Shown here in pieces: positions 1 through 50,658 of a stretch of 50,658 bases of DNA. Origin of the DNA: a virus; IMG/VR virus record IMGVR_UViG_3300046543_000190, positions 1-50,658 of that record. One strand, 5' to 3'. The notes beneath the pieces are model-generated. The model did no database searches and had not been told where the DNA came from. It saw only the letters and a program-made list of their open reading frames with translations. Position 1 is the stretch's first letter, and each line of letters begins with the position of its first letter. Made by a program: the position numbers and the translations under genes.

Positions 1-2
1 TT

Positions 3-2033
3 TTGACTGTTGTGGGAGAGGCCGAGGTAGTAGCGACCCTCAATGGGTCCAAGTTCCGCACGGAAGTCCGCGAGCTGGGTCAAGGTTCGGGACAGGGATC
101 GTTGGGTGCGCTGGGCAAGGACGGCGAGAAGGCCGGTGAGCAGGTCGGGGCCGGACTCGAAAAGGGTGCCAAGTCCAAACTGTCCGGCTTCAAATCGGCG
201 CTGGGATCGTTCGGTGTCCCCGAGGGACTGCTATCGCCCAAGGCACTTGGAATCGGGGCGCTCGTCGGCGTAGGGGCCGCTGCAGTGGACCTCGGAATGA
301 AGGCCCAGTCCGCGTCCGCGATGATCGCGACGTCAGCGGGGATCACGACCAAGGCCGCACAGTCGATCACGAGCGCGATGCTCGACACGGCAGGGGCGTC
401 AGAGTTCAGCGGTATTGAACAGGCCAAGGCGTTCGCGTCGGTCGCTGGTCAGTTGAAGGCCACTGAGGGTCAGGCACTATCGACGAAAGACGCGATGTTG
501 GTCATGGCGAACGCCAGTGACCTCGCGTCAGCGAAGCAGATCGACCTCGGCACCGCGACAACGACAGTCGCCGGGATCATGCAGGCGTTCCAGTTGTCGG
601 CCAAGAATTCCAAGACGGCGGTTGATGTTCTGTTCAACGCCAGTAATGCAACCGGTCAGAGTGTCGACACGCTCGCCGCATCGTTCGAGAAATTGCATTC
701 GAAACTCGGTGCAGCATCACCGCCCCTCGGTGACCTCGCGGGATTGATGGTCAACTTCACCAAGAGCGGGATTACCGGACGAGGCGCGATCTCTGCCATG
801 AACCTCGCAGTGTCGGGACTCGCGACGGCAGCTGAGGGATCAACTAAGGCGGGCAAACTTTCCGCAGCCACATTGAAGGAATACGGACTCTCAGCGACTG
901 ACGCACATGGTCGTCTGACGCCGATGCAAGACATCGTCGCGAAACTCGCGCCAGTCTTTTCGAAGATGACGCAGACACAACAACTCGCGACTGCTGCAAC
1001 GATCTTCGGAACCGGCGCGGCCAAGTCCATGACCGCCGTCATCGACAAGGGCGCGAAGTCATTTATCGAGACGGAGAAGGCCGTCAACAAACAAGGATCA
1101 GCGCAGGAAGCCGCTGGTATTCAGGCGCAGACACTCGGCGTCCAGTTCAAGACGGTCATGGCTGCGGTCGAGGACTTGGGTGCGAAACTCGGAACGATTC
1201 TGGTTCCGATCATCGAGAAATTGATGAAGGTGATCGTGCCGGTCCTCGGCATCTTCATCAAGATCGTCAAGGCCATCATGGACAACAAGGTCGCGATGAT
1301 CGCGATCGGATCAATCCTCGTCGCGGTCGCTGCCTATTTCGTAGCGATGGGCGTCGCCGCTGCCGCTGCATGGGTCGCGGCGACATGGCCGATCCTCGCG
1401 TTCCTCGCCGCCATCGCTGCCGTTGTCGCTGCGGTCTACGAGATCATCAATCACTGGAAAGTCATCTCTCATTTCTTCGTGAACCTGTGGCACGACGTCA
1501 CCGAAATCTTCATGGGCTTCATTCACTGGCTCGAAAGCAACTGGAAGATCATCGTCGAGATCATCATCGGTCCGATCGCGATCATCATTTTTCACTGGAA
1601 TCAGATCGTCAAGTTCTTCGAGGGCATTTGGAACACCGTGCGTCACGGTGTCGCACACGTCATCGACGACATCGTTGGATTCTTCACACGACTGCCGGGA
1701 CGAGTCATTTCATGGATCAAACACTTCGCGCCGGACGTGCTGCACGCATTCACGTCATGGATACCGGGACAGGGTGTCCTCGGTAATTTATTCGGCGCAG
1801 GTGAATCAATCCTTGGCCTCAACAGTCCTAAGCCACTACCGGACTTCTATAAGAACATGACACCGGCTCAGAAAAAGGCATTTAACAATTCGCCGTTCGG
1901 CACGATTCCGACATCATCGACGTCGAACAATCAGACGCATATCCACGTCAACGGTTCGAACATGGACGCAGCACAGCTCGCCGCCGAACTCGCGTGGCTG
2001 ACCAAGACCGGCCAACTAGCAGGATCGCACTGA
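3..2033 (+). CDS. Tail tape measure protein
   Basis: The protein (676 aa) sets tail length and is threaded through the tail tube during assembly. The middle part, about residues 85-400, matches the TP901-type tape measure core, with the characteristic stretch around LAGLMVNFTKSGITGRGAI. Residues about 430-485 form a long Ala/Val/Ile-rich hydrophobic segment typical of tape measures that enter the membrane during DNA ejection. By the usual length rule a measure of this size fits a short tail of roughly 100 nm (inference). The TTG start at base 3 overlaps the stop that the preceding chaperone frame would reach if the molecule is circular. GTG at 12 is an alternative start. The stop overlaps the next ATG. 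Confidence 0.93.
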   Translation: MTVVGEAEVVATLNGSKFRTEVRELGQGSGQGSLGALGKDGEKAGEQVGAGLEKGAKSKLSGFKSALGSFGVPEGLLSPKALGIGALVGVGAAAVDLGMKAQSASAMIATSAGITTKAAQSITSAMLDTAGASEFSGIEQAKAFASVAGQLKATEGQALSTKDAMLVMANASDLASAKQIDLGTATTTVAGIMQAFQLSAKNSKTAVDVLFNASNATGQSVDTLAASFEKLHSKLGAASPPLGDLAGLMVNFTKSGITGRGAISAMNLAVSGLATAAEGSTKAGKLSAATLKEYGLSATDAHGRLTPMQDIVAKLAPVFSKMTQTQQLATAATIFGTGAAKSMTAVIDKGAKSFIETEKAVNKQGSAQEAAGIQAQTLGVQFKTVMAAVEDLGAKLGTILVPIIEKLMKVIVPVLGIFIKIVKAIMDNKVAMIAIGSILVAVAAYFVAMGVAAAAAWVAATWPILAFLAAIAAVVAAVYEIINHWKVISHFFVNLWHDVTEIFMGFIHWLESNWKIIVEIIIGPIAIIIFHWNQIVKFFEGIWNTVRHGVAHVIDDIVGFFTRLPGRVISWIKHFAPDVLHAFTSWIPGQGVLGNLFGAGESILGLNSPKPLPDFYKNMTPAQKKAFNNSPFGTIPTSSTSNNQTHIHVNGSNMDAAQLAAELAWLTKTGQLAGSH

Positions 2034-2908
2034 TGCCATTCGTCCCCTACGGCACGACCGTTCCCTCACTGACGCCGATGGAGTTTTCATTCGGTGGACT
2101 CAAGTTCGGCGGATACGTGGCGGGTACGCCGAATCTGTTGGAGCAGGGCGGCGTGACCGGACTCGATTTACCGGGCCTCATCACGGGCGACGTGCAACGA
2201 CCGATCAATGATGGTGAGTTCACCGGCTACGACTTGACTGGCGGACGCGACATCACGATCCAGTTGATCGTTCACGCGGCCACCGCTGCGTTGCTCGATA
2301 CGGCACTGTTGAATCTGGCTGCGGTCCTCAAGTCGCAACAGCAGACAGAGACGCCATTGTTCTTTCAAAAGCCGGGTGGAACGACATACGCGGTAATGGC
2401 GCGACCGCGCCGGTTCAACTACAACGTCGACGTCACGGTCGTTCAGGCGCATGGTGCGATTGTGTCGGTCCAGTTCCACTGCACGGACGGACGAATCTAC
2501 GCAACGCCGACGCAGCAGACGCAGGTATCGTTCAACGCCACGCCCACCAACGCCGTATGTGTGGTCGGAGGCAACACGCCCGCCAGTCCGCAGTTCAAGA
2601 TCACGGCGGGAGCTGGTAACTGTTCTCCGCTGATCACGACATCTGGCGCATCCCCGTTCAACATCGATCTGACCGGCGTCGTGATCGTCACGGGTGACAG
2701 TGTGATCGTGGATACAGATTGGCAGAGCGCCCTCTATGTGCCCGCTGTAGGTGCCTCATTCAGCGTGGCTACCTCTGTGGTGTTCCCGGCGACGTGGGGG
2801 CCATTTCCGGCCAATACGACGACCACGCTGATCGTGAGCGACGCGAGCGGTGGCGGGGGAACCCACACGTTCGACGCGCAGTGGGCTGACGCATTCTCGG
2901 CGGTCTGA
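2033..2908 (+). CDS. Distal tail / minor tail protein
   Basis: A 291-residue protein directly after the tape measure, the usual place of the distal tail protein that caps the tube and anchors the baseplate. The N-terminal half (FSFGGLKFGG, then the VQRPINDGEF and GGRDITIQL stretches) resembles the Dit-like fold of actinophage minor tail proteins. The C-terminal part is a second beta-rich domain (Val/Thr/Ser-rich). The ATG at 2033 is chosen because it overlaps the tape measure stop (TGATG) and follows an AGGA Shine-Dalgarno sequence. An in-frame ATG at 1994 lies within the upstream gene and is less likely. Confidence 0.75.
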   Translation: MPFVPYGTTVPSLTPMEFSFGGLKFGGYVAGTPNLLEQGGVTGLDLPGLITGDVQRPINDGEFTGYDLTGGRDITIQLIVHAATAALLDTALLNLAAVLKSQQQTETPLFFQKPGGTTYAVMARPRRFNYNVDVTVVQAHGAIVSVQFHCTDGRIYATPTQQTQVSFNATPTNAVCVVGGNTPASPQFKITAGAGNCSPLITTSGASPFNIDLTGVVIVTGDSVIVDTDWQSALYVPAVGASFSVATSVVFPATWGPFPANTTTTLIVSDASGGGGTHTFDAQWADAFSAV

Positions 2909-4692
2909 TGCCCAATCCCTTCACCTACCGATCATTCGACACCAAGACGTTCGCACCGAACGAGGCGTTGCCCCTCTATGGCGTGACGTTCGGTGAGACG
3001 GTCAATGGCATTGGATCATTCAAGGGCCAACTCAATCTGACCGAGCCAGCGGTACAGGCGATCGATTGGGAACGAGCATCACGTCCGAATGCATCGACGA
3101 TCGTCGTAGACATGGGCGGTGTCGTTGTGTGGGGCGGCATCATCACGTCGCGTCGCTACAACGGCGGAGTCGTCACGATTACCGGCTCGACGTTCGGCGC
3201 ATACTTCCGTCAACGTCTGCAGTCAGTCGATTACTCGAAACCCGTTCCCGCGAACATCTACTGGGCGGCGAACCCCGCCGACCCGACAGTGATCGCGGCG
3301 CAGTTCTTGTGGGATAGCCAGTGGACGACGCCGATCGCGCTATCGGGACTCAGCATCCCCGACGCACAGATTGGTGGCGATAGCAACGCTGGCACAGCCG
3401 AAGGCGTGAATGTTCTGATCAACGGCGATCCACCGCCGAACATCGCGGGCGGGACGGTCAAGGCGTTCATCTTCAGTGGATCGAATGTCGTGCGAATCCC
3501 CGGACTACTTCCGGGCATCGGCAACGGGTCATCGATCAATGACGGCGGCGTTCACATCCCCGGCGGAACGGGAGTAACGAGCGCGTCACAGACGAACAAC
3601 TCCGTTCGACTCGGCGGTTGCACGATCCATCTCACGAACACGCTGAACACCGCCATTATCAATTCACCGCACGGCACGCCACGCAACGGAATGATTCTCG
3701 TTGGCGCGACATTCCCGAATGACCTCGCCGTTGGTTGCACGATCTCGTCGGTTGCCGTCGCAGCAGGCGCACACAATTACGCGATCACCATGTCGGGTCC
3801 GGCGTCAGGCACCAGCACACTCGTCTGCGCGATTGGTGGATGGTCGACGATCGTCATGACGGCGAACGCGGGAGCCACGACCTACGAGAACGTGAACTAC
3901 AGCAGCCCATCGGTCCCGACGCCAACGCCCGTGCCCGACTGGATCAGTGACAATCCATCGACGTCGCAGTATCAAACGGTCGATGCGATCCTGCAGAACC
4001 TCTCACAAATGGGTCACAACGTCGGCTTCGATTACTCATTCGATGTCGCGTATCAACCGGGTTCAACAATCCCCGCGATCACTTTGAACATCTGGTACCC
4101 CCGACAGGGCAAGGCCGGTGTTGACGTCACACTGGTACTCAATCGAGCGATGATGACAATCCTCGACTACAGCGAGGACGGAACGACGCAGATGTTCGGG
4201 ATCATCGAGACTGGATCGGGCAGTGGCGGCATCGTCTCTGACATTGTCGAGAGCGACTACCAAACGACCGTCTATGGCTACCCCGCGCTGGAAGGGGCCA
4301 TATCGCATTCGAGGGTCAACGATGCAACGATGCTGACCGGAATCGCCAACGGTGACCTTCAACTATTGCAGAACCCCACGTCGATCATGACCGTCACCTG
4401 TCCATTGAATCTGACTGGAACCGCTGCAGCTGGCAGTGTCCTTTTGTCCGAGTTCGCAACTGGCGACGGCGTGATCACGCGCATCGATCCCGCGACGACA
4501 AGTGAGCTGGGGACGCCCGTGTTCGGTCCCGCGAACGACCCACGATTCCCCGCTGGACTCGACTTCGAGTGGCGCATCAATCAATGGCTCGCGACTGTCA
4601 ATGACAGCGGCGTCAGCACGATCGCATTCACTCTCGGCATCCCACCTGTTGACCCGGACCTCGGCCCGCCGACACCACCACCACTGAGTTAG
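2908..4692 (+). CDS. Minor tail protein (tail-tip, Gp37-like hub candidate)
   Basis: A 594-residue beta-rich protein whose start overlaps the previous stop by one base. Its position (second after the tape measure) and opening residues, with a VTFGETVNGIGSF stretch, fit the tail hub / baseplate protein of siphoviruses. Residues about 160-340 are a Gly/Ser/Thr-rich insertion that could be a carbohydrate-binding or spacer domain (inference). The last ten residues are Pro-rich. No catalytic motif is visible. Confidence 0.65.
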   Translation: MPNPFTYRSFDTKTFAPNEALPLYGVTFGETVNGIGSFKGQLNLTEPAVQAIDWERASRPNASTIVVDMGGVVVWGGIITSRRYNGGVVTITGSTFGAYFRQRLQSVDYSKPVPANIYWAANPADPTVIAAQFLWDSQWTTPIALSGLSIPDAQIGGDSNAGTAEGVNVLINGDPPPNIAGGTVKAFIFSGSNVVRIPGLLPGIGNGSSINDGGVHIPGGTGVTSASQTNNSVRLGGCTIHLTNTLNTAIINSPHGTPRNGMILVGATFPNDLAVGCTISSVAVAAGAHNYAITMSGPASGTSTLVCAIGGWSTIVMTANAGATTYENVNYSSPSVPTPTPVPDWISDNPSTSQYQTVDAILQNLSQMGHNVGFDYSFDVAYQPGSTIPAITLNIWYPRQGKAGVDVTLVLNRAMMTILDYSEDGTTQMFGIIETGSGSGGIVSDIVESDYQTTVYGYPALEGAISHSRVNDATMLTGIANGDLQLLQNPTSIMTVTCPLNLTGTAAAGSVLLSEFATGDGVITRIDPATTSELGTPVFGPANDPRFPAGLDFEWRINQWLATVNDSGVSTIAFTLGIPPVDPDLGPPTPPPLS

Positions 4693-4694
4693 TC

Positions 4695-5492
4695 ATGCCA
4701 TTCGGTGAACCATCAATCCCCGCGTCATTCATTCAAGAGACGTTGCACAAACACGAACGTCGACTCAGCGATCTTGAGCGCCAACAGTTGTATGTCGTCT
4801 ACGACCCAAGCAACAACACTGGCGACAGTGTTGGTCGAACAGTCGTCATCGGCAATCTGTGGCCGATCTGCGGGATTGACGCATTCGGAATCGCGCTCTA
4901 CGACGAACACTCGTCATCGTGGCAGCAAGTCGGACTACTCGGCATCCCGCGACTGGCGACGACAGTTCTCACCACAGGATTCCCGCAGTCGTTCAACACG
5001 GCCCCCGGAAGATTCTCACGAGTGTCTGCGGGTTCCTACACGATGGCGATCACCGGAACATTCAGCGCAAGCGACGCGCCTGAACAATTCGGAATTCAGA
5101 TGGTCGCGAACGCCACCGGCCAGTTCTGTCGCGTCATGGCCCCGTTCACCATTCCGGTCACGCTCGCAGCCTTCCCCGCCTACGGCGATGGCACGATTCA
5201 CTTGACCAGCACGGCGGGACTTCAATCGTCGGGCCTGTTTCGCCTTTTGCAAGCGGTCGGGTACGCGCAGGCGCTCACCTACACCGGCATCGCTGGGAAC
5301 GACCTCACGGGTGTCACGGGCTGGCAAGGACCGGCACCGTGGGGCGGTGGTCCCGCTCTAGAGGCGTATTGCAGCGACTACTTCTTCGATTATGTCGGTG
5401 GACCACAGGTCTATGATCTCGGACTCGTCGCACCGGAAAGCGCGATCTTTCAATCAATCCCCGGCCAGAAAGTTTGGACGCGCGTCACATGA
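4695..5492 (+). CDS. Minor tail protein, N-terminal coiled coil
   Basis: 265 residues. The first 30 (SFIQETLHKHERRLSDLERQ) form a short coiled coil, after which the chain is beta-rich with repeated aromatic and Gly residues. This resembles small trimeric tail-tip proteins that follow the hub in siphovirus tail operons. It starts 2 bases after the previous stop and is the last tail gene before the lysis cassette. Receptor binding is possible but not shown by the sequence. Confidence 0.55.
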   Translation: MPFGEPSIPASFIQETLHKHERRLSDLERQQLYVVYDPSNNTGDSVGRTVVIGNLWPICGIDAFGIALYDEHSSSWQQVGLLGIPRLATTVLTTGFPQSFNTAPGRFSRVSAGSYTMAITGTFSASDAPEQFGIQMVANATGQFCRVMAPFTIPVTLAAFPAYGDGTIHLTSTAGLQSSGLFRLLQAVGYAQALTYTGIAGNDLTGVTGWQGPAPWGGGPALEAYCSDYFFDYVGGPQVYDLGLVAPESAIFQSIPGQKVWTRVT

Positions 5493-5533
5493 TTGACACT
5501 GCATGAAACACCTCGCGCGATACGATTCGACTC

Positions 5534-6187
5534 ATGTTCGACCGCAATAACGGAGGCGCATGGGCGCTGGCCTTTGCTCGACTTGAGACTGGCGACGCCT
5601 ATCTGTTCGGCGGCAGCGCGCCGGGACCGACCGATTGCTCTGGCTTGTGGGAGTGGGCGTATGGACGATGCGGTGTCGTGATTCCTCGATCGACCTATGA
5701 GCAATATCTGACCGCTCAGATCAACAAGGCGTCGGCACGATTGCCCGGTGACCTGTTGTTCATCGCGGGTTCCGATCCGGGCGCGCATGGCGAACCCGGT
5801 CACGTCATGGGTTATGTCGCGCCGGGTCGCGTGTTCGAAGCTGCGTGTACCGCGTGCGGTCCCATTGGTGAGGTCGCGTTCGACACCAACTCACCGCTGA
5901 TCGAGTACGTCACGCGACCGGCGTTGTTGTTGCCACCGGCACCGCCCGCGCCACCGCACCCGCAGCCGACAGAGAACCCGACCGACGCGCAGCTCGCGGC
6001 GAGCGGACATCCTCCACTCGTTCCGATGCTGAACGGCGACCAATCACGAGAGGCACGCGCGAACGGCTGGACGCTCTGGTACTGGACTGGCTTTCACTTC
6101 GCGCCAGTGGTCCCCACAACGCGCCTGCACCCCGGAGAGCGCCAATACGCACGCACAGGCTGGCAGACGCCCAAGGCCGGACGGTAG
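5534..6187 (+). CDS. NlpC/P60-like peptidoglycan hydrolase (endolysin candidate)
   Basis: 217 residues. The probable catalytic Cys35 lies in the motif PTDCSGLWEW and the probable catalytic His90 in EPGHVMGYV, the Cys...His order of NlpC/P60 cysteine peptidases that cut stem peptides of the cell wall. A Pro-rich linker (about residues 135-148) joins this to a C-terminal Trp/Tyr-rich segment of about 60 residues that may bind the wall. There is no signal peptide, so release would need a holin or tail delivery. The gene opens the lysis cassette, 41 bases after the last tail gene. It could instead be a virion-associated hydrolase because it adjoins the tail genes. Confidence 0.75.
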   Translation: MFDRNNGGAWALAFARLETGDAYLFGGSAPGPTDCSGLWEWAYGRCGVVIPRSTYEQYLTAQINKASARLPGDLLFIAGSDPGAHGEPGHVMGYVAPGRVFEAACTACGPIGEVAFDTNSPLIEYVTRPALLLPPAPPAPPHPQPTENPTDAQLAASGHPPLVPMLNGDQSREARANGWTLWYWTGFHFAPVVPTTRLHPGERQYARTGWQTPKAGR

Positions 6188-6193
6188 GCGTGC

Positions 6194-6616
6194 GTGGAAT
6201 CTCCGCACTCGGGAAGTTGGTGGGCAATGCCCATCGAATCCATCAGTGCGGCCATCGCCGCGTTGACAGCCTCGTGGCTGGCGTTTGGACGGCCCCGCGT
6301 GAGACGACGACGCGAAGCCAAGCGCGCATCTCGCGCGCGGCTCGCTGCATGGGAGGGCAACGTGGGTGATCCGTCCCTCGGGATAATGGCGGTGCCGAGT
6401 GTCCCGGCGCGACTCGTGTCGATGGAGGCCACTCTTGGACGGCACGAAATCATGCTGAACGATCTCACTACAGACATGGCTTTCGTTGTTGACATCGCCA
6501 AACGGTCGCAACCCAACGGCCAGAACACGAACGACTCGGGTGATCTGATCGCTCGAATCGCGGACAAACTCGGCGTGCTACTGCCGGACGATGAGGCTTC
6601 TTCAGCGGGTGAATGA
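6194..6616 (+). CDS. Small membrane-anchored coiled-coil protein (DUF2746-like)
   Basis: 140 residues. It has a short N-terminal hydrophobic segment (about residues 13-30), then an Arg/Lys-rich stop-transfer stretch, then a helical region with a heptad pattern (VPARLVSMEATLGRHEIML). This layout resembles the DUF2746 proteins found in actinophage lysis cassettes. GTG 6194 follows a GGTAGG sequence, while ATG 6228 would shorten the protein by 11 residues. Position between two hydrolases suggests a role in lysis, for example as a second holin or spanin-like factor (inference). Confidence 0.5.
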   Translation: MESPHSGSWWAMPIESISAAIAALTASWLAFGRPRVRRRREAKRASRARLAAWEGNVGDPSLGIMAVPSVPARLVSMEATLGRHEIMLNDLTTDMAFVVDIAKRSQPNGQNTNDSGDLIARIADKLGVLLPDDEASSAGE

Positions 6617-6625
6617 GCGGTCCTA

Positions 6626-7066
6626 GTGGAGCAGAGTGAGTCTGACCAAAAGGGCGTCGCCAAGTGGAAGATTGCACTGGCGATCATCTGGTTACTCGCG
6701 ATCATCGCCGCAATTGTTGGATGCTTCTATGACAGCTGGTGGCGCGATCGATTGATCTCGGACATGTGGCCTCTCGACACGAGTCACATATCACCGAACC
6801 TGTTAGCGACTGTTATTCAGTACGCACTCATATTCATTACCGTCGCGCTGTTCTATCCTCCCTTCCGCAAATGGCTAGCAACCGAGTTCCACAAGGCCAG
6901 CGAAGAACGTAAAAGGCACCACCAAGAACACCTAGAAACACTGACCGCGCACCACGCCGAAAAGATGGAATCGGATCGGCTATTGCACGCAAAACTCGAT
7001 CACGTCATCACATCATCTAAAGGAATACCCAACTTCATCGACCCGAAAGGAACTACTAATGACTGA
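6626..7066 (+). CDS. Two-pass membrane protein in lysis cassette
   Basis: 146 residues with two hydrophobic helices, about 17-40 (ALAIIWLLAIIAAIVGCFY) and about 60-82, followed by a charged, probably helical tail rich in Lys, Glu and His. The two-helix layout with a charged C terminus fits a holin or holin partner. It starts with GTG and overlaps the next gene by 8 bases. No family is recognised with certainty. Confidence 0.5.
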   Translation: MEQSESDQKGVAKWKIALAIIWLLAIIAAIVGCFYDSWWRDRLISDMWPLDTSHISPNLLATVIQYALIFITVALFYPPFRKWLATEFHKASEERKRHHQEHLETLTAHHAEKMESDRLLHAKLDHVITSSKGIPNFIDPKGTTND

Positions 7067-7961
7067 CCAAATCCGACGAGCTGGACGGCGCGGAGTACGC
7101 ACCGAGTCGCACGAACCACGTCTCGCCGCCCACCTGTTCGTCGATCCGGCGATGCTCGTGACCGAACCCGAATGGGACGGCACGCACAAGATCGTCGACT
7201 GGGGAATGGACGCGAATGATTCGCTGGGCGACTGTGGTGCCGCAGCCGTCGATCACTACAACATGGCGAAGGCCAGCGACGCAACGTTGCTCGACTCACT
7301 CGGCAAGCCGACATTCGACGGCACGGTCGCGACCTACTACGCCTACGGCGTCGATCAGGGTGAGGGACCGAACGCCGATCAGGGCGTCGACAACGCGACG
7401 TTTCTTGGTTTTTTGTATAAACACAAAATCATCGCGGGCTACGCCGAAGTCGACAAGGACATGGCGTTCGCGATGGCGCAGAAGTTCGGTGGCGTGCTGA
7501 TCGGTCAGTCGTTGCCCGACAGTGCCGAGACGGACTTCGAGGCGACACCGCCGATCCCGTGGGGATCAGCTGGTGAGGTCCCCGACCAACGAGAAGGTCA
7601 CGACACGCTGCTGATCAAGACGCACGCGGACGGTTCCGGCGAGTTCGTGACGTGGGGCGCATTGCAGCCATTCACGTCGACGTACTTCCGCGACTTCGTG
7701 AGCGAGTGTTGGATCATCTTTGATCGTGACGATCCGCAAGTTGATTGGCCCGCGCTCGAAGCCGCATTGCTCGCGGTGCATGGTGTCGTCACTGACCTGA
7801 CGCCGCCCGTGGTGCCAACGCCAACGCCGACACCTGTGCCAGCTCCGGTTCCCGCACCGTCGCCGGAACCGGTCGACCTGATCCACACGATCATCGCCGC
7901 GCTGGAACAGATCGGGCATGATTTGAGGGCGCTACTCGAACTACTCAGGCGTGATCTCTAA
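7059..7961 (+). CDS. Papain-like cysteine peptidase in lysis cassette
   Basis: 300 residues. Residues 40-205 show a cysteine-peptidase pattern: Cys59 in SLGDCGAAAVDHY, His181 in EGHDTLLIK and a Trp-Gly pair (199-200) in the position often taken by the third active-site element. This is followed by a Pro/Thr linker (about residues 248-275) and an amphipathic C-terminal helix. The enzyme may be a lysin domain acting on wall peptides, or a peptidase acting on host protein. The Pro-rich linker and the holin-like neighbour favour lysis. There is no signal peptide. Substrate assignment is inference. Confidence 0.55.
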   Translation: MTDQIRRAGRRGVRTESHEPRLAAHLFVDPAMLVTEPEWDGTHKIVDWGMDANDSLGDCGAAAVDHYNMAKASDATLLDSLGKPTFDGTVATYYAYGVDQGEGPNADQGVDNATFLGFLYKHKIIAGYAEVDKDMAFAMAQKFGGVLIGQSLPDSAETDFEATPPIPWGSAGEVPDQREGHDTLLIKTHADGSGEFVTWGALQPFTSTYFRDFVSECWIIFDRDDPQVDWPALEAALLAVHGVVTDLTPPVVPTPTPTPVPAPVPAPSPEPVDLIHTIIAALEQIGHDLRALLELLRRDL

Positions 7962-7976
7962 CAGGAGGAACAATCA

Positions 7977-8270
7977 ATGACATGGCTCAAGAAAGTCGGC
8001 TCATGGATTTACAACAATGTCGGATCGATACTTCTCTACGCCGCAGCGTTCGTCGCTGAGATTCAGGGAATCTTTCAGGTCGTCTCGATCCCAGCGAAAT
8101 ATTCGGTATGGGTTCAATCGGCCTTGGTGACGGCGGGTGTCGTGATCGCATCACTCGAACGAGTGATCCAGTTGTTCAAACTGCCCGTGCATACCGTGAC
8201 TACGCCGGATGGCGTGACCATGAGGGTTCGCGCAAAGCGACCAATCGAATTACCGACACCGCTGACCTGA
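7977..8270 (+). CDS. Holin-like small membrane protein
   Basis: 97 residues with two hydrophobic helices (about 12-35 and 44-66) and a short basic C-terminal tail, starting after a strong AGGAGG Shine-Dalgarno sequence. Size, topology and place at the end of the lysis cassette, directly before a terminator, fit a class II holin that permeabilises the inner membrane. Confidence 0.6.
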   Translation: MTWLKKVGSWIYNNVGSILLYAAAFVAEIQGIFQVVSIPAKYSVWVQSALVTAGVVIASLERVIQLFKLPVHTVTTPDGVTMRVRAKRPIELPTPLT

Positions 8271-8321
8271 TCGTCGACTATTATCCACCTGTCGGCGTCA
8301 GCTGACTTCTATCTCCAATAG

Positions 8322-8360
8322 AACGGAATCGCCCCTCGGTGTCACAGCCGGGGGGCCGTT
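8322..8360 (+). terminator. Hairpin terminator after lysis cassette
   Basis: Arms AACGG + CCCCTCGG and CCGGGGGG + CCGTT pair around an 8-base loop (with a small internal bulge), followed by CTGTTTCT. It separates the late tail/lysis unit from the next promoter. Confidence 0.65.
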
Positions 8361-8371
8361 CTGTTTCTCAT

Positions 8372-8402
8372 GTCACACCGCTCGTCTAGTTTGACGTATA
8401 GT
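8372..8402 (+). promoter_or_regulatory. Phage promoter, family member 1
   Basis: GTCACA (8372-8377), 19-base spacer, TATAGT (8397-8402). TCTAGT sits 12 bases ahead of the TATAGT (8385-8390), as in four other sites of this window. Downstream a leader with GTTGGAGATAGGAG precedes the HNH gene start. It would drive the DNA metabolism operon. Confidence 0.6.
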
Positions 8403-8442
8403 CGAGCGTCGCCATTCAGGGGACGTTGGAGATAGGAGAATC

Positions 8443-9066
8443 ATGGCAACTGAGATCAGATGGTGCGGTGTTTGCGCCACCGATACCGAACGACGACCGA
8501 AGGGTCAATGTCGACCATGTCACAACAGACGTGAAAGGGACCGCGCGCGGGCCAATCCTGAACCCGCTCGACAGCGCGCCGCCAGATGGTACGCAGACAA
8601 TCGCGATCGGGCCAAGGCGACCAACGCACAGCGATACATTGAGAACCGGGATCGCGTCGCTGAACTCGGTCGCCAATGGCGTCTGAACAATCCTGAACAA
8701 GCCGCTGCGCGTCATCGGGCATATTACGAATCGCACCCTGATTACAATCGCGAGCGCAGCGCGCGCCGTCGCCGGAATGATGACGGATACAAAGCTGTAG
8801 TACGAGAAGGAGTTAGGCGTTATCGAGCGCGCAAACGCGGCAATCAGGTCATCGCCTATCGAGACAAGGACATCTTTGATCGCGATGGATGGGTCTGTCA
8901 TTTGTGCAGTCAACCCATCGATTCGACATTGCGACGTAATAACCGAATGGGTGCATCGATTGATCATCTAGTTCCGATTAGTCGAGGGGGCGCTGATCAA
9001 CCAACCAATGTCGCAGCGGCACATCTGACCTGCAATCAGCGCCGGAACAACAGGCCATTGTCATGA
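8443..9066 (+). CDS. HNH endonuclease
   Basis: 207 residues. An N-terminal zinc-binding pair (CGVCATD ... CRPCHNRR) leads into a long Arg/Ala/Asp-rich, charged helical region (about residues 25-125). The C-terminal HNH domain has CHLCSQPI, the SIDHLVPISRGG motif (DH pair) and the closing HLTCNQRRNN, the hallmark order of HNH nucleases. The ATG lies after a GGAGATAGGAG ribosome site. Its stop overlaps the exonuclease gene start. It may be a homing enzyme or a DNA-processing nuclease of the replication operon. Confidence 0.85.
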   Translation: MATEIRWCGVCATDTERRPKGQCRPCHNRRERDRARANPEPARQRAARWYADNRDRAKATNAQRYIENRDRVAELGRQWRLNNPEQAAARHRAYYESHPDYNRERSARRRRNDDGYKAVVREGVRRYRARKRGNQVIAYRDKDIFDRDGWVCHLCSQPIDSTLRRNNRMGASIDHLVPISRGGADQPTNVAAAHLTCNQRRNNRPLS

Positions 9067-9947
9067 GTTTCCAACCGAGTACCAATGCGCTGATATTGGG
9101 CAACGACGATACGGCGCAGCCGTTAGCGGACGATGAACGATTCTATTCCGTGACGACAATTCTGAACGCCCTAGATCGTCCAGCCTTGCTCTATTGGGCA
9201 GCTGAGGAAGCGGCCAAATGCGCGGTCAAGAATCGCACATCATTGGGACCACGCCTGAAGGCCGAAGGCGCTGAGGCACTGATCAAATGGATTCGCGATG
9301 CGATGTATCGCAAGATTCCCGGCCAACGAACAGCAGCCGATCTTGGCACCGATGTTCACGCGGCTTGCGAGGAATACGGACTCACCGGTATCAAACCGAT
9401 CGTCGATGAAGAAGTCCAACCGTTTCTCGATCAGTTCGATGCGTGGTGTCAGAAATGGCAGCCGATCTATCACATGGTCGAGGCTGCGGTCTACAACAGA
9501 ACCTTCGGTCACGCGGGCACGCTCGATGCCGTTGCGGAGATCGAAGGTCAACTGTTGATGATCGACTACAAGACATCACGCAAATCATTTGACGGTCGAC
9601 CGACCAAGGCAAATCCGAAGGGCAAGCCGACTGGTCCTTACCCCGAGACGGCGTTGCAACTCGCCGCGTATTCACACGCAGAACTTGTGGCCGTGTGGCG
9701 CGCGCGACGATTTGAGAAACAGCGTCGCCGTTATTACCTATTGAACACCGACGAGGTGTTACTTGGCGAACCGCTCCCTAAGACTGATGGCGGCGCGGTG
9801 ATCCACATCACACCCGAGCATTGCAATCTCCACATCCTCAGGTGTGACGATGAAGTGTTCGAGAAGTTCCTGCATCTCCAAGAAGTATTCGCATTCACAC
9901 AAGACATGGCGAAGGCTGTAGTTGGCCCCGCCCTAGAGAGGAATTGA
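9063..9947 (+). CDS. RecB/Cas4-like PD-(D/E)XK exonuclease
   Basis: 294 residues. The motif set of the RecB/Cas4 nuclease family is visible in order: His99 in GTDVHAACEE, Glu140 in HMVEAAVY, Asp155 in GHAGTLDAV, Asp168-x-Lys170 in MIDYKTSRK and the QxxxY motif at Gln199/Tyr203. The family removes DNA strands in recombination and repair; in phages it often works with a gp3-like or single-strand-binding partner encoded next to it. No cluster cysteines typical of Cas4 are evident. The start overlaps the HNH stop. Confidence 0.85.
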   Translation: MSFQPSTNALILGNDDTAQPLADDERFYSVTTILNALDRPALLYWAAEEAAKCAVKNRTSLGPRLKAEGAEALIKWIRDAMYRKIPGQRTAADLGTDVHAACEEYGLTGIKPIVDEEVQPFLDQFDAWCQKWQPIYHMVEAAVYNRTFGHAGTLDAVAEIEGQLLMIDYKTSRKSFDGRPTKANPKGKPTGPYPETALQLAAYSHAELVAVWRARRFEKQRRRYYLLNTDEVLLGEPLPKTDGGAVIHITPEHCNLHILRCDDEVFEKFLHLQEVFAFTQDMAKAVVGPALERN

Positions 9948-9950
9948 TCC

Positions 9951-11345
9951 ATGCCCATTCTCGACACTCAACGCGCACTCGCGCAGACCGGACGAATCAG
10001 GATCGGGGCCAAGATTGAAGGCACGCGCCAGAATGGAACGAAATACACGCGCCCTGACAAGCTCAGTACGTTTCGCCTGACCTCAGCGAATCGCAAGGCG
10101 ATCGAGGCGGCAGCGGCCATCTATGGCGGCGAAGCGGTCCCGTGGGGCGACGCTCCAACACCGGGCCAATGGGAGTTGTTCACCGAGTCGGACGTCCTGC
10201 GTGTCACGATCCTGCCCGAAGAAATGAGTTTTACTCAGTGGTACGAACTCTGGTCGGGCGGGGGTTGCATTCGTCGTTGCAACGGTCAATGGAACTCGAT
10301 CATCGAATCGCCCTGCATCTGTGACGCGGAGGATCGTGAATGCAAACCGCACACGCGCATCTCGGTCATGCTCACCGATCTTCCCGGCGTTGGACTTTGG
10401 CGGCTCGACACGCAGGGCCAGTACGCCAAGAGCGAACTCGCGGGCGCGTTCGAGCTGGGCAAACTGTTAATGCAGGCGACCGGTCGATCGCTGCTTGCCG
10501 GAACGCTCCGTCTCGACCAGCGCACGTCCAAGGACGTCGATGAGGGCACACATCACTTCGTTGTCCCTGTCCTCGATTTCGACGTGGACTTGGCAGCGTT
10601 GACCGCGCGCGATCCTCGCGGCCTCACACCGGTCGCACAGGCCGCACTCGGGGCTGGTGAGCCGGTGTCGCTCAAGAGCGAGATTGATCGTGTCAACGCC
10701 GACGCGCCACGATCGACACGAGCCAACGCCGCCGAACCAGTCAAGTCGACTGGCGTCGCCCTACGCCCGCGTGGGACCGTGTCAGAGGACATCGGTGATG
10801 GAATGGAACCATTCGAGCGCACGATCGATCAGGCGTCGACCGACACGCTGTTGACACTTCTCGGCACCCTGTCAAACACCGAGAAGGACATCGTCACTGA
10901 GCGATGGATTACGGCGAACATTCCGCCCATCGCGCATGGTCTAACGACCTACGAGGCGACGGCGGGAACGAACCTCGTCATGGACTTGTTCGACGAGATC
11001 GAGCAAGCGGAAAAGACGTTGAATGATGGCATCCCGGGCAGCGGCACCATGATCGACGAGGAACATCCCCACGCCAACTCGCGCAGTCGTGGCGCTGCGC
11101 CATTCGACGAGTCGAACTACGACACCGCCAAACCCAAGGCGACGCGCACCCCGACCGGGGCCATCACGCAGAAGCAGGTCGGCATGATCTTCGGGAAGCT
11201 GAAGGCGCTGAACATCGTCGACGAGGACGATCAGCACGCCTACGTCGCGAGCATTGTCAGCCTCGAATCACTGTCCAGCATGAGCGATCTGACGAAGGCA
11301 CAAGCGCACAAGGTCATCGACACCCTGATCGATCGAGCGGGCTAG
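9951..11345 (+). CDS. gp3/RDF-like phage protein
   Basis: 464 residues. The N-terminal 220 residues match the family of phiC31 gp3 (recombination directionality factor-like), including SQWYELWSGGGC-type sequence here as FTQWYELWSGGGCIRR, the Cys cluster at CICDAEDREC and the DLPGVGLWRL stretch. In phiC31 this protein redirects the serine integrase; here no integrase is present, and the gene sits next to an exonuclease, so a general replication or recombination role (for example DNA binding) is more likely. The C-terminal 80 residues form a separate helical domain (QKQVGMIFGKLKALNI), like those found in single-strand annealing or binding proteins. Confidence 0.75.
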   Translation: MPILDTQRALAQTGRIRIGAKIEGTRQNGTKYTRPDKLSTFRLTSANRKAIEAAAAIYGGEAVPWGDAPTPGQWELFTESDVLRVTILPEEMSFTQWYELWSGGGCIRRCNGQWNSIIESPCICDAEDRECKPHTRISVMLTDLPGVGLWRLDTQGQYAKSELAGAFELGKLLMQATGRSLLAGTLRLDQRTSKDVDEGTHHFVVPVLDFDVDLAALTARDPRGLTPVAQAALGAGEPVSLKSEIDRVNADAPRSTRANAAEPVKSTGVALRPRGTVSEDIGDGMEPFERTIDQASTDTLLTLLGTLSNTEKDIVTERWITANIPPIAHGLTTYEATAGTNLVMDLFDEIEQAEKTLNDGIPGSGTMIDEEHPHANSRSRGAAPFDESNYDTAKPKATRTPTGAITQKQVGMIFGKLKALNIVDEDDQHAYVASIVSLESLSSMSDLTKAQAHKVIDTLIDRAG

Positions 11346-11363
11346 AGTCGCGACCTAGTCGAA

Positions 11364-11405
11364 AAGACGAACGCCCCATGACCGAAATCACGGGGCGTTC
11401 GTCTT
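11364..11405 (+). terminator. Strong hairpin terminator
   Basis: A perfect 14-bp stem (AAGACGAACGCCCC with GGGGCGTTCGTCTT) closes a 14-base loop just after the gp3-like gene. The stem is followed by only a short T-poor stretch, so it may be a Rho-aided terminator or an RNA-processing element. Confidence 0.75.
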
Positions 11406-11430
11406 ACCGATCCGGGTAGAAAGGCTTGAC

Positions 11431-12267
11431 GTGAGTATACGAGTTATGACAGCAGTTTTCGATGCTGAAGGATTGACCGCCCACGAGAAGATCGTTGCGC
11501 TGGCACTGGCTGACCACGCGCACGATGACGGCAGCGAAGCTCGATGTGGCAACGCCCGCATCGTTCGCAAGACGGCGTTGTCGCTTCGAACGGTCCAGAC
11601 CACGACGCGGCAACTCGTCGCCAAGGGGATCGTCGAGGTCCAACGAGAGGCCACGAATCGCGACCCCAAGTGGTATCGATTCCTGCTGACCGAGGATCAG
11701 AAGTCTCTCGCTAGGGGTGCAGCAGTGACACCCCTAGATGATCTTGGGGTGCAATCTGAGCAATCTAGGGGTGCAAATGACGACATCTTGGGGTGCAGCC
11801 CCCGCACCCAAACCATCAATGAACCATCCATTGAATCATTATCACCAGAAGATGAGTTCGAACGACTCTGGCAGCACTACCCGCGCAAGATCGCCAAGGC
11901 CGCTGCATTCAAGGCAGTCACCGCGACGATCAAACGCGGCGTCTTTATCGACGAGCTGGTCGTGCCCACGATCAACTACGCCGAGTCTCGTCGCCGCGCC
12001 AACGAACCTCAATTCACATTGCACGGGGCCACGTTCTATGGTCCGTCCGAACGATGGCGGGATTGGGTTGATGATGGCGCTGGGATTGCCGAGACTCCAT
12101 CAGACCCCGCGACGATGCAACGCGACTTCGAAGCGCGACGTCGCCAACAACTCATCGACGAGGAAGCGACACGCTTCGCTGAGATCACATCAGCTGCGAA
12201 CGTGGCCGCGCCGATGCCCACAGAATTGCGGACGTTCCGTGACAAGCGAAAGGGGTTGACGAGATGA
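11431..12267 (+). CDS. Winged-helix replication initiator-like protein with internal origin
   Basis: 278 residues. The N-terminal 80 residues form a winged-helix domain of the kind found in phage replication proteins (LTAHEKIVALALADHA, then SLRTVQTTTRQLVAKGIVEV as recognition helix and wing). Residues about 92-130 are a low-complexity linker encoded by the iteron array. The C-terminal part (about 145-215, FERLWQHYPRKIAK ... GATFYGPSERW) matches a conserved domain of phage replication proteins. The architecture (DNA-binding domain, linker coded by origin repeats, C-terminal partner domain) parallels lambda O. GTG 11431 is the listed start; ATG 11446 is possible. No helicase or polymerase gene is visible, so it probably recruits the host replisome. 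Confidence 0.7.
   Translation: MSIRVMTAVFDAEGLTAHEKIVALALADHAHDDGSEARCGNARIVRKTALSLRTVQTTTRQLVAKGIVEVQREATNRDPKWYRFLLTEDQKSLARGAAVTPLDDLGVQSEQSRGANDDILGCSPRTQTINEPSIESLSPEDEFERLWQHYPRKIAKAAAFKAVTATIKRGVFIDELVVPTINYAESRRRANEPQFTLHGATFYGPSERWRDWVDDGAGIAETPSDPATMQRDFEARRRQQLIDEEATRFAEITSAANVAAPMPTELRTFRDKRKGLTR
11711..11797. repeat. Iteron array, probable replication origin
   Basis: Four direct copies of CT(A/T)GGGGTGCA lie at 11711-11721, 11743-11753, 11765-11775 and 11787-11797; the last three are exactly 22 bases apart, two helical turns. A partial copy in inverted orientation (CACCCCTAG) is at 11729-11737. An A/T-rich stretch follows at about 11810-11860, as an unwinding region would. No other copy was noticed in the window. 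Confidence 0.65.
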
Positions 12268-13058
12268 GTGATCGGGTCGATAAGTTGATAGCGGATTTGA
12301 TGGAGATCGGCATAACACGATCGAATGGTCTGGCGTATTACCGACACGGGGAGCCGACGCGTGCTGAAATTCTCGATGTTATCGATCGTTATTTTCTACC
12401 CGAATGTGATCGGTGCGGGATCACGAATGGGCATCTCCCGTATTGTCCGAACGGCGATCACGCACAACGACACGCCGGGTCGGTCGACTGGTCATTGGAA
12501 TACCTCACATTGTTAGAGCGTGTTCAGAAGTTGACTGAGGCGCTGAGTGGATGGAGGCGCATCGACCCCGAACCTGAACGGAAGCCGACGCACATCTACC
12601 GAGAGACAAATATGGTGACGATCGTTCGTGACGACATGAGCAACGAGGGTCACTACAACCACTACCTCATCGAGTTCCGCGATGGCGAGAGGCGCATCGT
12701 GGATGTCAAAGATGTTCGTCTGATCGTCGCTAAACCCGAACCGCGATTCAACATTGGCGATCGAGTCAAGGTCGATAAATTGATCGATCACTTCACGTCT
12801 GGAATGCTTGGCGTAGTTGTGTCGTGGGCAAATGTTTCCGAGTATGCCGATCGAACGTTCAATTACGGGATTCAGCTCGATAATGAAACAGAAAATCCCC
12901 GTTTCTACGACGAGAAATATCTGCGCCGCCACGATCCGAAGGATGAAGCATGGGAATGGGTCGCGTGGAAACTTGAGTGGCCCGAGGAAGAACAAGAAAA
13001 TCGAAGGGACGAGTTCTATCAGTTACTCGATGCGGTCATTGAGGAAGCCAAGCGATGA
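12264..13058 (+). CDS. Hypothetical protein with SH3/KOW-like segment
   Basis: 264 residues, not recognised as a family. Residues about 48-60 carry CDRCGITNGHLPYC, a possible zinc site. Residues about 168-220 (FNIGDRVKVDKL ... YGIQLDNE ... KYLRRHDP) look like a small beta-barrel of the SH3/KOW type. The C-terminal 40 residues are acidic and helical. It overlaps both neighbours by 4 bases and belongs to the replication transcript. Confidence 0.6.
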   Translation: MSDRVDKLIADLMEIGITRSNGLAYYRHGEPTRAEILDVIDRYFLPECDRCGITNGHLPYCPNGDHAQRHAGSVDWSLEYLTLLERVQKLTEALSGWRRIDPEPERKPTHIYRETNMVTIVRDDMSNEGHYNHYLIEFRDGERRIVDVKDVRLIVAKPEPRFNIGDRVKVDKLIDHFTSGMLGVVVSWANVSEYADRTFNYGIQLDNETENPRFYDEKYLRRHDPKDEAWEWVAWKLEWPEEEQENRRDEFYQLLDAVIEEAKR

Positions 13059-13429
13059 GCGACCAACCCAAGTCCGGCAACAACTCTCGCTGGCTCGAAT
13101 CGGCACCGCTATTCGCGTCGCTTCGCATAGAGGCATCAGTGATGGTCAACGACGACAAGTCGACCGCTCACCCGTGCATCAGCTTCAGGTTCGGTGACGG
13201 CAAGGACGGCGACGTATCGACCGCCACATTCCTCGCCACACCGCGCCGACTGGCCGCGATGGAGAACGCGATCAAACGTGCGCGCGCTCACGCCGAGAAG
13301 GGGGCGCGCATGGCACAACACGAATTGCGCGAGAAAAACTTGAAGAAACTTTCCGACCCCGTGCAATCACTAGCGATTGACGAGTCAGAACAGCCCGAAT
13401 CAGACATTGCGTCCGAGGCGTCTGTCTAG
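13055..13429 (+). CDS. Hypothetical protein, early region
   Basis: 124 residues. A beta-rich N-terminal half (LRIEASVMVNDDKS ... CISFRFGDG) is followed by a helical charged segment (about 70-105) and an acidic tail. No family recognised. It is the last gene before the second phage promoter, and its 3' end holds part of that promoter: the TCTAGT hexamer at 13425 contains its stop codon. Confidence 0.6.
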   Translation: MSDQPKSGNNSRWLESAPLFASLRIEASVMVNDDKSTAHPCISFRFGDGKDGDVSTATFLATPRRLAAMENAIKRARAHAEKGARMAQHELREKNLKKLSDPVQSLAIDESEQPESDIASEASV

Positions 13430-13442
13430 TATCGTGTATACT
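13425..13442 (+). promoter_or_regulatory. Phage promoter, family member 2
   Basis: TCTAGT (13425-13430) and TATACT (13437-13442) with the fixed 12-base offset. The -35 region is poor. The leader holds the shared CCTTGGAGATGGGAG sequence (about 13467-13481) and a five-codon reading frame, ATG 13487 to TGA 13504 (MKVDA), whose stop overlaps the next gene start. Confidence 0.55.
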
Positions 13443-13500
13443 TGTAGATAGCGGGGACGTCCCACACCTTGGAGATGGGAGCAGATATGAAGGTGGACGC

Positions 13501-13743
13501 ATGAGGACCGGTGGCGCGGGCGTCGGTGGCGACGTCGAGATCGTCGGGACGTCCGGCTGGGCGAGATTCAAGGCGCGCGGCGTCATCATCGAAATTGACC
13601 CTCACTACACACATCCAGTCAAGGTCAAGATCAACGGCGAGCGACTGAAGAACGGCGAGTGGATCATGTTTGCCGACGAGGACATGGACGATAACTACCT
13701 GTGTCGATTCAAGTGGGGCGAGCTGAGGTTGATCGCGTCATGA
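13501..13743 (+). CDS. Small hypothetical protein, first gene of small-gene operon
   Basis: 80 residues, beta-rich, with the last 20 residues containing DEDMDDNYLCRFKWGEL. No family is recognised. Its ATG overlaps the stop of a five-codon upstream frame (ATGA) and has AAGGTGG five bases ahead, so it may be translationally coupled to that minigene. Stop overlaps the next start. Confidence 0.6.
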   Translation: MRTGGAGVGGDVEIVGTSGWARFKARGVIIEIDPHYTHPVKVKINGERLKNGEWIMFADEDMDDNYLCRFKWGELRLIAS

Positions 13744-14384
13744 TTGACATCACCTATCGCGTCATCGACGATCGACCGATCGAATGGAGTAAGACGCCTT
13801 CATGGCAACTGCCGTGGTCGCCCTTCACTGCGCCGTGGTCAAAGACGCGCGACCTACTCGACAAGGAACTGAACCATATGAACGCGCGCAAGGTCGAACT
13901 GGCACTTGGGCTACGAGCTGGCGATCTAAATCGTGATGGCTCGATCAGCGCACGCGCACGTCTCACCGACCCCGGCGTGATCCTGTCGTTCGAGACATCG
14001 AAGCATGGCGTCCTGACCTACCCGTGCCGCACCTACACCGGACGTCCCGAGTCGATGGCGTGGCAGGAGAACGTGCGCGCCATCGCGCTCGGACTAGAGG
14101 CGCTGCGAAAGGTCGAACGCTACGGGATAGCTGCACGCGGCCAGCAGTACGCGGGCTGGCGCGCACTGGGCGCGGGGATTCCATTAGAAGGATCGATGAC
14201 CGAGGCCGAGGCATGGCGCGTGCTGCGCGAGGCCGTTCGTCATCCTGACTCGACGGTGCGATCGAAGGATGTCGAATGGCTGTTCCGTATCGCGTCGCTG
14301 GAACATCACCCGGACGTTGGTGGGGACTCGGATCACTTCGCGCGACTCGTGACGGCACGGGCGATTCTGGTGGGGGCATCATGA
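13740..14384 (+). CDS. J-domain (DnaJ-like) phage protein
   Basis: 214 residues from the ATG that overlaps the upstream stop. The extreme C terminus (about residues 170-214) is a J-domain: helices around WLFRIASLEHHPDVGGDSDH with the HPD tripeptide at 190-192, the signature that stimulates Hsp70 (DnaK) ATPase. The N-terminal 165 residues have no recognised fold but contain a Tyr/Trp/Pro-rich opening (residues 10-35). Such proteins occur in actinophage early regions and may recruit host DnaK for replication or assembly (inference). Confidence 0.65.
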   Translation: MIDITYRVIDDRPIEWSKTPSWQLPWSPFTAPWSKTRDLLDKELNHMNARKVELALGLRAGDLNRDGSISARARLTDPGVILSFETSKHGVLTYPCRTYTGRPESMAWQENVRAIALGLEALRKVERYGIAARGQQYAGWRALGAGIPLEGSMTEAEAWRVLREAVRHPDSTVRSKDVEWLFRIASLEHHPDVGGDSDHFARLVTARAILVGAS

Positions 14385-14557
14385 CCACCATCTACGCCCT
14401 CATCCTGTATTCAGCCAAGAAGATCGACTCGATCGTCTGCATGAACTGTGCGACCGACGACGAGCGCAACGCCCACGCGCTGCCAGAGGCGGGCAGCTGG
14501 CCGATCACCGCCAAGGGGTTAGTCATCTGTGATCGATGCGGGAAGGTGTGCGAATGA
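14381..14557 (+). CDS. Small zinc-ribbon protein
   Basis: 58 residues with two cysteine pairs, CMNC (about 19-22) and CDRC (about 50-53), plus a final Cys, consistent with a four-cysteine zinc ribbon. Start overlaps the J-domain gene stop, end overlaps the next start. Function unknown. Confidence 0.6.
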   Translation: MTTIYALILYSAKKIDSIVCMNCATDDERNAHALPEAGSWPITAKGLVICDRCGKVCE

Positions 14558-14709
14558 TGACATCGACTCGTCGTGCCTCGTTGGTGATGTTCAGTTTCGT
14601 ATGCGTAGCGGGAATGTTCGTCAGCGACAGAGATTGGATCGGCGTCGCCATGACGCTCATCACTGGTGGCGTGGCTGCGCTGATCGCGGGCGTGAGGGAC
14701 GCTCGATGA
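14554..14709 (+). CDS. Tiny membrane protein
   Basis: 51 residues that begin with overlapping ATGATG. Two hydrophobic stretches (about 9-23 and 28-47, IGVAMTLITGGVAALIAGV) suggest a hairpin membrane protein. Supported by perfect stop-start overlaps on both sides. No function can be given. Confidence 0.5.
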   Translation: MMTSTRRASLVMFSFVCVAGMFVSDRDWIGVAMTLITGGVAALIAGVRDAR

Positions 14710-14885
14710 CCATGCCGTTCGTTTCGAAGCGCGCCAGCGGTTACGTCATGTTCGTTGATGGCAAGCAGATCGCAGTCAGTGAACTGTTCACGGCTCGCGA
14801 GGTCAAATCGATTCGCAGGACAATGAGACGCACGATGCCTCGCGCGACGATTCGAGTGATGTCGGTCCATCGGGTCAGGTATTGA
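14706..14885 (+). CDS. Small basic hypothetical protein
   Basis: 59 residues, Arg-rich in the second half (FTAREVKSIRRTMRRTM), joined to its neighbours by 4-base overlaps. It could bind nucleic acid given the charge, but no family is visible. Confidence 0.5.
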   Translation: MTMPFVSKRASGYVMFVDGKQIAVSELFTAREVKSIRRTMRRTMPRATIRVMSVHRVRY

Positions 14886-15316
14886 TGATGAAGCGCAGCG
14901 GACCCCCCGAACGAAAGACGCCGATGCGCCGTGGTGACTCGCAACTCAAACGCTCCCGGCTGAACCCGATGAGCGCGCGACGTCGCAAGGTCAATGTTCA
15001 GCGCCAGAAGAATCTCGTCGCGGCGTGGGGACCGCGACCGTGGCGGTGCATGTTCGGCCAGCTCATGAGTCGCGTCGCATACATACTGCGCCCCGACGAA
15101 CTCAAGTGCTACGGACGAGTCGATGCACACGAGATCGCCAAGCGAGGGCGCACCCACACCGACGAAAACTTGCTCGATGTTTCGGGCATGGTCCCACTGT
15201 GTTCGCATCACAATTCGATGGTAGAAAATCATCCCGCAGTTGCGGAAGAAGTTGGACTCTCGAAGCCGAGCGGTCCATCAACAAAATCCGTGCAGTACCG
15301 AGAGAGAGGCAAGTGA
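14882..15316 (+). CDS. HNH-like endonuclease
   Basis: 144 residues. A basic N-terminal arm of about 45 residues precedes an HNH-like core: CMFGQLM and LKCYGRV could supply the zinc-binding cysteines, VDAHEIAKRG the first His, and GMVPLCSHHNSMVENHP the closing N/H pair. This is similar to NinG/HNH-type proteins of phage recombination modules. It sits in the small-gene operon, not next to a packaging gene. The active site is degenerate relative to the other HNH genes, so activity is uncertain. Confidence 0.6.
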   Translation: MMMKRSGPPERKTPMRRGDSQLKRSRLNPMSARRRKVNVQRQKNLVAAWGPRPWRCMFGQLMSRVAYILRPDELKCYGRVDAHEIAKRGRTHTDENLLDVSGMVPLCSHHNSMVENHPAVAEEVGLSKPSGPSTKSVQYRERGK

Positions 15317-15739
15317 ATGGCGAAGGATGAGATTGATCTAGGCACCGCACCCGATGGCACACCCATCACATCGATTGCGGTCAGCCTGAATGTCGGCAGC
15401 GGACTCAACGCCGCCGTCGAGGTCCAACCGATCCAAGCGAAAGCTGGTGACACATTGTTCATCGCGGTCAAGGCGCAGTTCGTGAAGGACCGTTACGACT
15501 ACGAGTTCGACGACAACAACGAGATCACTGGATGCGAGAAGGTCCTAATGTTGTCGACGCGCGGAGCGACGTTCGTCGATGGCAAGACTGTCCAGCAGTC
15601 AATCCAGTCGATGACCGATCGAATCGCGGAACACGAGCAGTCGAAAAGGGACGGCCAAAAGGCGTTCGAGTTCGACGAGACATCCGACGATGAGGAATCG
15701 AACGTGACGCCCATCGCCAAGCAACGAAAGGCTGAATAA
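15317..15739 (+). CDS. Hypothetical protein, acidic C terminus
   Basis: 140 residues. The first 85 are beta-rich (ITSIAVSLNVGSGLNAAVEV) and the last 40 are acidic and disordered-looking (DETSDDEESN). This layout resembles small DNA-mimic or single-strand-binding accessory proteins, but there is no firm family match. ATG follows the upstream stop directly. Confidence 0.5.
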   Translation: MAKDEIDLGTAPDGTPITSIAVSLNVGSGLNAAVEVQPIQAKAGDTLFIAVKAQFVKDRYDYEFDDNNEITGCEKVLMLSTRGATFVDGKTVQQSIQSMTDRIAEHEQSKRDGQKAFEFDETSDDEESNVTPIAKQRKAE

Positions 15740-15741
15740 CA

Positions 15742-16029
15742 ATGCCCGAACCGACCCGCGCTGAGGACTACGAACGTCTGACGTGGATTGCCGACCAGCT
15801 CGACGAACTCGGCGCGCAGGGCGTCGCCATGCGTCCGTCGCTGGTGACGAACCCGTACTACGACGAGCGACGCCTGATCTGGAATCGTCGCGTGCGTCGT
15901 GGCGATTCACAGGCTGAACTAGCACGCCAGTCGCGGGTCGGTCGGGCACAGATCGCGCAGGGGATCGAACCCCAGCGTCTCGCGGTGGCGCGTCGACGTC
16001 GCCGGATGGCCGGAATAGTGGCGGAATAA
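15742..16029 (+). CDS. Small protein with helix-turn-helix-like segment
   Basis: 95 residues. Residues about 54-75 (GDSQAELARQSRVGRAQI) have the spacing of a helix-turn-helix, with an Arg-rich C terminus (RLAVARRRRRMAG). Possible DNA-binding regulator. It is the last gene before promoter 3. Confidence 0.5.
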   Translation: MPEPTRAEDYERLTWIADQLDELGAQGVAMRPSLVTNPYYDERRLIWNRRVRRGDSQAELARQSRVGRAQIAQGIEPQRLAVARRRRRMAGIVAE

Positions 16030-16046
16030 CAGGGTTTTCAGGGTAT

Positions 16047-16077
16047 TTGACAGTCTGTGTCTAGTTGTGTGTATAGT
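16047..16077 (+). promoter_or_regulatory. Phage promoter, family member 3
   Basis: TTGACA (16047-16052), 19-base spacer, TATAGT (16072-16077), with TCTAGT at 16060-16065. An ATG begins exactly 6 bases after the -10, at 16084, and CCTTGGAGATGGGA lies downstream. This is one of the two best matches in the family. Confidence 0.75.
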
Positions 16078-16107
16078 TGTGACATGACCTTGGAGATGGG
16101 AATAGAG

Positions 16108-16539
16108 ATGACCGACATGGTGAACCCAAAGTGGCAAGCCGCCTTTGATGCGATGACTGCGCGGTCGCTGAAGATCAATCCTTCAGCCAAATACGAACTT
16201 GATCAAGAACGCGCACACGCTCGTCCTGAATTGTTCGATATGTTCCTCGCTGCCGTTGTCGAGCGCGACACCTTCACGGCGAGCGCCGCGAAGCGTGGAC
16301 GTAATGCAAAGTTTCCATACGTTCCCGTTCTGAAGTTGAATCTGGGATCGATCGCAAAGACTCAGAATCCGGCGCGCGGACTCGCCTTCGCTACTCGCGA
16401 AGAAGCTATCGCCTGCGCGCAAAAATGCATCGACGACTCGAACGTTCGCATGGCGCTACAGATGACGATCCAGCGTCACCGCGCTTCTCGTGAGGACTAT
16501 GGATTCGCGCGCGAACTGGCTGACGTGGTGATGCCATGA
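16108..16539 (+). CDS. Hypothetical protein behind promoter 3
   Basis: 143 residues, helical and basic, unrecognised. Two starts fit: ATG 16108 after TTGGAGATGGG, and in-frame ATG 16084 at the predicted transcript 5' end, which would add eight residues and be leaderless. The shared leader motif favours 16108. Central residues (FPYVPVLKLNLGSI) may form a beta hairpin. It opens a run of about a dozen small overlapping genes. Confidence 0.6.
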   Translation: MTDMVNPKWQAAFDAMTARSLKINPSAKYELDQERAHARPELFDMFLAAVVERDTFTASAAKRGRNAKFPYVPVLKLNLGSIAKTQNPARGLAFATREEAIACAQKCIDDSNVRMALQMTIQRHRASREDYGFARELADVVMP

Positions 16540-16748
16540 CAATCGACCGGCCACTCGTGTATGCCAGCTCCGGTGCCGTGAAGCAGGACGGACCACTTCT
16601 GATCTGCATATGCAAGACCTGTGGCGATGAGATCGTGTTCGCCACGTCGCGCAAGACCAACAAGAAATATCCAGTCAACATTCGTCGCGGTCATCTGGAC
16701 CAGCGGTTCTACATGAAGAACGACATTCACAAGTGCGAGCGGCCATGA
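16536..16748 (+). CDS. Small zinc-finger-like protein
   Basis: 70 residues with CICKTC (about 25-30) and a HKC near the end, which together could bind zinc. Basic middle part. Overlaps both neighbours by 4 bases. Unknown function. Confidence 0.5.
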   Translation: MTIDRPLVYASSGAVKQDGPLLICICKTCGDEIVFATSRKTNKKYPVNIRRGHLDQRFYMKNDIHKCERP

Positions 16749-16933
16749 CCACTCGCCGCATCGTCACCTACCAGCTGGGTAAGAAGCACGACCGACGCGA
16801 CGCCCCCGGCCCGATCTACCCGATGGGATCGTTCCCGACATTCAAGGCCGCGTTCAATGCCTCAGTGTCGTGGCACGGCAAGAACAAGTCCTACCGCGTG
16901 ATCACGCGCCAATCGATTCCGGTGTACCTGTGA
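16745..16933 (+). CDS. Small basic hypothetical protein
   Basis: 62 residues starting at the ATG that overlaps the upstream stop. It has a compact aromatic pattern (FKAAFNASVSWHGKNKSYRV) that could be a small alpha/beta fold. Unrecognised. Confidence 0.5.
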   Translation: MTTRRIVTYQLGKKHDRRDAPGPIYPMGSFPTFKAAFNASVSWHGKNKSYRVITRQSIPVYL

Positions 16934-17223
16934 TCATCGTCATCGTTCTGGCTGCAGTGGTTCTTGTCGGGGCTGTCATTGTTCGCCTCGTATTGAATGC
17001 ACGCGCGCGTCGTCGGGCGCTCGAATCATCGGTCGGATACCAGCTCAATCAATTGGCGATCGCGATAAACGGCGTCATGGTTGCATATGGACGCGCACTG
17101 GTGCCGGTGATCGAGCAATGGAACAAGTCGGTCAACGAGATCGTGGCGAGTTTGGGCGACGCCCTCGCGGACGAAACATCGATCGCGCTGCGACTGGATG
17201 ACACGGACGGCCAGACCCCATGA
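16930..17223 (+). CDS. Single-pass membrane protein
   Basis: 97 residues from GTG 16930. An N-terminal hydrophobic helix (residues 2-22, VIVLAAVVLVGAVIVRLVL) is followed by an Arg-rich stop-transfer signal and a helical cytoplasmic domain. Unknown role; a membrane anchor in the early operon. Confidence 0.5.
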   Translation: MIIVIVLAAVVLVGAVIVRLVLNARARRRALESSVGYQLNQLAIAINGVMVAYGRALVPVIEQWNKSVNEIVASLGDALADETSIALRLDDTDGQTP

Positions 17224-17405
17224 CCCGCGTCAATCGCAAGATCACATTCAGCGACAAGGATCAGGCGCGCATTCATTCAGCTGCACGAGCATTGAACACG
17301 ACGCAACGAGAGTTCGTCGAATGGTGCGTGCGCCAAGGACTCGATGAGATCGAAGGCGTCGCGCGTGAATCGATGATCGAGCAATATCGAAGGGAGACAA
17401 CATGA
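17220..17405 (+). CDS. Ribbon-helix-helix-like small protein
   Basis: 61 residues. A short strand (RKITFSDKDQ) and two helices (ARIHSAARALN, TQREFVEWCVRQGLDEIE) give the ribbon-helix-helix pattern of CopG/Arc-type DNA-binding proteins. It is the first of three such small proteins in the window (others at 20674 and 21550). Confidence 0.5.
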   Translation: MTRVNRKITFSDKDQARIHSAARALNTTQREFVEWCVRQGLDEIEGVARESMIEQYRRETT

Positions 17406-17941
17406 GCCAATCCCCCGAGCTGCATGACGGCATCGTAGGGATGTGCGAACGCTGCGGTCAGGAACACGATCTGACGAATGGATGCTCCGCGTTCCCCGAG
17501 CCAAGCGAGGTAGTGGGGACGTGCGACGTGATTATTGGCGAAGGCCATGAGCCACAAGGGAACGAGCCTCATACCGAATTACCATCGTGCAAACGTTTCC
17601 AACCTCTCGACGTGGACGCAGCGCGAAGCACCTGCTGGCATTCGCGCATTCCACATCGCCACAACGAGGCCGGTGATTGCTGGGACGACCGCGACGACCG
17701 GATCGCCGCCCTCGAAGCCCAACTCGCCGCTGACGTGCCGGAGTTGGAGTGGGCGCGAGAATCTTCGACATGGATCGCAGGAGGATGGCTCGTGTGGGAA
17801 TACAAGCCCGATGACTGGTCCGTGAACATCACCAGTTCAATCGGTGAAGCGTTCATCACCTCGCGCCCCACTCTCGCCGCTGCTCAATCACTGGCAGCGC
17901 GAATCCAGCGCGAGATTGACCGTGAGGGGGATTCCAAGTGA
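17402..17941 (+). CDS. Cysteine-rich hypothetical protein
   Basis: 179 residues. The N terminus has CERCGQEH and further Cys/His residues (CSAF, CDVI, CKRF, CWHSRIPHRH) that could form one or two zinc sites. The C-terminal 70 residues (WIAGGWLVWEYKPDDW) form an alpha/beta segment. No family recognised. Confidence 0.55.
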   Translation: MSQSPELHDGIVGMCERCGQEHDLTNGCSAFPEPSEVVGTCDVIIGEGHEPQGNEPHTELPSCKRFQPLDVDAARSTCWHSRIPHRHNEAGDCWDDRDDRIAALEAQLAADVPELEWARESSTWIAGGWLVWEYKPDDWSVNITSSIGEAFITSRPTLAAAQSLAARIQREIDREGDSK

Positions 17942-18117
17942 AAACGATTGACCGAGTTGCGTGCGCTGCGGGATCGGGCCTGTTCGCTGCCCTCGCCATA
18001 CAACCAGCGTCACAATGGAAGTATCACGTTTACCCCGCCGCGCACTCAATCTCTCTTGGTCTCGCAGTTGTGTTCGGACTGATCGCCCTGCTACCGAAAG
18101 GGGACACCAGTGAGTGA
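17938..18117 (+). CDS. Tiny two-helix membrane protein
   Basis: 59 residues, GTG start overlapping the upstream stop. Two hydrophobic segments (about 6-22 and 36-55) and a short loop rich in His/Tyr suggest a membrane hairpin. Supported mainly by its exact fit in the overlap chain. Confidence 0.45.
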   Translation: MKTIDRVACAAGSGLFAALAIQPASQWKYHVYPAAHSISLGLAVVFGLIALLPKGDTSE

Positions 18118-18505
18118 CCGCATCGAGGAAATCCGCGAGAGGCTGGCGAAGGCCACGCCGGGACCGTGGACGTGGGGCGCTATCGAGGACAGTGGCTCAA
18201 CCGTGTTCGCTCCGAGTCGCAAGTTGAATCTCGCCGCAGTGTGGCGCAATTACGACTCCAAAGACGCGCCACAGAATCACGAGCAAGATGCAGCGTTCAT
18301 CGCCAACGCGCCTTCTGACATCGACTTCCTGCTCCGTGAACTCACCGCCGCTCGTGAGGCGATAGACGAGGCAGCGAAAGCGTTGTTCCGCGAGCGCACC
18401 TTTCACCCCGACTTGTGGGCATGGCCTGACCGCAAATGCGCTCAATGCCACGCGCTGCAAATCTTGGACCGCGCCATTCTTGACCAGTCAGGAGACGCGG
18501 GATGA
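18110..18505 (+). CDS. Ead/Ea22-like protein
   Basis: 131 residues. RLAKATPGPW near the start and DAAFIANAPSDIDFLLREL (about residues 60-78) are the signature segments of the Ead/Ea22-like proteins found in early regions of many phages; biochemical role unknown. A CAQCHAL pair near the C terminus could bind metal. GTG start with AAAGGGG upstream. Confidence 0.7.
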   Translation: MSDRIEEIRERLAKATPGPWTWGAIEDSGSTVFAPSRKLNLAAVWRNYDSKDAPQNHEQDAAFIANAPSDIDFLLRELTAAREAIDEAAKALFRERTFHPDLWAWPDRKCAQCHALQILDRAILDQSGDAG

Positions 18506-18825
18506 GCGACGAACTGTGCGGATTTTGCGAAACAGAGGAAATGAGGGACGACTGCCCCGCGCCGTGGCGACACTCAAAGGTTCGCACTGTGGCGGTTGGC
18601 ATGAATGGCGTGACAATGGAACCTCCAAACGAGAACCTGCAGGCACGCGTCATCTCTCATCTGACCGCCGAACTCTCACACCTCCACGACACACTCGACA
18701 ACTTCTTCGCGGACAACGGGTTCACAGCGGAGAACGGGTATGAGGATTACGACCGGACGGCTGAGCTTGAGCCACAACTAATCGCAGTCACGAGGGAGAT
18801 TCAACGGATGAAGGGGAAGAAGTGA
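18502..18825 (+). CDS. Hypothetical protein with N-terminal Cys motif
   Basis: 107 residues. CGFCETEEMRDDC near the start may bind zinc; the rest is helical (RVISHLTAELSHLHDTLDNF). Small-gene operon member of unknown function. Confidence 0.5.
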   Translation: MSDELCGFCETEEMRDDCPAPWRHSKVRTVAVGMNGVTMEPPNENLQARVISHLTAELSHLHDTLDNFFADNGFTAENGYEDYDRTAELEPQLIAVTREIQRMKGKK

Positions 18826-19232
18826 GCGAGAGCATCGAAGTGCAATTTGAGGACGGCACGGTGACGCTGATTCTTGACGTGAATCCGTGGCTGCTCCCCA
18901 AAGACGTGTTCGTGCGGTTGAGCGATCTGATCGAGGACGTGAAATCGCTCGGTAGCGTGAAGGCCGCAGTGAAATCGCCGTCAACGAACGGCGATAAGCC
19001 AACGTCCAACGGCAAGCGTGGTCCGACCGGCAAGCGCACCAGCTGGGATGCCGAGATTGCTGAACTGGCAGCCGATCCCGAACTGGAACGTGAGTTCGCT
19101 GGTTCGACGCTCAGCGCATCACGTCAGTTGAAAACGAAACTGATCGACAAGTTCCCCGGCCTCTCGGTGCGTGTCGAGAGTCGAGGAACATCGGGCGTGT
19201 GCATCGTTCGCGCTGGCGCCTATCGCCCATGA
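18822..19232 (+). CDS. Hypothetical protein, basic linker
   Basis: 136 residues. A beta-rich N-terminal 35 residues, a low-complexity Lys/Ser/Thr/Gly linker (about 50-75) and a small C-terminal alpha/beta domain (about 85-136) that ends in VCIVRAGAYRP. Its stop immediately precedes a hairpin that overlaps the ribosome site of the next gene. Confidence 0.5.
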   Translation: MSESIEVQFEDGTVTLILDVNPWLLPKDVFVRLSDLIEDVKSLGSVKAAVKSPSTNGDKPTSNGKRGPTGKRTSWDAEIAELAADPELEREFAGSTLSASRQLKTKLIDKFPGLSVRVESRGTSGVCIVRAGAYRP

Positions 19233-19255
19233 CCCCCTCACGGACACGGAGGGGG
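19233..19255 (+). promoter_or_regulatory. Hairpin masking a Shine-Dalgarno sequence
   Basis: CCCCCTC (19233-19239) pairs perfectly with GAGGGGG (19249-19255), which is the ribosome site for GTG 19258. The upstream stop codon abuts the 5' arm, so ribosomes finishing the upstream gene would open the stem. This would give translational coupling; alternatively it acts as a weak terminator, but no T-run follows. Confidence 0.5.
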
Positions 19256-19257
19256 CG

Positions 19258-20136
19258 GTGACTCGGTTTGTCACCGTGATTGTCTTGTTGGCGGTCCTCA
19301 CGATCAGTTTTTCCGCATCGGCCACGCTCATTCACCGCTCGCTCTATGTCGTGCTGGGTGACTCGAACGCGATGGACTCGGGTTCCTACAGCGTCAACCC
19401 ATACACGGACAAGAACTACTACGCACCAGCGATCCAGAACGGGGCCGACACGCACGACTACTTGGCGTGGACCGCTTGGGACATGAAGGCGTCGATTCAC
19501 TCAGTCGTCTCACTCGACTCACCGCAATTTCGCAGCGATGGCAGTCAGATATTCGGCCCCGAACTCGGACTCGCACGGGGACTGTGGAACAGGTATCACG
19601 TTGGCGCGACGTTCGTGAAGGGCGCACCACTCAACGCATCAGTCGCTAACTGGCTACCGGCCTCCACGATCACGTACTTGAAAGAACTGGTCACCAAGAT
19701 CAAGGCCACCATCGCTTTTGATCGCACCAAGGGCTACGCCGATACGGTCAGGGGCTTCTACTGGAATCAGGGTGTGGCTGACGTGAACAAGACAACGATC
19801 AAGGCGCAGTACGTCGCACGGCTCAAGGTGGTCATCTCGTACCTACGGCAGGCGTTCGCGGCATCGACCGCGCCGCTGGTCATCGGTGAGTTAGACCTGT
19901 CCAAGAACGTCGCCTACCGCACGGCCAACGGGGGCTGCAACAATCCGTATCTGACGTGCGCTCAAGAGGCAGCGGGCAATGACGTGATCCGCTCGGCACA
20001 GGTGGCGATGGTGACAGGCTTCGCCCACACCTACATCGTGGACACGCGAGGGCTGACCCGTGACGGCAATCAGGTTCACTTGGACGACGCGGGGGATTTG
20101 ACATTCGGATACAGATTGGCGAAGGTGACGCCGTGA
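19258..20136 (+). CDS. Exported SASA/SGNH-type carbohydrate esterase
   Basis: 292 residues from GTG 19258. The N terminus is a hydrophobic signal or anchor (FVTVIVLLAVLTISFSASA). The motifs of the sialate O-acetylesterase-like (SASA) branch of SGNH hydrolases follow: nucleophile block VVLGDSNAMDSG, FGPELGLARGL, the WNQGVAD block and the C-terminal VHLDDAG containing the probable His/Asp pair. Such enzymes remove acetyl groups from cell-surface sugars. Residue assignment is by motif only. It is the only clear secreted enzyme in the early region, so it may modify the host envelope, for example against superinfection, or act in lysis (inference). Confidence 0.7.
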   Translation: MTRFVTVIVLLAVLTISFSASATLIHRSLYVVLGDSNAMDSGSYSVNPYTDKNYYAPAIQNGADTHDYLAWTAWDMKASIHSVVSLDSPQFRSDGSQIFGPELGLARGLWNRYHVGATFVKGAPLNASVANWLPASTITYLKELVTKIKATIAFDRTKGYADTVRGFYWNQGVADVNKTTIKAQYVARLKVVISYLRQAFAASTAPLVIGELDLSKNVAYRTANGGCNNPYLTCAQEAAGNDVIRSAQVAMVTGFAHTYIVDTRGLTRDGNQVHLDDAGDLTFGYRLAKVTP

Positions 20137-20432
20137 ACCCCTGCGATGGCGATGATCTCAGACCGTGTGACACTTGCGACTGCGCGCTGTATGCACTGCT
20201 GAAGAACGGACCCATCGGACAAGACCCACTCGAAGTCAAGATCGAGCATCGGCGCACTTATTCAGGGCGTTGGGTCGTCCTCATCAATGACCGGGACGTT
20301 CGACACGGCGATCATCCCGGTTGGCGCGAGATCGCGCACAAGGATCGCAAGGGCGAAGCGATCGCGCTGAAATGCGAACTATTGGAGGGGCGCATTACCG
20401 TCGACGCCCACGGAACTCTGCATCATGGGTGA
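20133..20432 (+). CDS. Hypothetical protein with N-terminal Cys cluster
   Basis: 99 residues. CDGDDLRPCDTCDC at residues 4-17 is a compact possible metal site. The rest is an alpha/beta segment (RWVVLINDRDVRHGD). GTG start overlapping the esterase stop. Unrecognised. Confidence 0.5.
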   Translation: MNPCDGDDLRPCDTCDCALYALLKNGPIGQDPLEVKIEHRRTYSGRWVVLINDRDVRHGDHPGWREIAHKDRKGEAIALKCELLEGRITVDAHGTLHHG

Positions 20433-20631
20433 CGTCGACGAGGGCAAGGCTCGCATGGACGCAGCTCGCGCCCACGCCGCATCACTGAAAGCCGTCGAAC
20501 CCATTGAGGAAGAACCAATCCCGACCGGACGCAGGCGCAGCGAGATCATGCTGGAACGCGCGCGACGCGAGAAGGAAAACCCCACGCCGGTTGAACCCGA
20601 ATCCAAACAACGGCGCGACCTGTTCGACTGA
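20425..20631 (+). CDS. Small charged helical protein
   Basis: 68 residues, rich in Glu, Arg and Ala, probably helical with a disordered middle (EPIEEEPIPTGRRR). Last gene of the small-gene run, ending 3 bases before the operator palindrome. Confidence 0.5.
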   Translation: MGDVDEGKARMDAARAHAASLKAVEPIEEEPIPTGRRRSEIMLERARREKENPTPVEPESKQRRDLFD

Positions 20632-20634
20632 GAA

Positions 20635-20666
20635 TGTCACACATGGGTAAATGTGTGACATAGGAT
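20635..20666 (+). promoter_or_regulatory. Palindromic operator over the repressor promoter
   Basis: TGTCACACAT (20635-20644) and ATGTGTGACA (20651-20660) are perfect inverted repeats around a 6-base centre. The left arm contains GTCACA as a -35, and TAGGAT (20661-20666) lies 19 bases downstream as a -10, the spacing of the phage promoter family. It lies directly upstream of a ribbon-helix-helix gene, suggesting autorepression. Confidence 0.65.
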
Positions 20667-20673
20667 CGCCATC

Positions 20674-20961
20674 GTGAGCGAACCGAACACCAAGTCGATC
20701 GCACTGAAGATCGACGAGACGTTGCACGAGCGCATCATGACCAAATGCGAACGCGACGAGGTCAGTATGAGCCAATTCGTGCGTGTGGCGCTGAAATGGG
20801 CGTGTGACGAGGACGACAATCCCCAGCTGGCAACGCCCGCGCCGACATCGATCGAACCCCACGTCCCCGAAGTGATCAAGAACGCTATGCCGCGACGCAT
20901 CGGGAGCCGAATGGTGATGCCCACTGGACGCGAATTCGTCAGTGATGGATTGCCTCGATGA
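20674..20961 (+). CDS. Ribbon-helix-helix repressor
   Basis: 95 residues. The N-terminal 45 residues have the CopG/Arc pattern: strand KSIALKIDETLHERI, then a helix-turn with VSMSQFVRVALKWAC. The rest is a Pro-rich, probably flexible tail. Ribbon-helix-helix dimers bind short palindromes, and a perfect one sits 14 bases upstream. Starts with GTG; overlaps the small terminase gene by 4 bases, so its level would be tied to packaging genes. Confidence 0.65.
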   Translation: MSEPNTKSIALKIDETLHERIMTKCERDEVSMSQFVRVALKWACDEDDNPQLATPAPTSIEPHVPEVIKNAMPRRIGSRMVMPTGREFVSDGLPR

Positions 20962-21557
20962 CCGAACCAGCCCGGACGCGCAAACCCAAGGCCAGAGAGG
21001 GCGAACGAACGGTATCGACCCGGCGCAACAACATCGCGAAGGCTGATGGTGCGCCACCGAAGCTGACTGACCATGTCCGAATCCCGCTGATCAATGCACT
21101 GAAACTCGGTAGCCCGCTCCCGATCGCGTGTGCATTCGCTGAAATCAGTGAGCAGACTGTCGAGCGATGGGTCGCATTGGGCAAACTCGCACTGCAGAAG
21201 CGCGCACAGGATCGAACACGCAATGAACGTCTGTATGCGAACTTCTTACCCGAATTTGAGAAAGCCTGCGCCGACTACTTCGTTCTCTCGCAATCGCAGC
21301 TCCACATACTCGGGACGCAACCGCTCGTCGACGACGATGGGAACAGACTTGATGTGTCACCCGAGGAAAAGCGAATCATCGCGGACGCCAACAAGTTCCA
21401 CCTGACGCATCGCGCCAAGAAGCACTACAACACGCAGCAGAACGTGGAAGTGACCGGCAAGGATGGCAGTCCAGTCCTCGACTTCGATGCGATATGGGAA
21501 CGAGCGCAAGTGATCTTGGCGCGACAGGATGATGGCGCGGTAGTCGAAGATGAGTGA
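20958..21557 (+). CDS. terS: Terminase small subunit
   Basis: 199 residues. A basic N terminus is followed by a helix-turn-helix (ACAFAEISEQTVERWVALGK), typical of small terminase subunits that recognise the packaging site. The middle is helical (oligomerisation), and the C terminus is acidic and would contact the large subunit. It is two genes upstream of the large subunit, separated only by a 50-residue protein. Confidence 0.75.
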   Translation: MTEPARTRKPKAREGERTVSTRRNNIAKADGAPPKLTDHVRIPLINALKLGSPLPIACAFAEISEQTVERWVALGKLALQKRAQDRTRNERLYANFLPEFEKACADYFVLSQSQLHILGTQPLVDDDGNRLDVSPEEKRIIADANKFHLTHRAKKHYNTQQNVEVTGKDGSPVLDFDAIWERAQVILARQDDGAVVEDE

Positions 21558-21702
21558 CCAGCGCCCCGTTCGTTCGACATACATCAACGTCCGCGTCCTA
21601 CCCGCACTACGCGAACGAATCAAGGCCGACGCGCACGCCCAAGGTGTTAGTGAGTCAGTGATCGTGCGTCGCATCGTGGCGGGTCATTACACCAAGCAAT
21701 GA
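21550..21702 (+). CDS. Tiny ribbon-helix-helix protein between terminase genes
   Basis: 50 residues: strand TYINVRVLPALRERI, turn and helix GVSESVIVRRIVAG, the pattern of Arc/CopG proteins. It overlaps the small terminase end by 8 bases and the large terminase start by 4. It may regulate packaging gene expression or bind the packaging site (inference). Confidence 0.55.
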   Translation: MSDQRPVRSTYINVRVLPALRERIKADAHAQGVSESVIVRRIVAGHYTKQ

Positions 21703-23471
21703 CGCTCCCCGCGAGCATGGACGCATTGTTCCGACTGGATCGGGACGTGTTCAAGTTCGTTGTTGGTCAGATGTCGCGCGACGATCAGATGGGGGTCGCG
21801 CAAGCTGAAGCCGAGGCGTACTCGCGCGACGAGGACCCGACACCGCTCGATCTCGCAATGCGCCTTGATCCAGCGATCGTGCCGACACCGGCACTGCGCC
21901 TACTGGCCGCGCAGATGGTGGGCGTCCGTGACGCGATCGAGGTCATGTACGAACGGCGCGCGCTGCACGCTGCGCTGGTTCGATCAGGCGTCGATGGCAA
22001 GGCCGCGATCGAGCGAGCGACCAAGACCATCGAGGATCGTGGCATCTCGCGTCTGATTATGTCGATGCCGCCACAGGAGGGCAAGTCGAATCTGATCAGC
22101 ATCTATGGATCGATTTGGCTGTACCGCCAATTCCCGCAGCTGAAGGAAACGATCGTCAGTTATGACGGATCGAACGCCGAGACATTCAGCTACGCGATTC
22201 GTGCAGCGGTCGAACAGTTCGATGGAAGGGGCGACGAGGTCGATCTTGGGCTGCGTCTCGCAATGAATCAGAAGGCTGTCAGTCGATTCCGTTTCACGTC
22301 AGGCGGGACGATGTACGCAATCGGCATTCGTGGTGGTCTGACTGGACGTCCATCGGACTACATGAACATCGATGACCCGACGAAGGACCAAGAGGACGCC
22401 GACAGTGAAATCAATAGTTCGAAGAACTGGGAGTGGTGGTCGACGACCGCGCGTCCGCGTCTCGCGCCGTGGGCACCAGTGAGCGTCACGATGACGAGAT
22501 GGAACGAGGTCGACCTTGGCGGGCGACTGCAAACCAAGCAGGTTGAGGATGAAGCACTCGGTCGCTCGAACTACGACAAATGGAAAGTGATCGTCATCCC
22601 CGCACAAGCCGACCATGACCCCAGTCGCGGCGAGAGGGACATCCTCGGTCGTGAACCCGGTCAATGGCTCGTCAGCGCACGAGGACGTTCCGACGCTGAA
22701 TGGGAGGCCACACGCGCCGCCACGATCGATCGTCACTGGTCTGCGCTCTATCAGGGCAAGCCAACGCCGGGGATCGGTGACATCTTGCACGAGGACTGGT
22801 GGGGACGCTATGACGCGATCATGTGGAGTCGCCAGAAGGACGGCACCTACCTCGTGCCGGGATGCGAACTCACGCAGTCGTGGGACTTCACATTCGATAG
22901 CACGAAGGGATCGGACTTTGTTGTTGGTCAGGTATGGGCGAAGCGAGGCGTCGAGTCGTTCCTGATCTATCAAATCCGCGACCGACTCAGCTTCCCAGAG
23001 ACGATCGACGCGGTGTTGCGTGTCACACACTTATTCCCGCAGGCCCGACGCAAGATCGTCGAGAAGAAAGCCAACGGCGCAGCGGTGTTGTCGACGCTCC
23101 GCAAGCAGGTCGCGGGCATGGTCCCGGTCACACCCGATCAGTCCAAGACCGCACGAGCTGAGGCGTCGTCGATCTTCGTGAGGGCCGGGAACTTCTGGCT
23201 GCCGACCGATGATGTCGCCCACGTCAGTCAGACATTGGCGTTCGACGTGCAGGGATTCATCGCGGAGACAAAGGCGTTTCCCCACGGCGCGCACGATGAC
23301 CAAGTCGACGCATGGAGCCAGTATGCGAAGATGCTCTACGTCGAGGGGAGCCAAGCGCGCCTCATATCCCCCGTTGGCCGATTACCGCGCGGTAGCCTCC
23401 CCCCCAAGGACACACGCGAACAACTCTCGCCAATGCAGGTGCGATTGCTCGCCGCGAGCGAAGGGAATTAG
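21699..23471 (+). CDS. terL: Terminase large subunit
   Basis: 590 residues. The ATPase domain has the Walker A-like PPQEGKS (124-130) and Walker B MNIDDP (222-227). The C-terminal RNase H-like nuclease domain has SWDFTFD (394-400, first catalytic Asp) and HDDQVDA (532-538, distal acidic residues). The enzyme powers DNA packaging and cuts the concatemer. No intein is present here, unlike in the portal. Packaging type (cos or headful) cannot be decided from this alone. Confidence 0.95.
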   Translation: MTLPASMDALFRLDRDVFKFVVGQMSRDDQMGVAQAEAEAYSRDEDPTPLDLAMRLDPAIVPTPALRLLAAQMVGVRDAIEVMYERRALHAALVRSGVDGKAAIERATKTIEDRGISRLIMSMPPQEGKSNLISIYGSIWLYRQFPQLKETIVSYDGSNAETFSYAIRAAVEQFDGRGDEVDLGLRLAMNQKAVSRFRFTSGGTMYAIGIRGGLTGRPSDYMNIDDPTKDQEDADSEINSSKNWEWWSTTARPRLAPWAPVSVTMTRWNEVDLGGRLQTKQVEDEALGRSNYDKWKVIVIPAQADHDPSRGERDILGREPGQWLVSARGRSDAEWEATRAATIDRHWSALYQGKPTPGIGDILHEDWWGRYDAIMWSRQKDGTYLVPGCELTQSWDFTFDSTKGSDFVVGQVWAKRGVESFLIYQIRDRLSFPETIDAVLRVTHLFPQARRKIVEKKANGAAVLSTLRKQVAGMVPVTPDQSKTARAEASSIFVRAGNFWLPTDDVAHVSQTLAFDVQGFIAETKAFPHGAHDDQVDAWSQYAKMLYVEGSQARLISPVGRLPRGSLPPKDTREQLSPMQVRLLAASEGN

Positions 23472-23473
23472 TC

Positions 23474-24067
23474 GTGTCAACTGACAACGCGGGGCGTTTG
23501 ATCGCCCTCCTATCATCCGTAGGTGCGGGCAACGCCGAGATCGTCAACTCAGGCACCGCAGTTTCACTGGCTGCGCCATCCGTAGCCAACGTCTCAGTTC
23601 TTTCTTTGACGGGTGTCGCGCCAGTGATCACCGTGCCCGCACCAGCGCAAGCCGGATCGGTCAAGACGATCTTCATCATCCAAGATGCCACTGCCCGAGT
23701 TCCTTCATGGGCCGGTGCGACAATCAACTGGCAGAAGGGCAGCGCGCCAACAATCTCGACGACCGCTTCCGCCGTTGACGTCGTTGAATTGACGTCGCTC
23801 GATGGAACAACGTGGGAGGGCGAGTTCATCCTTGCACCGTCGGCGGCGTATACCAAGACCTACAACACACCGGCTCGAACGATCGCAGCAGCCACCGCTG
23901 CCGCCATCGCGACGACCTCTGCTGCATTGACGTCCTATGGATTCGCTCAGGCTCAGGCCGACTCGATTCCGGTGGCGATCAATGCACTGGTCGCGGACAA
24001 TCTCAATCTTCGGCAACTCATCGTCGCCCTCGTTCAAGACTTGGAGCAGCGCGGACTACTCGGTTAG
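23474..24067 (+). CDS. Small structural protein with trimer-type C terminus
   Basis: 197 residues, GTG start. A beta-sandwich-like N-terminal part (about 1-130) is followed by an Ala/Thr-rich segment and a C-terminal helix (NLNLRQLIVALVQDLEQRG) that would form a trimeric coiled coil. This C-terminal pattern is common in phage head-fibre or tail-fibre proteins. Placement between terminase and the tail fibre supports a virion role. Confidence 0.55.
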   Translation: MSTDNAGRLIALLSSVGAGNAEIVNSGTAVSLAAPSVANVSVLSLTGVAPVITVPAPAQAGSVKTIFIIQDATARVPSWAGATINWQKGSAPTISTTASAVDVVELTSLDGTTWEGEFILAPSAAYTKTYNTPARTIAAATAAAIATTSAALTSYGFAQAQADSIPVAINALVADNLNLRQLIVALVQDLEQRGLLG

Positions 24068-24087
24068 TTCGGCGCTAACAACGCGCC

Positions 24088-24420
24088 GTGAGCGATCTCG
24101 ACATCGAAGAACGGGTCAGAGACATCTTTCCCGCCGAGGTATTGACACCTGACGGTGCAATGCTGACGGCGTGCCGAGTGTTCATCTCGAATCGACGGCT
24201 GATCGTGTGGCGCATCGGTGAACGCGGGTCGCCCTATGTGGCCCTCGAAATGAATCACGCGGAACCACTGACCATCGAGCAAATGCAGGCGACGATGATG
24301 AAGGACGACCCGATCGTCGTGACTGGTGATCAAGGATCGGCGTACATCAACAAGGGACTTGGCGGGTGCTGCGGACATCTGGCGCTCAAGGCACTGATCC
24401 CACCGTGGGCGATGTCATGA
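24088..24420 (+). CDS. Conserved-looking hypothetical protein
   Basis: 110 residues, GTG start. A compact beta-rich protein (ACRVFISNRRLIVWRI) ending with KGLGGCCGHLAL, where the Cys-Cys-x-His could bind metal. Unknown function; linked by overlap to a zinc-ribbon gene and then the tail fibre. Confidence 0.5.
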   Translation: MSDLDIEERVRDIFPAEVLTPDGAMLTACRVFISNRRLIVWRIGERGSPYVALEMNHAEPLTIEQMQATMMKDDPIVVTGDQGSAYINKGLGGCCGHLALKALIPPWAMS

Positions 24421-24557
24421 AATGGAAGTGTCCCGCGTGCGGCGAGATTGTCGAACTGGTGTGGGCGTTCATGCACATACGCGAATGCGCGACGGTGACG
24501 GCGGCGCTGCCGGACCTCTACGTCGAGGCTGACGCGATCGTGAGGTCGGCACGATGA
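24417..24557 (+). CDS. Mini zinc-ribbon protein
   Basis: 46 residues. [11 protein letters not shown] and HIRECAT give a Cys-Cys...His-Cys zinc site. Start and stop overlap both neighbours by 4 bases. Confidence 0.5.
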
Positions 24558-27500
24558 GTTTCACGCCGGTATCGGTCCAAGGCACTTACCTCAATCCCGA
24601 CGACACGCCCGCATCGGGACAGGTCAACTTCCAGCTGACCGCACCGATGGTCAATGGCGATGAGGTCGCGAATCCGACTGGCATCGCTGCACCACTGAAC
24701 GAAGCCGGACAGATCACCGCGCGCAACACCGAGGCGCTGATCCTGTTCGCCAACAACGACACCGGCACGACACCGTCTGGTCCATCAGCGGCCTACTACT
24801 GCACACCGCTGATCAATGGCGCGGTATCGGACAAGACGTTCTACTTCTATCTCGACAAGGACGCGACGGTCGATGAAGATCGCGCAACGATCACGATCAA
24901 CAAGAACGTGGTCACGCTGGGCAAATACATCGCGGCATCATCAATGGTCGGTCGTACCATCACTGGATCGTTGATCCCCGGTGGCACGACAGTCACCGAC
25001 TACGACTTCAAGAAGAACACGCTGACTCTCAGCAACAACGCAACGGGATCATCATCGGGGCCAACAGGGGCACTCGTGATCGGCGGGGCTGTCGACCTGT
25101 CGACAGTCGCGGAGTATCTTCAACCTGATTCCCTAGTTGCCTTCATCCCTTGGGTCGCACCGACCAATGGGTATGTGCTGACAGGTGATGGATCGCACTG
25201 GGTCGCAGAACCGGCCAGTGGAGGCGGTGCAGTCCAAACAGTCGTCGCGGGACTCGACATCGCGGTCGATTCGACTGACCCTCATCATCCGATCGTCTCG
25301 ATTCCGGCCAGCACGTTCGACGCCTTCGGCGCAGCGGCCACGGCCTACGGCAATGCCGTCAGCGATGCAGCAGCGAGCGCAGCCAGTCTTTACGTCCCCC
25401 TGATGCAACGCGGCGCGTCCAGCGGCGTTGCCACGCTCGACGGCAGTTCGCACGTCCCGCTCGCACAGCTCAGTGGGATCACTGGATCGCAACTCGCTAA
25501 CGACATCGCGCTTGGTGGTAATCCAACAACGACGACACAGACGGCGGGGAACAACAGCACTCGCGTCGCCACGACTGCCTACGTCGATGCAGCGGTGACG
25601 GCCAGCGCCTATTCAGCGGGCACCGGGATCACGATCGCCAGTCATGTCGTCTCGATCACGAACACGGCTGTCACAGCCGGGGCATACGGTGATGCCGCAC
25701 ATACGCTCGTGACAACGGTGAACGCGCAGGGCCAACTCACGGCGCTGGCAGCGACGGCCATCAACATCCCGCATACCGCGATCAGCGATTGGGCTGCGGC
25801 GACGTCGAGCTTCCTCACGACCGTTTCGGGGATCACTGTGGGCGGCGACCTCGCCGGAACGCTCGTCAATCCGACTCTCGCGGCTACGGCGGTCACACCC
25901 GGCACCTACGGCGACGGAACGCATGTCGGGCAGTTCACGGTCGACCAGAAGGGCCGACTGACGTTCGCGGCCAATGTCACGATCACTGGCGCGGCCCCGA
26001 CTGGCGCAGCTGGTGGAGTCCTGACCGGCACCTACCCGAACCCCGGACTCGCGAACACGACAGTCGCCGCATCGAGCTATGGATCAGCGTCGAGCGTCGG
26101 CACGTTCACGGTCGGCGCAGATGGACGACTCACCGCAGCGGCATCGACGGCAATCGCCATCACTCATACTGCGATCACGGATTGGTCAACGGCGACGAGC
26201 GGATTCGTTACATCAGTTACCGCTGGTTCGGCAGCGGTGTCGATCGGTGGTACGGCGACCGCCCCGACCGTGGACCTGCCGAACACAGGGCCGGGTGCGG
26301 GTGCGACAGGAACGACTGCTGCACAATCCTTGGCGCTCACGCTTGATGCGAAGGGCCGAGTGACTGCGTTCGCGAACACGGCCATCGCCATCGCTGAATC
26401 CGCCGTCACAAACCTCGTCAGTGATCTTGCACTGAAAGCACCACTAATAAGCCCGACGTTCACGGGAGCACCAATTGCGCCAACCGCTGCGCCCGGAACG
26501 AACACGACGCAATTGGCGACGACTGCCTTTGTCACTACCGCTAATGGTGCCTATCTACCGCTCGTGGGCGGCACGATGTCTGGTCCCATTATCGGGCTAC
26601 AAGACAAGGGTTCACAAATCTTCAATGTCAAAGCGTATGGCGCAAAGGGCGATGGAGTCACCGACGACACGGTTGCGATTCAGGCAGCGGTCACCGCAGC
26701 GCAAGCGACTGGCTATGGCGGAGAGATTTATTTCCCACCGGGTGCATACCGCACATCAGGTCCGATCGTGGTTCTTGGCACCAACACACTCGGACAAAAT
26801 GGCGGCATAGTCTTTCGTGGTTTTAAGGGAGGCAACGCAGCGGCCTATTGGGATGTCATCAATGGATCAATCATTCGTCCGCTTTCGACATGGGCGAACC
26901 CGACCTATCACTCGTCATACGGCGATGGCGTTCTCACATTTGTTGAAGGAAACCCCGGAGGCGTATGGCCCGCGAACGTCATACTCGCGTCATGCGGAAT
27001 CCGTGACCTCTATATCGACTGCACGTCGCTTCCAACATCAACCACAATCACCGCCGCAGTTGCATCAGGAACCACAGTCGCCGCAACTGTCGCTGGCTAC
27101 GACTACACCGTCGGTCAATCGATCACGGTTACTGGTGCAGCCGGTGGCACATGGTCGAATGCGAATGGGACATGGACCATCGCTGGCGTCGCGGGATATC
27201 TGGCGATCGTGTCGGCCATTAGCACGGCCAACATCGCAGCACTGACCGGGACACCGACCATCGATGGATTCGCCACCAGCGCGGGGCAGCGAGTTCTTCT
27301 AGTTGGTCAATCAACGCCATCGCAGAACGGTGTTTGGGTTACGAACGCGGGTGCATGGACACGCCCGACCGACTTCTTCGCTGGCTTAGTCACTGGCCCT
27401 CTAACTACGTTCTCAACGAACGGAACCGCCAAGGCGAATCACGGTTATGTCATGGTGACAGCTTCTGTCACAGTCGGAACGACCGCGCAGACTTGGGTGG

Positions 27501-29902
27501 AGTTCGCTACGACCGCTGCGACTTCAGCGAAGATCGTCACATTCGTTGTTGGCACAGGGCCAACGGGCACCTACACCGCGTCAACGGGCACACTCGTTAC
27601 TGCGGGCGGAACGTATTACAGCGTCGATGGAGTGCTTGCCTATGGCGCGGTCAATGGCTTCGACATCGATCGCCTCTACATCAATCACCCGACCGGCGTC
27701 GGGATTCATACTGTTGTTCCGGTCGTGTCGGGATTGGCTCACAACAACGGTGGATGGCACGTTACGCACTCCTACGTGGGTTACTCGGGGCTGCAAGGAG
27801 TCGCTGGCTACTTCGGTGACTCGTCGTGGTGGGACGTCCACACACAGGGCGCGGGTCTTTCTGGCTCGGGAGCTGGATGGGACTGGACTGGATCAGAAAA
27901 TCGTCTGTTCGGTTGTCGGTCTGACCTCTCGCAAGGTAACGGATTCAAATTCGCTGCGGCTGATGCTCAAGATGAGAGCACGCATTTCATCAACTGCACA
28001 ACGCTCGACAACAACTCTCACGGATTCAACTTCACGAATCCCGGTGGATCGGGCACTACATGGACGACGCCCTACACACTGGTCAATTGTGAGTTTCACG
28101 GTGATGGAGTCAACTCATCGACTTGGATCAATGGCGTTCCAACAACTGGCATTGGCTCCGCTGGCGGTGCTGGTGTTCTTGTCGTCGGTCAGACATATGC
28201 GTTCCTCGATCATTGCGGTACGCGCTCACGCAATCAGATGATGCTCGGCGTCGGCTCGCAAGATGCGATGCCATTCAATGGGGTGAGCGTCGGTAACTCA
28301 TTTTCAGGAAATGCAGTTGTTCAGGTAGATGGTGGTCTATGGAATGTTTCATCGAGCGGGACCGCGTTCAACAACACTGGCGCGGCATCGTATTTTTACG
28401 CGTCGCGCTCCACCATGAAGTCAACGGGCTTTGAATCAACCAGTCCGGTCTTTGGTGGGACTGCCGAGAAGATCGCTCTTGACATGGGAAACGCGCAGAT
28501 CAATAACTTGCAGAATGGTGCCGCTGCTCAAGATGCGGTTGCGTTCAACCAGTTAGCGACGACGATTTCTGCATCAACGATTGCCGGTGATGTCGGCGGC
28601 ACGATTGCAGCCACCAGCGTCAATAAGATCAAGGGCACGACACTGGCCGCGAGTGTCGGAACCGTCTCAACGGATGGCGCGCTGCTCATGTATGACGCAA
28701 CGGATAGCAATTGGCAGGCATATCCACCAGCGACGGCCAGTGACGTTGCATTCGTGTCATCGGGTGGGCGCACGACGTTCACCGCAACTGTTCGGAGAAT
28801 CCGGGGCGTCCTGTTGGACCCGACGACAGTTGGCTCGCCCGCAACCGCAGCGGTACTTATCTACAACGGCTCGACACAGTATGAGGCGCATGTTGTATCG
28901 GGCGATGCATCGATCGCCGCTGGAGGCTCGATTGCGGTCACTGCAATACAGGGCGTTGCCTTCTCGTCAGCGCAGGCAGGGATTCTCGCGGCGCTGCAAA
29001 AAGAAGTTACGCGCACCAGTTCAGCTACGGTCGCTGCGGGCGAGTTCACTGTTTACAATGCGGCGACTTCTTCGCAAGTGATGACCCTTCCCTCAGCACC
29101 GGCTAACGGGACCGTCAATGCGTTGGTCGCTGCGGGGTCGGGCACCGTTCAATGGGCGTGCGGCGCGGGCGATCAGTTCTGGCTTAATGGCGGAACTCAA
29201 TCGACGCTGAACCTGAACCGTAATGAATATACGGTTGCGATCTATGACGCAACCGGACAAACATGGTGGATTTATGACAACAATCATGCGGGGCGTCTCA
29301 TCGGAACATCGCTTTCAACGGTCGTCACAACGCTTGGCGCTGGTACTGCTGCGAACCGTGACAATTCCACCAAGATTCCCACCACCGCCTATGTCGATTC
29401 CAAGGGCATCAGGGGAACGCCCGACTCGGCTACGACATCCTGCACTGCCTCGACTCAAGTAGTGATCCCCGGGACTTCGATTCACTTCGCTACAAGTGAA
29501 CTTGTCGTCGGCAACATCTACCGATTCAAGTTGGCCCTCACCAAGTCAGCGGGTACGGCGACGTGGACCGCCAAAGTTTGCTTCGGGACAGCGGGCGACA
29601 ACACGGATGGCGCGATCGCAACGTGGACCTCGGGAACCAACACGGCGGGGCCGGATCGAGCGGTATTGGAAATACTCGTCCGCATCACTGTTCTCGGATC
29701 AGGTTCGTCGGCCACGGCTGTATGCAGTGCCTTCTACTCGAACCAGTTGACCGACACAACAGGACTCGGCAGCATCGCTCTAGCACCGGGATCGACGGCG
29801 GGCTTTAACTCCACCGCGACGACACCCTTCATTCATGTTGACATCACGGCGGGAGCATCTACGACTATGACCGCATCCGGGTACGCGGAGCGAGCCGCCT
29901 AA
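24554..29902 (+). CDS. Giant tail fibre / tailspike with pectate-lyase-type beta-helix
   Basis: 1782 residues, the largest gene. Residues 1-200 form an N-terminal attachment domain. From about 370 to 610 there are four repeats of the form (V/A)xxGxYGD...T(V/L)xxxGR(L/V)T, spaced roughly 55-75 residues. At about 689 a pectate-lyase-3 domain opens with [16 protein letters not shown], starting a right-handed beta-helix; an inserted segment at about 885-945 carries the fibre motif [10 protein letters not shown] ... [10 protein letters not shown] ... [12 protein letters not shown]-like motif recurs at about 340, 655 and 1613. The C terminus is a beta-rich head domain. It probably binds and perhaps cleaves host surface polysaccharide. 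It lies between terminase and portal, away from other tail genes. Confidence 0.85.
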
Positions 29903-29959
29903 TGTCCCGTAACGCGACGACAGTCCGCTACCATCAACGAATCCAAAGGAAGGGGATTC

Positions 29960-30337
29960 GTGGCGCGGACAATGAAGTACGGCGAGGTGGTGCCGATCGA
30001 GGAACAACTGAAAGTCTTGGACTCACGAATCGAAATGATCCGTGCGAACATCACGCGCAATCAGAGCAATGGCTTCGAACGCGAGTTCATCTTGAAGATG
30101 GCGAAGAAGCGCAAGGCGTCAGCCGAAGAACTGAAATCCCTAGAGGACGCATGCGCGGACATCGACGGAATGATCGACAAGGACAATCAGGCGATCAAGG
30201 ATGTCCTCGCGGAGAAAACGTTATTGACGAGCAATCGCGCGGGAAAACGCGCCGAGAAGAAGATCGCTCCACGACCCCGCAAGGCACCGGCCAAGAAGGT
30301 CGCCAAGAAAGCCACCACCGCCCGCACTCGGCGCTAG
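29960..30337 (+). CDS. Coiled-coil protein with histone-like basic tail
   Basis: 125 residues. Residues 10-90 are helical with heptads (EEQLKVLDSRIEMIRANI). The last 28 residues are Lys/Ala/Arg-rich (APAKKVAKKATTARTRR), like histone H1-type tails of actinobacterial nucleoid proteins. GTG start with AAAGGAAGGGG upstream. It could bind DNA or be packaged in the head; between fibre and portal genes. Confidence 0.55.
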   Translation: MARTMKYGEVVPIEEQLKVLDSRIEMIRANITRNQSNGFEREFILKMAKKRKASAEELKSLEDACADIDGMIDKDNQAIKDVLAEKTLLTSNRAGKRAEKKIAPRPRKAPAKKVAKKATTARTRR

Positions 30338-30359
30338 TCGCTGCCCGACAGGGGGCGTC

Positions 30360-30686
30360 GTGACTCACTCGTGGTTGCTGCTGACCATCTATGGCCTCGC
30401 GTGTTTTCGTTTGACCAGACTGGTCGTCACCGACGACATCGGGGCACCGATTCACGAATGGCTGCGCGTTCGAGCGTTCCACCAATCACCGACTGAACTG
30501 CGAACGCTGAATCGACCACTGGCATTCGTCTACAAGGCGATTAGTTGTGCGTGGTGTGCGTCGATCTGGATCGCGGGGGTAATCGTGGTGTTCAGCTTCA
30601 CGGGTGTCTGGTGGCAATACGTCTGTGCGGGATTGGCGCTGAGTAGCGTTGCCGGTGTGATACACGAGGCCACTGATGGCCGGTAA
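30360..30686 (+). CDS. DUF1360-like membrane protein
   Basis: 108 residues. FRLTRLVVTDDIG near the N terminus and SCAWCASIWIAG in the middle are the signature segments of the DUF1360 family, small membrane proteins found in many phages and bacteria. Hydrophobic segments are at about 4-20, 58-80 and 85-100. Overlaps the portal gene start by 11 bases. Function unknown. Confidence 0.65.
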   Translation: MTHSWLLLTIYGLACFRLTRLVVTDDIGAPIHEWLRVRAFHQSPTELRTLNRPLAFVYKAISCAWCASIWIAGVIVVFSFTGVWWQYVCAGLALSSVAGVIHEATDGR

Positions 30687-33600
30687 GCGCGTGGGCGATT
30701 CCAGTGGTGGATGGACGTTGGGGCGTCGACGTCGCGAACCTAACGCTGCACCCGTTCGGGTACTGACCGCAGCGGCGTCACGAGTCAATCTGTCCTCGCG
30801 CAACGAGGCGAAGGTCCAGCGTCAACTACGCCAGAACTGGCAGCTCGACGCGATGTGCGTTGACACCGACACCGAGATTCTGACGACGCGGGGATGGCTG
30901 AACGTCGACGATCTGCTCATCGGTGATTTCGCTCTGACCCTGAATCACGACACGGGACTATCGCAGTGGCAACCGGTCGAGGCCATCAACGTCTATGCCA
31001 GTCACAGGCGCGAGATGATCCAGATCGAAGGCAAACTGCATTCGTCTCTGTCGACGGTGGATCACCGCTGGCCGGTCATTCAACGCCGGGGAGCGTGGAC
31101 ACAGAATGATGTCGATCGCCGTCGTGCGCGCCGTCATGGTGTTCAGATGCCGTCGACCGAAGTTCGCCCTGCAGCATCCATCACTCGCGAATGGCGAACG
31201 ACCGAGACGCTGTCGACTGATCACTCATTGATCACGGCAGCGCAGAACATCGATCTGCCGACCGAGGCTAAATACGGCGATGCGTTCGTTGAATTAGTGG
31301 CGTGGTGGTGGACCGAGGGTTACTACCGACCGCATGGCTATAGCACGATCACGCAAAGTCAGCGTGTCAATCCATTAAACGTCGAACGCATCCGTGCGGC
31401 ATTGACACAGATATTCGGTCCAGCTATCGCCACAACGCGGGGGGTAACGACACCGGCATGGCGCGAATCGACTGATGGATCGATGGTGACGTTCGCACTA
31501 AACGCATCGGCTGGCAAAACGATTCTCGCTGTTGCTCACGGCCCGAAGATCATTGAACTTGATTTCATCTTGTCGCTGACGCGCGCGCAGTTGGAACTAT
31601 TCATCACCACGTCAATCGCCGCCGATGGGTGCATGGTCAATGGAGCGATGACGATCTCGCAGTCGGTTCGCGAACGACTTGAACCGCTCATGCTCGCGGC
31701 GATTCTGACCGGTCGGACACCGCATCTATTTCAGGCTGACGAATCCCGCTGGAATATGCACATTCGCGACAAGGCGACTGTCAATCCCATCGGCGCATCG
31801 CGCAAGCAATGGGAGAACGCCGCGACAGTCGAGCGCATCAGTTTCGATGGAGATGTCTGGTGTCCGGTCACTGAGAACAAATCGTGGATGGCGCGTCGAG
31901 ATGGCACCGTGTATTTCACGGGCAACACCTACCGCGACTCTGTTCCCGAGGTCAGGTTCGCCAATAACTTTCTCGCCAATATCAGTTCCCGAATGCGAAT
32001 CTTTCCGGCTGCGCTACCGATTGGTGGCGAGACGGATGACCCGGTCGAACTTAAGGAAGCCGGGGCACCGGACGAATGGATCGCGGCCTGCAATCAGATG
32101 ATGGCCGATCTCGGCAATGGCCGACTGGCGTTGGGATCATTGATGCACGCGCTCTCGACGAACTTCTCAACGACTGGCGAATGTTTCCTCTACGGCGAGC
32201 AGGATGAATCGACGCTCGAACAGACGTGGTCGATCAGGTCGGTCAACGAGATCGTGGTGTTCGGTGACAAGGTCCAACTACGCGAGGGACCGATTGCATC
32301 ACAGGGCAATCTCGGATTAGTCGACATTGACCCGCTGACGACATTCGTGGCGCGCATGTGGAACCCGCACCCGTTCTGGCGTCTCTACGCCGACAGTCCG
32401 ATGCGCTCGATCATGAACAGTTGCGAGAACCTGCTGATCTTGCGTCGTGGCATTCGCGCAGTTGGTCGCTCACGTCTTGCTGGAGCTGGATTGTTGTTGA
32501 TGCCCGATGACATCGACATCACGTCACTCAACGATGACGACGCCGACCCGCAGGACATCGACTTCATGGGCAAGCTGGCTGATGCGATGATGACGCCGAT
32601 TACCAATGAGGGTGACGCTGCCGCCGTGGTCCCGCTGATTGCACAAGCCAACGCCGAGTCGCTGAAGGAAATCAGGCTGATCGACTTCTACAGCAAGTTC
32701 GACGAACACTCAGCCGAGACGCGAGCCGAGACGATCCGCGAGATCGCCATCGGTGTCGATCTGCCCGCCGAGGTCATCAATGGAATCAGCAACGCCAATC
32801 ACTTCACCGCGTTCCAGATTGGCGAAGATACGTTCCGCTACCACGCCGAACCGCACGTCATCACGGAGGTCGACAGTCTCACGATGGCCTATGCACGCCC
32901 GTATCTGTCGGGTGTGACCAATCTGCCTGACGGAATGATGGCGGACTGGCTACCTCGGACGTGCCTCTGGTACGACCCGGCTGCGGTGATCGTGAAGCCC
33001 GACCGCACGGCGAATGCCACGGCTGCTCACAGTGCGCTGGTCATCAGTGACGCGGCCTATCGGAAGTACCTCGGGTTCGACGAGTCCGACGCGCCGTCAG
33101 CTGGTGAGATTGAACTCCGCATGGTTCGCACGACGCGGACGTGGCCCCCGAACGTCCTGCTCGCGCTGTTGCACCTGCTCGATCCGAATCTCACCGTGCC
33201 CTCGATCAGCGGGCCGGGGATCATTCCCGGCGTGTCGCCCAGCGGCGTCAGCGTCCCGACTCCACCGCCCGGGATGGCGGCACCAGAGGCGCTACCAGAC
33301 GTCACGACGCCCACACCCGGCGAGAGCGGCGTGCCGGGCCTCAGCGCGCCCACAGAACCCGATCAGGCCGTCAGCATCGCGGCAGCACTGGCATTCGCTC
33401 ACGGGGCCACTGAGGACGAGCGAGCGGCCATGTTGCGCGGCGTGGTCATGTCCTTGGAGATGAAGGGTCACCGGGTATTCGATCGGCGCTACATGAAGCC
33501 CCGGGACGACGAGTCGGGCATCATCGACGCCGAGGTCATCAAGATCGAGGCCAAGGCCATCACCGCTGCCGTCAAACCAGAACCCAAGCCATCAGATACA

Positions 33601-34587
33601 TCGCTACGCCTATCGCGCAAACTCGGCGCGATTGACACCGACCTACGTTCACGGCTTACTGTCGCGGCGAACGCCGCCATGCTGCGCCAGTTGGAGAAGG
33701 CGGGCAATCGAGTTCGCCAGTCCGTCAAGTCAGCGGCCAACGCACGCCAGTCAACCGCACCAATGCGCGCGGAGCATGTGCAACTCGCCAAGGACATTGC
33801 GGACCTCAGTTCCGCACGAGTCGCCAGCGCCGTTGGTATCGAAGTTGTCGAGCGCATGGGGCTGACCGCTGCCGGACTCATGGCGAATGATTGGGGCACG
33901 TTCAAGGATCAGTTCTTCAGCTGGACCAAGGCCGCGCAGAAGTCCGCGCTGGCCGCTGCGGTGCAACTGACCGGCAACACGGCGACTGGTCCCGCACGAA
34001 TCGCTGCGGAAGCGGCACTGGCCGAGGGCGTCGAGAAGGGTTGGGAACTGCTCTCGACGTCGATGGACAATCTGGCGCAAGGCTTGTTGTATTCACCGGA
34101 CCTGAACACCGACATTGCAGACGCCGTCGATGCACTGACACCCGACACGCTCGTACCGACTGGCGTTGTTCGCGCGGCAGTCGGTATCGCTGGTGGATCG
34201 GTGCCACAGGATTACGGACTCACGATGACCAAGGCGGGCGTCGAGGTTCCATCGATTGCACTCGGCATCGACACTGGCGGCGTCGGAACAGGAACGACGA
34301 TCAGTGGATTCCTCACTGACGCGGGATGTCAGAACGACAACTACGAATGGCAACATGGCGTAACTCGTAATCCGCTGGATAGTCACCTTGCATTGGACGG
34401 AGTGCAGTTCACATCGTTCACTGATGACGTTCTTGCCAATCCAAATGACTTCCCTTCTAACCAGTGGCTCGTGGCTGGCGACCATGGGGGCTGCAGCTGC
34501 ACAATCGTGCCTTTATGGATAGGGGCAGATGACGTACAAGCAGCCCGTGACGCTGCTGATGCGATGGATTCAATAGATGCCATGTGA
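30676..34587 (+). CDS. Portal protein with intein, fused to MuF-like domain
   Basis: The 1303-residue product contains a 357-residue intein (61-417). After splicing the exteins join as ...NWQLDAM-TYRDSVPEVRF..., giving a 946-residue protein. Residues 418 to about 880 match the actinophage portal family, the ring at the head vertex through which DNA passes. A Pro/Gly-rich linker follows, then a helical region and a C-terminal domain with WQHGVTRNPLDSHLALDG ... GDHGGCSCTIVP, the pattern of MuF-type head morphogenesis proteins. Portal-MuF fusion is unusual but known; the boundary is my inference. The stop overlaps an HNH gene. Confidence 0.85.
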   Translation: MAGKRVGDSSGGWTLGRRRREPNAAPVRVLTAAASRVNLSSRNEAKVQRQLRQNWQLDAMCVDTDTEILTTRGWLNVDDLLIGDFALTLNHDTGLSQWQPVEAINVYASHRREMIQIEGKLHSSLSTVDHRWPVIQRRGAWTQNDVDRRRARRHGVQMPSTEVRPAASITREWRTTETLSTDHSLITAAQNIDLPTEAKYGDAFVELVAWWWTEGYYRPHGYSTITQSQRVNPLNVERIRAALTQIFGPAIATTRGVTTPAWRESTDGSMVTFALNASAGKTILAVAHGPKIIELDFILSLTRAQLELFITTSIAADGCMVNGAMTISQSVRERLEPLMLAAILTGRTPHLFQADESRWNMHIRDKATVNPIGASRKQWENAATVERISFDGDVWCPVTENKSWMARRDGTVYFTGNTYRDSVPEVRFANNFLANISSRMRIFPAALPIGGETDDPVELKEAGAPDEWIAACNQMMADLGNGRLALGSLMHALSTNFSTTGECFLYGEQDESTLEQTWSIRSVNEIVVFGDKVQLREGPIASQGNLGLVDIDPLTTFVARMWNPHPFWRLYADSPMRSIMNSCENLLILRRGIRAVGRSRLAGAGLLLMPDDIDITSLNDDDADPQDIDFMGKLADAMMTPITNEGDAAAVVPLIAQANAESLKEIRLIDFYSKFDEHSAETRAETIREIAIGVDLPAEVINGISNANHFTAFQIGEDTFRYHAEPHVITEVDSLTMAYARPYLSGVTNLPDGMMADWLPRTCLWYDPAAVIVKPDRTANATAAHSALVISDAAYRKYLGFDESDAPSAGEIELRMVRTTRTWPPNVLLALLHLLDPNLTVPSISGPGIIPGVSPSGVSVPTPPPGMAAPEALPDVTTPTPGESGVPGLSAPTEPDQAVSIAAALAFAHGATEDERAAMLRGVVMSLEMKGHRVFDRRYMKPRDDESGIIDAEVIKIEAKAITAAVKPEPKPSDTSLRLSRKLGAIDTDLRSRLTVAANAAMLRQLEKAGNRVRQSVKSAANARQSTAPMRAEHVQLAKDIADLSSARVASAVGIEVVERMGLTAAGLMANDWGTFKDQFFSWTKAAQKSALAAAVQLTGNTATGPARIAAEAALAEGVEKGWELLSTSMDNLAQGLLYSPDLNTDIADAVDALTPDTLVPTGVVRAAVGIAGGSVPQDYGLTMTKAGVEVPSIALGIDTGGVGTGTTISGFLTDAGCQNDNYEWQHGVTRNPLDSHLALDGVQFTSFTDDVLANPNDFPSNQWLVAGDHGGCSCTIVPLWIGADDVQAARDAADAMDSIDAM
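30856..31926 (+). other. Intein with LAGLIDADG-type homing endonuclease, inside portal
   Basis: Residues 61-417. Block A begins at Cys61 (CVDTDTEILTTRGW), block B has STVDH (Thr127, His130), and the end reads VWCPVTENKSWMARRDG then VYFTGN, with Asn417 before the +1 residue Thr418. The penultimate residue is Gly, not the usual His. Two LAGLIDADG-like helices are visible: LVAWWWTEGYY (about 207-217) and FITTSIAADG (about 309-318), with acidic Glu214 and Asp317, so the endonuclease may be active. Confidence 0.9.
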
Positions 34588-35300
34588 CAAGTCGCAACTA
34601 TTGTTCGAGCATGATCAGAACATGTACGAAATGCGATCAACGTCCGGCGGCTAATAAAACAGGTATGGCGCGCTGCGCTCCATGCAGATATGAACAAATC
34701 GAATCGCGCAGATTGTCACGGCTCGCACCGATGCGGAATTGTCCATCATGCGGGAAACCGATGGCACTGCCTGATGGCGGTCGCGGGTGCCCATTCTGTC
34801 GCGATTGCTCTGTCACACGCCACCCTAGGAATCGTGATTGCATTGATTGTGGTGCAGATTTTGTGAGCAGGAATGGAACGCGACGTTGTTCTCGTTGCAG
34901 CTATCTTCGACTCAAAAAGCCATGCCCGTCATGCGGAAAGATGATTCATCCAAAATCGAAAACATGTGTGGGATGTTCGGATGTGAATCAAAAAGGATCG
35001 GGGCATCGAGCATGGCGCGGCGGTCGATCAGTCATCAATGGTTATGTTCGATTGACTCGACACGGACACCCGCGCAATAAGCGTGGCTATGTGTTGGAGC
35101 ACATTTTGGTCATGGAGGAACACCTAGGCCGCTATCTCGTCCCCGGCGAGAACGTCCACCATCTCAACGGTCAGCGCGACGACAATCGAATCGAGAACCT
35201 AGAACTATGGGTGAAATCTCAGCCAGCCGGTCAGCGTGTCTCTGACCTGTTGAACTGGGCACATGAGATCATCGCACGATACGAATCGCCCAATCCCTAG
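34584..35300 (+). CDS. HNH homing endonuclease with multiple zinc ribbons
   Basis: 238 residues. The N-terminal 140 residues hold a series of Cys pairs (CTKC, CAPC, CPSCGK, CPFC, CIDC, CSRC, CPSCGK, CVGC), about four zinc ribbons. The C-terminal HNH domain shows VLEHILVMEEHLGR, GENVHHLNGQRDDNRIENLEL, the HNH_3-type pattern of phage homing nucleases. GTG 34584 overlaps the portal stop; ATG 34611 is an alternative. It sits directly after the intein-carrying portal, so it may home to this locus. Confidence 0.85.
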   Translation: MTSRNYCSSMIRTCTKCDQRPAANKTGMARCAPCRYEQIESRRLSRLAPMRNCPSCGKPMALPDGGRGCPFCRDCSVTRHPRNRDCIDCGADFVSRNGTRRCSRCSYLRLKKPCPSCGKMIHPKSKTCVGCSDVNQKGSGHRAWRGGRSVINGYVRLTRHGHPRNKRGYVLEHILVMEEHLGRYLVPGENVHHLNGQRDDNRIENLELWVKSQPAGQRVSDLLNWAHEIIARYESPNP

Positions 35301-35336
35301 TAATCCCAAGGCTTTCCAACTATTCGCCGCATAGCG

Positions 35337-35376
35337 TCTAGTTGTGTGTATAGTAGTGACATCCCCACAAGGGGCC
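35337..35376 (+). promoter_or_regulatory. Phage promoter, family member 4, with 5' hairpin
   Basis: TCTAGT (35337-35342) and TATAGT (35349-35354) with the fixed offset; the -35 is weak. The predicted 5' end reads ATCCCCACAAGGGG, a short CCCC-ACAA-GGGG hairpin, followed by the shared CCTTGGAGAAGGAG leader before ATG 35394. Confidence 0.6.
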
Positions 35377-35393
35377 TTGGAGAAGGAGTCGAA

Positions 35394-35573
35394 ATGCCAA
35401 CGAAGGTAACGCTTCCAGATCACCCGATGGTGCGAGTTGCGATCATGCTCGCGCCAAGCACTGACCCGCGACACATCCGTCAACTGGATGGATTGATTGT
35501 GGAGATTGCCAAGGGCATCACGTCTGACGTTGAGTCAGTCCGCAATGCGATCATGTCATACGCGCGATCATGA
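35394..35573 (+). CDS. Small protein behind promoter 4
   Basis: 59 residues. Beta-alpha pattern (MVRVAIMLAPSTDPRHIRQLDGLIVEIAKGIT). No family. The ATG follows GGAGAAGGAG. First gene of a small operon inserted in the structural module. Confidence 0.55.
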   Translation: MPTKVTLPDHPMVRVAIMLAPSTDPRHIRQLDGLIVEIAKGITSDVESVRNAIMSYARS

Positions 35574-35740
35574 ACCACCGCTGCAATGCTCGCTACGTCG
35601 AGCCACTGACTGGCAGATCGTGTCGATGCAAACTGCATCACGGGGGATACCCCGAACTACTGCGCGAACATCGTTGGTGGCCGCTCGTCGGCTTATACAT
35701 AATCCACTGGGACGCCTACGGGAACAGGATCGAGCGATGA
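35570..35740 (+). CDS. Tiny Cys/His-rich protein
   Basis: 56 residues linked by ATGA overlaps on both sides. CNARYVEPLTGRSCRCKLHHGG could bind zinc. The C-terminal half is Trp/Tyr-rich. Unknown function. Confidence 0.45.
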   Translation: MNHRCNARYVEPLTGRSCRCKLHHGGYPELLREHRWWPLVGLYIIHWDAYGNRIER

Positions 35741-36009
35741 CCGACAAGCCGATGATGAAGTGCGGTCACTCCGCGAACTCGGTAGCGATCATCAATCAGG
35801 GTGTCAGGATTCCGTCGTGCGCCATTTGCGCTGGCATGAATCCAGATGCGCTCGTGATCGATGAGGCACCGCCGAATCTCGAAGGGCGCGAGGCGGTCTG
35901 TGCGTATGACGGCACGCGAGTTCCGAGCAGTCCCAATTGCGCGTTCTTCCAATATCGCCCCGACAAGGGCACGGACACTTTCTATTGCGGGTGTCGAGGA
36001 TGGGACTGA
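35737..36009 (+). CDS. Small zinc-binding-like protein
   Basis: 90 residues. CGHSAN and CAICAGM in the first half and CAYDG, CAFF, CGCRGW in the second half give several possible metal ligands. Start overlaps the upstream stop. Unrecognised. Confidence 0.5.
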   Translation: MTDKPMMKCGHSANSVAIINQGVRIPSCAICAGMNPDALVIDEAPPNLEGREAVCAYDGTRVPSSPNCAFFQYRPDKGTDTFYCGCRGWD

Positions 36010-36383
36010 TGACGCGACGTCGCATCATCACCGTCACCGACAAACTGCCACCGCAGTTCGACCAGCTACCCGGCTTCGCTCCGGTCGACGTCGATAAGGG
36101 CGCGACACACGCCGAACGTTTCGCCGCGTTTCATGCTGCGAACCCGCGCGTGTATCTACTGCTCGAAGATATGACGCGAGAGATGGTGAATCGAGGCAGG
36201 ACGCGAATCGGGATCGCGATGTTATTCGAAGTTCTGCGGTGGAACTTCTATCTGCACACCGACGATCCCACGAGCGAGTTCAAATTGAATAACACGAATC
36301 GTGCGTTCTATGCGCGATTGATAATGCAACGACACCCTGAATGGGACGGACTATTTGAAACCCGCGAGATCAGGGCGTCATGA
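36009..36383 (+). CDS. Hypothetical helical protein
   Basis: 124 residues. A helical central part (VYLLLEDMTREMVNRGRTRIGIAM) and an aromatic segment with NNTNRAFYARLIMQRHPEW resemble a family of small phage proteins of unknown role. ATG at 36009 overlaps the upstream stop base. Confidence 0.5.
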   Translation: MTRRRIITVTDKLPPQFDQLPGFAPVDVDKGATHAERFAAFHAANPRVYLLLEDMTREMVNRGRTRIGIAMLFEVLRWNFYLHTDDPTSEFKLNNTNRAFYARLIMQRHPEWDGLFETREIRAS

Positions 36384-36406
36384 CTAGCCTTTTGAAAGGG
36401 GCAACC

Positions 36407-36652
36407 ATGAAGCGCATTCGTACATGGCTGACGCGCCGTCAGCCGGTCATCAAGTCACTACCGAAGTCTCGACGTCATGCGTGGCGTGTCGTGGACACTC
36501 GGCCAACGTCGCCCGTGATGTACGCGGGCAAGTCCGGACCAGCGGTCGAATCGTATTTCGTGCCGGTGTATGTGAAGTTCGAGGATCGCTATGGATTCGC
36601 CTCACGCGATCACGTTCTGCAGCGAGCTATCGCGGCGTTGGAGGGCGAGTGA
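36407..36652 (+). CDS. Small basic hypothetical protein
   Basis: 81 residues from ATG 36407, which has GAAAGGGG upstream; ATG 36380 overlapping the upstream stop would add nine residues. Arg/Lys-rich N terminus (MKRIRTWLTRRQPVIKSL). Function unknown. Confidence 0.5.
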   Translation: MKRIRTWLTRRQPVIKSLPKSRRHAWRVVDTRPTSPVMYAGKSGPAVESYFVPVYVKFEDRYGFASRDHVLQRAIAALEGE

Positions 36653-37353
36653 GACTCATCGACGGCGACTACCTAGCCGATTTGATCCGCTACAAGATCG
36701 ACATCCATCGCCATCATCTTTCAGCGCCGGTATTGGCGATCATGGATGGCTTCGCCAGTGCGGTCGATCTGTCACCGACTATCGATCCATTGAAAATCGA
36801 AACATTCTTTGGAACAGTGACGCTCGATGGGATGATCAAGACCGATTCATTCAAAAACGAGATTCCCATCGAGGACGATCTGCTTCGCGCGCTGCGAAGC
36901 GACGGTCCATCGATCGTCGCTTCAGGTGGCGTGCCATTCCCAACGAATGTCGAGTTTGACCCGTTCGTCGAGCGCGGATCATTCAACGGCGGCGTCAGTT
37001 ACTACTTACCCAAGGAACCGAAGAAGAAGCACAAGAAGCGTCACAAGGCTTGGGTCAAGGAGTGCGCCGAGATCAGGGCGCGCGTCGCTGACACGGCGGA
37101 ACGGTTCATGGGGACGATCGATCTCGGCGTTGTGCGCGGAGAGACTGGAATGTCATTGAACGACTACGACATCGACGTCCAGACATTCGGCCCGATCGAG
37201 GGACAGCGTCTCGCAGGATTTGAGAACAAGGTCGACCGTCACTGCATCTGTCGCGCCTACGAGGTTCCTTATGGCGCGTCGCACGTCATGTCGGACGGCC
37301 ACGCTCACGGACTGCACGAGTGCTTTCGTGCGAACTCATTGACGGCACGATGA
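36649..37353 (+). CDS. Hypothetical protein, alpha/beta
   Basis: 234 residues from GTG 36649. It has no recognised motif apart from a Lys-rich middle (PKKKHKKRHKAW, about 124-136) and a C terminus containing His/Cys residues (VDRHCICRAYEVPYGASH). Overlaps RusA by 4 bases, so it may be part of a small DNA-processing operon. Confidence 0.5.
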   Translation: MRLIDGDYLADLIRYKIDIHRHHLSAPVLAIMDGFASAVDLSPTIDPLKIETFFGTVTLDGMIKTDSFKNEIPIEDDLLRALRSDGPSIVASGGVPFPTNVEFDPFVERGSFNGGVSYYLPKEPKKKHKKRHKAWVKECAEIRARVADTAERFMGTIDLGVVRGETGMSLNDYDIDVQTFGPIEGQRLAGFENKVDRHCICRAYEVPYGASHVMSDGHAHGLHECFRANSLTAR

Positions 37354-37868
37354 CTCAGCGCGTCTCATTCTTCGTCGTCGGATTACCCGCGCCTCAAGGC
37401 AGCAAGACCGCATTCGTTCGTGGTGGTCGTGCCGTCATCGTCGATGGGACGTCCAAGACCGGACGAGCGAATCATGCGAACTGGCGACGCGACGTCATGC
37501 AGGCATCGATGGCGCAACGCGAGAAGGGCGTCGACATGTTCACCGGCCCCTGTGAGGTAACGATCGGATTCAACCTTCCGCTACCCAAGACCGACCAACA
37601 TCGCACGTTGCACTCGATCGCGCCGGACATCGACAAGTTGGCGAGGTCAGTGTTGGACGCGATGGTGAATGGTGGGCTACTGGCCGACGATTCGCTGGTG
37701 TGCGGACTGAACGTGACGAAGCGATACGCACGTGAAGGGATGCGCGTCGGCGCGGGCATCGACATCTTCGATCTATTTGATATCGAGGCATCGTGTCGCG
37801 AGGATTCGAAGAACGAAGCGCGCCAAGCTCGTAAGGCGATGGCTCATGCTTCGAAGGAGCAGCGGTAG
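37350..37868 (+). CDS. rusA: RusA-like Holliday junction resolvase
   Basis: 172 residues. N-terminal FFVVGLPAPQGSKTAF and central APDIDKLARSVLDAM with further Asp (LADDSLV) are the motifs of RusA resolvases; Asp93, Asp95, and probably Asp103 and Asp113 would form the metal site. It resolves four-way junctions in phage DNA before packaging. It ends directly before the leader of an HNH gene. Confidence 0.85.
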   Translation: MTQRVSFFVVGLPAPQGSKTAFVRGGRAVIVDGTSKTGRANHANWRRDVMQASMAQREKGVDMFTGPCEVTIGFNLPLPKTDQHRTLHSIAPDIDKLARSVLDAMVNGGLLADDSLVCGLNVTKRYAREGMRVGAGIDIFDLFDIEASCREDSKNEARQARKAMAHASKEQR

Positions 37869-37882
37869 GATGGTCAGCATAA

Positions 37883-37911
37883 GGCGGGGCACGCCTGTAA
37901 GCGCCCCCGCC
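37883..37911 (+). promoter_or_regulatory. HNH leader hairpin A
   Basis: GGCGGGG pairs with CCCCGCC around a 15-base loop, followed by ACCGACTGATTGGAGTCGATATG. It matches leader B at 41772, including a compensatory pair. Confidence 0.65.
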
Positions 37912-37934
37912 ACGACCGACTGATTGGAGTCGAT

Positions 37935-38390
37935 ATGTCCAAGCGTATCGTTGGCAATGACGTTGCTCGCTTCTGGTCCTATGTAAATCGAACCGATGGT
38001 TGCTGGTTATGGACAGGTGGTTTGAATCGCAAAAGATATGGAATGTTTTGGTTAGCCGGAACACATACACCAGCTCATCGATATGCGTATGAGTTGCTCA
38101 TTGGCCCGATTCCTGAAGGATTGCAAATCGACCATTTGTGCCGAAATCCGCCGTGCGTCAATCCTCATCATTTGGAACCAGTGACGCCTCGTGAGAACAC
38201 TCTGCGCGGAGAGGGACTCGCGGCGCATCAATCTCGTCTCACTCATTGTTCTCGCGGTCACGAGTTCACTTCCGAGAATACGGTTCGATGGGGAAATCAT
38301 CGCAAATGCCGTATCTGTACCAAGATCAATATTCGCTGCCGCATAGAAGCCAAGAAAGGGGGTGAGGCCCGTGAAAACAATGCCTCGTAG
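37935..38390 (+). CDS. HNH homing endonuclease, copy A
   Basis: 151 residues. FWSYVNRTDGCWLWTGGL, HRYAYELLIGPIPEGLQIDHLCRNPPCVNPHHLEPVT and a C-terminal Cys/His zinc finger (HCSRGHEF ... CRICTK) form the HNH domain common in phage homing enzymes. It is a paralogue of copy B at 41824 and carries the same kind of 5' hairpin leader and TTGGAGTCGAT ribosome site. Confidence 0.9.
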   Translation: MSKRIVGNDVARFWSYVNRTDGCWLWTGGLNRKRYGMFWLAGTHTPAHRYAYELLIGPIPEGLQIDHLCRNPPCVNPHHLEPVTPRENTLRGEGLAAHQSRLTHCSRGHEFTSENTVRWGNHRKCRICTKINIRCRIEAKKGGEARENNAS

Positions 38391-38420
38391 TCGGTCATAT
38401 CCCTCGTTGAAGGACCCCTC

Positions 38421-38909
38421 TTGTCTTATCGAAAGCAAATCGTGATTCTCGTTTCATTCGCAATCGTGTTGGCTCTGGCGCTTGGTGCCTGTCAACCGAA
38501 TTCGGGTGCGCGGCATGTTGGGACCATGCTGGCGACCCGGAGTGTGTCGAGGTCCGTGGGAGACTCGGCACATCTTCGATATCTACATTGGCGGCATGAC
38601 GTCATGCGCCATCAGGCATTTCTCAAATGGATTAGCCAATTGAAACGATTGTCGACGTCGACTAATCCGATATCCATGTCAGGATCGCTCTACGATCAAT
38701 GGTCCAAAGTGGCCTCGTGCGAAGAAGGCGGGTGGGTCGGTTCGAGTGGGAGCGCCTACCCCGACAGTCTCGGAATCAACGCGACCAACTGGTACGCGAA
38801 CGGAGGCGGGTCGGATGTTTCGCCAGCCGCGCAGATCGTCGTGGCCGAACGATTGATCCATCGCTACGGCATCGGTATCCCTGATCAATATGCGTGCGCG
38901 GCATGGTGA
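38421..38909 (+). CDS. Rpf-like lipoprotein (transglycosylase-like)
   Basis: 162 residues, TTG start with GAAGGA upstream. A signal peptide ends in the lipobox LGAC (Cys24), so the product is likely a lipoprotein. The C-terminal 75 residues (WSKVASCEEGGWVGSSG ... AAQIVVAERLIHRYG) match the resuscitation-promoting factor/lysozyme-like domain; Glu101 is the likely catalytic acid and Cys100 and a C-terminal Cys could bridge. Such enzymes cleave peptidoglycan glycan strands. It is unusual in the head module and may help entry, remodelling or reactivation of dormant hosts (inference). Confidence 0.75.
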   Translation: MSYRKQIVILVSFAIVLALALGACQPNSGARHVGTMLATRSVSRSVGDSAHLRYLHWRHDVMRHQAFLKWISQLKRLSTSTNPISMSGSLYDQWSKVASCEEGGWVGSSGSAYPDSLGINATNWYANGGGSDVSPAAQIVVAERLIHRYGIGIPDQYACAAW

Positions 38910-38944
38910 TCGATCCGACAATCGGCTAGGTGTACCCTCAGATC

Positions 38945-39124
38945 ATGGATGGTGACAAGGACCGCGAGGATCGCGATCTGATCGAGGAACTGAGCGAACT
39001 CACTCTGGCCCTCGAAGCATTGATTGAACTTCTCTCGAACCCCATCACCGTCCAGATCATCGAAGGCACGTCAGAGGTGCCGACGACGATCATTCTCATT
39101 CCGGGCACGCCCCGGCCAAACTAG
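38945..39124 (+). CDS. Small coiled-coil protein
   Basis: 59 residues. Acidic helical first half (REDRDLIEELSELTLALEAL), hydrophobic second half. ATG 38945 preferred; GTG 38930 possible. Function unknown, likely structural accessory. Confidence 0.45.
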   Translation: MDGDKDREDRDLIEELSELTLALEALIELLSNPITVQIIEGTSEVPTTIILIPGTPRPN

Positions 39125-39132
39125 GAGTATTC

Positions 39133-39462
39133 ATGGCTGATTTCCTTCTCGCTGACAATCAGAACGTCGACGTCGCAATTGTGTTGTTCGACAAAGTCGG
39201 CAACACCGTTACTGGCACCGCGCTCGACGCTGGTTCTGTCGTCGCGGCATTCGCTGACTCGACTGAGGTCACCGCGACAGTGTCGGCGGATCAGACGTCG
39301 GTGAACGTCCGGGCCATTGGTCCGCTGACGACTGGCGACACGCTGACAGTCTCAGGTTCGTTCAATGGCGTCGCATTGACGCCGGGAACGCTCGCCTTTG
39401 ATGTTGGTGCCAGTGCGCCAACGTCGATCTCGCTCACGCCGGGAACGCCAGTCGACAATTAG
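39133..39462 (+). CDS. Ig-like structural protein
   Basis: 109 residues. Beta-sandwich sequence, rich in Val/Thr, with GDTLTVSGSFNGVALTPG as in bacterial Ig-like folds used in phage head decoration. Good AGGAG ribosome site. Probably a virion surface protein. Confidence 0.55.
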   Translation: MADFLLADNQNVDVAIVLFDKVGNTVTGTALDAGSVVAAFADSTEVTATVSADQTSVNVRAIGPLTTGDTLTVSGSFNGVALTPGTLAFDVGASAPTSISLTPGTPVDN

Positions 39463-39531
39463 AGGGTTCGCCATTCAGAGTTTGCGGGGCGATAACCTGC
39501 CGGTCATGCGCCACCAATGGAGGCAGCCTCA

Positions 39532-41769
39532 ATGGACTTGACTCGCAACGACATCATCTCGGCATTCCAATACAATCGCGGAGGTTCATCGCTGGCCGTG
39601 ACCACGACTCCCGGTGATCCCATCAGTGATCCCGAGGACCAGTCGAACGATGAGGCGCGAGCTGAGGGCAAGATAATCGGCGGGGACGGCGAAGTCGACG
39701 AGATGATCAGCGCGCTCGACAATGCGCTGGCTGACTTGGAGCGCGCACAGGGCACTGACGACGACGCGAACACCGATCCCGATGACGTGCCAATCGTGGC
39801 CGACATCAAACAGATGCGTCAGCTGATGGAGAAGTTGAAGTCGGACCAATTGGTCGACGACGCGGGCGAACCTCCATCACCGACCATTCCAAGCGAACTA
39901 TCGATTGCAGCGGGCGATCTGAGTGGCACTTATCCACCGGTCACTTTAGCGAATCAGCCAACATCCACCGACGAACCCCCCGCGACGACGCCGGTCGATG
40001 AGGACGGCAATATCGAGCCATCGACGAAGTGCGCCAATCCCGACTGCGAACATCTCGCATCGGTTCACGAGGACGTGCCCGACATGGGCGACAACACCGG
40101 CAAGTGCGGGACGCCCGGATGTGGATGCGAAGCGATGGAACTCGAAAAGATCGGGGGCCAGATCGGTGTCGATGACAGCGGTGGTGGCGCGGACAACGCA
40201 GGCGGCGATGACACGCCAGCCGATGCGGGAACGGCGACTACGGCTTCCGCTGGCACGATCAAGGTGCCCGTTGGATTCTTCGCGGTCGAGACGCCAGTGG
40301 TCGAGGCCGATGAGCCTGCACCAACCAGCGACCTGAACGCGCCGCCCGTGATGAGCGCCGATGACAGCGAACTGCGCCCGTGGACGTGCCCGGTGATGTG
40401 GGTCGAGGGTCAAGAAACCGGTGACGGTCGAATGATCAATGCCGAGGCGGTCGAATGGTTCAATCCGCCCCTTCCGCTCATGCTGCTCAAGACGTCGCCC
40501 CACGGCGGCGAATGGGACCCCAACGACCCCGCCGTGTGGTGTGGGCTGATCAACTCGATTACCCGCGTTGCTGGTGAAGGTGGGACGCAACTCGGAACGG
40601 CGTCGGGCTATTACCTGAACACCGCTGACGGCAACGACGCCCACGACATCGTCGAGTCGATGGGGCGCGCCGGAATCTCGATCGACCTGCAAGTGGTCGA
40701 GTCTGAAATCAGCGGCGAGCTGGACGACGATGGCTGGCCGACGCAAACGACCATGACAGTTGTCAAGGGAATGTTGATGGGCGCGACGATCTGTCCCTTC
40801 CCCGCGTTCAATCAGGCGTACATCGTCAATGGCGACGGAACCGATGGCGGACCAGCCGCGATCCCGCAGCAGTCCGACAACACGCCGCCGATCGTGGCGT
40901 CTGGTGGACAACTGATCCACTGGATGACGAGCGAAGAATGTGTGCCGTGCGCCGATGGCGTTGATGTCCTCATTGCCTCAGCTGCACCGAATCGTCCCCC
41001 GCGTTCGTGGTTCGAGGACCCGAACTTCGCCGCCATCGATGACGAGCGACTGGTCGAGATTTACAGCGTCGACCACAAGGGCAACATGATCGAGCGTGGC
41101 GACATGGCGTGCCCGATCACCGTCACTGACGATGGTCAAGTGTTCGGTCATGTCGCCGCGTGGGGCCAGTGTCACCGGCTCTATACGAACATGTGCGTCA
41201 CACCGCCATCGTCGAAAACTGGCTACGCCGGATTCCGCCACGGCTGGGTCAAGACCGCCGAGGGCGATGACGTTCGCGTTGGTTCGCTGACAGCTGGCAC
41301 TGGACACGCCGCGATGAATCTCAACCGCGTCGAGTCCGAACAGCACTACGCGAACAGCGGATACAGCGTGGCCGATGTGAACATTGGTGAGGACGCCTAC
41401 GGGATTTGGATCGCGGGTCGCGTCAGCCCACTGGCGACCGATGACCAGATCGAGGCGCTGCGTACTGGCGGGCAATCGGGCGACTGGCGCAACGGCGAAA
41501 TGATCGCGTCGCTCACCGTCAATGTGCCGGGATTCCCGATGGCGATCGTGCCATCCAAGCTCGCACCGCGTCAGTGGTCCAAGGGATCACAGACGACTCT
41601 CATCGCCGCTGGTGCGGCCCCACTTTTCCGTGTGAAATACAACAAAGCATTAGCCGCATCTGCTGGTCAACCGGTTGAATTCATCGATCATGCAGCACGC
41701 GAGGCCATCAAACCGCTTCTTCCAATCATCAGAGCGAACTTGGCGCGGAAGATAAACTTAGGAATATAA
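39532..41769 (+). CDS. Capsid maturation protease
   Basis: 745 residues from ATG 39532, which has GGAGG upstream; ATG 39517 is in frame but lacks one. Residues about 260-440 show the actinophage prohead protease pattern: PLMLLKTSPHGGEW, GRAGISIDLQVVESE and ATICPFPAFNQAYIV. The first 250 residues are acidic and disordered-looking except for a zinc-knuckle-like insert (CANPDCEHLASVHED ... CGTPGCGCEAM, about 166-205). The C-terminal half contains WGQCHRLYTNMC and a domain that may be scaffolding. The enzyme trims capsid protein during head assembly. It lies about 5 kb after the portal, with homing genes and small operons between. Confidence 0.7.
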   Translation: MDLTRNDIISAFQYNRGGSSLAVTTTPGDPISDPEDQSNDEARAEGKIIGGDGEVDEMISALDNALADLERAQGTDDDANTDPDDVPIVADIKQMRQLMEKLKSDQLVDDAGEPPSPTIPSELSIAAGDLSGTYPPVTLANQPTSTDEPPATTPVDEDGNIEPSTKCANPDCEHLASVHEDVPDMGDNTGKCGTPGCGCEAMELEKIGGQIGVDDSGGGADNAGGDDTPADAGTATTASAGTIKVPVGFFAVETPVVEADEPAPTSDLNAPPVMSADDSELRPWTCPVMWVEGQETGDGRMINAEAVEWFNPPLPLMLLKTSPHGGEWDPNDPAVWCGLINSITRVAGEGGTQLGTASGYYLNTADGNDAHDIVESMGRAGISIDLQVVESEISGELDDDGWPTQTTMTVVKGMLMGATICPFPAFNQAYIVNGDGTDGGPAAIPQQSDNTPPIVASGGQLIHWMTSEECVPCADGVDVLIASAAPNRPPRSWFEDPNFAAIDDERLVEIYSVDHKGNMIERGDMACPITVTDDGQVFGHVAAWGQCHRLYTNMCVTPPSSKTGYAGFRHGWVKTAEGDDVRVGSLTAGTGHAAMNLNRVESEQHYANSGYSVADVNIGEDAYGIWIAGRVSPLATDDQIEALRTGGQSGDWRNGEMIASLTVNVPGFPMAIVPSKLAPRQWSKGSQTTLIAAGAAPLFRVKYNKALAASAGQPVEFIDHAAREAIKPLLPIIRANLARKINLGI

Positions 41770-41771
41770 AA

Positions 41772-41800
41772 GCCGGGGCATGGCTTGCACCACCCCCGGC
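41772..41800 (+). promoter_or_regulatory. HNH leader hairpin B
   Basis: GCCGGGG pairs with CCCCGGC around a 15-base loop, followed by AGACCGACTGTTAGGAGTCG. Relative to leader A, the second stem pair changes from G-C to C-G, a compensatory change. Confidence 0.65.
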
Positions 41801-41823
41801 CAGACCGACTGTTAGGAGTCGAT

Positions 41824-42243
41824 GTGACGAAGGCTATCGCACCGGAAATTCGATTTTGGCCGCGAGTTGATAAGAGCGATCCGGACGGTTGTTGGTTATG
41901 GACTGGACCGATTGGCTCTCATGGTTACGGAACATTCGGGATTGGCGTTCGTCTGGTTCTTACTCACCGGTTCGCTTATGAATTCTGCGTAGGTCCGATC
42001 CCTAAAGGATTGGTTATCGACCACTTATGCGGGGTGCGTCCTTGTGTCCGCCCCGATCATTTGGAGGCGGTGACACAACGCGAGAACGTCCTGCGGGGGA
42101 GTAGCCCAATGGCACAGCAGGCGCGCCAGACTCATTGCAAACGCGGACATCCATTTGACGTGGAGAATACCTATCGAAGCAAAGATGGTCATCGGTCATG
42201 CAAGAAATGTCAACAAAACAGGGATCGTGGTCGGCCCCGTTGA
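41824..42243 (+). CDS. HNH homing endonuclease, copy B
   Basis: 139 residues from GTG 41824. FWPRVDKSDPDGCWLWTGP, HRFAYEFCVGPIPKGLVIDHLCGVRPCVRPDHLEAVT and a C-terminal zinc finger (HCKRGHPF ... CKKCQQ) match copy A closely in layout. TTAGGAGTCGAT ribosome site. It is between the protease gene and a small operon. Confidence 0.9.
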   Translation: MTKAIAPEIRFWPRVDKSDPDGCWLWTGPIGSHGYGTFGIGVRLVLTHRFAYEFCVGPIPKGLVIDHLCGVRPCVRPDHLEAVTQRENVLRGSSPMAQQARQTHCKRGHPFDVENTYRSKDGHRSCKKCQQNRDRGRPR

Positions 42244-42443
42244 TTTAGGTAGGATCATCTCGCGAGGCCGGTATCGGTAGGGTGCGGTTCGTCCGCGGGG
42301 CGTCCAGTGACGCTTGCTTACGAGACTCGATCGACCGGCCCGTTGTTGAAGGTCCAACTACCGCCCGACTGTCGAGAGATAGGCGGGTGACCTTCAATCC
42401 GACCCCCCGAAAACCCGTGCAATTACTAGGGATTGGGAATGAC
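42244..42443 (+). other. Structured noncoding interval
   Basis: About 200 bases without a convincing gene. TTGAAGGTC (42346-42354) pairs with GACCTTCAA (42389-42397), with an inner CCGCC/GGCGG stem (42361-42365 / 42382-42386). A smaller GCGG-TTCGT-CCGC hairpin lies upstream. It could be a small RNA, a terminator region or a remnant of the HNH element. Confidence 0.4.
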
Positions 42444-42474
42444 TTGACAACGGGTGTCTAGTTGCCTGTATAGT
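42444..42474 (+). promoter_or_regulatory. Phage promoter, family member 5
   Basis: TTGACA (42444-42449), 19-base spacer, TATAGT (42469-42474), with TCTAGT at 42457-42462. The next ATG (42481) starts 6 bases after the -10, so the transcript is probably leaderless. Confidence 0.75.
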
Positions 42475-42480
42475 TGTGCC

Positions 42481-42693
42481 ATGACCACAAGAGCAAAGAC
42501 CACATGGCCGAAGTTGAGCGTTGGCGAAACATATGAGTTCGTGTTCACTGATCCCGACACGGGTGCTCGTCGATACGGCGGAACATGGACGATTGCCGAA
42601 TCAGGCGATACGAGCATGGGTGCGTTCCGTGCCTACGTCATGCGCTGGACTCGCCACGGCATGACCGTTGCAACGATTGTGAAGGTGTCATAA
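42481..42693 (+). CDS. Small protein with leaderless start
   Basis: 70 residues. Beta-rich sequence (SVGETYEFVFTDPDTGARRY). No ribosome site precedes the ATG; it lies at the predicted transcript 5' end. Unrecognised. Confidence 0.6.
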   Translation: MTTRAKTTWPKLSVGETYEFVFTDPDTGARRYGGTWTIAESGDTSMGAFRAYVMRWTRHGMTVATIVKVS

Positions 42694-42696
42694 CTC

Positions 42697-43044
42697 ATGA
42701 CCACAGCACAGGACATCAACAGCAGCGGTTACGTAACGAGCCGCACAGCGGCGAACGATTTGCTCGCATCGAGTCTGGACTTTGATGTCATGCCTGACGA
42801 AACGCCCGAAGCGATCTATCAGCTGCCCAAGGCGTTCTATCTCGATCACATCTACCGCGATCTTCCGGGGGGCTGGGTCACGAGCGAGACGGCCAAGAAC
42901 CTGTCCGTGTCGATGACGCAGCAGGAGCGCGACGAGTTGCTATCGGACGCCGAGTTTTACGTTGATCAGGGAACGCAGGTATTCGGGCGCGAGATGATGG
43001 GAATGATCGCATCGGCGCGCGCCACGATCAAGGCGCTGTCATGA
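42697..43044 (+). CDS. Hypothetical protein
   Basis: 115 residues, helical (AKNLSVSMTQQERDELLSDA). No recognised family. Follows the leaderless gene by 3 bases and overlaps the next gene by 4. Confidence 0.55.
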   Translation: MTTAQDINSSGYVTSRTAANDLLASSLDFDVMPDETPEAIYQLPKAFYLDHIYRDLPGGWVTSETAKNLSVSMTQQERDELLSDAEFYVDQGTQVFGREMMGMIASARATIKALS

Positions 43045-43241
43045 CTGGCAAGCAGCACATGGGTCGCAAGCATGGGCGCGGTGGCCGACGCGGGGAATCC
43101 TCCATGTGCCAATGCGGGCATCGCTACCGCTCGCACTGGGCACCGTGGATCGAGCGCGACGGAACGAAGCACATGGAGAAGGCGTGTCGATTCTGTGAGT
43201 GCGAGGGATTCCAGCGCGACCTAGTCGTGTCGCCGCGCTAA
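43041..43241 (+). CDS. Small zinc-binding protein
   Basis: 66 residues. CQCGHRYRSH and CRFCECEG give the Cys/His ligands of a small zinc fold, similar in type to the insert in the capsid protease. It converges with whiB, overlapping its end by 4 bases. Confidence 0.5.
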   Translation: MTGKQHMGRKHGRGGRRGESSMCQCGHRYRSHWAPWIERDGTKHMEKACRFCECEGFQRDLVVSPR

Positions 43242-43507
43242 CCGCTGGTCGAGCTGACTAACCCGCGACGTCGCTCACGCTGCAACGCTCGCCGCTGACG
43301 CTCAGACTTCCCGCCCCACACGCCATGATCGATGTGACGATCCAGCGCGTAGGTCAGGCACTCGTTGACCACTGGACAGCCCTTGCAAATCCGCTGCGCC
43401 TTGATCACGCCCATCCCATCGTCAGGGAAGAACAGATCGGGGTCGGTATTACGGCAGTTGGCCCGAGGTTGCCATTCGTCGAACGGTGTTTGATCGGTCG
43501 AGTCCAT
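43238..43507 (-). CDS. whiB: WhiB-family transcriptional regulator
   Basis: 89 residues, the only minus-strand gene. Four Fe-S cluster cysteines, Cys18, Cys41, Cys44 and Cys50 (C-x22-C-x2-C-x5-C), and the GVWGG turn (62-66) define the family, which is confined to actinobacteria and their phages; the tail is basic (RQRRALQRERRRG). WhiB proteins bind sigma factor region 4 and redirect promoters. It may alter host or phage transcription. Its promoter carries the operator arm found at the RHH gene. Confidence 0.92.
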   Translation of the reverse strand: MDSTDQTPFDEWQPRANCRNTDPDLFFPDDGMGVIKAQRICKGCPVVNECLTYALDRHIDHGVWGGKSERQRRALQRERRRGLVSSTSG

Positions 43508-43513
43508 GCCTCA

Positions 43514-43545
43514 AGTCTGACCGCGATCGATCCGAATGTGTGACA
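43514..43545 (-). promoter_or_regulatory. whiB promoter with operator arm
   Basis: On the minus strand TGTCACACAT (43545-43536) contains GTCACA, then a 19-base spacer and CAGACT (43519-43514), then 6 bases to the ATG. The decamer equals the left arm of the operator at 20635. The second arm of the palindrome is absent. Confidence 0.55.
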
Positions 43546-43693
43546 TTTGACTAAATGCTTGCATTCGCCGTTTCGGTCTGATTGAATCGCAGTCAGTAAA
43601 CCTCATCGCGCAAGCGGCGTGGGTGCCGATCAATTCGGTTCTGAAGGATGCAGACGCATCCCATCGATCAACGATGCAACATCAGGAGCCGAA

Positions 43694-45433
43694 ATGACAA
43701 TCGAAGAAATTCTCGCCAAGATCGCAGAACTGAAGTCAGCTGGGGTCGACACCCTGACAGCCGACCAGTGCGCCGAACTGAAGTCCCTCATCGTCGAGGC
43801 TGACAAGGCCATTCCCGACGACATCGACATCGAGGACGTTCCAGTCGTGAACGAACTCTCGGAATTGATCAAGGCCGTCAACACCCGTTTGGACGCCATC
43901 GCGACACAAGTCAAGGAAGCCGCCGACGCGCGCGCCGCTGCAAAGCAGGCCATCGCTGACGCCGTCGACCCGAAGGCATCCGACGAGCCGGTCGTTGACC
44001 CTGACGCCGACGCGGACGCCCCCAAGGACCCCGACGCTGACACAGACGCGGACGCCGAACAGGTCGACGCGGACGCCAAGACCCCGGCGCTGGCCGCATC
44101 GGTGACGACTCGTCCCCGCTTCGGCAACTCGCCCTCGAACATGGCGCGTGGCGGCAAGACCGTCAACATCTCGCCAGAACTCGACAGTGGCGCGGGGCGG
44201 ATCGCCCTACTCGCCGCTGCGAACCTCGACGGCATCCCATCGGGAACGCCGTTCGCGGACAAGGAATCGCTGGCAAGGGGATTCGAAACAGTCATCCGAC
44301 GCATCGCCGCCAATGGCGACGTTGGTCGTTGGCTTGTTGCATCGGCGGACTACTCGGGCATGTTCCCTGACGAGCGTCGTCTGCGCGAAGGCGAACTGTC
44401 GAGCAACGATCGCAAGATGGGCGAACTCGCAAACCTCGTCGCATCCGGTGGCATCCCGCAGCCCTACAACGTCGCCTATGACCTCGAAACGGTCGCGAGT
44501 GACGCCACACCGTTCGCGGACGGTTGCGGTTCGGTCATGCAGTGCAACCGTGGCGGTCTGAGTTTCCGTCTGCCCCTGTCGGTTGGATCATTGTCCAGCT
44601 CGACCGGTACATGGTCGGCTGCGACTGACGCGAACCCCGGAGGCTCGACCAAGGCGATCTACACCGCACCGGTCCTGACATCCACATCGGCCACGGTCAA
44701 CGCCATCACGACCCGAATCCAGTTCGGAAACTTGATGGGTCAGTTCGACCCCGAGTCGATCGCGATGTATATGGACCTGTCGGCATCAGCCACGGCGCGT
44801 CAGCGCGAGATCACGTTGCTCACCACACTGCAGGCTGCAGCTGGTGTCAACACGATCACGTCAGCCAAGATTCTTGGCGAGTCGCGCGACTGGCTGGCAA
44901 CGGTGTTCCAGACTGCCGCACGATTCCGGTTCGTCAACCGCATCCCCAAGACGCAGCGACTCGTCGTCGTGTTGCCTGAATACGTCAAGACGATCATGAA
45001 CATCGACCGTCTCTACGAGCAGGCGCACAGTTCACCGGTCGACACCTTCCAGATGCCGGACAGCTACTGGGACGACTGCTTGGCGTCCGAGAACATCCGT
45101 GCCATCTGGACGGAGGACGCGCTTGGTGCCAACGCAGGTGCCGGAACATTCGTCACCCAGCAGCTCGCGGACTTCACGACCGGCGCATTGCAAGCGTTCC
45201 CCACGGCGATCATGTGGAACATGTATTGCGACGGCATGGTTCAGCGTCTTGACGCTGGTCTGTTGAACCTCGGTGTCGTTCGCGACTCGATCCTCGACGG
45301 AACCAACGACTATGAAATCTTCCGCGAAGTGTTCGAGACGGTCGCCTACCGTGGCCCGACGAACATGCTTCTGCAGATCGTTTCAACCACGCACGCGACC
45401 GGCGCATCGTCGCTGCCCATCGCAGTCAGCTAG
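43694..45433 (+). CDS. Major capsid protein (HK97 fold)
   Basis: 579 residues from ATG 43694, after AGGAG. The N-terminal 70 residues are helical (delta/scaffold-like), then an Asp/Ala-rich acidic repeat (about 95-140), then the mature HK97-like capsid domain from about residue 150 (VNISPELDSGAGRIALLAAANL ... RFVNRIPKTQRLVVVLPEY). The N-terminal part would be removed by the protease. Head shell subunit. Confidence 0.85.
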   Translation: MTIEEILAKIAELKSAGVDTLTADQCAELKSLIVEADKAIPDDIDIEDVPVVNELSELIKAVNTRLDAIATQVKEAADARAAAKQAIADAVDPKASDEPVVDPDADADAPKDPDADTDADAEQVDADAKTPALAASVTTRPRFGNSPSNMARGGKTVNISPELDSGAGRIALLAAANLDGIPSGTPFADKESLARGFETVIRRIAANGDVGRWLVASADYSGMFPDERRLREGELSSNDRKMGELANLVASGGIPQPYNVAYDLETVASDATPFADGCGSVMQCNRGGLSFRLPLSVGSLSSSTGTWSAATDANPGGSTKAIYTAPVLTSTSATVNAITTRIQFGNLMGQFDPESIAMYMDLSASATARQREITLLTTLQAAAGVNTITSAKILGESRDWLATVFQTAARFRFVNRIPKTQRLVVVLPEYVKTIMNIDRLYEQAHSSPVDTFQMPDSYWDDCLASENIRAIWTEDALGANAGAGTFVTQQLADFTTGALQAFPTAIMWNMYCDGMVQRLDAGLLNLGVVRDSILDGTNDYEIFREVFETVAYRGPTNMLLQIVSTTHATGASSLPIAVS

Positions 45434-45444
45434 GCCCGTAGTTC

Positions 45445-46461
45445 ATGGCCCTGCCCGCTGGCTTCGCGCCAGTCCCGCTTCCGGCGATACCGCCGAGGCC
45501 CCCACAGGTCACGCTTGTTGGGTCCTCGGTGGTGCCTTCGGGCGAGGGGGACGAGACGACATTCACTTGGCCTGACGGCAGTCCCGATTGGAATTTGAAG
45601 TCGGGCGCGTCAGGCGATGGGGAACCGGCGTCGAACTGGATGTCGCTCATGGCCGAAGTCAACGCTCGCGATGACGAGAAGTGGACGCGCAACGGCATTG
45701 CGTATCTACCTCGTCCTCACGCAGCAGCGACGACTCGTGACATCAACGACACGACGACAGTCGACACGCCGACGCAGTCGGAGTTGTTGAAGATCGTCAA
45801 CTATCTGCCGATCTGGCACTTCGTTCAATACACGGCGTCATCGTTTGGATTCGAGACGATCGAATACATCCAATGGGCGAAGGACTGGTTAGAGGCAGCA
45901 CTACCCGCATCGATCGAGTACGAGTTCTGGACCGGCACGCGCGCGCAAGCGATCACGAACTGTCCGAATAACTACCTGACGAACATCCCCGACGCCGCGC
46001 ACAATCTGACGCCGGGATCAACGACCACTACTGACGGCACGCCCTGTTCAATCGCCAAGGGTCTAGCGATCCTGCAAGGTGCGATTCGTGGAGCGGGATT
46101 CGGCGGACAGGGAATGATCCACTGTCAGCCACAGGTCACACCGAACCTGTTGTCGACGAGGCGTCAGGGCAAGTTGCTACTCGACCAATTCGACAATTAC
46201 CTCGTGCCCGGTGCGGGCTATCCCGGCACGAAGCCCGATGGAACTGCGCCGGCAGCGGGAACGTCATGGATGTACGCCACTGATCTCGTGATGACGCGCA
46301 TCCAAAAGGTCGGACGAGTGTTCCCATCGACAATGGCCGAGGCCACTGACCACACTCAGACGGCAACGACCAACGAGATCACGTTCCGCGCGGGCAAGAT
46401 GGCCGCTGCCTACTGGGACAATTACGTTCACTACGCGGTCTGCGTCAACCTTCCGAGCTAA
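45445..46461 (+). CDS. Capsid-associated structural protein
   Basis: 338 residues, directly after the major capsid gene. A Pro-rich N terminus is followed by an alpha/beta domain and a C terminus (VMTRIQKVGRVFPSTMAEATDH ... KMAAAYWDNYVHYAVCVNLPS) that recalls the end of encapsulin/HK97-type shells. It may be a second shell or penton protein or a decoration protein; not decided here. Confidence 0.5.
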   Translation: MALPAGFAPVPLPAIPPRPPQVTLVGSSVVPSGEGDETTFTWPDGSPDWNLKSGASGDGEPASNWMSLMAEVNARDDEKWTRNGIAYLPRPHAAATTRDINDTTTVDTPTQSELLKIVNYLPIWHFVQYTASSFGFETIEYIQWAKDWLEAALPASIEYEFWTGTRAQAITNCPNNYLTNIPDAAHNLTPGSTTTTDGTPCSIAKGLAILQGAIRGAGFGGQGMIHCQPQVTPNLLSTRRQGKLLLDQFDNYLVPGAGYPGTKPDGTAPAAGTSWMYATDLVMTRIQKVGRVFPSTMAEATDHTQTATTNEITFRAGKMAAAYWDNYVHYAVCVNLPS

Positions 46462-46473
46462 CAGGAGCATCCA

Positions 46474-47703
46474 ATGACCACCACGCTTGTACCCGGCGCA
46501 GCGATTGAAGTCGATGTCATGCGGATTTGTCCGCTCGACGTCAACGGCTACCTCATCTCTGGTCAGTCGAACTACGTCACCGACACGCTGGTCAAGGTCA
46601 CCCCGACCCTCGTGGTCGAGACAGGCGACGACACAGTCGTCAAGGCCGCATCGGGCGACATCGGTGCCAACTTCCGGCACAGTGATATTCCGAAGTACGC
46701 GACGATCGCGATCGAACTGGCGATCCCGAACCCGAACCTGATCGCCGCCCTCTGCGGTGGCACGGTGTTCAACTCGACGTCAACGGCCCTCGGTGCCCCG
46801 ACTGGTCTCACAGCGGCGGCGCAGACCACATTGGGCGTCTTGGCGAACGGCGAATACGGCTACGGCATCAGCCAAGGCAACAGCTTCGGTGAGTCACCGG
46901 TATCGACAGAGGTCGATGTCGCGGTCACAGGACCGACAGGCGCGGTGTTGCTGCAAGGTGCGACGATCGCCGCAGGCGCGACCTACATGCGTTTCTACGG
47001 ACGTTCACCGGGCAACCTGCAGCTACTGGGTCAACTGGCGAACATCGGGACGCAGACGACCAACGCCTCATCGGGCACGACACCCACGTCGCTGACGATG
47101 GTGGCGCTGACCAAGCCGATCCCGAAGGGCTACACCTTCACCATCGCGGGTGACACGAACACGCCAAAGATCGTGTTCACGACCACGGCGGCTGCCGGTG
47201 TCGGCGCGCTATCGATTCCGGTGTCCATATCCTCGACGCCGATCACCACGATCGTCGCTGCCGCCCTCGTGCCCTGCTTCATCGACGATGGATCAGTCAC
47301 GTCTCTCGGTGCCAAGCCGATCCCGGCTGGTGGGACTGACCTGTCGGCGGGACCGGGCAACAACATTGGCTATCAGGACAGTCAGCTCGCGCTCGTCGGC
47401 AACGACAGTGGCGTATCGATCGAGATGTGGTCCAAGCGAATCATTCGCGGTCGCTGGCAAACCGACTATCCCTACTGGTGGACGGTGTTGCCGAAGGTGC
47501 GCGGCATCCACTTGACGACATCGGATTACACGAACGCGAACCAGCAGACAATGGCTGAGGGCATCGCGGACGAGAACCCCAACTGGGCGAACGGTCCCGA
47601 TGGAACGTGGCCGTCCGACTCGACGAAATGGCGTCAGCGTGAAGTCTGCGGACGTCAGATCGTGCCAGTGCCCACAGTCGTCCCCTACGCGAACCTCTAT
47701 TAG
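46474..47703 (+). CDS. Major tail protein
   Basis: 409 residues after AGGAG. VKAASGDIGANFRHSDIPKY and IELAIPNPNLIAALCGG near the N terminus match the conserved tail tube family of actinophages. A central domain (about 105-285) looks like an inserted fibronectin/Ig-type module (APTGLTAAAQTTLGVL). The C-terminal part returns to the tube fold (WWTVLPKVRGI). It lies before the connector genes, which is not the usual order. Confidence 0.65.
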   Translation: MTTTLVPGAAIEVDVMRICPLDVNGYLISGQSNYVTDTLVKVTPTLVVETGDDTVVKAASGDIGANFRHSDIPKYATIAIELAIPNPNLIAALCGGTVFNSTSTALGAPTGLTAAAQTTLGVLANGEYGYGISQGNSFGESPVSTEVDVAVTGPTGAVLLQGATIAAGATYMRFYGRSPGNLQLLGQLANIGTQTTNASSGTTPTSLTMVALTKPIPKGYTFTIAGDTNTPKIVFTTTAAAGVGALSIPVSISSTPITTIVAAALVPCFIDDGSVTSLGAKPIPAGGTDLSAGPGNNIGYQDSQLALVGNDSGVSIEMWSKRIIRGRWQTDYPYWWTVLPKVRGIHLTTSDYTNANQQTMAEGIADENPNWANGPDGTWPSDSTKWRQREVCGRQIVPVPTVVPYANLY

Positions 47704-47715
47704 TCGGGAGCGAAC

Positions 47716-48594
47716 GTGGCTCGAAGTGGCCCTTGTTCACCTTGGATTACTGCGGGAGATGTCGCCAACAACGTCAAAGTTCTGCAGGCCATCGCGAACT
47801 ACAACGATCAGAACGACACACCGCTCACGACTGATCAGATCAACGCACTTTGCTCGACGGCTGCTGAGGCCGCGACGGAGGTTCTGTATCGACTGACGGC
47901 GATGATGTATACCGGCGCGTGTGGTCCCGTGACCATTCGACCGGTCGCACGTCCGCTCAACAACGACGCGCGTGCGTGGCTGAATGCGTGGGGCTATGGG
48001 GCCTACGCCAACGGTGTCTTTCAATCGTTCGCCGTGCCACCTGTCGTCAGCTCGTTCGGCCCGAACTACTTGCCGGTGATCGAACTGTTCGACTACCCGG
48101 TCAATGAGATCAGCGAAGTCAAGATCGACGGCGTCGTGATCCCGCCCGACGAGTACGAACTGCGCGCACAACGCCATCTCGTGCGCCTTCGCACATCAGC
48201 GACCGCCGTGCCGACTGAGATATGGGGCTGGCCGTACACACAGGTTCAGGACCTTCCCGACACCGAGGAAGGGACGTTCAGCGTCACCTACACCTACGGG
48301 CAAGACCCCGGATCGATGGGGCGTGTGGCCTGCACCGCACTGGCGGTCTACTTGGTCCTCCCGCAGCTGGGTGATGTCACACAATTCCCCGAACGAGTTG
48401 TCACGATCAACCGACAGGGCACGACTGTTCAGATCGCGTCACCGATCGACATGATCGCTAAAGGTCAGACCGGCATCGAGGAAGTCGACCTATGGGTGCT
48501 GTCCGTAAATCCCAATAAGCGACGCCGACAGGCGTTAGTGTTCAGTCCAGATAGGCCATCAACACGCCGAACGGCGTCGCCAACAATCACTTGA
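47716..48594 (+). CDS. Head-tail adaptor protein
   Basis: 292 residues, GTG start. The layout, helical N terminus (ALCSTAAEAATEVLYRLT), central beta region (VKIDGVVIPPDEYEL) and TYTYGQDPGSMGRVACTALAVYL, fits the adaptor family that joins portal and tail. Basic tail. Confidence 0.65.
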   Translation: MARSGPCSPWITAGDVANNVKVLQAIANYNDQNDTPLTTDQINALCSTAAEAATEVLYRLTAMMYTGACGPVTIRPVARPLNNDARAWLNAWGYGAYANGVFQSFAVPPVVSSFGPNYLPVIELFDYPVNEISEVKIDGVVIPPDEYELRAQRHLVRLRTSATAVPTEIWGWPYTQVQDLPDTEEGTFSVTYTYGQDPGSMGRVACTALAVYLVLPQLGDVTQFPERVVTINRQGTTVQIASPIDMIAKGQTGIEEVDLWVLSVNPNKRRRQALVFSPDRPSTRRTASPTIT

Positions 48595-48606
48595 TAGGGA
48601 GCCAAC

Positions 48607-48876
48607 ATGTCACCCGAATACACCGACGACAAGGGCACCAAGACTGTCCTGTCAATGGAATCGTCTCAGTTGCTCACCGCTGACGAGATCGCACACTTCG
48701 AAACGACTGGCGAAGCGCCGGACTTCAATGAGTTGGCCGCGCGTGACCTTGCCGCGCAACAGGCCGCGCTCGCTGCGAACGCTCCCGAGCCAGCAGCCGT
48801 CGACGAGCCGGTCGACACACCGGTCGACGAGGATGTTTCACATGAAACATCAGACACCGAGGACGCGCCCGCGTGA
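48607..48876 (+). CDS. Small acidic protein containing a parS-like site
   Basis: 89 residues, acidic, helical first half, disordered Pro/Asp/Glu tail. It lies among connector genes. Its DNA near the 3' end contains a near-perfect parS palindrome (separate entry). Function of the protein unknown. Confidence 0.5.
   Translation: MSPEYTDDKGTKTVLSMESSQLLTADEIAHFETTGEAPDFNELAARDLAAQQAALAANAPEPAAVDEPVDTPVDEDVSHETSDTEDAPA
48832..48851. promoter_or_regulatory. parS-like palindrome
   Basis: TGTTTCACATGAAACA (48834-48849) differs from the bacterial parS consensus TGTTTCACGTGAAACA at one central base. The arms GATGTTTCA and TGAAACATC are perfect inverted repeats. It is in coding sequence, so selection on the protein does not explain the symmetry by itself. 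Confidence 0.5.
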
Positions 48877-49178
48877 GCGAGTTCGCATTCCCCGTTGCTC
48901 GATTCAAGTCGGCTGACGCCACGTCCGAGGAAGTCGCATTCCTCGTCGATGAGTTCGATCGGTCGGACATCTCGATTCAACGTGCAATCAGCGAACACTT
49001 CACGTCAGTCGCAGACGGTGATCTGCGCGACTACCTCGATGCGCGTCGCGCCAATGGCGATTTCGCCGTTGCGGACGCACCGAAGGCCAAGGCTTCAAAA
49101 ACGTTGACCCCTGACGACACAGAGGAATCTGGCGATGCCACCGAGGACGATAAGCACGTCTCCGCACCTGCGGAGTAG
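48873..49178 (+). CDS. Head-tail connector-like small protein
   Basis: 101 residues, GTG overlapping the upstream stop. Helical core (VDEFDRSDISIQRAISEHFTS) and acidic tail. By position a stopper or accessory connector; no firm family. Confidence 0.45.
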   Translation: MSEFAFPVARFKSADATSEEVAFLVDEFDRSDISIQRAISEHFTSVADGDLRDYLDARRANGDFAVADAPKAKASKTLTPDDTEESGDATEDDKHVSAPAE

Positions 49179-49180
49179 CC

Positions 49181-49672
49181 ATGCAGCTCGCCACTCTCGG
49201 CGCAGACGTCCATAGCCTGCTAGATCAGTTCGTCGAGGACCTGACCGATCAGGGGATCGTGATTCCCAAGTTGGTATTCGTCGGGTCCGGCGAGATCGCG
49301 TGGGATGGACCACTGCTCGCGATCCACCTAAATAATTTGCCGTCCGGTGAACCCGGTGTCCCACAGGGCGCGATGCGAGTCGCTGACCAATACCACTTCA
49401 ACGTCTCGCTGTTCGTGATGTTGCTGCGTGAGGTCGCGTCAGTTGGCCCGAACAGTGGACGCGCGCAAACCCCCAGTGCCAAGGCCATGAACGCCGAAGG
49501 CATGGCGTCGTTCAATGACGCCGCAGCACTCACGCTGGCAGCGGTCAACATCTTCGGTGATTACTCATCGACCACCTATGGCGAGACGGTCAAGATCATC
49601 GGCACTGATCCGGTCGGTCCCTACGGCGGTCTAGCCGGTGTACGTCTCCGCGTCGATCTGAATGTCCACTGA
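49181..49672 (+). CDS. Tail terminator-like protein
   Basis: 163 residues. Beta-rich with YHFNVSLFVMLLREVASVGPN and VRLRVDLNVH, which resembles tail terminator/neck proteins that cap the tube. Position between connector and gp10-like genes supports this. Confidence 0.55.
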   Translation: MQLATLGADVHSLLDQFVEDLTDQGIVIPKLVFVGSGEIAWDGPLLAIHLNNLPSGEPGVPQGAMRVADQYHFNVSLFVMLLREVASVGPNSGRAQTPSAKAMNAEGMASFNDAAALTLAAVNIFGDYSSTTYGETVKIIGTDPVGPYGGLAGVRLRVDLNVH

Positions 49673-50097
49673 TGGCTGACGTCAAGATCATCATCGACGG
49701 TCGTGTGATCGAGGACATGTTGCGCTCACCTTCCGGTGCGATGGGGCGCTTCATGCTGGGCGGCGCGGAGATCGTTCGCTTGGCGGCGATTGAGGATTGT
49801 CCGCGTGATGGCACATCGATTCATTCGGTTCCGCTGCACCAATCGATCGTGACGCGCTACGAGGAAACGGAGTTCGGGTTCAGCGTGCGGATCGTCGCAC
49901 AAGCTCCCTACGCAGCGGCAGTTCACGAGGGCGCGAAGCCTCACGTCATCAACGCCAAACCGGGCAAGATGCTTGCGTTCGAATGGCCGACCGGACCCAA
50001 TGGACCGGGTATGTATTTCTTTAAGTCGGTCAATCATCCCGGTAATCAAGGCAATCCATTCTTGAGTAAGAACCTGCGTCTATTCGGCGCGATCTAG
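49672..50097 (+). CDS. HK97 gp10-like tail completion protein
   Basis: 141 residues starting in the upstream stop. EFGFSVRIVAQAPYAAAVHEGAKPH is the signature of HK97 gp10-type head-tail/tail completion proteins. C terminus HPGNQGNPFLSKNLR is also typical. Joins head and tail. Confidence 0.75.
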   Translation: MADVKIIIDGRVIEDMLRSPSGAMGRFMLGGAEIVRLAAIEDCPRDGTSIHSVPLHQSIVTRYEETEFGFSVRIVAQAPYAAAVHEGAKPHVINAKPGKMLAFEWPTGPNGPGMYFFKSVNHPGNQGNPFLSKNLRLFGAI

Positions 50098-50107
50098 GAA
50101 GGAACAC

Positions 50108-50608
50108 ATGACACAACTGAAGCCCATTGGACTCGTTGAAAACCTCGACGAACTTGACCTGTCACCATTCGAGCAGCCGGTGTTCGGTTACACGATGGAG
50201 AAGGAGCCGGTCGAATTCGTCATCTTGTTCCGGCGCACCGCGATCCAGCAGATCATGTTCGACATGATGAGCCAATCGACCATTGTCCCCGCCCACGTTG
50301 GCGATGACGGAAAGATGGTGCCAGAGAAAACAACGGTGCCGACTCAGCTCGCCATGCAGTTCCTCGACGATCACATTGTCAACGCCGAAGAATGGCACGA
50401 TTGGCTGCGCCGTCCCGATGTCTACATTCACACCGACACCATCGGGGCCGTCGCGATTGCGTTGGCGAATGTGTATCTGCCCGACGATGTCCCTACTTCT
50501 CAGCTGTCCGACTTGCAGGGTGGTCCCGAAGCGCCGAGCGGGACTACGCGGGCCGCTGCCGACTTTTTGGCGTCGACTACCGAAGCCTCAGTGTCAGCGA
50601 GCGCCTAG
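50108..50608 (+). CDS. Tail assembly chaperone, short form
   Basis: 166 residues after AGGAAGGAA. Located just upstream (on a circle) of the tape measure gene, as is usual. The acidic helical protein assists tape measure folding. The frame-0 stop is at 50606-50608; a slippery site at 50563-50569 would yield the longer form. Confidence 0.75.
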   Translation: MTQLKPIGLVENLDELDLSPFEQPVFGYTMEKEPVEFVILFRRTAIQQIMFDMMSQSTIVPAHVGDDGKMVPEKTTVPTQLAMQFLDDHIVNAEEWHDWLRRPDVYIHTDTIGAVAIALANVYLPDDVPTSQLSDLQGGPEAPSGTTRAAADFLASTTEASVSASA

Positions 50609-50658
50609 ACGTGACCTACGCTCTCGCCGTCGATGATGTGGAACAACGCGGACAGATT
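50569..50658 (+). CDS. Chaperone frameshift extension (partial, runs off window)
   Basis: In the -1 frame, from the CTTTTTG run (50563-50569), the sequence reads GVDYRSLSVSERL then DVTYALAVDDVEQRGQI with no stop before the window end. The FGVDYRSLS pattern resembles the second frame of actinophage tail chaperones. Joined to base 1 it gains one Phe and ends at TGA 4-6, overlapping the tape measure start. This is the expected G-GT frameshift arrangement. Confidence 0.65.

Follow-up and report, generated by a model that had tools for sequence, protein, structure and literature searches.

Iterons and A+T-rich repeats inside a phage replication initiator gene as a probable origin of replication

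The DNA analysed here (the window) was the whole 50,658 bp of a virus record with 59% GC. PHROG matches identified siphophage-like genes in it (tape measure, tail, terminase, portal, capsid, exonuclease and RecT-like), and the isolates closest to this phage infect Arthrobacter. A gene for a replication initiator of 278 aa, recognised by PHROG and Pfam matches and an AF2 model, was located on the plus strand at 11431-12267. Profile phrog_270 ('replication initiation protein') covered residues 1-240 of its product (E=2.9e-26), phrog_391 ('O-like') matched it with an E of 1e-9, and HTH_36 (PF13730, 1.6e-6) was the sole Pfam match above the cut-off. The protein fell under the PHROG 270/1032/391 replication-initiator profiles through its N-terminal domain and, for 270, through most of its length, and both phrog_1032 and phrog_391 matched 30 of 30 aligned relatives. 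Since no polymerase, primase or helicase was found among the window ORFs scanned against PHROG, the enzymes of the host would serve for replication. The gene directly 3' of the initiator (12264-13058) had no PHROG match, and no helicase-loader gene of the lambda P type was recognised adjoining the initiator.

The AF2 model divided the protein into two folded domains joined by a disordered linker. The N-terminal winged-helix DNA-binding domain, the presumed reader of the iterons (residues 1-98, 11431-11724), was modelled with pLDDT >90 for most of residues 1-90 and with the order H-H-H-E-E-H. Its top fold matches in the PDB were winged helices, including the Rep-DNA complex 5kbj, none of them below an E of 0.001, and a PDB sequence search with the initiator gave no relative. 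The linker (residues 99-138, 11725-11844), with pLDDT <50 across most of residues 99-133, would hold nearly the whole origin in its coding sequence. The C-terminal helical domain (residues 139-214, 11845-12072), with pLDDT 74-91 over most of its length, is presumed to recruit the helicase or its loader; the C-terminal part of the protein matched phrog_9327 (primosomal protein), phrog_26426 (replication protein) and phrog_1701 (DnaD-like helicase loader).

The initial annotation had described four direct copies of a repeat and an inverted partial copy in the linker-coding part of this gene, the last three copies being 22 bases apart, and motif analysis placed all of them exactly. Iterons 1 (CTAGGGGTGCA, 11711-11721, phase 1), 2 (CTTGGGGTGCA, 11743-11753, phase 0), 3 (CTAGGGGTGCA, 11765-11775, phase 1) and 4 (CTTGGGGTGCA, 11787-11797, phase 2) lie on the plus strand, with a first gap of 32 bp and later ones of exactly 22 bp. 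The inverted partial iteron CACCCCTAG lies on the minus strand at 11729-11737, and its GACACCCC begins 13 bp past the GGGGTGCA of iteron 1. A terminal inverted half-iteron, GCACCC (11804-11809, minus strand), which had been missed, closes the array, so that the window has inverted copies at both ends, partial only. CTWGGGGTGCA had no copy elsewhere in the 50.7-kb window. The array (11711-11797) falls within the ORF, as in lambda-type origins, and together with the repeats that follow it encodes the final few residues of the N-domain and the linker. Iterons 1-4 encode RGA, LGV, RGA and LGC and are therefore read in three frames, pointing to selection on the DNA. When the protein was preserved and its codons were redrawn from the genome codon usage (n=20,000), the recodings reached at most two GGGGTGCA copies and never four.

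Immediately 3' of the array, on the plus strand at 11811-11844, we found tandem ~11-bp repeats (AACCATCAATG, AACCATCCATTG and AATCATTATCA), which had also escaped the first inspection and are presumed to be the unwinding element. In the window they are degenerate, with two AACCATC and one AATCATT. They coincide with the A/T-rich stretch reported after the array, which was confirmed as 40 bp (11810-11849) with 35% GC, within the lowest 0.08% of the 40-mers of the window; as in lambda-type origins, this region adjoins the iterons. Among 59 representatives with N-domain identity <75%, the GC content fell from ~0.60 to 0.40 at 20-40 bp past the last iteron, and self-similarity had its maximum at lag 11 (z 6.3). 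Of 33 representatives selected by protein, 18 had two or more AACCRTC with a spacing of 10-12 bp, compared with 1.1% in the null, and the repeats of the relatives were found in all three codon phases.

Relatives of the initiator keep the array. The Arthrobacter phages Chickaboom, Marchesin, Jamun and Galaxy, whose proteins show 27-32% identity to that of the window, all have GGGGTGCA or GGGGTGAA in the linker with a spacing of 30, 22, 22 (and 22) bp, so that the repeats do not vary freely in related phages; free variation was the outcome that the initial annotation had named as fatal to its proposal. A second viral contig, 99.98% identical over 6.8 kb, proved to belong to this very phage and was given no weight as evidence of conservation. 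Viral contigs were also scanned with the motif only (three GGGGTGCA, gaps 6-30), which gave at least 120 matches, so that the proportions are those of a sample. Among the 120 matches listed, 104 were inside winged-helix relatives (83 on the same strand and 21 on the opposite one), whereas a permuted GGGGTGCA gave 37 matches, four of them in such genes. In the matches listed, 22 bp was by far the commonest iteron spacing, and an inverted TGCACCCC often stood 13 bp past the first copy, the position of the partial inverted copy in the window. Exact 22-22 triples were present at 105 loci of bacterial genomes, 82 of them inside initiator-type genes; they were mostly from Pseudomonas, and also from Burkholderiales, Gluconobacter, Bifidobacterium and others.

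About 20% of the arrays in genomes lay outside such genes, some of them being intergenic elements of Clostridia. These Clostridia loci (L129, L133, L152, L169, L173, L197, L202, L206 and L228) have non-initiator GGGGTGCA arrays with a spacing of 21-23 bp, standing 3' of a common box, GGCAAATNACNCTAATTTTGATA, and probably represent a different, perhaps mobile, element. One array on an 8.4-kb contig of Streptomyces sp. IBSBF 2953 (L149) had the typical Pseudomonas layout and is probably an assembly contamination.

An unbiased set of relatives, collected by protein similarity alone and reduced to 42 representatives, gave the same picture. At least three copies of one 8-mer were present in the linker of 31 of the 42, against 12% in a synonymous-shuffle null. 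In 18 of these representatives such an 8-mer recurred with at least two spacings of 20-23 bp (null, 1.5%). In 27 of 61 representatives the final direct iteron was followed by the iteron of that phage in inverted form, compared with 11% in the synonymous-shuffle null. The sequence of the iteron drifts among relatives (GGGGTGCA, AGGGTGCAA, GGGTGTCA, GGGTGACA, TGGGCGGACA, AAACCCGG), while its place and spacing are constant. Phases, recoding null and relatives together indicate that the iterons are conserved at the level of DNA and not of protein, as in lambda-type origins. We defined in this analysis a composite class, GGGGTGCA / AACCRTCA, with iterons at 19-22 bp, inverted ends and AACCRTCA repeats of ~11 bp in the coding-strand orientation; the window belongs to it at 11711-11840.

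The iteron travels with the N-domain and not with the C-domain. Pairs of relatives with similar N-domains and unrelated C-domains had the same iteron in 91% of cases, against 64% for pairs similar in neither, a baseline that is high because GGGTGCA dominates. As GGGGTGCA accompanies very varied recognition helices, no helix code for the base changes of the iteron is claimed from the 81 representatives compared by eye.

Taken together, the sequence features indicate that 11711-11845 is most probably an origin of replication within its own initiator gene, in which the winged helix would bind, the ~11-bp block would melt and the C-domain would recruit the host helicase. The proposal of an origin inside the initiator gene, functionally parallel to lambda O, is thus well supported by the array, its conservation and the order of the elements. 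In the proposed mechanism, the N-terminal winged helix would bind the GGGGTGCA iterons, and iterons 2-4, at 22 bp, would be presented on one DNA face; this phasing and the inverted copy at each end of the array suggest that a wrapped protein-DNA complex may form. The strain from the complex would melt the adjoining A+T-rich ~11-bp AACCRTCA repeats, the C-terminal domain on its flexible linker would deliver the replicative helicase of the host, or the loader of that helicase, after which replication would pass to the host replisome. Binding, unwinding, helicase recruitment and origin firing at the array are steps that we infer, lambda and SPP1 being the models for melting and recruitment (PMC7466680, PMC6316719).

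The genes 3' of the initiator in two relatives support a role in replication, since a 'replication protein P' gene was found there in SC_8, and DnaC-like and DnaB-like genes in U2. The GC-skew profile, which had been suggested as a check, agreed in part. The cumulative minimum of the window was at 12024-12052, ~300 bp from the array; the chance of such closeness was ~1.2%, and the amplitude had a p of ~0.006-0.009. Gene orientation may produce part of this minimum. A minimum near the array was seen in three of seven genomes (the window, Marchesin and Pae_U2, and not JBD68, Galaxy, SC_8 or Melons), and because the agreement is not general the skew was not relied on as proof of an origin.

The ~11-bp block was also searched for by itself in a block-only scan (three AACCRTCA, gaps 3-4), which gave at least 120 matches and proportions that are again those of a sample. 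Among the 120 matches listed, 78 fell within genes encoding this winged helix, and every one of these had the coding-strand orientation (78:0), whereas none of the 31 matches to a permuted block was in such a gene. Many of the non-initiator AACCRTCA matches were low-complexity ACCGTAACCGTCACCG repeats. The loci L345, L385 and L412 combine 11-bp linker repeats of the AACCATCAAGC type with an unrelated N-terminal domain, of the replisome-organizer type by eye. Among phages that share the AACCRTCAnnn block, the iterons are unrelated, as are the C-terminal domains (presumed loaders), and the hosts belong to different phyla. A wider reading, to which we give somewhat less than an even chance, is that one orientation-fixed ~11-bp block (AACCRTCAnnn), read sequence-specifically as single strands, opens these origins and sets the polarity of helicase loading, so that any iteron-plus-N-domain could be mixed with any C-domain across it. 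Its single-strand reader would probably be the conserved winged-helix domain or a host factor.

The block could instead be a recombination joint, a stretch of short homology that allows exchange of the N-domain with its iterons and of the C-domain between phages and owes its conservation to this, and not an unwinding element, which we consider rather unlikely. It does sit at the boundary of the exchangeable halves. The iterons or inverted repeats on its 5' side come in many sequences, at least five kinds of C-terminal domain are encoded on its 3' side, and the nearest distinct relative (L234) retains the N-domain, iterons and 11-bp repeats of the window with an unrelated C-domain. However, the block is A+T-rich, has an 11-bp phasing and occurs in all three codon phases, and among the matches listed its orientation never changes (78:0), unlike that of the iterons (83:21). 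Similar blocks are also found in families too diverged for recent exchange, so that a functional element fits better.

It is much less probable that the array is an operator, through which the helix-turn-helix protein would control its own or downstream transcription while replication started elsewhere. HTH_36 and MarR-like winged helices are frequent in repressors, and iteron-binding plasmid Rep initiators often autoregulate; yet the array is ~280 bp within the gene and does not stand at a promoter, and the sole nearby promoter-like match on the coding strand starts at 12013, downstream of the array. An operator would also leave unexplained the A+T-rich 11-bp block, the helicase-loader-like C-domain and the P, DnaC and DnaB neighbours in relatives. 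Linkers are often repetitive, but a protein-level origin of the repeats as a linker peptide, or chance, has a negligible probability and was ruled out by the phase data and the recoding null, because the copies encode their tripeptides in three phases, no protein-preserving recoding reached four copies, and the spacing is conserved at 22 bp, not a multiple of 3.

Location of the origin inside the initiator gene, the reading preferred here, is textbook knowledge for lambda. Lambda, and also the Stx phages and P22 (gene 18), have a mid-gene origin such as is proposed for the window; as in the window, there are at least four iterons, ~20-24 bp from one another, with an A+T-rich stretch after them, and lambda O has an N-terminal DNA-binding domain, which is predicted in the window protein, and a C-terminal recruiting part. 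The number of iterons differs between lambda-type phages (PMC7466680). The initial annotation had compared the layout of the protein with that of lambda O, and this holds as a functional parallel and not as strict family identity: lambda O and P22 gp18 belong to PF04492 (Phage_rep_O), whereas the window protein matches PF13730 (HTH_36) and not PF04492, and is linked to lambda O only remotely, via PHROGs 678, 391 and 270. The iterons of lambda, unlike those of the window, are palindromes of 18-19 bp (TCCCTCAAAACGAGGGA), and the A+T-rich repeats of lambda and P22 are of the ACAAAAGA type, not AACCRTCA. Lambda has an adjoining P gene, and P-type genes are present in U2 and SC_8, whereas none was recognised in the window.

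Other likenesses were found outside the lambda group. In Bacillus phage SPP1, oriL lies in gene 38, with direct repeats and an A+T-rich unwinding element within the initiator gene as proposed for the window, and polymerase, primase and clamp are taken from the host (PMC6316719); in this comparison, which follows the published description, SPP1 differs in that it has a second origin, oriR, and encodes both a loader and a helicase (gp39, gp40). In Pseudomonas phage MD8, likewise compared by description, repeats were noted by the authors within the O-like gene of gp56 (PMC8508860). JBD68 and vB_Pae_U2 have the GGGGTGCA array of the window at 22 bp, and MD8/JBD68-like phages, unlike the window, have neighbouring P-like or DnaC/DnaB-like genes (observed in U2). 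The RepA of mycobacteriophages Miko and Rachaly shares an N-terminal HTH and an origin presumed in or beside repA, but it is of a different initiator family, and no repeated motif was found by its authors in the flanks that they inspected (PMC7157519). In the RepA_N/ori of the Vibrio satellite PLE, iteron specificity co-varies with the N-domain while the C-part is constant, with modular swapping; in contrast with the window, that origin is noncoding and beside repA, and its iterons are ~30-bp semi-palindromes (PMC8263062). Iteron plasmid replicons (RepA_N, Rep_3) also have noncoding iterons beside the gene, whereas those of the window are intragenic; the window initiator had no RepA_N or Rep_3 Pfam match and resembled Rep structures only in the generic winged-helix fold.

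Origins inside initiator genes are known (lambda O, SPP1 oriL, MD8) and the kind is not new. Novelty for a phage with this gene set, which had been implied, did not hold, as the same array is present in Arthrobacter phages with a similar set of genes (RecE, RecT and the initiator). Judging from the open papers covered, the composite arrangement found across phyla seems to be a variant not described before; none of the matches inspected there described the GGGGTGCA array across phyla, AACCATCA or the AACCRTCA block. Such short strings also match many unrelated papers. To our knowledge, most phage origins are unmapped. These results supply a simple sequence rule by which the probable origin can be located in many Pseudomonadota and Actinomycetota phages and prophages where the annotation calls the initiator no more than a helix-turn-helix or a hypothetical protein. 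The family also offers natural iteron-reader pairs for studying winged-helix specificity, and the role of the conserved ~11-bp block in origin opening is directly testable.

Two phages share the C-terminal domain of the window initiator in other combinations. Mycobacterium phage Purky (L003, 2410-3303) has the C-terminal YPRK domain of the window with another N-domain, and in place of iterons its linker has a perfect 8-bp tandem repeat, GGAACAGG, possibly another origin class. When the C-terminal domain was used as the query, a single isolate phage was found, Moorella phage MCACPph1 (L437, 823-1848), with a different N-domain and, between the domains, TGCCGCAAA-type repeats followed by TTCTCC, an architecture consistent with a further module exchange.

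Some other features of the window were also observed. Between the RecT-like and initiator genes, at 11364-11405, the sequences AAGACGAACGCCCC...GGGGCGTTCGTCTT form a perfect inverted repeat of 14 bp around a loop of 14 nt, resembling a transcription terminator or attenuator; this repeat was absent from the output of the terminator scan, which covers loops of 3-8 only, and Rfam gave no RNA elements in 11000-13000. A 1782-aa ORF between the terminase and portal genes (24554-29902) had no PHROG match. The head module is unusual in that two ORFs had portal-family matches, one of 1303 aa at 30676-34587 (residues 419-1068 only) and one of 750 aa at 39517-41769, the latter also matching a head maturation protease. 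HNH endonuclease genes were located at 37935-38390 and 41785-42243, both matching phrog_826, with a third at 34584-35300 and a fourth at 8443-9066.
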